From assembly GCA_021808105.1 (NCBI GenBank), contig JAKBCC010000021.1:1-42581 (forward strand): a DNA stretch of 42,581 nt. The letters are read 5' to 3'. Origin of the DNA: Planctomycetota bacterium (GTDB lineage: Bacteria > Planctomycetota > Phycisphaerae > WQYP01). The translations under genes and the position numbers were made by a program. Position 1 is the stretch's first letter. Each line of letters begins with the position of its first letter. Positions 1-42,581 of the stretch are shown here, piece by piece. The notes beneath the pieces were generated by a model. It saw only the letters and a list, made by a program, of their open reading frames with translations, was not told the DNA's origin and ran no database searches.

Positions 1-1
1 G

Positions 2-870
2 GATCATTCCGCCGGACATATCAAAGACAACGAAGGCCGCACGCTTTTGCAGGCGGTCACAGACGCCGTAGGAAGCGCCAGCGGAGTGACGTTTCACCCG
101 GGCGTAAGTTATCGCAATTTAATGACACTTTCCGGCACGGATTTAAGCAAAGTAAAGACCACCCCCCCCCATGATATTCCCGATCAGCCGATTAAAAGCC
201 ATTTACCGCGCGGAGCCGGTGCAGAGCCATTACTGATATTATGAACAAGGCCCGCGCGGTGCTCAAGGGCCATGAAGTAAATCTGGTGCGGCGACAATTC
301 GGCGAAAATCAGGCCACGGATATCTGGCTGTGGGGCCAGGGGCGACCTCGGCATATTCCAAGCTTTAAGGAACGTTTCGGCGTTTCCGGCGCCATGATTA
401 CCGCTGTGGATTTGCTGCGCGGAATTGCCAACCTGCTGGGCTGGAAAAATATTGATGTGCCCGGCATTACCAGCTATCACGATACCGATTACGCCACCCA
501 GGGGAAATACACGTGCGACGCCCTGGACAATTTTGATCTGGTCTGCTGCCACGTGGAAGCACCGGATGAAGCCAGCCATCAGGCCGACTTCACCACGAAA
601 ATCAAAAGCATTGAAGCCATTGACGAACATGTTGTCGGCCCGGTGCTCAAGAAATTAAAGACCTTTGATCAATGGCGATTGCTGATCATGCCCGACCATG
701 CCACCCAATGCGCCACGCGCAAGCACCACGAAGCTCCGGTACCTTTTCTGATCACCGGTTCACAGGGAAAAAGCAGCATCGCACGGGCCTACACCGAACA
801 GGCCGCCATGGAAAGCGACCTGCACATCGAAGCCGGCTACGAACTGATGTCGTATTTTTTAACGAAATGA
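2..870 (+). CDS. 2,3-bisphosphoglycerate-independent phosphoglycerate mutase (archaeal ApgM-like), 3' part of gene, interrupted by a -1 frameshift near 235-244
   Basis: Frame 2 reads DHSAGHIKDNEGRTLLQAV...TTPPHDIPDQPIKSHLPRGAGAEPLLIL*. Frame 1 continues MNKARAVLKGHEVN...IWLWGQGRPRHIPSFKERFGVSGAMITAVDLLRGIA...HVEAPDEASHQ...MPDHATQCATRKHHEAPVPFLI, which is the characteristic C-terminal half. 5' end lies outside the window. Confidence 0.8.
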
Positions 871-879
871 GGCGGGGGC

Positions 880-921
880 AATGAGTAATGAATAGTGAAT
901 AATGAATAATGAATAATTCAT
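880..921 (+). repeat. Heptanucleotide tandem repeat (AATGAAT-type), six units
   Basis: Read directly: aatgagt aatgaat agtgaat aatgaat aatgaat aattcat. Confidence 0.85.
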
Positions 922-2174
922 GGCATCCGTATCCGCTTTGATTTGGACAGGGGCAAAGCTCGATAGGAATGGCCCTGCCGGCCGGTGGGAATGTCAAAGA
1001 GGAATACCAAATGGGCAGTCGTGAGCGCCAGCTGCCGCCCATGAGGGGAAAACGTAAGAGCCTCGGGCAGCAGTGCCGCGGGAATCTCGGCCCAGCGCAG
1101 AATGCTGAAGTCCCCCCGGCGGACCAGGAATAGATCTATTCCACCGAAAATACGCCCCTTTACCCAGATGAGCGCGAAAGCCGCGAGTTGCGAATTCGGC
1201 GAGAAAGCAGGATCGCAGATCACATCGCCTGTTCTAAGATACCGGGCCACGCGCACCGTGCCGGCCCCAGCCGCGGGCGCTAAAATGACATTGACCAAGC
1301 CCGGAAAATGCTTATTTCCCCGTCCAAGAAGGAGCATCCACTTACCATCGGGTGAAATTGAACCGGCCCGCAATGGGCCTTGGCCCAGCGCTATCGTATT
1401 TATCGTGGGCCGCCCGAATGGTTTTGCTCCCAGCCGCGCAAGGTGAATGTGCGGGCCGCCGTCAACCCAAGCCAATGTGCTGCTATTACAAAAAGCGGAA
1501 GTGTGACGGGACCGCAGAATTGGAAAATGCACGGGCAACTGATTGCCGTCCCGGTCGCTCCACAATCGGATTCTAGGCTTGGCTCCGCTTCCGCCGACAA
1601 CGGCGGGGATCGTCGCAAACCAATCGCTATTTCGCGGAGAAATTACCTGAACCCCTTTATTTCGCACGCCCCGCAACACCACTTGGTACACGTGAAGAAA
1701 TCTCAAACTGTTTCGAGAGTACCAATTTATCGCAAGGCGGGGATTGGCCCCATCCTTTCCCCGCAGAAAATAGGGCACGCCCACGGACCCTCGGCGACCG
1801 ATCAGCCCGACGGGAAAACCCGCCGGCGACCAACTTCCATGACCTCCGAGATGGTAGGGAAATATTGTTGTACCGAGACGAAACGAAGGCGAAAGCCTCC
1901 ATGCCACAAGGCCCACGCTCCTTGCGGGCGACGCGATTAATTTGCCACCCCACACCGCTCCCGCCCGCAGGCGCGGGCCCGCTGGCCCCGGCAATGGCAA
2001 CGGAGAAGCGGCAGAAGCAGTATTCAGAACGGCTATCGGCTTCCATCCACGTATCTTCGGAACTTCCCGCAAATTAGCGGACCCGGGTATTGCAGCACCG
2101 CTGGTGCCATACGCGCAGAACGCGCACGCCGCGATCGCGACGAACTAAAACCGATACGCAGCTGGCTGTTTCAT
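918..2174 (-). CDS. Putative secreted beta-propeller-like protein with an in-frame TAG at 2145-2147 (uninterrupted ORF begins at 2072)
   Basis: Repeated S(I/P)SPDGKWMLLLGRG, AFSPNSQLAAFAL and TFSPHGRQLALTTA segments resemble TolB/WD40 blades. Upstream in frame: GGAGG-N6-ATG, then MKQPAAYRF*FVAIAACAFCAYGTSGAAIPG, a signal-peptide-like sequence. Confidence 0.55.
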
Positions 2175-2374
2175 CTTAAGCCTCCGACGAAGCGCATTGT
2201 ATGCTCCAAGTTTGACTTTACCACCGGCTGGCAAGGCGGCATAGTCTTCCTCACAGCGAAACGGCGCGGTGCGGGCCCCCTTTGATTCAACGCAGGATAA
2301 ACACACCCGACGACGCAATAACGTGCTTTTCCAGCCCTCGCTGAATAATTTCATCGACCATTAAACCGGTCACC

Positions 2375-3304
2375 CTAATTGCGTCCCGGCTCATTTTCCG
2401 CACCATCTCGTGGCTCTGCCGCGTGATCGGTCCAATAACGTACTTGAAGCGCCAGCAACAATGCCAGAGAGGTTACGTCAATCACCACGGAGGTAGCTTG
2501 GAGCAAGGCTAATACGTCCGCCGAAACCCGGAGGAACAAGATTGCTGATGGTGTTAGGCCATCCCCGGCGGGAGGCATGGGGAAAGCCTGGAGGACCCCG
2601 ACCACCAACCAGCCAGCGAGTTGTGCAGGCCACAGCCATGAGAGCGCCGCTGCTACCTGCTTCCAACCGCGCTGCCGAACGCACACCACCGCGTGTATGG
2701 TACGCCAAAGCCACCAGGCAAACGGTACACCGAGAAGGGCGCTAATCCATCCGAGAACCCTGAAGGTTACTGTCCCCCATAGCGGTAACGGCCCGCTGCC
2801 GAAAGCCACTGGCGGAAAAACAACGCGGAGTCCCGTGAGCGCCACGTCGGCCGCCACGAACAAGGTGGCGGCTGGTGCCATACGACCGAGCACAGGACCC
2901 GCGCGTCCACATAAACTCAGATTAGCGGCCTCCGGTGCAACCCAGAGACACACCCCTGCGCAGAGTCCCAATGAATTAAAAAATGCGAGCGCGGGAAATA
3001 CTGCCACCCACCACGTTATCCAGAAACGCGGGCTAGCTAGCAGTTGGTTTGGACTGAAATTTATCACCCATAGGCTCAGCGCATCCGTCACGAATAGGGC
3101 TGCAGTGGCGCAGAAAATTGCGCCGGCCCCTAATCTTTTTCGCGGTTGGCGGGGAAGCCGGGCTACCTCCCAGGTCGCAGCTGCATCACCCGATTTTGTA
3201 TCCTGATCCACGGGCATCAACCTCACCAGAAACGCTGCCATTAATGATACCGCCCTTCCCTGCCCGTTGGCGAATCGACGAATGCCACCTTTTCGTGACT
3301 CCAC
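2375..3304 (-). CDS. Hypothetical multi-pass membrane protein
   Basis: 309-aa ORF with several hydrophobic segments (AIFCATAALFVTDALSLWVI, FWITWWVAVFPALAFF, LATLFVAADVAL-like). No family recognised; start uncertain. Confidence 0.5.
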   Translation of the reverse strand: MESRKGGIRRFANGQGRAVSLMAAFLVRLMPVDQDTKSGDAAATWEVARLPRQPRKRLGAGAIFCATAALFVTDALSLWVINFSPNQLLASPRFWITWWVAVFPALAFFNSLGLCAGVCLWVAPEAANLSLCGRAGPVLGRMAPAATLFVAADVALTGLRVVFPPVAFGSGPLPLWGTVTFRVLGWISALLGVPFAWWLWRTIHAVVCVRQRGWKQVAAALSWLWPAQLAGWLVVGVLQAFPMPPAGDGLTPSAILFLRVSADVLALLQATSVVIDVTSLALLLALQVRYWTDHAAEPRDGAENEPGRN

Positions 3305-3410
3305 GTGTTCTTACCAGTAGCCGAACCCGCAGATATACATAACCAGCCTAGTGGAAGCGAAACAGGTACGCAGTTGTTTCACCAAATTTGATCGCGTGGC
3401 ATGTAACAAA

Positions 3411-3914
3411 CTACACCTCGATTCCCAGACTTTGCAGGTGCTTTCGTTGGCGAGCCGTAAGCGGTTTTCCCATGTTGGAACGGACCCGGTGGTACCGCAA
3501 GAGCGGTTTATCATCGTTGGCCACGCGCACCAGCGCGAACGCGATCATGGCCAAGGCGTCCAACTCTCGACCGCCGAGGGCGTAGCCTTCCGCAATCTTC
3601 GCCAGCGTCGTGAGATCGCCCTTTATTTTCAGCCGGGCCAATGCCAGTCGCTCCGCTTTCCCCTTAAGCCCCCCGCGAGGCTTTTCCCGCCTGCCTTCAA
3701 GAAAAACAGAGGTTTCCAGTCTGCCTCGCCTTCTGCCTTTTCGGTCGGTCGCCCTTTTTACGTGGTCCATGTATCGCTCGATGGTATCCATGGCAACCGC
3801 ACCGCTGACAATCGCGGAACGCTTCCGGCTGTGGATAGCATGGTTTTCAGCCATTCTTTCCAGCAGAGCCAAGAGGGGCGTTTGCTCACCGAAAGAGGTA
3901 TTTTCTACCGTCAT
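3411..3914 (-). CDS. Hypothetical basic protein (C-terminal TARQRKHLQSLGIEV)
   Basis: 167-aa ORF with a plausible protein composition. Its upstream region is the 125-139 bp repeat array. Confidence 0.45.
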   Translation of the reverse strand: MTVENTSFGEQTPLLALLERMAENHAIHSRKRSAIVSGAVAMDTIERYMDHVKRATDRKGRRRGRLETSVFLEGRREKPRGGLKGKAERLALARLKIKGDLTTLAKIAEGYALGGRELDALAMIAFALVRVANDDKPLLRYHRVRSNMGKPLTARQRKHLQSLGIEV

Positions 3915-3917
3915 AAT

Positions 3918-4220
3918 TTGCTCTACTGTTCACCGGTCTAAATTCGGCTCTATCGGGCCTTTGGCAAAAATGGCTTGAACAGTAGAGAGTAGAGCAGTAG
4001 ACCGCAGGAGGGGTTTTCTCGCTCCGGCGACAGCCACTCTTGCGTTCCAGCCTTATTTGCTCTACTTTCTACTCTCTCCAAACTCCTGCTCTATCGGGCC
4101 TTGAGCAGTAGAGAGTAGAGCAGTAGACCGCAGGAGGGCCTTTTGTTTCGGCAACAGTCACTATTATGCCCCCAGCCTTATTTGCTCTACTTTCGACTCT
4201 CTAAATTCTCCTGCTCTATT
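3918..4220. repeat. Tandem array of a ~125-139 bp repeat, two full units plus one partial
   Basis: Units begin TTGCTCTACT at 3918, 4057 and 4182. They share CTGCTCTATCGGGCC, AGTAGAGAGTAGAGCAGTAGACCGCAGGAGGG, GGC(G/A)ACAG(C/T)CACT and CAGCCTTATT. Confidence 0.9.
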
Positions 4221-4237
4221 TTTGCCTGCGGCAAAAA

Positions 4238-4311
4238 TGCGCCCGACAGGGATCGAACCTGTGACCTGCGGTTTAGGAAACCACCGCTCTATCCAACTGA
4301 GCTACGGGCGC
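4238..4311 (-). tRNA. tRNA-Arg (anticodon CCT)
   Basis: Reverse complement GCGCCCGTAGCTCAGTTGGATAGAGCGGTGGTTTCCTAAACCGCAGGTCACAGGTTCGATCCCTGTCGGGCGCA folds as a complete cloverleaf. Anticodon loop TTCCTAA. Confidence 0.95.
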
Positions 4312-4353
4312 CGGTATGTCCGGGACTGGCTGAAATTATAACCATGTATCGGG

Positions 4354-7300
4354 TTATTGCCCAAATCCTGTAAAGGGCCAGGTCAGGAAGCGTAAGGGAA
4401 CAGGAGCTATGACCGGATGCGCCAGTGTGCCGGAAACGCGAAGCTCCAGGAGTTGCGAACGGGCAAGTCCAAAAAGGAATCCCAGCAGCGGCACGCGCGT
4501 GCCGTGGGGCGATTGCGTTATGAATCGCAGATCCAGATCTGAGCTTTGCAAATTCAGGGAGCCTTCGCCCACAAGATTAACACCCGGGCTGCTTAAGGAA
4601 ATGGGATTAAAGCGCACCATATTGTTGTTGATGAAGTATTGCACGTGGGCGTGCTGGAAATCCGAACTGATGGGCAAGCGCAGGGTCACAATCTGCATGA
4701 GGCCCATGGCCATGGGTACGTCATAAATACGGGCGCTTTGAATCACCAGTTGCCCGCTGCCTTGCCGGGTCGGATGTTTGCCCAGTATCGCACTTAAATT
4801 CAGGGAGGCGTCGACAAGTCCCGTACTGGTCTGGATGCTTTTGGCAGCGCCGGCCTTCGCGGGAGAGCTTAAAAGTTCGGCTAATTGTGAGCCATGCAAC
4901 TGACACGCGACATCATAAGATGCCTCCTTGCCCGTATGGATGTGAATTTTACCGGTCAACTTGCCGCCGTCGACCATTCCATTGATTTTATCAATGGTGA
5001 TCACGTGGGTGGACGAATTCGCGGTAATTTCCCCGGTCAACGGATCGGCAATCCTGCCTTTCCAATTTAACCGCGCCACGCTGAACTCCCCATCGAGCAT
5101 GGGGAAAGAATTGCCGGGGGCCAGATCCAGTGCGATGGTAACCGCTGCCTGTTTCGCTTTGAGTTTAATATCGCCCGTCGTAGCAAGATTATTTAGCACC
5201 AATGAGCCGGTAACATGCCAGCGGTAAGCGTTGCCCACCTTCATGCGCTCCAGCGTGGGCAGTTCAAGAAGCCAGCCTGCCCGCGGTTTAAGTCCATCGA
5301 TAAACTGACCGGTGGATCCCGGAATTAAGGACATCCATCGCTTGGATAACCGCGCCCCCTGGGCCGTTAAGGAAAGGCCTAAAGAGTTGGAGGCGGTATG
5401 GTAAATTCCGGAAAGCTTCAGATGTTGCACCCCGGAACTGGCCTGGATATTTTTCAAACGGATGATTCCCGCGGACACATCCACGTCGCCGGTGATTCCG
5501 GAAAGTGGTGCCGGCAGAAATGCGGGTTGCACGGTCATGCCATCCGGTTGCACCTGCACGCGGTATTTCTGACCCTGCATCGTGCTGACGCCCGTCAGCG
5601 GGTTCTCCAGGGCCTTAACCGAATAGGCAAATGTTCCGTTACTGGAGCCGCGAACTTCCCATTTATTCCAAAACTCCGCCATGGTCTTGGGCACGCCGGC
5701 CGGTGCCGCAGCAGCAATGTCAACGCTTTTCCAGCTTCCGTTTATGCTCACGTGCACCGGCCCGGTAGCCGGTTCGGCGATGGCCCCGGTTATGGCCAAC
5801 GTGCCCTTGCCATCCGGGCCGGTTCGCCCGGTGACGCTGTTGAGGATTAACCCGCCGGAACTGATATGCGCTAAAGCCGTGACTCTGCGCACGGGCCATG
5901 GCAGTTGTGTGGGTGCCATTACCCCATGAGTAATATTCACAACTCCTTTCACGGACGGATTTCCTCCCGACCCGCGGGTAATCATGGCATCAAGGTCGGC
6001 ATCACCGGTCTGGACATGCAGTAATTTAATCCATTTGGCCCATGATGCTGGAAGGCTTCCGGTTAAGGTGGAATTAATCGGCACGTTGACGGCCTGCAGG
6101 TGCACCATGGGCTGGAGCTTGGCAAGGTTGTGCGGGGAGTAGGTTACTTTACCGGTGAATATAATATGACCCGTCTTTCCAACCGGCGCCTCAAGCTTGA
6201 TGATTTTTGTTTCGTGATCCGTAAAGATCAGCGAGCCACGGACATGTTTCAGCGGATACGGCAGATCCCGGTAAGCGCCGGAAACATCCTGCGGAAAAAT
6301 ATGCAGCACAATCCGCGGCCCCCCGCGCGTGCCGGCGGCATGGGTTACATCACAGACAAATCCGCCGACGCCCACCGGTTTAAACCGGTTCCAGATAGGC
6401 CGAATATCGATCGGCAGACTCGCCGCAAGCCGCCGGTCAAAATACGCGCGCGGCGAGCTGATAACCAGATGAATGGGACCATCATTTTCATTGATCGCCA
6501 CGCTGCCGTTGAGATCCACGGGGAATCCTTCAGCGGTGGCTTGAACATTAACAAACCGGATCTGATGCGTTGTAAAACGGATCAACCCATGGACATGGTC
6601 CATCGGGTAGGGAAAATTAACATACCTCGCCTGCACATTGATGCAATGAATTTTCCCACGCACCATCGGTGCTGCGTGTAATTGGCTGCGGTCAACATGC
6701 ACGGTGATGTTCAACAACCCATTGGGACGCAAGCGGTGAAAAATAGCCTGGGCCAGTGAAAAATCACGCGTTGAAAAAATCTTCGGGTAGGGCAAAGGAA
6801 TATTGACATCAGAGAGTTTCACGGTCAGATGAAATGGAGCACCGGATGCAAAGCCGTCAAAGTGGGCGCTGGGCACCTGGAATTTCCAACCCAGTACCGT
6901 GCCGGTTAAATGGTCAATAGTCAAAGCTGTACCGCTGATGGCCACCGCCCCCTTGAGATTATTTACTGGAATAATCTGCTGCCCCAATCGGCGGCTGGGC
7001 ACAACGGTCACAAGGGATACGCCGTTCAGGATGGCGTGAACATGCAGGCCGTTAGCGGGGCTTACCCGAAAAACAATATTTCGCAGCCCCCCCTGCAAGT
7101 GCAGCTTGCGCCAAAGCTTCTGTACCGACGCCGGCAACGTGCGGCGAAAATCCGGGGTAAATTGAATCTGGTTGATCCGGGCGGAAAATTCACGCGTGCT
7201 GATGTTGTAGCGTCCGGTTAAAACAATACCGGGACGCCCGTCAAAGCTCTGCTGTTCCATATCCAATTGATAGGTGGAATGAGATTTGGGACTGGGTCCC

Positions 7301-7962
7301 ATTTCGGCATTAATCAGGCTCTGCCCCAGGATACGATACGTGCCGTGGCGAATTTCTGCCCAGCGCACAACTGCGTTCTGCAAACTGATGGCGGGTAATT
7401 GTACGGAGCGATTGTTTTGATAGGTTGGTTTCTTCGTCGTCTGCGTGGTTGCCCGCGCGGCTCCGGCGGACTGCACAAATCCCTCATAATTCCATTGCCG
7501 GGCGGCAATGTCATTGACCAGATTCAGAACAGGGCGAACAGCCGTAATCTGCGACGCGTGCAACCGCCCGCTGACGAGTCCAAGCCAGTTAAAGCTCACA
7601 GCCACCTGATCCGCGGAAAATAAGGTAGTTGACGGCATTTTTCCGGGATTGGTTCGCAACCGCACTCCGCTTAGGCGTAATGTTCCATTCCAGGAAAGTT
7701 GGGCGGTCTGCACCGTTACGCGCGCGCCCAGGACGTGCGAGAGCAGCAGCCCGGACATGGCGCTTAAACGTTTGGGATTGGTCAGAAACCATACCGCACC
7801 GATGATTACTATAAGCAGCAATAATATGGATACGGAAATTAAGCGGCGCACCCGCCCGACAAACATGGCATGGGGCGACCGATGCACGCGGCCGATGGAG
7901 CCGGTTTTCCACCATTTGGCGGGACTGGCACGGGGAAATTCAGCCATGAAAACACACCACAT
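4354..7962 (-). CDS. Large AsmA-like/YhdP-like envelope protein
   Basis: 1202 aa; N-terminal TM (LISVSILLLLIVIIGAVWFLTN) followed by long beta-rich repeats. C-terminal INNNMVRFNPISLSSPGVNLVGEGSLNLQSSDLDLRF is typical of AsmA_C. Start could be 7962, 7947 or 7866. Confidence 0.75.
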   Translation of the reverse strand: MWCVFMAEFPRASPAKWWKTGSIGRVHRSPHAMFVGRVRRLISVSILLLLIVIIGAVWFLTNPKRLSAMSGLLLSHVLGARVTVQTAQLSWNGTLRLSGVRLRTNPGKMPSTTLFSADQVAVSFNWLGLVSGRLHASQITAVRPVLNLVNDIAARQWNYEGFVQSAGAARATTQTTKKPTYQNNRSVQLPAISLQNAVVRWAEIRHGTYRILGQSLINAEMGPSPKSHSTYQLDMEQQSFDGRPGIVLTGRYNISTREFSARINQIQFTPDFRRTLPASVQKLWRKLHLQGGLRNIVFRVSPANGLHVHAILNGVSLVTVVPSRRLGQQIIPVNNLKGAVAISGTALTIDHLTGTVLGWKFQVPSAHFDGFASGAPFHLTVKLSDVNIPLPYPKIFSTRDFSLAQAIFHRLRPNGLLNITVHVDRSQLHAAPMVRGKIHCINVQARYVNFPYPMDHVHGLIRFTTHQIRFVNVQATAEGFPVDLNGSVAINENDGPIHLVISSPRAYFDRRLAASLPIDIRPIWNRFKPVGVGGFVCDVTHAAGTRGGPRIVLHIFPQDVSGAYRDLPYPLKHVRGSLIFTDHETKIIKLEAPVGKTGHIIFTGKVTYSPHNLAKLQPMVHLQAVNVPINSTLTGSLPASWAKWIKLLHVQTGDADLDAMITRGSGGNPSVKGVVNITHGVMAPTQLPWPVRRVTALAHISSGGLILNSVTGRTGPDGKGTLAITGAIAEPATGPVHVSINGSWKSVDIAAAAPAGVPKTMAEFWNKWEVRGSSNGTFAYSVKALENPLTGVSTMQGQKYRVQVQPDGMTVQPAFLPAPLSGITGDVDVSAGIIRLKNIQASSGVQHLKLSGIYHTASNSLGLSLTAQGARLSKRWMSLIPGSTGQFIDGLKPRAGWLLELPTLERMKVGNAYRWHVTGSLVLNNLATTGDIKLKAKQAAVTIALDLAPGNSFPMLDGEFSVARLNWKGRIADPLTGEITANSSTHVITIDKINGMVDGGKLTGKIHIHTGKEASYDVACQLHGSQLAELLSSPAKAGAAKSIQTSTGLVDASLNLSAILGKHPTRQGSGQLVIQSARIYDVPMAMGLMQIVTLRLPISSDFQHAHVQYFINNNMVRFNPISLSSPGVNLVGEGSLNLQSSDLDLRFITQSPHGTRVPLLGFLFGLARSQLLELRVSGTLAHPVIAPVPLRFLTWPFTGFGQ

Positions 7963-7969
7963 CTATCAG

Positions 7970-9217
7970 TCATGCGACGCGTGCGGAATCTTGCGTCCGC
8001 CGTATCACAGGGGCCATACCCATGGCCGCAAAAACCACGACCAGCGGCATAACCGGAACCCGGTACCGAACCGATCCCAGGAACACCGCGTGCATTAATG
8101 TAAAGTATACGATTGGAACCATCAGGACTCCAAATAAAGGTGACCGTAGGGGGTAGCGGAATAAACCGATGATCGCAAGAATAAAGAGAGGACCATACCA
8201 GAGGGTCAGCGCTATATTGAGCCAAATATTGGCATATCCGCGGGCGTGCAGCCACGGAGACCAGGTTCGGGCGATTTTAACAAATGCTAATTTCACGACC
8301 CGCACCGGATGTTTGACCATATCCGTAAAAGCCCGGTGGGTCCATGCCAGGTCACGCTGACTTTCATTAAGTCGCCGAATCGATGGCGGTATGACCAGAT
8401 CCGATTGTCGCGGGCCGCCCGTGGCTCCCGAGTAGACGGATTCATAAAGGCTGATCCCCTGCATGGTGGTGAATCGGAAAAAATCCTGATGAAACAGGCG
8501 ATCGTTGCGCATCCACCAGGGCAATAGACACACCCCCACCAGCAGCACCGTCAGAATACTGCCCAGCACACAGTTTTTCCGATCTGCGGATTGTCGCGCA
8601 ACCACAACACCCCACAGCAGCAGCGGAAACAGGCACAGGGAAGTCTCTGCACGTATATATATACCTATAGCCCATAAAAAAGCAAAACTGATCCAAAGCC
8701 CCCACCGGTTCGGATTCTGCAAGATCTTGAAAAACAAAAATAGGCTTACCACAAATATACATGTAAACAGCGGCTCGGTCAGCAGGGAAGCCGAAAATCC
8801 GATTCCCAGAGGATCCACCGCCGCCAAAGCGCCGGCAAGCAACCCAGTCGCGGGGGAAACATATCGGCCAAACAGCGATGTAAAACTCGTGGTTAATGCA
8901 CTGAAAACCGCCTGCGCCAGCAGTACCGGCAAATGGCGGAATCCAAATAATGCATAAAAGCCCGCCAGAAATATGGGATAACCGGGCATGCGGCGGGCCA
9001 ATTGCCCATGAATTTCATAGCGGTGGCCGGCGACGATGGCCTTGGCTAAGGCGGAATAATCCGCAGAATCCGGGAGATAGTAGGGATGCACAAGGGCTGC
9101 AATAATCCGCACGATTAAGGCGAAAAGAAATATTCCCGCTACCGCGCGGCGAAAATGCACAGGATCAGCAGCCCAGGAATCGAGGCGGTTCCACATCCGA
9201 ATATACCGCGTCAACAT
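7970..9217 (-). CDS. Dolichyl-phosphate-mannose mannosyltransferase/ArnT-like (GT39/PMT_2) membrane glycosyltransferase
   Basis: N-terminal RIIAALVHPYYLPDSADYSALAKAI...RMPGYPIFLAGFYALFG and multiple TM segments. Confidence 0.75.
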   Translation of the reverse strand: MLTRYIRMWNRLDSWAADPVHFRRAVAGIFLFALIVRIIAALVHPYYLPDSADYSALAKAIVAGHRYEIHGQLARRMPGYPIFLAGFYALFGFRHLPVLLAQAVFSALTTSFTSLFGRYVSPATGLLAGALAAVDPLGIGFSASLLTEPLFTCIFVVSLFLFFKILQNPNRWGLWISFAFLWAIGIYIRAETSLCLFPLLLWGVVVARQSADRKNCVLGSILTVLLVGVCLLPWWMRNDRLFHQDFFRFTTMQGISLYESVYSGATGGPRQSDLVIPPSIRRLNESQRDLAWTHRAFTDMVKHPVRVVKLAFVKIARTWSPWLHARGYANIWLNIALTLWYGPLFILAIIGLFRYPLRSPLFGVLMVPIVYFTLMHAVFLGSVRYRVPVMPLVVVFAAMGMAPVIRRTQDSARVA

Positions 9218-10260
9218 GTCATCGGCCTCCGGATTTTATCGCCACTACGGTCGACGCGCAATATATTTATTCGACCCCTGATCACTTTCAGCCTGATCGC
9301 TGCGGCAAAATGAGTCTCGCCCCGCAGTGATCCGGACTGAAGTTTATCCAGTACATCCAGCAACATTGTGGTGTTAATGCAGCCTTCATCCCCGCCGGCA
9401 TCTACAATGGCCATACGCAACGCCAGTGCGGCCGGTGCGGGATGGGCTTGCGCAATCGTATCAACTGCCAGGCTTACCGAATAGCGACCTCGGCGATAAC
9501 GTGCAGACCGCAGCAGTTCGCGGGCATGACGCTTAAGAAAATCGGCGGCGGCTCGGTCGTGCCGGGCGTTGCGCTGTAACAACTCACGAATCCGGGGCTG
9601 ATACGTTTCCAGCGTCGGCAACAATTCATGCCGGATGCGATTCCGCAAATAGTGCGTTTCCTGATTACTCAAATCCTCCCGCCAGGGCTGATTGATCTCC
9701 GTGAGCCATTTTCTTAATTCCGCGCCGGGCCACGGTAGCAGAGGTCGTACCAGCTTAAGGTCTCCGCGCCACTCCATTTCATTGATACCCGCCAGCCCTG
9801 TCACACCCGCCCCACGCAGTAGCCGCATAAGAATCGTCTCGGCTTGATCATCGGCGTGATGGGCCAGCACCAAAGCATCACATCGACCGGCAGCCGCAAT
9901 CGCCAGCAACGCTTTATATCGCCCCTCGCGCGCCGTATTTTCACTGATGATGCGTTTGGCCGCCGGAGTCATAAGATTAATTTTTTTTTCGCGAAACGGC
10001 AGGTCCAGCGACTTGGCCAGCTTTCGGACAAAGGCTTCATCGCACAGAGATTCGGTGCCGCGAAGTTGATGGTTCACATGGCCGACAATCAATTTCCATT
10101 GCCAGTAATCCGATTGATTAATCGCATGTAAAAGCCTCACCAGCGCCACACTGTCCGCCCCGCCGGAGCAGCCGACCAACAGGCGCATCCTTGGCACAAG
10201 CAACCCCCGACGGTGCAGATATTGGTCAAGCTGTTGAACAAGGCCGGCAGGAGCGGGCAT
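9211..10260 (-). CDS. tilS: tRNA(Ile)-lysidine synthase
   Basis: PP-loop LLVGCSGGADSVALVRLL, VGHVNHQLRG, LAHHADDQAETILMRLLRGAG and LRNRIRHELLP. Start set at MPAPAG (cat 10258-10260), not the 10719 start in the ORF track. Confidence 0.93.
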   Translation of the reverse strand: MPAPAGLVQQLDQYLHRRGLLVPRMRLLVGCSGGADSVALVRLLHAINQSDYWQWKLIVGHVNHQLRGTESLCDEAFVRKLAKSLDLPFREKKINLMTPAAKRIISENTAREGRYKALLAIAAAGRCDALVLAHHADDQAETILMRLLRGAGVTGLAGINEMEWRGDLKLVRPLLPWPGAELRKWLTEINQPWREDLSNQETHYLRNRIRHELLPTLETYQPRIRELLQRNARHDRAAADFLKRHARELLRSARYRRGRYSVSLAVDTIAQAHPAPAALALRMAIVDAGGDEGCINTTMLLDVLDKLQSGSLRGETHFAAAIRLKVIRGRINILRVDRSGDKIRRPMTC

Positions 10261-10399
10261 AATACGTCCTATGAAATACCAACGGTATCTTAACGGCACA
10301 GCGTCGTTGCGGCTATCCGATGTGGTTGGCACTATGTCCGCTACGTGGCGGCGGAGCTCGCCGCAGCAACGATCAGTGAAATGGGCTGTATCACGGCGA

Positions 10400-11131
10400 A
10401 TGCGACGATGCCATGCAGGAGTCGTCTCAACCGCGGCAGTGATGCTGTTTCTTTTATCAACACCGCTGGCTGGCGGCCAGAGCCTCAACAGCATTCTTTC
10501 CCACGCCCAAAAGGTACAGCCACCGGGCAACGGGCAATTCAAACCCAACCAGAACGTGCATCCCTTTGGTACCTCCAACAGCCAGACGTCTCTGGATGTG
10601 CGAACCGGTGTGGTCACTCTAAGTAACGGACGAGTATTGTCCGGCCAGGTATGGACAACACTGAAAACGCCTTTCCGGGTCTGGCTGGCGGATATCAAAC
10701 AATATCGTGATATTGACATACGTCTGATTAAAACGATTCAGGTTCACGTGCTCAAGGCCCGGGAAATCCGGGATTGGCGTTATCAGCAGGAGGGCAGCGA
10801 TATTAAAAATTATTCCGGCAAAACCCTGCCGCGACTCAGCTTCGCCTATCGCTTTACCACGCTTCATGGCAAAACCACCACCGGCACGCTTGATGCCCCC
10901 TTGTTCGTCCGCGTGGGCGGCCATACATCCAATCTGATTCTATATAAACGCGTTGAAGGCAAATTGGGGGAGAACCTTTCCTCTGTTATATATGTAAAAT
11001 CTGTTACGCTGAAAGTCACTCCGGCTATCGTGCATTATGCCGCCGGGCTGACACGCCGGCTGCCGTTGATTCACTGGCGGAAGTTGCTGTCAGGACCAGG
11101 CGAGATGTTGAGGAAGAGTGCCACGAAATAA
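10400..11131 (+). CDS. Putative secreted protein of unknown function
   Basis: MRRCHAGVVSTAAVMLFLLSTPLAGGQS is a signal peptide. The start at 10271 would leave only 10 bp between divergent start codons, so 10400 is preferred. Confidence 0.6.
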   Translation: MRRCHAGVVSTAAVMLFLLSTPLAGGQSLNSILSHAQKVQPPGNGQFKPNQNVHPFGTSNSQTSLDVRTGVVTLSNGRVLSGQVWTTLKTPFRVWLADIKQYRDIDIRLIKTIQVHVLKAREIRDWRYQQEGSDIKNYSGKTLPRLSFAYRFTTLHGKTTTGTLDAPLFVRVGGHTSNLILYKRVEGKLGENLSSVIYVKSVTLKVTPAIVHYAAGLTRRLPLIHWRKLLSGPGEMLRKSATK

Positions 11132-11255
11132 TTGGTCGAATTACGCTCCGCAACGAGGCCGTCGCACCGGCAGAGCCGGCGGCTATGTGAGGGACGGTAA
11201 CTTAATTTTTCAGGGGGCTGTTTGCAAAGCGTTCCGAGGCCGGCCGTACCATGCA

Positions 11256-12353
11256 CTAACGGTGATGCGCCGATCCCAGAGCTTTTTCCACTGCGGGATG
11301 GGTAATCTTGCCGGCGTGTATATTTAATCCATCCATCAGGCCCGAATCGTTCTTCGCGGCTTTTTCCCAGCCGTTCTGGGCAATCGCCGCCAGATACGGA
11401 AATGTCGCATTGCACAAAGCAAACGTGCTGGTGCGCCCCACGGCTCCGGGCATATTGGTGACGCAATAATGCACCACGCCATCAATAATGTAAGTCGGTT
11501 CATGGTGGGTCGTGGGCCGGCTGGTTTCCGTGCAGCCGCCCTGATCAATCGCCACATCCACCAGCACACTTCCATTTTTCATTCGCTTGAGGTCATCGCG
11601 TGAAACCAGATGCGGCGCACGGTCGCCGGGAATTAACACCGCCCCGACCACCAGATCCGCATGGGCCAGCGCTTCACGGACGGTTTGGGCATCGGAATAA
11701 ACTGTTGCGACATTCGCCGGCGATACATCACTTAAATAGCGCAAACGTTCCAGATTGATATCCATCAGCGTTACCCGTGCTCCGAGGCCGGCAGCCACTT
11801 TCGCGGCATTCTGCCCGACAATTCCCGCGCCCAGAATCACCACGTTGGCCGGGGCCACGCCCGGCACACCGCCTAAAAGAATTCCCCGCCCCATCATGGG
11901 CTTCTCCAGATATTTGGCACCTTCCTGAATTGACATTTTTCCCGCTATTTCACTCATGGGCGTCAGGCACGGCAAGAGTCCCCGCTTATCCCGAATGGTT
12001 TCATAGGCGATGGCCGTTATGCCCCGCGACATACATTCCGAAGCCAACTGCGGTGCTGCGGCAAAATGAAAATAGGTCAACACCATTTGACCCGAACCCA
12101 TCAAGGGGTATTCAGCAGGCTGCGGTTCTTTGACCTTCACAATTAATTCCGCCTGCCGCCACACATTTTCCGCCGTCGGAATAATTTCAGCGCCCGCCTC
12201 ACGATACTGCGAATCTTCAATCCCGCTGCCCATGCCGGCCTGCGCCTGCACCATCACCCGATGGCCGTGGCGCGTCAGGAATTCCACTTCAGCCGGTATG
12301 ACGGCCACACGATATTCATCACTTTTAATTTCTTTGGGTACACCAATGAGCAT
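11256..12353 (-). CDS. ald: Alanine dehydrogenase
   Basis: MLIGVPKEIKSDEYRVAVIPAEVEFLTRHGH...IVKVKEPQPAEY...VVILGAGIVGQNAAKVAAGLGARVTLMDIN...DVAIDQGGCTETSRPTTH. Confidence 0.95.
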   Translation of the reverse strand: MLIGVPKEIKSDEYRVAVIPAEVEFLTRHGHRVMVQAQAGMGSGIEDSQYREAGAEIIPTAENVWRQAELIVKVKEPQPAEYPLMGSGQMVLTYFHFAAAPQLASECMSRGITAIAYETIRDKRGLLPCLTPMSEIAGKMSIQEGAKYLEKPMMGRGILLGGVPGVAPANVVILGAGIVGQNAAKVAAGLGARVTLMDINLERLRYLSDVSPANVATVYSDAQTVREALAHADLVVGAVLIPGDRAPHLVSRDDLKRMKNGSVLVDVAIDQGGCTETSRPTTHHEPTYIIDGVVHYCVTNMPGAVGRTSTFALCNATFPYLAAIAQNGWEKAAKNDSGLMDGLNIHAGKITHPAVEKALGSAHHR

Positions 12354-12376
12354 CTGAATTCTCCTGCAACGGTACG

Positions 12377-12952
12377 TCAGCGGCCATTGGAAAGTGTGGC
12401 GGTGAAGAACCGGCGCTTGGTGCGCAGGGTCAGAGTCAGGGTTCTTTCCGCTGAGCGAAGGGCGGAAAAATCGCCGGTTATGCGTGATGGCCCTATGGCG
12501 TCGACAAAATTTCCACTGGCACCGGTCAGGCGTAAATCGCCTTGTACCAGGGAGGCGTGCATTTCCCGGGCGTGCGGACTGTTATGCAGTCGGACAAAGC
12601 CGGCACCCTGATACATGCCGCATCCATGTGGTGTAAAAATCACATAGCGTATCGTGGCATTAATCGCTGTGCGGACAATGGGAGTTACGCCCGGCACCGG
12701 TGTCCAGAACACCCGCAGAATCATAACCTGCCGCACTGTGCCGCCATGCGGAGTTCGGGTCGTGGCAAAAAGAATAAAATGGTAGGCCTGATTACGGCTG
12801 AAGCGGAAATATCCGCTGGTAAAGTCCGGACGTAGGGCCGCACCACTGCTGGAGCCAACGGGTTTGATGCGCATAGGCCCAAATGATTTGCATCCGGCCA
12901 AAGCCAGCGTTGCGACTAAAAGAGCCAGGGTTATAACGTTTCGTTGCTTCAT
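12377..12952 (-). CDS. Putative lipoprotein
   Basis: MKQRNVITLALLVATLALAGC carries a lipobox (LAGC). Remainder unrecognised. Confidence 0.65.
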   Translation of the reverse strand: MKQRNVITLALLVATLALAGCKSFGPMRIKPVGSSSGAALRPDFTSGYFRFSRNQAYHFILFATTRTPHGGTVRQVMILRVFWTPVPGVTPIVRTAINATIRYVIFTPHGCGMYQGAGFVRLHNSPHAREMHASLVQGDLRLTGASGNFVDAIGPSRITGDFSALRSAERTLTLTLRTKRRFFTATLSNGR

Positions 12953-13078
12953 GCCGATAGCATAATCGCCTTTGTGTTCACGGGAAACTGCCTATCAGGC
13001 TCCGAATTTTCATGCCCATTGCCTGTTGCAATTTCCCAGTGCGGAAACTCTGGAGCCGCGTGCCGAAAAAAGGCAACA

Positions 13079-15187
13079 TCAATGCCCAAAGAAGCTCGGC
13101 AGGTCATTAAAGATGGTCACATATAAAAATATACCCGCAATGAGTGTGATGCCCACAAGTTGAATCGCCGTTTGAACCTTCACCGACAGAGGCCGTCCCC
13201 GGATTTTTTCAATTAGCAGCATCACAAACAAACCTCCATCCAGGACCGGCAGAGGCAGGAAATTGATAACCGCCAAATTGACGGAAATTAATCCCAGAAA
13301 ATAAAGCAGCGTCGTATTGCCCATGCTTTCAGATTCATACAAGATCGGCACAATGCCCACCACACCATGCAGTTCATGCGCCGGAACCGTACCGGAACCC
13401 AATCCGCGCAATGTGGAATACGTGCGCAAAATCCAGTTCCAGGTGTGATTTACTCCCATGGCCACAGCACCATACACGCTGTGGCTTTTCTGCACGCGCA
13501 GGGCCGGCAGCAGGGCTAAGCCGACGCGGTAATGATATTGCCGCAGAAAGTTCATCAGTCTGCCGCCCAAAGGCAAGGTCACCGGGGTGGTTTTTCCGGC
13601 AAAAGTTATCTGGATCGTCTGTCCATTGAATTTTTTGGCCAGAGCAAACAGGTCATACCAATTTTTAACCCTTTGCAATTTCGTCAAGGCCATTCCCTGC
13701 GGCCCGATCGCGGATAACGTCGATCCGGGGCTTACCCCCAGAGCCGCCATCCGATGCGACACACTGCCGATGACGGGCGAAGCAAAATCCAGTCCCATGG
13801 CCACGCCCAGAAATCCTTTGCCGGACTGGCTTTGCGGTGTGCAATTGACCGTGATCTGTTTTTTGCCGCGCAACACTTCCACGGCTATTTTTTGTCCCGC
13901 GTTTTCTTCAATGCTCTTCCGGAACGAAGCAATATCCGGATTGGTCAGCGATCCGATTCGTAAAATGACATCGCCGGCGCGCAGGCCGGCCTTGGCTCCG
14001 GCGCTTCCCGCCTCCACGGCGTCCAAAATAATACGGGGATACATCCCCAGAATCGGCGGCATGGAAGTAACCCAACTGCGGGGAAACAGCGTTGCACTGC
14101 CTGTACTGTGATATATTTTCCCGTGCCTGGACCGCAGCGTAAAGTGCATGACGCGGCCATTAGAAGCCTGCATCACCGCATAAAGCTGGCCCCAATCGCG
14201 CACCGCAACGCCGTCGCAAGTCACGATCCGGCAGCCCGGCCTGAATGCCGCCTGATTGGGATCAAGCTTGACAAGCTTTTGATAATTCGACTTGGACATG
14301 GGCGGGATATTTAGCGACGGCGCGGAAGCCACGCCGATCCCAAGTAAGCCGCCGCCCGGAGGGATGACGGCCTGAAGCTCAACATCACGCAATTGCTTGC
14401 TGCCGTTGGGATGATATTGCAGGTTAATGACCTGCCCGCGCCCGCCCAGAGCCGCCGCCATTTGTAAATCAGGAAACTCCAGAAAGCCACGCGGTTTGCG
14501 ATGGTTAATGGAAACAACATCATCCCCGACATGCAAACCGGCCTTTTGAGCCGGACTGTTGTACGCCACAGAGCCAATAATCGCAGGCTGCACCTCTATA
14601 CCCAGACGAAAAACGATGGCAAATACAACAATGGCAAAAAGGATATTCATCGTTACGCCGGCGGAGATAATTACCATGCGCTGCCAGATGGGTTTTTTAC
14701 CAAAGGATGCGGGGTCTTCGCTGACCTTGGCCGGATCCATGTCATCCTGCCCCAACATGCGTACATATCCGCCGAAGGGCAGCCACGCCAGACGATAATC
14801 CGTTTCTCCCAGCACCGGCCTTTTTACCAGATCAGCCGTGTCCACAGAGGCAGTTGGGGCATCAGTTTTAGCCGGCCCGATTTCGACTTCTCCAAATGAA
14901 AACCCCGCTCCTTTTCGCCAGCCGCACAACCGCGGACCAATGCCCACAGCAAAAACATCACAGCGAACGCCAAAGCTCTTGGCCGCGAGAAAGTGCCCCA
15001 GTTCATGAAAGAAAATAACGGACCCAAAGCCCACCAGCACGAGAAGTGATTTCCACACACTTCCGGCTGCCGTGGCCAGGGAATAGGCCAGGACCAGCGG
15101 CAGGCCGATTGAAAACAGCATCACGCGGCCGCGCCTGAGGTTTCGCCGCAATCTGTGAGTTGTGAGTTGAATCTGTCGGGTTGTCAT
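13079..15187 (-). CDS. rseP: RseP-like site-2 membrane zinc metalloprotease with PDZ domains
   Basis: FFHELGHFLAAKSFGVRCDVFAVGIGPRL (HExxH), PDZ-like AGLRAGDVILRIGS, and C-terminal NFLPLPVLDGGLFVMLLIEKIRGRPL. Confidence 0.92.
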   Translation of the reverse strand: MTTRQIQLTTHRLRRNLRRGRVMLFSIGLPLVLAYSLATAAGSVWKSLLVLVGFGSVIFFHELGHFLAAKSFGVRCDVFAVGIGPRLCGWRKGAGFSFGEVEIGPAKTDAPTASVDTADLVKRPVLGETDYRLAWLPFGGYVRMLGQDDMDPAKVSEDPASFGKKPIWQRMVIISAGVTMNILFAIVVFAIVFRLGIEVQPAIIGSVAYNSPAQKAGLHVGDDVVSINHRKPRGFLEFPDLQMAAALGGRGQVINLQYHPNGSKQLRDVELQAVIPPGGGLLGIGVASAPSLNIPPMSKSNYQKLVKLDPNQAAFRPGCRIVTCDGVAVRDWGQLYAVMQASNGRVMHFTLRSRHGKIYHSTGSATLFPRSWVTSMPPILGMYPRIILDAVEAGSAGAKAGLRAGDVILRIGSLTNPDIASFRKSIEENAGQKIAVEVLRGKKQITVNCTPQSQSGKGFLGVAMGLDFASPVIGSVSHRMAALGVSPGSTLSAIGPQGMALTKLQRVKNWYDLFALAKKFNGQTIQITFAGKTTPVTLPLGGRLMNFLRQYHYRVGLALLPALRVQKSHSVYGAVAMGVNHTWNWILRTYSTLRGLGSGTVPAHELHGVVGIVPILYESESMGNTTLLYFLGLISVNLAVINFLPLPVLDGGLFVMLLIEKIRGRPLSVKVQTAIQLVGITLIAGIFLYVTIFNDLPSFFGH

Positions 15188-16407
15188 AGAGCCGCCTCCG
15201 CACGTGCCCAGGCGTCCGCCGCCAATAAATCGGCAAGCTGGGGCCGGGCCACAAAACCGTTAGCAAGATGTTTCTTCAATATGCCGGATGTTATGTCAAT
15301 AATTTTACCGAACTGAATTTTTCCGTCACGGAACTGAGCATTAGCCGCTTCATTGGCGGCGTTGGCCACAGCGCCGCTGGTTCCACCGTGACGAATCACT
15401 TCATAGCCGATTTCCAATGCCGGAAATCGGCCGTCCGGCTGTTCAAAGGTCATCTCTTTAATTTTGGTCCAATCCAGCCGGGAACTGCACCCCTGATGGC
15501 GTTGGGGGTGCGTAAGGGCATATTGGATGGCGGTTCGCATATCGGGTGTTCCAAGTTGTGCGATGATGCTGCCATCCACAAATTCAATCATACTGTGAAT
15601 GATCGACTGTGGATGCACCAGCACATCAATTCTTTCCGCGGGCAGATTAAAAAGCCAGTGCGCTTCAACAATTTCCAGCGCCTTATTCATCATTGTGGCG
15701 GAATCAATGGTTATCTTGGGGCCCATCCGCCAATTAGGATGATTTAACGCCTCATCGACCGTGGCTGTTTGCATCTTTTCAGCGGGCCAACTGCGGAATG
15801 GACCGCCGCTGGCCGTAAGAATGATGCGATCAATCTCCCGCGCTTCGCCGGAACGAAGAGATTGAAATATGGCGGAATGTTCGGAATCCACCGGTAGTAT
15901 TGTAGCCCCGTATTTCTCCGCCAGCGGCATAACCAGACAACCGGCCACCACCAGAGCCTCTTTATTCGATAGAGCAATCCATTTGCCGGCCTCGGCTGCC
16001 GCCAGCACAGGTGCCAACCCTGCCGCCCCTACCACCGAAGCCGCCACCACGGCCACATCATCCCGCCGGGCTAACTGCGACACCGCCGCATCGCCGGTCA
16101 GTACTTGAATATCCGTATGGGCCAAAGCCGCTTTAAGTTCGGATAAATCTCCGGTCGATGCCGGTTGGCTTAAAATCACAACTTTTGGCTTAAACGCCAA
16201 CGCCTGCTGCGAGAGCTTCTGCCAATTAGATGCAGCGGCAAGTCCGATAACCTCAAAGGGCTGGCCTTGCGTAGCCAGATGAGCCATGACATTAAGAGTA
16301 TTGGTACCAATCGAGCCGGTGCTGCCAAGCACGGCAATGCCGCGGGGATCCCGATGCAATGCTGCCGCGGTCGAAGATTTTACGTTCATCAAAAGCAATT
16401 CCTTCAC
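15184..16407 (-). CDS. dxr: 1-deoxy-D-xylulose 5-phosphate reductoisomerase
   Basis: VLGSTGSIGTNTLNVM, ALSNKEALVVAG, PVDSEHSAIFQSL, LTASGGPFR, NHPNWRMGPKITIDSATMMNKALEIVEAHWLF, HPQSIIHSMIEF. Confidence 0.97.
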   Translation of the reverse strand: MKELLLMNVKSSTAAALHRDPRGIAVLGSTGSIGTNTLNVMAHLATQGQPFEVIGLAAASNWQKLSQQALAFKPKVVILSQPASTGDLSELKAALAHTDIQVLTGDAAVSQLARRDDVAVVAASVVGAAGLAPVLAAAEAGKWIALSNKEALVVAGCLVMPLAEKYGATILPVDSEHSAIFQSLRSGEAREIDRIILTASGGPFRSWPAEKMQTATVDEALNHPNWRMGPKITIDSATMMNKALEIVEAHWLFNLPAERIDVLVHPQSIIHSMIEFVDGSIIAQLGTPDMRTAIQYALTHPQRHQGCSSRLDWTKIKEMTFEQPDGRFPALEIGYEVIRHGGTSGAVANAANEAANAQFRDGKIQFGKIIDITSGILKKHLANGFVARPQLADLLAADAWARAEAAL

Positions 16408-16582
16408 GAGCGGAAATCCGCCAATATCGTGATGATAGATTTAATAACGCCATTTGCCAAGGCCGCATCTCTTACCAACGCGGTTTTGTGACTCCGGCAC
16501 GGCGCAGCTTATCCGCCGGCCGGCCCGCGCGTATTTCGAGCAAACCTTTACCGGCTTTGTCGGCGCTTCCCGGGCCGTGCGG

Positions 16583-17593
16583 TCACGCCTTGGCGCATTG
16601 GGCACAAAGTGTCTGGAGTTGGTCATCAAAATAAACTGTGAAACTGTCGGCGGCGCACTTTGAACAGGCCAGCGGTTCAAGTGCTTTGGTTACCGCGTTC
16701 CAGTAAACGCCGATTCGCTTTTCCGCGTTGCGGCGCTGGACGTTGAGTTCCACTCTCAGAGCCGGGGCATCAAGCCTGACCAGTGCCACGGGACGCAGGA
16801 CGGGCCGCAGCGTATAGCGATCGCGCAATTCATCGGTCTTCCGCTCAAGTTCCAGTTCAACCGCACGGGTACGGGCATCTAACTTTTCCATGTCTGCCGC
16901 CCCGCGGATTTTATGATCCGCCGCGTCATCCACCAGTGCATGATAATAACTTTTGAGCCGCTTCATGTCCCGATCCATCCGCTCTTCCAGGCGCTGGACG
17001 AACGCCTGCGAACGCCTGGCGGCCGCAGCGGCGGCCTGGGCCATAACACGCGTCATATCCGGCGTCGTCTCATCGGGGCGCGTGGGATGCGCGTCATAAT
17101 TCGTTAAGGGATCAGGCAGGTCCAACATGGCCCCGGTGCGGCTGTTTCTTGCGAGGCTGATTACGTCCTCCCATTTCTCGTCCGATTCAATGGCGGCGGC
17201 AAAATGCCAGAACTGATACTCCACGCGATCCGCCGAAGCACCGATGACTTTTACCCGCGTATTGGGAAACGCGAAGGCCCGTGCGACCGGTTCATCCATC
17301 GCGGACTTTTTCAGATACAGGGCATCAATTTTCAGGCAGATGGCCGAAGCGTCAGGGGGAAACAGACGCTCTGTACGCTGCAAAAACATCGAGGCAAGAT
17401 TAATCGTCAGGCCGGAATTGACGGATTCCGCGGTGATTTCCGTATTTTCCGGGCATTCCAGAAGTTGCGCGGTCCCGGAAGGCAGAACGGCAAAACCGCT
17501 TTTAAGATACGCCGGCCATTCCACAAGTCCGCCGTTGCGCTCCAACAACGACACGGCGAATGTTTTCAGACGCTGATCCATGGCCTGGCTCAA
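16583..17593 (-). CDS. Hypothetical coiled-coil protein with C-terminal zinc ribbon, partner of the upstream SNF2 helicase
   Basis: Starts in a 4-nt ATGA overlap with the helicase stop. Charged helical region KLDARTRAVELELERKTDELRDRY, and C-terminal CSKCAAD...CAQCAKA. Confidence 0.8.
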   Translation of the reverse strand: MSQAMDQRLKTFAVSLLERNGGLVEWPAYLKSGFAVLPSGTAQLLECPENTEITAESVNSGLTINLASMFLQRTERLFPPDASAICLKIDALYLKKSAMDEPVARAFAFPNTRVKVIGASADRVEYQFWHFAAAIESDEKWEDVISLARNSRTGAMLDLPDPLTNYDAHPTRPDETTPDMTRVMAQAAAAAARRSQAFVQRLEERMDRDMKRLKSYYHALVDDAADHKIRGAADMEKLDARTRAVELELERKTDELRDRYTLRPVLRPVALVRLDAPALRVELNVQRRNAEKRIGVYWNAVTKALEPLACSKCAADSFTVYFDDQLQTLCAQCAKA

Positions 17594-19602
17594 GCAAAAT
17601 CCTCCCCGAATAGTGCTTCGTCCAGTTCCTTGGTTTTGAGATAGTCACCCTGGGCCTGCACCAAAGTGTCCCCAAGATCATCAAAGGCTGTATCCAGTTC
17701 GGCGGGACCGGCGGATTTGATCCATAGATTCAGCACCAGCGACTCAAAATCCTCCCCATTTTCCGTGTTGCCGAGAATGGAACCGATTTCTCCGACCACC
17801 AGTTCAAACATTCGCAATTTGTCGTTGAGCACAGCCAGTATTTTTTCCTCCAGCGAACCGCGCGTGCATAAATTGAAAACAAAAACGTCGCGCGTCTGCC
17901 CGATGCGGTGCACCCGCCCGATACGCTGCTCAATGCGCATGGGGTTCCACGGCAGATCAAAGTTAATGAGCGTATTGCAGAACTGCAGATTAAAACCTTC
18001 TCCCCCGGAATCAGAGCAGAGCATCACCGGCACGTCATGCCGGAATTGATCAATGGCCATTTCCTTTTCCAACTGGCTTTGGCTGCCGGTGAAAAGTACG
18101 AAGCGTATCCCGTGGCGCTCCAGCAATCCGGCCAGACAATCAAGCGTTGCGCGGAAATTCGCGAACACCAGTGTTTTATCCGTTTGGTTTTTCTTCAGCA
18201 GTTCAAGCAGCTTGGTTTCCTTGGCTGATTGAGTCAGATCCCTTGCCAGTTGCAGCAATGGTGCAACCCGCGGATCCTGCACGCCCAGACGCTCCAATGC
18301 CGGACGCAAAGCCAGTGGATGACTGCCGGCGGCCATGAGAACGGCGTTAATCTGCAAGCGGTTCAGCAGCGGAAGATCGTCCGGAGGATACCGCCAAAGT
18401 TCTTCCAGGGTCGCCCATTTGCCCGCCCCGGCCCCGGGTAAGAATCTGTCCGCACGCTCGTGCGCGGCGGAACTTTGCACGACGCCTTCGGAAATGCTCG
18501 CCAGCACGGATGATTCTTCAATGGCCTGCTCGGCGTCGCCTGAGTTATTGTCTTCCTCTCGGCCAGGCTGGGCATGCAGCGGCTGGCAGCGCCATCGCAA
18601 ATAAGAATCCAGATGGCGGTAGAGTTGTGCCTCTTCCGCGCCGGCCTCGATTGCAAAGGTCTGGGCATAGCGGCGCGGCAACTGAATATTCACGAGGCTG
18701 CGGGTATTGCGGACCATCACCTGGGAAAGCAAATCCCGCAGAACCCGGCGGTTGCGCGGATCGCGTGGATTACCGCGCGTGACAAAATTCTTTTTGAAAT
18801 CGGATTCGGTTTTCAGATGCCCCGGTTCCAATAGGGTCAGCAGGTTGTACAGTTCAATGAGGTTATTCTGCACCGGCGTGGCGGTGAGCAGGAAAATATG
18901 CCGACGTTTCAGCGCATTGACCAGTTGCCAGTTTCGCGTGGTGCGGTTTTTACAATGATGGGCTTCATCCACGACCACCAGATCCCAGGGATCAGCCGAG
19001 CAGAGATCAAAATGCCGCCGACTTTTCGCCAGGGAAATGGACGCGATAACGCGCTGGCGCTGGGTCCAATGATCGCGATTCCAGCCGGAAGCGGCAAGGT
19101 CAAAATCCAGATCAAATTTACCGGACAACTCATCCCGCCACTGTCCCGTCAGCGGCGAGGGTACAAGAATAAGAATGCGTTTAATCATTCCCCGGAGCAC
19201 ATATTCCCGCAGCAACAAAGCGGCCTCGATGGTTTTTCCCAGCCCCACTTCATCCGCCAGCAGCACGCGCCCATGAAAATACCGCAACACCTTGCGCACG
19301 GTTTCAATCTGATGCGGCAGTTGATCCACCCCCCGAAGTCCCTCCAGACACAGCAGTTCATCAAAGCCGCGAAGCAGTTTGAGTTTTTCCAATTCCAGGC
19401 GTAAACGAATGAAGTCGGGATCAGAGGCGTAGGTGGCGGTAAAAGGCACGGATTCAGGCAGGGCGACCGGAATACCGCCATCGGATTTCAGAGCTTTGCT
19501 TTTCTTCGCCGATTCCCGTGGTGCAAAGGCCTGTTGCCAAAACATGCGAAGCTCCGTCTTCAACGACTTACCGGACAGTCCAGGAGTCAGGTAGTTTACC
19601 AT
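17590..19602 (-). CDS. SNF2/RapA-like DEAD-box family helicase
   Basis: LLADEVGLGKTIEAALLLREYVLRG, LVVVDEAHHCKN, LLTATPVQNNLIELYNLL, CSDSGGEGFNLQFCNTLINFDLPWNPMRIEQRIGRVHRIGQ. Confidence 0.95.
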   Translation of the reverse strand: MVNYLTPGLSGKSLKTELRMFWQQAFAPRESAKKSKALKSDGGIPVALPESVPFTATYASDPDFIRLRLELEKLKLLRGFDELLCLEGLRGVDQLPHQIETVRKVLRYFHGRVLLADEVGLGKTIEAALLLREYVLRGMIKRILILVPSPLTGQWRDELSGKFDLDFDLAASGWNRDHWTQRQRVIASISLAKSRRHFDLCSADPWDLVVVDEAHHCKNRTTRNWQLVNALKRRHIFLLTATPVQNNLIELYNLLTLLEPGHLKTESDFKKNFVTRGNPRDPRNRRVLRDLLSQVMVRNTRSLVNIQLPRRYAQTFAIEAGAEEAQLYRHLDSYLRWRCQPLHAQPGREEDNNSGDAEQAIEESSVLASISEGVVQSSAAHERADRFLPGAGAGKWATLEELWRYPPDDLPLLNRLQINAVLMAAGSHPLALRPALERLGVQDPRVAPLLQLARDLTQSAKETKLLELLKKNQTDKTLVFANFRATLDCLAGLLERHGIRFVLFTGSQSQLEKEMAIDQFRHDVPVMLCSDSGGEGFNLQFCNTLINFDLPWNPMRIEQRIGRVHRIGQTRDVFVFNLCTRGSLEEKILAVLNDKLRMFELVVGEIGSILGNTENGEDFESLVLNLWIKSAGPAELDTAFDDLGDTLVQAQGDYLKTKELDEALFGEDFA

Positions 19603-19709
19603 ATCGTCAGGTCAGTTAAAATTAAAGCGACGCATCGGTCCGTTGACGAATCGCCCCGCCGCCTTTGAGGCCGTTCTGATGCACGGTGGACATACTCCCG
19701 GCAGGGAAA

Positions 19710-20828
19710 TTATACAATAGACGGCGGCGCTTTGGGCAACGTCAGCGGAATGCCGGCGGCCTGTCGGCACAGGGCGATCAGGCGCTGCACGGCGTCGCTC
19801 ATGCTGTAATGTCGTTGTAAATGGGTGGCGGCACGCTGCGCCATTTCGCGCCCTGCCGCAGGATGGGCCAACATGTTTGCCAGGGCGGAGGAAAGCGTTT
19901 CGGGTTGGCCGCGGTTAAATACACGACATGTTTGGCCGTCGATGCAGAACTCGTCATGAACTCCCGGATTGGCGACAACAGGAATTCTCCGTGACATGGC
20001 CCGCAGCGTGGTGTAGTTGAATCGCGAAGCAGCACCAAGTTGGATGTATATGTCCGCCTGGCTCAACAATGGATCAATATCATAGCGATAGGGAATAAAG
20101 CTGATGCGATCAAGCAACCCTAAATCATTCGAGAGTTTCCACGCGCTATGCGCGTCTTTTCCGGCATCACAAAGAAAGAGAAAAAAATCCGCCTTTTCAT
20201 CCATCAGCCGGCGGCACGCGTCAAGCAGGTCCGCGAATAACGCATAATCTGAAATGACATCCAGGCAAACCATGAAGGCCGGCCGATTAGGCGTACCGTG
20301 TGATGAGACCGGCGGCTCGTGCACGATAACACCGGGGCGAATCAGAGATACCTTGGCGCGGTCGGAGCCGCAGTGATCCATGGCATACTGTGAGGGTACG
20401 ATCAGTTGCGCCGTATCAATAGTCAGCCCGGAACCAAGTGCCAAATCGGAAGCATCCCATAGCCATCGCACCACCGGAAATTCCTGCACCAGACGCAATT
20501 GCAGAGAATTGGGTGCCTGGCGCGGGGCGAATTGCAGCACCACATCGACCTGCGTTTTTTTCAACTGGTTAATAATCGCCATGGATGGTCGCCGGATGGA
20601 ATTCAGCCAGCGCGGTCCGGAAGGGGTGGGAAGGGATAAAATCGGTGCGCCCAGATTCGGCAGAAAGCTTAAATCCGCATTCGCGGGTGCGATGAGGGAA
20701 ATCCGGCACCCCTCAGCCTTTGCGGCCACGGCCAGTGAATAGATAAACCCCGCCTCCTGCGGAAGTTGCCGGGGATCCAGCCACAAGGCTAGATGCAACG
20801 GAGATAATTCACTGTTCTGATCAGTCAT
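19710..20828 (-). CDS. Group 1 (GT4-like) glycosyltransferase
   Basis: Start at MTDQNSELSPLHLALWLDPRQ. C-terminal half has YIQLGAASRFNYTTLRAMSRRIPVVANPGVHDEFCIDGQTCRVFNRGQPETLSSAL...MAQRAATHLQRHYS. Confidence 0.75.
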   Translation of the reverse strand: MTDQNSELSPLHLALWLDPRQLPQEAGFIYSLAVAAKAEGCRISLIAPANADLSFLPNLGAPILSLPTPSGPRWLNSIRRPSMAIINQLKKTQVDVVLQFAPRQAPNSLQLRLVQEFPVVRWLWDASDLALGSGLTIDTAQLIVPSQYAMDHCGSDRAKVSLIRPGVIVHEPPVSSHGTPNRPAFMVCLDVISDYALFADLLDACRRLMDEKADFFLFLCDAGKDAHSAWKLSNDLGLLDRISFIPYRYDIDPLLSQADIYIQLGAASRFNYTTLRAMSRRIPVVANPGVHDEFCIDGQTCRVFNRGQPETLSSALANMLAHPAAGREMAQRAATHLQRHYSMSDAVQRLIALCRQAAGIPLTLPKAPPSIV

Positions 20829-20916
20829 AGCACTTACAGATTCTACCGTACGCAGCCGAAAGCCGTGACATCTCAGGGAGAAAAGCGGAAACCTGCGAAA
20901 AGCTCTGATAAAAAAA

Positions 20917-20946
20917 GGGCGGTCAAGGTAGGCACCTTGACCGCCC
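20917..20946 (-). terminator. Rho-independent terminator downstream of amt
   Basis: Minus strand GGGCGGTCAAGGTGCCTACCTTGACCGCCC followed by TTTTTTT: a 13-bp perfect stem, 4-nt loop and U tract. Confidence 0.95.
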
Positions 20947-20978
20947 AAAATTGGGGGATTTCTGATGTTCGTTCAAGC

Positions 20979-22502
20979 TTATGCTGGAACTAATTCATCA
21001 GCATCATCTTCTTCAGCCAAACCGTAGGCTTCTTCACCGTGAACGGCATGATCTCCAATTCGCAGCATTTCATCAGACATGCGAAGCGGAATAAACAGCC
21101 TGATCAGGTAGCAGATAGCAGCGGTGACCACAACATTAAGTACGATGATGAATAGGGCGCCTTCAGCCTGGAGCCAAAGCTGCTGGAAGCCGCCGCCGTA
21201 AAATAATCCGCCATTGGTATTCACGCAGGCAAACGCACTTTCGCCTTGCGTCGTGGCCAACAAGCCCACCAGCAGCCCACCGGTCAAGCCGGCAAAGCCG
21301 TGGGTATGGATGACTCCCAGGCAATCATCAACTTTCTTAAATACACTCATCTTCTGGCTAAGAACATTCATGGTAAACCAGGGAATGGTGCCGGCACACA
21401 GTCCAACCAGCAATGCACCGTATCCGTTGCATACACCGGCGGAAGGAGTGATGGCCACCAATCCGGCGATCATACCATTCACAGCGCCAAGCACCGAGGG
21501 CTTGCCATAACGGGCATAATCACAGAACATCCAGACCAGCAGTGCCATGGCCGTGGCGACGTTGGTGTTCAGAACAGCGACAGCGGCGTCGGCATTGGCC
21601 GAATAGGGGTCGCCACCATTAAAGCCGTTCCATCCCAGCCATACCATACCGGCACCGGCCAGAACCATGAGAATATTATTGGGCTTGAAGTTGGTGCGAT
21701 CCTGCTTTAATCGCGGCCCGATAATCGCAGCGGCGGTAAATGCACTGACGCCCGCAGCCAGGTGGATGACGTACCCACCTGAATAATCAATAACTCCCTT
21801 GAGCGCCAGAAAACCCCCGCCCCACAGGGTAAATGCACCAACAGCGTAAGAGAACGTGAGCCACAGCGGAACAAAAAGCATCCAGGCCACAAAGCTCATT
21901 CGACCAAACAGTGAACCTGCAATCAGAATCAGGGTGATAGCGGCAAACACAAATTGGAAGTAAACCATGGCAGACATTGGGAACGCGGCCGTGGCAAAAG
22001 GTGACGCGGCGTTAGCACCCGGCACAATGGCCTGATTCAATTCGTCCATAATACTGGCCACCGGAGTGGGATGGCCCACAAATGGGAACCACTGCGGACC
22101 AAAGCCCATGTTATACGCCCAAAGCAACCATGCAATCAGCACGGCTGCAAACGCATAAAACACCATGAACGCAGAATTAATCGCCCATTTTTTCTTCACG
22201 ACACCGCCATACAATATGGCCAGGCCGGGAATGCTTTGCATACCGACGATAGTGGCGGCAATTAACTGCCAGCAGGTATCGCCGTGACTTAACCATGTGG
22301 GCGTAGCATAATTCGGTGCCGCAGGGGCAGAAGCTGCGGGGGCCGTGGCTGCAGCCGCCGGCGCAACCGCCGGTGCCGGCGTGGGTGCCGGCGCGACTAC
22401 TTGGGCTACCAGCGGACCGGCGTAAAGTGATAACATCGCAAGCAGCGAAACAATCGACCACCAGCGCAGTCGCTTTTTTGTAAAAAAGTTGCTCAAATCC
22501 AT
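20979..22502 (-). CDS. amt: Ammonium transporter
   Basis: WQLIAATIVGMQSIPGLAILYGGVVKKKWAINSAFMVFYAF, DYSGGYVIHLAAGVSAFTAAAIIGPR, WLGWNGFNGG, HTHGFAGLTGGLLVGLLA. N-terminal signal peptide and Ala/Pro-rich linker. Confidence 0.93.
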   Translation of the reverse strand: MDLSNFFTKKRLRWWSIVSLLAMLSLYAGPLVAQVVAPAPTPAPAVAPAAAATAPAASAPAAPNYATPTWLSHGDTCWQLIAATIVGMQSIPGLAILYGGVVKKKWAINSAFMVFYAFAAVLIAWLLWAYNMGFGPQWFPFVGHPTPVASIMDELNQAIVPGANAASPFATAAFPMSAMVYFQFVFAAITLILIAGSLFGRMSFVAWMLFVPLWLTFSYAVGAFTLWGGGFLALKGVIDYSGGYVIHLAAGVSAFTAAAIIGPRLKQDRTNFKPNNILMVLAGAGMVWLGWNGFNGGDPYSANADAAVAVLNTNVATAMALLVWMFCDYARYGKPSVLGAVNGMIAGLVAITPSAGVCNGYGALLVGLCAGTIPWFTMNVLSQKMSVFKKVDDCLGVIHTHGFAGLTGGLLVGLLATTQGESAFACVNTNGGLFYGGGFQQLWLQAEGALFIIVLNVVVTAAICYLIRLFIPLRMSDEMLRIGDHAVHGEEAYGLAEEDDADELVPA

Positions 22503-23483
22503 ACTCAAATACCTCTTAGCGAACGATCTTGTCAGTCGCAGCTCTCCTTGCTCACCCGATACACACGGGTGCGGAACTGTCTTTTGAACACTTAGCACAG
22601 GGTCTTGTAAATAAGATCACCTCCTTACGAGCCGGTAAGGCTCAAAGCATCTTCTGCAAGCGTCGCGGAGCCGCTTTGCATCTGCGGCACACCGACTAAA
22701 ATCATCCTGCGAGTGAGCAGGCGCACTAGCCCACGTGGCTTTTTAATGAAATTCAAGGCTTTGATGCTTCCGTCCGGGAAGCCGTCAACGCCAACCGATT
22801 ACTGCGTGGATTAATGCAATTGTTGTGCCACAATGGCCGGAGCCTGGCCGTGGCCAGTAGGTAAAGGGGCAAAAAAGCCTGCGGAATTCAAAGTATCGCC
22901 ACATTAATACGCTTAGATGCATCGAAATGCTACCTTCCAGCCCGGAGCGATTCCGTGCATCGAATTCACCCGCTCTGCCTGTTTTATGCACAGAAAACCG
23001 AAACACGTTGAAACTGTGGGCAGTATTTCTTTTATTTTGCGAACTTTTAAGGTCATTGCTATTTCCGCAGCAACCTGGGAGCATCGCGGGCATTCACCAC
23101 AGCAGAGCTATACAACGCATCGGCGGCATCTAATTCAGTTCATGCATCGAATCAATCCTGGCAAAAAAAGGGCCGTCCCCAAGTGCCTGTCTATTTCTTG
23201 GGCAGGATTTCTCGAAGTTGATTCAATACTGTGCAGTAAAGCAGCCGCCAGTTGAACATTATTTCGGCACTGCAAAATGGATCGTGGAATATTGAGGCAA
23301 TCGCTTATGAGCGTAAAGTCCCAAAAGCTTGTAGGCATCATACAAAAAGAGGGACACGCAATCTATGGCACAGAATTTGCTGCTAAGTATTCCTGCGTGT
23401 GGCGGCAACCGTATGTTGCGGCCGAAATTTCAGGTGAGAACGGAGGCCCAGGCATCGACAAGCTTACATAAGGAGTACCAGCG

Positions 23484-23831
23484 ATGCTGCAAATTCCCTT
23501 CAAAATGGATTGGTCTGATTCTTTTCCCAAAGCCCGCAAGGTCAGGAAAACCCTGGATCCTGAAGCGTGGGAGAAATTGGCAAGTCCCCGTCTTATCCGA
23601 ATGCTTGCCACAGTATTCATCATTCCCGGCTATATTCTTGCGTTACTGCTCATTATCATGGCGTTGTGTAACTGGGTTATGTCCGCCCCGCCCCAGATCA
23701 GCCCCCCGCTGATCCACCCCCCCGCCGCGTTAGTACCGGCGGCCTCAGGGACTAAAACCGTAGCCTTCGCCGGCAATACGGTCCACGCAACATTCGCGAT
23801 GGAAACCACCGCGATAAGCCCCGCCAAATAA
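23484..23831 (+). CDS. Small putative single-TM protein
   Basis: AAGGAG upstream of ATG. MLQIPFKMDWSDSFPKARKVRKTLDPEAWEKLASPRLIRMLATVFIIPGYILALLLIIMALCNWVM has one clear TM segment. Confidence 0.5.
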   Translation: MLQIPFKMDWSDSFPKARKVRKTLDPEAWEKLASPRLIRMLATVFIIPGYILALLLIIMALCNWVMSAPPQISPPLIHPPAALVPAASGTKTVAFAGNTVHATFAMETTAISPAK

Positions 23832-24100
23832 GATGGCGAGCACCAGGCCGCGACTTTGTGGTTATGGCGCTCTTGTGCGGCCTGTTTTCCGGCGCGCGGG
23901 GCGGTGGGTTAGACGGTTATTTTTTACTCAACGTCAACACCCATTTTCGATTGTGGTGGATATCAAGGTGGCCAAGGCGGCCAAGGTGTCCAAGTTGCGG
24001 GGGGTGGGTGGCCAGGTTGGGCATGTGGAGGAAGCGGTTGATTTTAGCGGGTTTGGTTGAAGGTGGCCAAGAGGGCCAAGTTATTTTAAGTTTTAGTCTT

Positions 24101-24128
24101 TAGGAGTTAGAAGTTAGGAGTTAGAAGG
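24101..24128 (+). repeat. Heptanucleotide tandem repeat (TAGRAGT), four units
   Basis: taggagt tagaagt taggagt tagaagg. Confidence 0.85.
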
Positions 24129-24171
24129 CTCTGAAGCGCTGCGCTGCTGTTTTGCTTTATGCGCTATGCAG

Positions 24172-24192
24172 GGTTACAGGTTACGGGTTATA
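24172..24192 (+). repeat. Heptanucleotide repeat (GGTTACA-type), three units
   Basis: ggttaca ggttacg ggttata. Same family, inverted, at 37277-37304. Confidence 0.75.
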
Positions 24193-24278
24193 GGGGACAG
24201 CCGAAAAAGGGGATGAGCCACAGAGATCACAGAGGCGACGGAGGAATTGAACCACGGATTGCGCGGGCATCGGGCGGC

Positions 24279-24354
24279 GGCCCGATAGAGCAGTAGACAT
24301 GAGAGAGTTGAAAGTCGAGCAAATTTGGATGGCACAGAAGAGAGGCTGTCGCCA
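24279..24354 (-). repeat. Inverted partial copy of the 3918-4220 repeat unit
   Basis: GGCCCGATAGAGCAGTAGACATGAGAGAGTTGAAAGTCGAGCAAA...GAGGCTGTCGCC matches the reverse complement of GGCGACAGCC...TTTGCTCTACTTTCGACTCTCT...CTGCTCTATCGGGCC. Confidence 0.85.
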
Positions 24355-24380
24355 TTATTCACTTTTCAAAGGTGCGCAAT

Positions 24381-24401
24381 GATCACGGATCACGGATCAC
24401 G
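24381..24401 (+). repeat. Heptanucleotide repeat GATCACG x3
   Basis: gatcacg gatcacg gatcacg, perfect. Confidence 0.9.
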
Positions 24402-24603
24402 GAACAATATTTTCGGGGGGCTATAGGGCGCGGGCTTAATGAGTAATGGGCAGTAATTTCAGTATTGATCAGTACATTCAGTATTGGGCAGTATGTTCAG
24501 TACATTCAGTGATGAGCGGTACGTTTGGGGGTGGCGATGGGGTGGGATTTTGGGGGGCGGAAGTGGGTTGGTGGGGTGGTTGTGGCGGGGGCGGGGCGAG
24601 TTT

Positions 24604-24624
24604 AATGGGTAATGAGTAATGAAT
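24604..24624 (+). repeat. Heptanucleotide repeat (AATGAAT family), three units
   Basis: aatgggt aatgagt aatgaat. Same family as 880-921. Confidence 0.8.
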
Positions 24625-24840
24625 AAAAGCGAGGGAGGGTACGCTCCAGTGTTGGGCGGTGGGTTGGGTGTTGGCGGTTAGGGCTTATCGTGCCCTTCAG
24701 GGGGGCTGCGGTTTGCCAGGGGGCATAGGTAAGTAAATGTAGATGGCGCTTTTGTTTCACACGGATTTGGGCAAATGTTTACGGAGATTGGGGCGAGCAG
24801 GCTGGAAGCCTGCACCACAATGGGGACGTCTTCTGCAATG

Positions 24841-25215
24841 TCACTGTTCTTCAAATCCGTAAGTCTCGAATTTCAATGTCCGGCAGTTTTCGGTCACGTC
24901 GCGGATGGTTTTATCCGAAACGTTTTCGGCCAGATCGGCGTGGATTTCCAAGGTGATTTCGACGTTTGCTCCCAGCAAGCCGGTCAGGTGCTGGACAACC
25001 TCTTCGGCGATGCGTGCAGCGTCACGTCCCAGCCGCAACGGGTCAATCTTGACGGACCCGTGGAAACGGCGGAGTTGCGGCACTGCCTGCCTCGTGCCAG
25101 GCTGACCGGTGCCGCCCGAGGAATCCGCTGGCACCTCGCGGCCGCTCGTCCCTTGCAGGGCTGCGAGGTTTGCGAGAGGACCAGAACTACCAGCGGCAGC
25201 GGCGTCCGCATCCAT
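24841..25215 (-). pseudogene. Remnant: C-terminal tail of a DUF499-type AAA+ ATPase
   Basis: PQLRRFHGSVKIDPLRLGRDAARIAEEVVQHLTGLLGANVEITLEIHADLAENVSDKTIRDVTENCRTLKFETYGFEEQ resembles the conserved C-terminus of DUF499 proteins that accompany DUF1156 methylases. No ATPase core is present. Confidence 0.65.
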
Positions 25216-25928
25216 TGGCCGTAGTAACGCACATCTTCGGCCAGGCCTTGGGCACCGGTCCAGCCGTCTTCGAGTCTCATGTTAGATTCCGGATTCACCG
25301 GCGCTTTGCCCGCAAACTTCGGCGGTATTTCAATGAGGGCTTTGGTGATCAGCACGGGCACCGGGTTAAGGTCGCTGCCGAAGGCCCGCAGCCCCAGCCG
25401 CTGAGCCTCCAATGGAATGCTGCCGCCACCGCAGAAGGGATCCAGCACCGGCGGCGCGTGCGCAATAAGGAATTGATTCACCGAGGCGGGCTTGGCCAGG
25501 CGTGAGATAAAATTCCATACGGAGTCGCCGCAGATAGTCTGATGCCTCGACCATTGCTTGGAGTCGTAAACTTTTGCCGACGCGATGGAAGCGGCAATTT
25601 CAGCGCGGGCCTGATTGAGCACCTTTTCGTTATTGGAGTTTTCCCATTTGACAAGTTCTTCAATGATATTGAACAGTTCAGCCCGCCGCATCCCGGCGCG
25701 TTCCACATCCACCGTGCCGTCCGACTTGCGGAACTGTGGATCAGAATCAGGATCATCCACCATCGCGGCAAAGAGTACAGCGCGGCAGGCCGCCAACGGG
25801 CGAGGTGCCCACCATATATGCATCGCACGGGGATGGTTCCGTATGAACGGCTCCTTTTCGCGCGCTGAGGCAAGTTTAATTTTCTCCAGCGGCAGGGCCA
25901 CTTCAATGAGTTTTTTGCGGTAGGTCAT
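25215..25928 (-). pseudogene. 5' remnant of a DUF1156-type adenine-specific DNA methylase
   Basis: MTYRKKLIEVALPLEKIKLASAREKEPFIRNHPRAMHIWWAPRPLAACRAVLFA...PPVLDPFCGGGSIPLEAQRLGLRAFGSDLNPVPVLITKALIEIPPKFAG...GLAEDVRYYGQWMR is typical. The ORF then runs out of frame through the DUF499 tail to 24984. Confidence 0.8.
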
Positions 25929-27046
25929 TTCTTATTCTTCCTTGCCGGTTTGGCCCCTCGTTGTTTTCTGCGTGCGGAGGCAGGCTTGCTGGGCAGCAGA
26001 GCCTGGCGGCGTGTTGACTCATAGAACTCATGCAGTTTCGCCTGAAGCAGTTTCTTATCTGGCAGGCGGGTTTGGTACTCCGCAACCAAGGCCGGTGAAA
26101 CAGAGCGGCTTAAGGCATACTCGACCACCTCGTGATCTTTGGTGGCACACAGCAGCAGGCCAATAGCGGGATTCTCATGCGGTTTTTTCACGTCCCGGTC
26201 CAGCGCTTCCAGGTAAAACTCAAGTTTGCCGAGATACTCGGCCTGAAATTCGTCAATTTTCAGTTCGATATCCACCAGACAATTCAGGCCACGGTGAAAG
26301 AAAAGCAGATCAATCTCGAAATCCCGGCCGCCGACCTGGATTGGGTAATGACTGCCGACAAAGCAGAAGTCACGCCCCAACTCGATCAGAAAATCCTTGA
26401 GTTTGGCGACCAGGCCGTCATGAAGATCGGCTTCGGAATGGCCCTTGGGCAGCCCAAGGAACTCGATGAGATAGCTGTCCTTGAAGACCGCTGCGGCGGC
26501 GGGATGAATTTCTCTCACCGGTGGTGCGAGTTTTGCGGGGGAAAGGACGACCCGTTCGAATAGGGCGCCAGCAAGCTGCCGTTCAAGTTGTCGCTTGCTC
26601 CATCGTTCCTGAACACACATTCGGAGGTAAAACGCCCTCTCTTCATTCCGCTTACTTCGGCCCATGATGAGGAGGTTGTGAGTCCACGATAATGCCCTCA
26701 CCAGTGCTGAGAGTCTTGGCCGGCTGCGATAGGTCTCGAAAAATTGGCGCATCCGCCAGAGATTTTGGGCCGAAAAACCGCGGGCATTAGGCTCTCGGCG
26801 CTGGATATATTCAGCCAAGGCCGCCACAGTCCCCTGTCCCCATCCATCGGCGGCTATTTTCCGGCTGATATACTCACCAATCGACCAATACAGGTCAATC
26901 AAGGCCGTATTGACGGCGGCGACAGCGCCCGTGCGAGCGGCCTGGATCAAGGCAAGTATCTCATCGAAGTCGACTTGTGCCAATGCGTTTGCTGCGACTG
27001 GTGCTGACGCGGCCGGGGCGGAGCGTAGTATCGTTCTCATTTTCAT
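25925..27046 (-). CDS. DUF1016/YhcG-like PD-(D/E)XK nuclease family protein
   Basis: DLYWSIGEYISRKIAADGWGQGTVAALAEYIQRREPNARGFSAQNLWRMRQFFETY, LSWTHNLLIM, ERAFYLRMCVQERWSKRQLERQL, FLIELGRDFCFVGSHYPIQVGGRDFEIDLLFFHRGLNCLVDIELKIDEFQAEYLGKLEFYLEALDRDVKKPHENPAIGLLLCATKDHEVVEYALSRS. Complete. Confidence 0.93.
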   Translation of the reverse strand: MKMRTILRSAPAASAPVAANALAQVDFDEILALIQAARTGAVAAVNTALIDLYWSIGEYISRKIAADGWGQGTVAALAEYIQRREPNARGFSAQNLWRMRQFFETYRSRPRLSALVRALSWTHNLLIMGRSKRNEERAFYLRMCVQERWSKRQLERQLAGALFERVVLSPAKLAPPVREIHPAAAAVFKDSYLIEFLGLPKGHSEADLHDGLVAKLKDFLIELGRDFCFVGSHYPIQVGGRDFEIDLLFFHRGLNCLVDIELKIDEFQAEYLGKLEFYLEALDRDVKKPHENPAIGLLLCATKDHEVVEYALSRSVSPALVAEYQTRLPDKKLLQAKLHEFYESTRRQALLPSKPASARRKQRGAKPARKNKK

Positions 27047-27198
27047 GCCGGTTCCCGTGCCATGGTCAATAGCTTTTCCAGATCATAATTTACGCTAGTG
27101 GCCTTAAAATCCGGTTCCTTGTCGAACGGCTCACGGACATAATGCACGGTCATTTTCCCCTCGTCAATGCAGACAACGGCCAGGAGGACAATAAAGGC
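27043..27198 (-). pseudogene. C-terminal remnant of the gene originally upstream of DUF1016
   Basis: Open frame AFIVLLAVVCIDEGKMTVHYVREPFDKEPDFKATSVNYDLEKLLTMAREPA*, whose TGA overlaps the DUF1016 ATG (ATGA 27043-27046). No start of its own. Confidence 0.5.
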
Positions 27199-27320
27199 GG
27201 CGGATTCAGATCCACACTGGCGTCAAATAGCGCCATCGAAAGCCTGTCGAGTCCCTGCGGTTGCCGTTTACGCGTTAATTCGTGGGCGAAATATTTTGCG
27301 TGGTATGGTGTCAGTGTCAT
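27190..27320 (-). pseudogene. N-terminal remnant of a SNF2-type helicase
   Basis: MTLTPYHAKYFAHELTRKRQPQGLDRLSMALFDASVDLNP closely resembles the N-terminus of helicases in DUF1156/DUF499-type loci, where it precedes HQVDAALFAF...ADEVGLGKTIEAG. Here it is cut off right after DLNP. Confidence 0.6.
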
Positions 27321-27627
27321 AATGCTTTCCACGTCCCGCTGTTGTCTATGACATTGGGGTTTCACCAGTCGCTGTATGGGACACACTATATTCAACTATT
27401 GCAAATAATGCACATCATCTTGTGGCTTGGGGTGGACAATCGCGGGATTGTCGCACTTCCAGGAGCCTTTCCGAGTAATGGCGGGGATGCGACGGCGTGA
27501 TGTTTGACCTGTTGGGTCGCGTCGCGGCATAGGGCACTGTGGTGATAAATCGCGGGTTGGTTGGCGGCACTGGATCAACCACCGGATTCATCATCCGGTG
27601 CTCCCGGGCGGGGCAGCATAGGAGCGA

Positions 27628-28752
27628 CTATGGGGAGGGGGTTGTGGAATCGAGCATGGATTCGAGTTGGCGTTCGCGGGCCAGGTCACGCAGGGCCAGT
27701 AAAAGGTCGGACATTTCGCCGGCGACGATGTTCTCCAGCGGGAAGTTGCGGTTCAGGCGGTGGTCGGTCAGGCGATTCTGGGGGAAGTTATAGGTGCGGA
27801 TGCGTTCGTTGCGATCACCGCTGCCGATCATTTCACGGCGTGCATCGGAACGCTGAGCGCGACGCTGCTGGTCAAAGAATTCAAAAACCCGGGATCGTAA
27901 AATGCGCCAGGCTTTGTCCCGGTTTTTATGTTGGCTGCGCTCATCGCGCATACGCACGGTAATGCCCGTGGGCAGATGCGTTAATTGCACGGCGGACTCG
28001 ACTTTATTAACATTCTGGCCGCCCGGCCCGCCCGCCCGCGAAACATCCTCGCGAACATCCGCGGGATTTATTTCAATGGCGGATACGTCTGGTTCCGGCA
28101 GGACTGCCACGGTGGCGGCGCTGGTGTGAACGCGGCCCTGCGTTTCCGTTTCCGGCACACGTTGTACGCGGTGGCCTCCGGATTCCATGGCCAGCAATTC
28201 CACGACGCCGGAGCCACGGACGTTGGCGATGAATTCGCGAAAGCCTCCATGTTCCGTGGCGGAAAAATCCAGCACATCAAAGCGCCAGTTGTTTTTTTCA
28301 CTAAATCGCCGATACATATCCGCGAGATCCCTGGCAAACAATGCGGCTTCATCTCCGCCAGTGCCGGCGCGAATTTCCAGCATCATGGAATCGAAACTGC
28401 CTCGCTGGCCGGCGAGAAATTCATCCAGCAACTGATCCAGCAAGGGATCGATTTGCTGATTGAGTTCCAACAACTGCGCCGCCGCCAGATCACGGAAGTC
28501 CTGGTTTTCCGCGGCGTCATCCGCGATCTGCTGGGCTTCTACGGCATCGGCATGAAGCTTGAGATAGGTGCGATACAGGGTAAGCGCTTTTTCCAGCCGC
28601 CCGTTTTCGCGTGATAATTCCACCAGTCTGGCGGAGTTGGTGGTTGCACCGGCTTCTTCCAGTTCACGTTGTACGGCCCCCTGCCGCTCATTCATGCCGT
28701 GGAGCTTTCTCAGCACCAGTTCATGACCCTTTGTGCGCACCGTGTCTGACAT
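27628..28752 (-). CDS. prfA: Peptide chain release factor 1
   Basis: GGHRVQRVPETETQGRVHTSAATVAVLPEPD, RAGGPGGQNVNKVESAVQLTHLPTGI, RIRTYNFPQNRLTDHRLN. Confidence 0.95.
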   Translation of the reverse strand: MSDTVRTKGHELVLRKLHGMNERQGAVQRELEEAGATTNSARLVELSRENGRLEKALTLYRTYLKLHADAVEAQQIADDAAENQDFRDLAAAQLLELNQQIDPLLDQLLDEFLAGQRGSFDSMMLEIRAGTGGDEAALFARDLADMYRRFSEKNNWRFDVLDFSATEHGGFREFIANVRGSGVVELLAMESGGHRVQRVPETETQGRVHTSAATVAVLPEPDVSAIEINPADVREDVSRAGGPGGQNVNKVESAVQLTHLPTGITVRMRDERSQHKNRDKAWRILRSRVFEFFDQQRRAQRSDARREMIGSGDRNERIRTYNFPQNRLTDHRLNRNFPLENIVAGEMSDLLLALRDLARERQLESMLDSTTPSP

Positions 28753-28910
28753 ATCGCCAATTCCTGAAATCCAAAGGCCTGCGCGGCAATTTGATTAATC
28801 CGCATCAGTAAGAACGTAACCGCTCACACAGATCAGATCGAGCAGGCTGGAAAGCCCGTACCACCATGCGGGCATCCCCCCGTCGGTGTAGCTGTGAACG
28901 GATCAATAAA

Positions 28911-28947
28911 AAACGTCGCGCCCAACCTTGCGGCGGACACGACGTTT
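28911..28947 (-). terminator. Putative intrinsic terminator downstream of rpmE
   Basis: Minus strand AAACGTCG...CGACGTTT followed by TTTATT, between rpmE and prfA. Long loop. Confidence 0.6.
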
Positions 28948-28968
28948 CAAGTTTTCGACAAGCCTGTG

Positions 28969-29199
28969 CTACTTGGTGGATTGCATGGCCTTTTTTACAT
29001 CAAAATTCGCGTACTTTTTCTGGAAGCGTTCCACGCGTCCGGCGGTATCAACAAATTTCTGTTTGCCGGTATAAAACGGATGACAAACGCCGCAAATATC
29101 AACTTCGATGCGTTTGGAGGCCGAACCGGTTTCAAACGTGTTGCCGCAAGCACAATGGGCTTTGACAAAATTGTAATCGGGATGGACTTTTTCTTTCAT
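28969..29199 (-). CDS. rpmE: 50S ribosomal protein L31 (zinc-type)
   Basis: [63 protein letters not shown], with CxC and CxxC. Confidence 0.95.
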
Positions 29200-29291
29200 G
29201 ATGGATCCTTTCGTTTCTGTTCATTCAGCCTTTATATCAGGCTGGAATTAATATCTCTGCGGACCGCATTCCGCGCCTGCGGCACTGTTAC

Positions 29292-29364
29292 TAGCGGCGT
29301 CCGGACTCGAACCGGAGACCTTGGGCTTATGAATCCCGCGCTCTACCAACTGAGCTACGCCGCC
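29292..29364 (-). tRNA. CAT-anticodon tRNA, most likely elongator tRNA-Met
   Basis: Reverse complement GGCGGCGTAGCTCAGTTGGTAGAGCGCGGGATTCATAAGCCCAAGGTCTCCGGTTCGAGTCCGGACGCCGCTA. Acceptor, D and T arms pair; loop TTCATAA. Anticodon stem has A31.G39 and C27.A43 mismatches. Confidence 0.85.
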
Positions 29365-29459
29365 GGATTTCAAGCCCCGCATTATAGCCGAATCGGCTAC
29401 GATCTGGCAAATCATGGCGGATCAATGGCGGATCGACCGCAGATGATTATTGGGATGGG

Positions 29460-29978
29460 TCAAGGCAATGGCGGTAGGGCCTTGGCAAGTGTATCGCAGA
29501 TGTCGCGCACAACCCATTTGGTGTAACTTCTGCCAAGCTTGGGAACCCAGTGCCGGCCATGCGCCAACCAGTGCCGCAGTTTTAGCGCTGCTTTGAATTC
29601 ACAAATGCAGGCCTTGTGCTTCGGATGATGCTTTTTCCAACTATCGAGAATATCCTCATCCAACCGGACCTTCCCCCGTCGCTGTTTAGCCGCATCCCGA
29701 AACTCCCTTGACAGTGCATCTTTCCTTTTTTTCTGAACACGATTCTGAAAGTCCGCTCTCAAGTGGGCCTCGGTGGTCGAAAGCAAATCAAACATTGCCA
29801 GTTGGTCGAGCCGGCGGAAGAAATCATCAACCTCGTCTGAAGTCATGCCGAAGAACACGGCACCGGGTTGGGGAGAGGCAGCAACCTTTTCTTGCTGCAA
29901 TTGGTTGTCAATTGTGCAATGTATTTTTTCGTGGAATTGAAAAACATCGTCAATCGTCGGAATCAGGTAGCCGTTCAT
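29460..29978 (-). CDS. HEPN-like hypothetical protein (RHWLAHG motif)
   Basis: 172 aa. C-terminal ALKLRHWLAHGRHWVPKLGR contains an Rx4H core in a helical context. ATGA overlap with the upstream ORF. Confidence 0.6.
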   Translation of the reverse strand: MNGYLIPTIDDVFQFHEKIHCTIDNQLQQEKVAASPQPGAVFFGMTSDEVDDFFRRLDQLAMFDLLSTTEAHLRADFQNRVQKKRKDALSREFRDAAKQRRGKVRLDEDILDSWKKHHPKHKACICEFKAALKLRHWLAHGRHWVPKLGRSYTKWVVRDICDTLAKALPPLP

Positions 29979-30442
29979 GCTCGCATGACATCCTTAACCG
30001 CTTTGAGCAACGCGCGTTCTGTAACCGGTTCTACCCGCAACGTCGGACTGCGCGAAGCAACAATCGACCATCGTCCCGGATTCAACACGAACGTGACAAC
30101 GCCCCGGTCGCCCTCCAAGTCCAGTCTCCCTTGTGCACCGACAATCAAACGACCTTTCGGCGAGAATACAGCGATATCATCGCCTACCTTGATTATTAAA
30201 TCGTTAATGTCGTATTCGCCCAGCGCTTCCTCGAATAGCGTTTTTGGCCTGCGGCTGATTGTGGCCACTTTTTCTTTGATCAGCCTCGCGAGGAATTTAA
30301 ATTCAATTTCGTCGTAAAGGCTCGTGACGGAATGTATCCACTGCCGGCGAATCCTGGCGGAATCCGGCGATGCCGACCGCTTCGCCTTTTTTCGGAAAAA
30401 TTGTTCGATCTGCTGCGTTGTCACATGATTCTCCGGAAGCAT
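29975..30442 (-). CDS. Hypothetical protein, coupled upstream partner of the HEPN-like ORF
   Basis: Likely start MLPENHVTTQQIEQFFRKKAKRSASPDSARIRRQW at 30442. The ORF track start at 30541 is less plausible. Confidence 0.6.
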   Translation of the reverse strand: MLPENHVTTQQIEQFFRKKAKRSASPDSARIRRQWIHSVTSLYDEIEFKFLARLIKEKVATISRRPKTLFEEALGEYDINDLIIKVGDDIAVFSPKGRLIVGAQGRLDLEGDRGVVTFVLNPGRWSIVASRSPTLRVEPVTERALLKAVKDVMRA

Positions 30443-30594
30443 GACGATGCTATGACAACGATATATTATCATGGCAGGTGCATCGCTACAAGCCACGGAT
30501 GTGGGCTGTTGATGAATCAGCGTGTACGGCGTAAACTTCATGTTTCGGGCGTATGGGTGCGGCCCGGGTTGCAGTCGATATCAGGATATACGTT

Positions 30595-31530
30595 ATGAAA
30601 TATAACCTATTGGGTAAAACAGACTTAAAGGTTTCCTCCCTTAGCTTCGGTGCCTCGCCACTGGGATCGGTTTTTGGGCCGGTTCGGGAAGAAGACGGCA
30701 TCGCCACTGTTCACGCCGCGCTGGACTGCGGCATCAATCTTATTGATGTCTCACCATTTTATGGTTTGACCAAAGCGGAGACGCTTTTGGGCAAGGCGTT
30801 AAAAACAATTAAACGTGACCGCTATTATCTCTCCACAAAAGTCGGGCGGTACGGCAATGATGCCCGCGATTTTGATTTTTCAGCCAAACGGGTCGTCGCC
30901 AGTGTGGATGAAAGCCTGGGCCGCTTGGGCCTGGAGTATGTGGATTTAATACAGTGCCATGATATTGAATTTGGTTCTTTGCATCAGGTCATCCATGAGA
31001 CCATTCCTGCCTTAATGAAATTGCGGGATACCGGAAAGGTCCGATACATCGGCATTACCGGACTGCCCTTGAAAATATTTCGTGAGGTTTTGGCACACAC
31101 GCATGTGGATGTGATTCTGTCTTATTGCCGCTATTCACTTAACGATTCGTCCCTGTCACAGTTGATTCCCTTGCTGAAGCAGAAAGGCGTTGGGGTTATC
31201 AGCGCTTCGCCGCTGTCGATGGGGTTATTAAGCGACCAGGGGCCACCGACGTGGCATCCGGCACCGGCGGATATTCAGGCGGCGTGCGCGAAGGCAGTAG
31301 CGCATTGCCAAAAACGCGGGGCCAACATCTCCAAATTGGCGCTGCAATATTCCCTGGCCAACGCTGATATTGCCACCACTCTGGTGGGTACCGCCAAAGA
31401 ACAGAATATCCGCATAAATGCCCAATGGGCCGATGAGCCGCTGGATGAGACGCTTCTGGCGGAGGTACTGGAAATTCTTAAACCAATTAACGGAAAGTCG
31501 TGGCCCAGCGGCCGCCCGGAAAACAATTAA
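30595..31530 (+). CDS. Aldo/keto reductase (L-galactose dehydrogenase-like)
   Basis: MKYNLLGKTDLKVSSLSFGASPLGSVFG...GINLIDVSPFYGLTKAETLLGKALK...YYLSTKVGRYG...SLGRLGLEYVDLIQCHDIEF. Confidence 0.9.
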   Translation: MKYNLLGKTDLKVSSLSFGASPLGSVFGPVREEDGIATVHAALDCGINLIDVSPFYGLTKAETLLGKALKTIKRDRYYLSTKVGRYGNDARDFDFSAKRVVASVDESLGRLGLEYVDLIQCHDIEFGSLHQVIHETIPALMKLRDTGKVRYIGITGLPLKIFREVLAHTHVDVILSYCRYSLNDSSLSQLIPLLKQKGVGVISASPLSMGLLSDQGPPTWHPAPADIQAACAKAVAHCQKRGANISKLALQYSLANADIATTLVGTAKEQNIRINAQWADEPLDETLLAEVLEILKPINGKSWPSGRPENN

Positions 31531-31605
31531 ACACAACCAATGCGAATTTTTGTCGGCTGCTACCGAATTCAATCCAAGATCGCACGGCCCGAGAAGGATC
31601 AAACC

Positions 31606-32622
31606 ATGAAATCCCTGCTACTTCGTGAGCCCGGAAAATTTGAACTGACATTGACGGATAAACCCGGCGCGCCGGGACCGGATGACGCCTTGGTGCGCGT
31701 GCACCGGGTAGGCGTGTGTGGAACCGATTTACACGCATTTCGCGGCAAGCAGCCTTTTTTTACCTATCCGAGAATTCTGGGCCATGAACTGGGCGCTGAA
31801 ATTCTTGCTGTTGGCGCAAACGGCAAAGGGTTGAAGGCCGGGGACAGATGTTCCGTGGAACCTTACCTGAATTGCGGCACATGTGTTGCCTGCCGTCGGA
31901 ACAAGCCTAATTGCTGTGTGAATCTGAAGGTTATGGGGGTGCACATTGATGGCGGCATGCGCGAACAGCTACATGTCCCGATTCGCAAGCTGCACAAGGC
32001 CTCGGCATTATCTTATGACGATATTGCGCTGGTGGAAACGCTGGCCATCGGTTGTCACGCCGTGGCTCGAGCGGACCTTGGCAAAACCGATACGGTGCTG
32101 GTCATCGGTGCCGGGCCGATTGGCTTGTCAGTCATTCAGTTTGCGCAGGCGGCGGGAAGTCGCGTCATGGTCATGGACATAAGTGAACAGAGACTGGATT
32201 TTTGCCGCACACAATTAGGCGTCAAAGATTGCCTGCACGCCGGGAACGAACCGGCGCAGGAATTGGCAAAACTAACCGCCGGCGATATGGCCACTACGGT
32301 TATAGATGCGACCGGCAACCCCAAATCAATGAGCGGTGCTTTATCGTTGATGGCGCATGGCGGCAAACTGGTGTATGTAGGACTGTTTGTTGGGGATTTT
32401 TCCCTGAATGATCCGGAATTTCATCGGCATGAAACGACATTGCTTTCCAGCCGCAATGCCCTGCCTGATGATTTTCCCAAAATCATAAAAATGATTGAAT
32501 CCGGACAAATTAATACCAAGCCCTGGATTACCCATCGTTGCAGTGTCGATCAGGTGGTGCAGCAATTTGCTGACTATACGTTACCGGAAACCGGCGTTAT
32601 CAAAGCGGTGATTGAATTTTAA
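31606..32622 (+). CDS. Zinc-dependent medium-chain alcohol/sugar dehydrogenase
   Basis: VHRVGVCGTDLHAFRGKQPFFTYPRILGHELGAEI, structural Zn motif CGTCVACRRNKPNCC, VLVIGAGPIGLSVIQFAQAAG. Confidence 0.92.
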   Translation: MKSLLLREPGKFELTLTDKPGAPGPDDALVRVHRVGVCGTDLHAFRGKQPFFTYPRILGHELGAEILAVGANGKGLKAGDRCSVEPYLNCGTCVACRRNKPNCCVNLKVMGVHIDGGMREQLHVPIRKLHKASALSYDDIALVETLAIGCHAVARADLGKTDTVLVIGAGPIGLSVIQFAQAAGSRVMVMDISEQRLDFCRTQLGVKDCLHAGNEPAQELAKLTAGDMATTVIDATGNPKSMSGALSLMAHGGKLVYVGLFVGDFSLNDPEFHRHETTLLSSRNALPDDFPKIIKMIESGQINTKPWITHRCSVDQVVQQFADYTLPETGVIKAVIEF

Positions 32623-32662
32623 GACATCGGCAGAACGTTGCCGTTGGAACAAGGAGCGTTGA

Positions 32663-34096
32663 ATGATGTCACAGGAAGCCGTAAAGGCAAAAACTCGCGT
32701 TGAAAAGGATTCCATGGGGCCGCTGGAAGTTCCCATGGATGCGTATTATGGCGTGCAGACACTGCGTGCGATGCATAATTTTCCAATTTCCGGTTGTCCC
32801 ATGCCGGAAACGTTTATTCAAGCCCATGCGCTATTAAAGAAAGCCGCAGCGCTGACCAACCAGCAATTGGGATTGCTCGACGGCAAAATCGCCCAGGCGA
32901 TTGCCACCGCGGCTGATGATATCGCAGCGGGTAAATTGGCGGATCAATTTCCGGTTGATATTTACCAGACCGGTTCGGGCACCAGCACGAACATGAATGT
33001 TAATGAGGTCATCGCCAGCCGCGCCAATGAATTACTGGGCGGCAAGCGCGGAGATAAAGCCCCGGTGCATCCCAACGATCATGTCAATATGGGGCAATCC
33101 AGCAATGATACCATTCCTACCACGCTGCATGTGGCGGCGCTGGTGGAGATCAAACTGGTCCTGCGGCCGGCGCTGGTAGAGTTGGAAAACGCGCTCATGC
33201 AGCAGAAAGAAGCGACGTGGGCGGTGATAAAAACCGGTCGCACGCATTTGCAGGATGCCACGCCCATTCGCATGGGGCAGGTATTTCTGGGATTTGCCGG
33301 CCAAATTCAACGCGCCGGGCGACGCCTGCAGACTGCGGAAAATGAATTGTCGGAAGTGGCCCTGGGTGGTACAGCGGTGGGAACCGGCATAAACGCTCAT
33401 CCGAAGTTCGCCGGAGAAGTCTGCCGCTATTTATCTGAATGGCTGGGCATTCATGTGCATGAAACAACCAACCATTTTCAAGCCCAGTCCTCGCTGGATA
33501 GTGTGGCGTTTGCATCGGGGGTGATGAAAAATATCGCCATCAGCCTGACAAAAATTGCCAACGACATCCGCTGGATGAGTTGCGGTCCACGCGCCGGATT
33601 GGGAGAAATAGAAATTCCCGCAGTGCAGCCGGGCAGTTCAATTATGCCGGGCAAGGTGAATCCGGTCATCGCAGAAAGTGTATTGATGGTTTGCCAGCGG
33701 GTGATCGGCAATGACACCACGGTTACGGCGGCGGCGGGGAGCGGAAATTTTGAATTAATTGTCGCCATGCCGGTGGCAGGGGCAGCGCTTCTGGAATCGG
33801 TGCGATTACTGGGAAGGGCCAGTGCTAACCTGGCAAGCCAATGTATTGCTGGCATCAAGCCCACACCACGCGGACCCGAACTGGTGGAAGCAGGCCTCAT
33901 GCTGGCAACAGCACTGGCACCGGTAATCGGTTATGAAGCGGCAGCATCGCTGGCGAAAGAAGCGGCCGCCCGCGGCAAAACCATTCGAGAAGTAGCGCTG
34001 GAAAAAACCCAGCTATCTGCAACGCAACTTTCTCAACTGCTGGATCCCGCCACCATGGTAGACCCCAGCGACCGCATACTGCCGGTATCGGGATGA
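32663..34096 (+). CDS. fumC: Class II fumarate hydratase
   Basis: KDSMGPLEVPMDAYYGVQTLRAMHNFPISG, YQTGSGTSTNMNVNEVIASRA, HPNDHVNMGQSSNDTIPT, PGSSIMPGKVNPV. Confidence 0.95.
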   Translation: MMSQEAVKAKTRVEKDSMGPLEVPMDAYYGVQTLRAMHNFPISGCPMPETFIQAHALLKKAAALTNQQLGLLDGKIAQAIATAADDIAAGKLADQFPVDIYQTGSGTSTNMNVNEVIASRANELLGGKRGDKAPVHPNDHVNMGQSSNDTIPTTLHVAALVEIKLVLRPALVELENALMQQKEATWAVIKTGRTHLQDATPIRMGQVFLGFAGQIQRAGRRLQTAENELSEVALGGTAVGTGINAHPKFAGEVCRYLSEWLGIHVHETTNHFQAQSSLDSVAFASGVMKNIAISLTKIANDIRWMSCGPRAGLGEIEIPAVQPGSSIMPGKVNPVIAESVLMVCQRVIGNDTTVTAAAGSGNFELIVAMPVAGAALLESVRLLGRASANLASQCIAGIKPTPRGPELVEAGLMLATALAPVIGYEAAASLAKEAAARGKTIREVALEKTQLSATQLSQLLDPATMVDPSDRILPVSG

Positions 34097-34154
34097 TGCT
34101 CTGTCGGTTGGTGGCGGAGATGTGTGGCGGTCGGAACTTCAGGAAGATATTGCT

Positions 34155-34709
34155 GTGAGCGAATTGCCTTATAAAATTGCGACTTTGGTATACATTTTTG
34201 ACGAGCGGGGAAATACCCTGCTTTTGCATCGTAAAAAGGCTCCCAATCAGGGGTTGTACTCCCCCATTGGTGGAAAGCTGGAGCAGGGTATCGGGGAATC
34301 GCCTTATCAGTGCGCAATGCGCGAGGTGCAGGAAGAGATAGGTCTGGCGTTGAAATACAGCGATATTCGGCTTTGCGGCCTTGTGTCGGAAAAAGCTTAC
34401 GAAGGAGCCACGCATTGGCTGATGTTCTGTTTTGAGGTTACGCGCGCTATTACATTGACAGAGTTGGAAATTCCTGAGGGGTCGCTGGAATGGGTCCCAA
34501 TTGCGGAAGTTGCTCATCGCCCTATTCCGGAATCAGATCGCAAAGCTATCTGGCCATTAATGCTGCAACATAGCTCGCAGATCCTTAAATTTAGCGGCAC
34601 AGCGGCAATCCCCGAAGTTTTCAGCCTGTATCTGGATTGCAGCAAACCAGGTGACATGCGGGTCATCCAGGAACATACCGCCCCATCGGCACCATCATCC
34701 GGGGCGTAG
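34155..34709 (+). CDS. NUDIX hydrolase
   Basis: Nudix box GGKLEQGIGESPYQCAMREVQEEIGL. GTG start at 34155 assumed; an ATG at 34122 is possible. Confidence 0.9.
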   Translation: MSELPYKIATLVYIFDERGNTLLLHRKKAPNQGLYSPIGGKLEQGIGESPYQCAMREVQEEIGLALKYSDIRLCGLVSEKAYEGATHWLMFCFEVTRAITLTELEIPEGSLEWVPIAEVAHRPIPESDRKAIWPLMLQHSSQILKFSGTAAIPEVFSLYLDCSKPGDMRVIQEHTAPSAPSSGA

Positions 34710-34836
34710 GGCAATCAACACACTAACGGCCTGTGTAAGACTTTAAGCATTTGCACGACCAATCATCCATGACCGGACGTGCGTGCGTACAATAGTCAAC
34801 GCGTGCGGGCTGTTAATCGCATGAATCGCGTCGCCT

Positions 34837-36876
34837 TTGGCAGGATGGACCATTATGTACAGCAAAATGAATCGTATGTTAACCACATTGATGGTTATCG
34901 GTTTGGCAGCCGTGGGAGTGCTTTTTTATAATTATTTCACGGCCAATAATAATCCGGTGCTCGGTGATGCGGAAGCGGGGATACAGGCCCCGGATTTTCC
35001 GGCTGATTATACATGGATCAACACACCCGAGCCGCTAAGCTTCCAACATCAGTTGAAAGGGCAGGTGGTGCTGCTGGATTTTTGGACGTATGGGTGCATT
35101 AACTGCATTCACCTTATTCCCACGGAAGAGCGGCTTTTGCATCACTTTTCCAAACAGCCTTTTGAAATTATCGGTGTGGAAAGCGCCAAATTCACCAACG
35201 AGGCCATCGCATCGCACGTGCGCGATGCGGTGCTGCGTTATGGAATCACCAACCCGGTGGTTGTTGATCAGAACATGACGATCTGGAATATGTACGGCGT
35301 AAACGCGTGGCCGACACTGGTCCTGGTGGATGCTTCAGGACATGAAGTTGGATCCGTTGCCGGTGAAGCCGGCTACCACGCGCTGAAACGGATTATCGCA
35401 AAAACAATTGCTGCCGACCGCAAGGCCGGCACGTTGGCCGCGCACCCACTGAATCTTCCCGTGCAGCATACGCTGGTATCCGCCGGTGGATTACTGTTTC
35501 CTGGAAAAATCATTGCCGATTCGAAAATACATCGTCTGTTCATTGCCGATACGGGGCACAATCGAATTGTGGAAACCACCTGGCCTGATGCCCTGGGCCG
35601 CTGCAAGCTGGTGTCACTATTTGGAAATGGCCGCTGCGGTCACGTGGACGGCCGGGCCAGGCAGGCGGAGTTTGATGCGCCGCAGGGGCTGGCGGTGAAT
35701 GACGGGGCGCTTTATGTCGCGGATACCATGGGAGAATATATCCGCAAGATTAATTTACAAACCGGCAATGTTTCCACGGTGCTGGGAAACGGACACGAAG
35801 TTTACGACACCACCGGCGGTGGCGTTGGAACGCAGCAGGGCATTAATTCGCCATGGGATTTGGTCGCACGCGGACATACCCTCTACATTGCCATGGCCGG
35901 CGAGCATCAGCTTTGGCGCGAAAATGTGCTGACTCACCGGGCGTCAGCTTTGGCGGGTACCGGCGGCGAAGGGTTGCAGAATGGCCCCGCCGATCAGGCT
36001 ATGCTGGCACAACCTTCAGGGTTGGTGCTGGACGGCAATATCCTCTATTTTGCTGACAGCGAGAATAGTGCCGTTCGCGGCTTGAATCTGAAAACCATGA
36101 AAGTATTTACCGTCATCGGGCATGGCCTGTTTGATTTCGGTGATAAAGACGGCGGCCCGAATACGGCCTTGCTGCAACATGATCTAGGCGTGGCGATGCT
36201 GGGGCACAATATACTGGTAGCCGACACCTACAATGACAAACTGCGGCTAATCAACCCGACGACACGAATGGTATCCACTTACGCCGGTGACGGTAAACCT
36301 GGAACCGGCAAACCCGGCGGACCTCTGAAACTGAACGAACCGGGCGGCCTGAACGTTTCCGGACATGATATTTTTGTCGCGGATACCAACAACCAGCGCA
36401 TTGTTGAAATGAATGCTGTAACCAAAGCTTGGCATCAGTTGGCTATCGCCGGTTTAGCTCCGCCGCGGGCACCGATGGTTGCAAAAGCAGGGAAAAAATC
36501 GTCTCGCGGCGAGGCGGCGGTGGCCGTGCAAGTAGATCCCGGTAAAACGCTGACGCTGCGGTTTGATCCAAAGTTGCCGGCCTTCACGCACTTGACACCG
36601 GATATTCCGATAAGTCTGCGCCTCACTTCCGGTGCGCATGTGATTGCTGAAGAATCGGTGGATGCACACGGCAAAACACCTGTCGACTTCAGCATTACGC
36701 CCGCTACGCTGGCTATGGCAAAAGCAGTGGGGACGGCCAATTTACATTGGCAGATCAAAGTATATTACGCTTACTGCACGGATGGGGCGCAGGGGCTGTG
36801 CGTGCCGGCATCGCAAAGTGCCCTGCTGACGGTTAAAATGGTTCCCGGCGGTAAGTCGTTGGTGGCGTTGCCGTGA
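34837..36876 (+). CDS. Thioredoxin-like / NHL-repeat protein (NHLRC2-like)
   Basis: LKGQVVLLDFWTYGCINCIHLIPTEERLLHHF...YGVNAWPTLVLVDASG, then NHL repeats (FIADTGHNRIVE, LYVADTMGEYIRKI, FVADTNNQRIVEM). Start possibly 34855. Confidence 0.93.
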   Translation: MAGWTIMYSKMNRMLTTLMVIGLAAVGVLFYNYFTANNNPVLGDAEAGIQAPDFPADYTWINTPEPLSFQHQLKGQVVLLDFWTYGCINCIHLIPTEERLLHHFSKQPFEIIGVESAKFTNEAIASHVRDAVLRYGITNPVVVDQNMTIWNMYGVNAWPTLVLVDASGHEVGSVAGEAGYHALKRIIAKTIAADRKAGTLAAHPLNLPVQHTLVSAGGLLFPGKIIADSKIHRLFIADTGHNRIVETTWPDALGRCKLVSLFGNGRCGHVDGRARQAEFDAPQGLAVNDGALYVADTMGEYIRKINLQTGNVSTVLGNGHEVYDTTGGGVGTQQGINSPWDLVARGHTLYIAMAGEHQLWRENVLTHRASALAGTGGEGLQNGPADQAMLAQPSGLVLDGNILYFADSENSAVRGLNLKTMKVFTVIGHGLFDFGDKDGGPNTALLQHDLGVAMLGHNILVADTYNDKLRLINPTTRMVSTYAGDGKPGTGKPGGPLKLNEPGGLNVSGHDIFVADTNNQRIVEMNAVTKAWHQLAIAGLAPPRAPMVAKAGKKSSRGEAAVAVQVDPGKTLTLRFDPKLPAFTHLTPDIPISLRLTSGAHVIAEESVDAHGKTPVDFSITPATLAMAKAVGTANLHWQIKVYYAYCTDGAQGLCVPASQSALLTVKMVPGGKSLVALP

Positions 36877-36909
36877 AGTGCCCCAGTGCCGTGACGCTAC
36901 GTAACAGGA

Positions 36910-37143
36910 ATGAAAATGAAATTGGAATGCAATATTGACGCCCAGGGGTCTAGAGTCCGCGGAACCGTCGGCACACTGATCATGGTTTTGGCGGTATTGC
37001 TGGCTCTGGCAGCCTGGCTGACCGGATGGAATTGGCTCTGGTGGCCCACCGCCGGTTGCACCGTGGCCGCTAACGTGATGCTTTTTCAAGCGGCCAATAG
37101 CTGGTGCGCCATTCGCGCGATGCGCGGTAAAATCGGAAATTGA
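36910..37143 (+). CDS. Small two-TM protein (possibly DUF2892-like)
   Basis: MKMKLECNIDAQGSRVRGTVGTLIMVLAVLLALAAWLTGWNWLWWPTAGCTVAANVMLFQAANSWCAIRAMRGKIGN. Confidence 0.55.
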   Translation: MKMKLECNIDAQGSRVRGTVGTLIMVLAVLLALAAWLTGWNWLWWPTAGCTVAANVMLFQAANSWCAIRAMRGKIGN

Positions 37144-37276
37144 TCCGTTTTCCATGCGCCCGTGAATCAGGCAATCTACCATCGCAGCATACAGCGGGGT
37201 CAGCTTATCGGTTACGGGATGTTTTGGTCGTAGATTCCACCACCGGCAGAGCCAGCACCTTTGTGACAAACCTCCT

Positions 37277-37304
37277 TGTCACCTGTAACCTGTAACCTGT
37301 AACC
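37277..37304 (+). repeat. Heptanucleotide repeat TGTAACC x4
   Basis: tgtcacc tgtaacc tgtaacc tgtaacc. Reverse complement of the GGTTACA family at 24172. Confidence 0.9.
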
Positions 37305-37377
37305 TCCACTGTCCCCCTGCCGCAATCGTCCTGGGCGCTGCTATAATGTCGGGCGGATATGCTTTTGGAAATGCGCG

Positions 37378-39528
37378 ATGGTGATACAGGAATATAAAAT
37401 TGTAAGCCCTTTCAACCCTACCGGCGATCAGCCGCAGGCCATTGAAAAAATTACCAGGGCGTTTCAAGCGGGGGAAAAATATCAGGTTCTCATGGGCGTG
37501 ACCGGCTCGGGGAAAACGTTTACCATGGCCCATGTCGCGGCGCGCCTCAACCGCCCGGTGCTGGTGATCAGTCATAATAAAACCCTTGCAGCCCAGTTGT
37601 ACGAAGAATTTCGCGAGCTTATGCCGCACAATGCCGTCAATTATTTTGTCAGCTATTATGATTACTACCAGCCGGAAGCGTATATTCCCCAGCGCGATAT
37701 TTACATTGAAAAAGACGCCGCCCGCAATGATGATCTCGACCGCCTGCGCTTAGCCACCACCAGTGCTCTGATAAGCCGGAGGGATGTGATGGTAGTGGCC
37801 TCGGTGAGTTGCATATTCGGCCTGGGATCACCGGAACAATACAAAAAGAAGGTGATATCGCTGCAACGCGGCGCCTCGCTGGGCCGGGAAGAGCTACTGC
37901 GGGCGCTGATTGATGTTCAATACGAACGCAATGATATTGAATTTAAGCGCGGAACATTTCGGGTGCGCGGCGATGTGATTGAAATTTTCCCGGCGTATGA
38001 AATCACAGCGTTGCGTCTGGAAATGTTCGGTGATGAAGTTGAATCCATCTGGCATATTCATCCCGTCAGCGGCGAGCGGCTGACGGAAGAAACCACCGCG
38101 TTTGTCTTTCCCGCCAAACATTATGTCGCCGATGACAGCACGATGGTGCGTGCGGTTCACGATATTCAGCAGGAACTGGAACAACGGTGCCGGGAGCTGC
38201 GACAGCAGGGCAAACTGCTGGAAGCCCAACGGCTCTTTGCCCGCACCAAATACGATATTGAAATGATGCTGGAGGCGGGGTTCTGCCAGGGCATTGAAAA
38301 TTATTCCCGGCACATTTCGGGCTCTGCGCCGGGGGCCAAGCCATCCACGCTTGTGGATTATTTTCCCAATGATTACATATTAATGATTGATGAATCGCAT
38401 GTGACAATTCCGCAGATTAACGCCATGTATTCCGCCGATCGGCACCGCAAGGAAGTATTGGTGGAGCATGGATTCCGTTTGCCCTCCGCCCTGGACAACC
38501 GCCCCATGCGCTTTGAGGAATTTGCGGGCATGTGGAATCAGGTGTTATTTGTATCCGCCACGCCGGCGAAATACGAGTTGGAACTTACCGGTGGCGAAGT
38601 AGTGGAACAGATTATCCGGCCCACCGGCCTGATTGATCCGGTTATTGAAGTGCGGCCCGCGCAGGGACAAGTCGCCGATTTACTGGAAGAGGCAAAACTT
38701 CGGGCCCAAAAGGGACAGCGGACGCTGGTCACCACCCTGACCAAGCGCCTGGCTGAGGATTTATCCCATTATCTGGGGCAGGCGGGATTGCGCTGCAAAT
38801 ATTTACACAGCGAGATACAAACATTTGACCGCATTGATATTCTCCGGGAATTACGCGAAGGTGCGTTTGACTGTCTCATTGGAGTGAACCTGTTGCGGGA
38901 AGGCCTGGATTTGCCGGAAGTTTCCATGGTGGCCATCATGGATGCGGACAAACAGGGCTTTTTGCGCAGCGAAACATCGCTGATTCAGATGATCGGGCGT
39001 TGCGCGCGAAATGTGGACGCCAAAGTATTTTTGTATGGCGACAAAATCACTCCTGCCATGCAGCGAGCCATCGATGAAACACTTCGGCGCCGCGGGATCC
39101 AGGAAGCATGGAACAACGCCAACGGCATAACCCCACAGACCATTCAGAAAGCAATCCGGCATGGCATTGAACTGGAACTCAAGGCCCGACGCGTGGCACG
39201 GGAAATGCTCTCTGAATCGGAATCCGAATTTGATCAACAGGAAATGATCCGCATGCTGGAGGAGGAAATGCTCACGGCGGCCAATAATCTGGAATTTGAA
39301 AAAGCCGCGGATTTGCGTGATCGGATCAAGGAACTCAATGCCGCCCGGCAGAATCAATCCGCCGGCTCTCCGGAGGAAAGCATGGCGAACAGCGCGCAAC
39401 AGAATGCGGAACACGAAAACGCTTTAGCCGCTGCCATTGATGAAGGCATCGCCAATCGTCTGGCCAACCGCTTCACCGCCAAGCCGCAGCAAACCAAGTT
39501 CAAGCGCGGACCCAAAAGCCGGCATTAA
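37378..39528 (+). CDS. uvrB: Excinuclease ABC subunit B
   Basis: FNPTGDQPQAIEKI, LMGVTGSGKTFTMAHV, FVSYYDYYQPEAYIPQRDIYIEKDAARND, LLREGLDLPEVSMVAIMDADKQGFLRSETSLIQMIGRCARN, C-terminal UVR motif. Confidence 0.97.
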   Translation: MVIQEYKIVSPFNPTGDQPQAIEKITRAFQAGEKYQVLMGVTGSGKTFTMAHVAARLNRPVLVISHNKTLAAQLYEEFRELMPHNAVNYFVSYYDYYQPEAYIPQRDIYIEKDAARNDDLDRLRLATTSALISRRDVMVVASVSCIFGLGSPEQYKKKVISLQRGASLGREELLRALIDVQYERNDIEFKRGTFRVRGDVIEIFPAYEITALRLEMFGDEVESIWHIHPVSGERLTEETTAFVFPAKHYVADDSTMVRAVHDIQQELEQRCRELRQQGKLLEAQRLFARTKYDIEMMLEAGFCQGIENYSRHISGSAPGAKPSTLVDYFPNDYILMIDESHVTIPQINAMYSADRHRKEVLVEHGFRLPSALDNRPMRFEEFAGMWNQVLFVSATPAKYELELTGGEVVEQIIRPTGLIDPVIEVRPAQGQVADLLEEAKLRAQKGQRTLVTTLTKRLAEDLSHYLGQAGLRCKYLHSEIQTFDRIDILRELREGAFDCLIGVNLLREGLDLPEVSMVAIMDADKQGFLRSETSLIQMIGRCARNVDAKVFLYGDKITPAMQRAIDETLRRRGIQEAWNNANGITPQTIQKAIRHGIELELKARRVAREMLSESESEFDQQEMIRMLEEEMLTAANNLEFEKAADLRDRIKELNAARQNQSAGSPEESMANSAQQNAEHENALAAAIDEGIANRLANRFTAKPQQTKFKRGPKSRH

Positions 39529-39642
39529 CCGAAATGGCCATATTTACCTGAGAAAGCCACCCACCCAATGGCCCCAGAATCCGTATTCAGAACCGCCTAT
39601 TTTATTCTTAATAGCGAATATTAAGATAAAATTTATGATTTA

Positions 39643-39681
39643 ACCTTGCAAATCTTCCACGTCGTGGCATAATTGCAAGGT
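39643..39681. promoter_or_regulatory. Nested palindrome, candidate operator or RNA hairpin, at the start of the ATPase ORF
   Basis: ACCTTGCAA-atctt-CCACG-t-CGTGG-cataa-TTGCAAGGT: 9-bp outer and 5-bp inner inverted repeats sharing one centre (39662), immediately before ATG 39682. Confidence 0.75.
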
Positions 39682-40866
39682 ATGATTCACAGAATTGCTC
39701 AAACCCGGGTAGCGGAGCTTCTGAAAACCTTCCCCGCCGTCGCCCTGCTTGGCCCACGGCAGGTAGGCAAAACCACACTCGCTCATTCCATCGCCGAGGC
39801 GCAAAATCGCAGCGCGATTTATCTTGATCTTGAGTTGCCCTCGGATTTAGCCAAATTGACGGAGCCGGAACTTTATCTTCAGCGGCACACCGATAAATTA
39901 GTCATTATTGATGAGATTCACCGCCTGCCGGGGATATTCCAAACCCTGCGAGCGCTGATTGACCGCCGCCGCCGTACTGGCTCGAAGGCGGGCCATTTTC
40001 TTCTTCTCGGTTCGGCATCCATGGATTTGTTGCAGCAGTCCGCCGAAACGCTGGCGGGCAGAATCGCGTACATTGAGCTTTCTCCGCTTATGGCCAATGA
40101 GGTAGCCTCTACCGGGCCTCACGCGGAGGCTATGCTCTGGTCGCGGGGCGGATTTCCGGAAAGTTTCCTGGCCACGACTGATGCAGAGAGTTTTCAGTGG
40201 CGCTCGCAATTCATCCAAACCTATCTGGAGCGGGACGTTCCCGCGCTTGGCCCGCGCATTCCCGCCCATACGCTTCACCGGTTCTGGCAGATGCTTGCCC
40301 ATAGCCAGGGGCAACTTCTCAATGCGGCACAACTCGCACAAGCCAACGGAATCAGCGGCCAAACCGTCGCCCGATACCTGGATATTATGGTTGATCTTCT
40401 GTTGGTACGCCGCCTTAATCCGTATCTGGCAAATGCTAAAAAGCGTTTAACCCGATCTCCGAAGGTTTATGTCCGCGACAGTGGTTTGGTGCATGCCCTG
40501 CTGGGCATTCGCAATGGCGAAGAGTTGCTCGGCCATCCCGTTTCCGGTTGGAGTTGGGAAGGGTTCGTCATTCAGAATGTTCTTGCGGTTCTGCCGCCAT
40601 CGGTACAAGCGTACTTTTATCGTTCCAGCGCCGGAGCGGAGATCGACTTGGTTCTTGAGCACTCGGCTAAGGACATCTGGGCCATTGAGGTGAAACGATC
40701 CCTCAATAATCCGGCACCGGCGCGGGGGTTCCACACCGCTTGCCAGGACATTGGTGCCACGCGAAAAATTGTCATATACCCCGGTACTGAAATGTTCATG
40801 TTGGCTCACGACACCCAAGCCATCCCGCTGGGAAAGTTCATGCAGGAGGAACGCATCCGGTTTTGA
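39682..40866 (+). CDS. AAA-type ATPase with DUF4143-like C-terminus
   Basis: ALLGPRQVGKTTLAHSIA, LVIIDEIHRLPGIFQTLRALIDRRR, FLLLGSASMDLLQQSAETLAGRIAYIELSPL, FYRSSAGAEIDLVLE...WAIEVKRS. Confidence 0.92.
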   Translation: MIHRIAQTRVAELLKTFPAVALLGPRQVGKTTLAHSIAEAQNRSAIYLDLELPSDLAKLTEPELYLQRHTDKLVIIDEIHRLPGIFQTLRALIDRRRRTGSKAGHFLLLGSASMDLLQQSAETLAGRIAYIELSPLMANEVASTGPHAEAMLWSRGGFPESFLATTDAESFQWRSQFIQTYLERDVPALGPRIPAHTLHRFWQMLAHSQGQLLNAAQLAQANGISGQTVARYLDIMVDLLLVRRLNPYLANAKKRLTRSPKVYVRDSGLVHALLGIRNGEELLGHPVSGWSWEGFVIQNVLAVLPPSVQAYFYRSSAGAEIDLVLEHSAKDIWAIEVKRSLNNPAPARGFHTACQDIGATRKIVIYPGTEMFMLAHDTQAIPLGKFMQEERIRF

Positions 40867-41108
40867 TTCCAGGCACGTCGGCGTATCGATATTTCCGGGC
40901 GGGAACGGCATCAGGGTAAATTACCGGCGGGTCACACCGTTCTGGCGTGGCGCAGCGGGATTCCTGCGGGGTGCGTTCCACCACCGGCAAAGCCGGCGGC
41001 TATGTGGAGTTTCCGCGCACGGCCGTGCGGGGCGGAAAAATTGTCGCGCCCGGCACGGCTTATATTGGAATTCGCGCTGGGAAAACAACTGATTTTACGG
41101 TATACTAA

Positions 41109-42581
<1,473 letters not shown>

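Follow-up and report, generated by a model that had tools for sequence, protein, structure and literature searches.

A probable recent gutting of an Hma defence operon that spared its DUF1016 nuclease gene in a Planctomycetota bacterium

The Hma system, which consists of the helicase HmaA, the methylase HmaB and the ATPase HmaC, received its name in the PADLOC publication (PMC8565338) and has been reassigned as the type-1 form of the DUF499-centred BREX-related (BR) systems (PMC12839542). DUF1016 is absent from the main text of both papers, and YhcG from that of the second. The fixed place of a DUF1016 gene within intact Hma operons therefore appears to be little described, at least in these main texts, and the novelty of the arrangement is provisional. 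In PADLOC the DUF1016/YhcG family is represented by the candidate system PDC-S02, a solitary gene whose product has DUF1016_N and YhcG_C domains. The protein described here has both domains at full length, but its gene is the second of an Hma operon and is translationally coupled to the helicase.

The locus lies on the minus strand, from 27320 down to 24841, of a 42,581-nucleotide stretch of DNA from a Planctomycetota bacterium that is referred to here as the window. It opens with 40 codons from the start of a DrmD-like helicase gene (27201–27320), followed by the last 47 codons of hmaA (27043–27186), which are out of frame with the helicase start. This tail matches positions 1126–1172 of 1176 in profile PDLC00659 (E 9e-11) and shares 65–74% amino acid identity with the HmaA tails of G018 and G017. 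Next comes an intact gene for a 373-residue DUF1016/YhcG PD-(D/E)XK nuclease (25925–27046), across which a profile search recovers both PF17761 and PF06250 at full length (DUF1016_N, E 1e-42; YhcG_C, E 3e-55). Its residues FEIDLLF...DIELKI fit the D...ExK active site, and its nearest relatives in named genomes are 60–82% identical. Codons 1–241 of hmaB, the DUF1156 methylase (25206–25928), match positions 8–231 of 967 in PDLC00660 (E 3e-78) and have 74% DNA identity to hmaB of G018; the methyltransferase motif DPFCGGG is kept and the remainder is lost. The final piece consists of 121 C-terminal codons of the DUF499 ATPase gene hmaC, comprising a linker and an RRM-like domain (24841–25206), which matches positions 842–941 of 941 in PDLC00662 (E 8e-22, at 24841–25146) and is 71% identical in amino acid sequence to HmaC of G017. 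Because the E-values of the pieces run from about 1e-10 for the short hmaA tail to 1e-129 for DUF1016, and stops are absent, these are not chance matches.

The helicase start, the hmaA tail, DUF1016 and hmaB are joined by an unbroken chain of ATGA overlaps, in which the hmaA stop overlaps the DUF1016 start. The original prediction, made from the letters alone, had read the region as a decayed helicase-methylase-ATPase defence locus with a complete DUF1016/YhcG gene in its middle, preceded by a helicase C-terminus, followed by the first part of a DUF1156 methylase and the end of a DUF499 ATPase, and coupled through overlapping stops and starts. The profile matches to the Hma/type-1 BR models bear this reading out piece by piece, and the overlaps are plain in the sequence.

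Compared with described Hma systems, each stub matches its own model and the order hmaA, hmaB, hmaC is that of L155 and G018:C190, the latter being an intact relative of the HEPN-DUF499 form. Homology and gene order thus place the origin of the locus in Hma. The difference is that its three genes are truncated beyond function and that hmaA and hmaB are separated by the gene for a DUF1016 nuclease. HmaA, whose type-1 form has a C-terminal nuclease domain, is down to about 47 codons, with helicase and nuclease domains gone; hmaB retains 241 of approximately 970–1480 codons; and of HmaC only the C-terminal domain is left, the AAA+ part having been lost. Judged from these missing cores, the Hma system itself is predicted to be unable to work, and loss of phage defence by the locus is expected.

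The helicase pieces at the upstream end do not come from a single gene. The original prediction had taken the first ~42 residues as a helicase N-terminus, which they are, but of a gene other than the one that supplied the tail. Intact HmaA proteins (G018:C190 and G017:C62) start with MA(R/T)LEEITRG and have no meaningful similarity to the 40-residue piece, which is instead 87% identical in amino acid sequence to the intact helicase starts in G024:C24, G023:C99 and G002:C166. The best PADLOC model for those helicases is DrmD (PDLC02619, E 7e-193). We therefore rejected a single helicase gene with its core removed, since HmaA starts differently and each end derives from a different helicase; junction 1 accordingly fuses two systems. 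DNA alignments with both parents leave about 14 bp at the junction (27187–27200) assignable to neither, and the DrmD-like frame runs past its 40 codons into nonsense, with a stop at 27150. The operon of origin, as in L143 (G024:C24), also encodes homologues of a type III methylase and a type III restriction endonuclease; its helicase start is the most upstream piece of the window locus, but no other part of it was found in the remnant, neither methylase nor restriction endonuclease. We infer that a DrmD-like operon stood upstream of hmaA before the deletion; among the genomes searched, none was found with the two in tandem.

The three contigs with intact DrmD-like helicases, L143, L144 (G023:C99) and L145 (G002:C166), which are about 33–45 kb long and come from three genera, share at least 17 kb at 100% identity. 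This stretch carries a T2SSE/VirB11-like ATPase and the operon of DrmD-like helicase, type III methylase, HEC-01A-like gene and type III restriction endonuclease, and reflects either very recent transfer or shared contamination.

At junction 2, where hmaB passes into hmaC, approximately 7.5 kb are absent relative to G018:C190 and G017:C62. Homology to hmaB stops at 25203–25207 and DNA homology to hmaC resumes at 25080; because the hmaC linker between them is hypervariable, the junction can be placed only approximately, at about 25203–25209. This falls within the 25195–25220 interval forecast for a deletion endpoint, and the proposal of at least two internal deletions is supported. Alignments across the junctions did not pin down any microhomology, the closest relatives being just ~75% identical and the linker hypervariable. 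The further proposal that the cores went while the outer ends of each gene stayed is true only loosely: the helicase ends derive from two genes, hmaB keeps its front only and hmaC its back only, which is the pattern that two deletions with random endpoints leave.

Among the relatives of DUF1016 found in named genomes, the order hmaA-DUF1016-hmaB is seen in four Planctomycetota contigs (L150, L154, L155 and L156), with hmaC full or nearly full in L154 and L155, while the L150 contig ends inside hmaC. The same hmaA-DUF1016-hmaB(-hmaC) set is found in G211 (L244; G211:C59), from the window's own class. In all four contigs the helicase stop and DUF1016 start overlap as ATGA, as they do in the window. 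Since intact hmaA-DUF1016-hmaB-hmaC operons exist elsewhere, DUF1016 was already in second position before gutting, and the window copy is an inherited operon member rather than an insertion into the operon. The slot is not exclusive to it: in G018:C190 and G017:C62 it is taken by a gene of about 550 amino acids, which in G018:C190 combines a Schlafen AlbA_2 domain with HATPase_c_4; a Fic gene separates hmaB from hmaC there. In L157 a DUF1016 gene is ATGA-coupled behind a DrmD-like helicase rather than HmaA.

In a tree of 83 DUF1016 proteins the window protein groups with that of G009, which lies behind a gutted hmaA (99/82). Both belong to a six-member clade (100/97) that includes the L150 locus, with its hmaA-DUF1016-hmaB operon, and three loci at which no Hma genes were detected, so linkage to Hma has arisen or disappeared on more than one occasion. 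Slot and family together suggest that DUF1016 may act as a second effector. It is possible, though we hold this only tentatively, that the DUF1016/YhcG nuclease serves as a portable second effector, ATGA-coupled behind different helicases, sharing its slot with Schlafen AlbA_2 genes and outliving the operon once the core has gone.

The whole insert spans 23833–27645, about 3.8 kb, as delimited by blastn against the empty prfA site of four genomes of the same genus (G003, G004, G006 and G007). In these prfA leads straight into the next gene, a gap of only about 20 bp separating its end from the sequence at window position 23832; a short spacer also follows prfA in G005. As the site is empty in four congeners, the insert was acquired in this lineage. 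Towards its edges the insert consists of repeats that are dispersed through this genome, 27514–27608 among them. A mobile element bounded by terminal repeats was considered and rejected, as no convincing inverted or direct repeats were found at the insert ends and the flanks are dispersed genomic repeats. The repeat at 27514–27608 is about 90 bp long, contains the inverted repeat CACCGGAT...ATCCGGTG, has tens of copies in the genome, and occurs as several tandem copies after prfA in G002. Repeats of window 23833–24840 also lie on both sides of a DUF499 locus on another contig of this genome (G000:C8 13275–13381 and 30209–30978), which is distinct from the window locus and apparently intact.

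None of the approximately 449 stub codons is a stop. In simulated neutral decay the first disabling change in the stubs came after a median of 23 substitutions without indels, or 3–9 with modest indel rates, and DNA divergence between this lineage and its nearest relatives is about 25%. That the stubs are open despite this divergence makes the gutting recent on that scale. Pairwise NG86 dN/dS values of the DUF1016, hmaB and hmaC pieces against relatives are 0.04–0.23, like those of other copies, with dS often saturated; the hmaA tail gives 0.20–0.37, although its 47 codons are too short to judge. These low ratios are explained by recent loss: the gutting is simply recent. For the same reason the intactness of DUF1016 is no argument for its selective retention, an idea that we tried and dropped: the stubs are just as open, and apart from the hmaA tail just as low in dN/dS, so that the original prediction that the gene is either independently functional or next to go does not follow from its survival. 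Independent function is nevertheless plausible, given the PADLOC single-gene candidate and the many close DUF1016 relatives that have no Hma genes nearby.

Those relatives also lend something to a different reading, that the stubs are a selected leader in which the 5' end and the hmaA tail, together with the coupling, drive translation of a now-solo nuclease. The unbroken ATGA chain would suit it, as would the persistence of an hmaA tail directly before DUF1016 in two other genomes: 72 residues precede an intact DUF1016 in L169, a Kuenenia-labelled MAG, after an apparent transposase insertion, and in G009 the DUF1016 gene follows an in-frame hmaA fusion of about 46 codons (~34 N-terminal and ~10 C-terminal residues). 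We take the L169 transposase to be ISAs1-like. However, the DUF1016 so spared in G009 is itself frameshifted, that of G002 is reduced to its middle with both ends lost (31 hmaB residues are left there), the hmaB and hmaC stubs are equally well preserved although of no use for DUF1016 expression, and the loci were partly found through DUF1016 searches, which biases the sample. We consider such a leader unlikely.

An assembly artefact, in which the junctions join reads of different loci or strains while the cell holds an intact operon, is somewhat less likely still. The junctions are known only from a draft metagenome-type assembly of 216 contigs, but the missing cores are on no other contig of this 94.6% complete assembly, the distinct DUF499 locus on C8 and an hmaA fragment with stops on C179 excepted; the junctions have no long repeat able to trap an assembler; and similar gutting is seen in separate assemblies. 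Least probable of all is a role for the short pieces as functional small proteins, such as a free RRM-like domain from the DUF499 C-terminus. In G022:C126 an hmaC C-terminal stub is indeed cut near the same domain boundary, and the dN/dS of the window's hmaC piece is low, as recent loss would also make it. The sequence upstream of the G022 stub is unrelated and lacks a shared start, however, and that genome holds further Hma debris (hmaA residues 1–237 before stops, and a split hmaB tail).

Partial erosion of Hma is independent and recurrent, with cases in G009, G022, the Kuenenia-labelled MAG and contig C179 of the window's own genome, where an hmaA fragment with stops covers residues 2–114 and then 324–357 (L115:6024–6443). 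Two contigs of G018 (C123 and C171; L036:1549–2178 and L037:3088–3717) have in the hmaA-hmaB slot a 209-residue DUF1016 without the YhcG_C nuclease domain, its in-frame gap corresponding to window residues ~148–304. In L044 (G096) an Hma locus is decaying through frameshifts in hmaA, hmaB and hmaC, not large deletions. Short N-terminal hmaB fragments of about 40–70 codons recur (L050:7279–8424, L040:6838–6957, L051:8583–8741 and 14196–14369), and those in L050 and L040 adjoin a putative HepT gene, named by eye.

The window locus is thus very probably a recently inactivated hmaA-DUF1016-hmaB-hmaC operon, acquired at prfA and cut by at least two deletions that spared DUF1016. An Hma operon, intact or already gutted, would have arrived at the 3' end of prfA beside or fused with a DrmD-like helicase operon. 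One illegitimate deletion would then have taken out the whole interval separating codon 40 of the DrmD-like helicase from the final 47 hmaA codons, and another the back of hmaB with the front of hmaC, leaving DUF1016 between them and hence spared. Plain decay, with DUF1016 lying by chance between two deletions, explains the locus best, and selection for DUF1016 is possible. The unbroken series of overlapping starts and stops that leads from 27320 to the DUF1016 start would still allow synthesis of the nuclease, although its expression and any selection on it are inferred.

Taken as a whole, the locus shows the ordinary decay of an already known type of defence system. What is less known, going by gene arrangement, is that DUF1016 occurs in second position, coupled through ATGA to one or the other of two defence helicases. 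The window offers a snapshot of the loss of a large defence operon, acquired where several congeners have an empty site and cut by deletions so recent that the stubs are open, while the operons of L155, L156 and G211:C59, in which what is usually a lone nuclease is the second Hma gene, provide testable material on the role of DUF1016.
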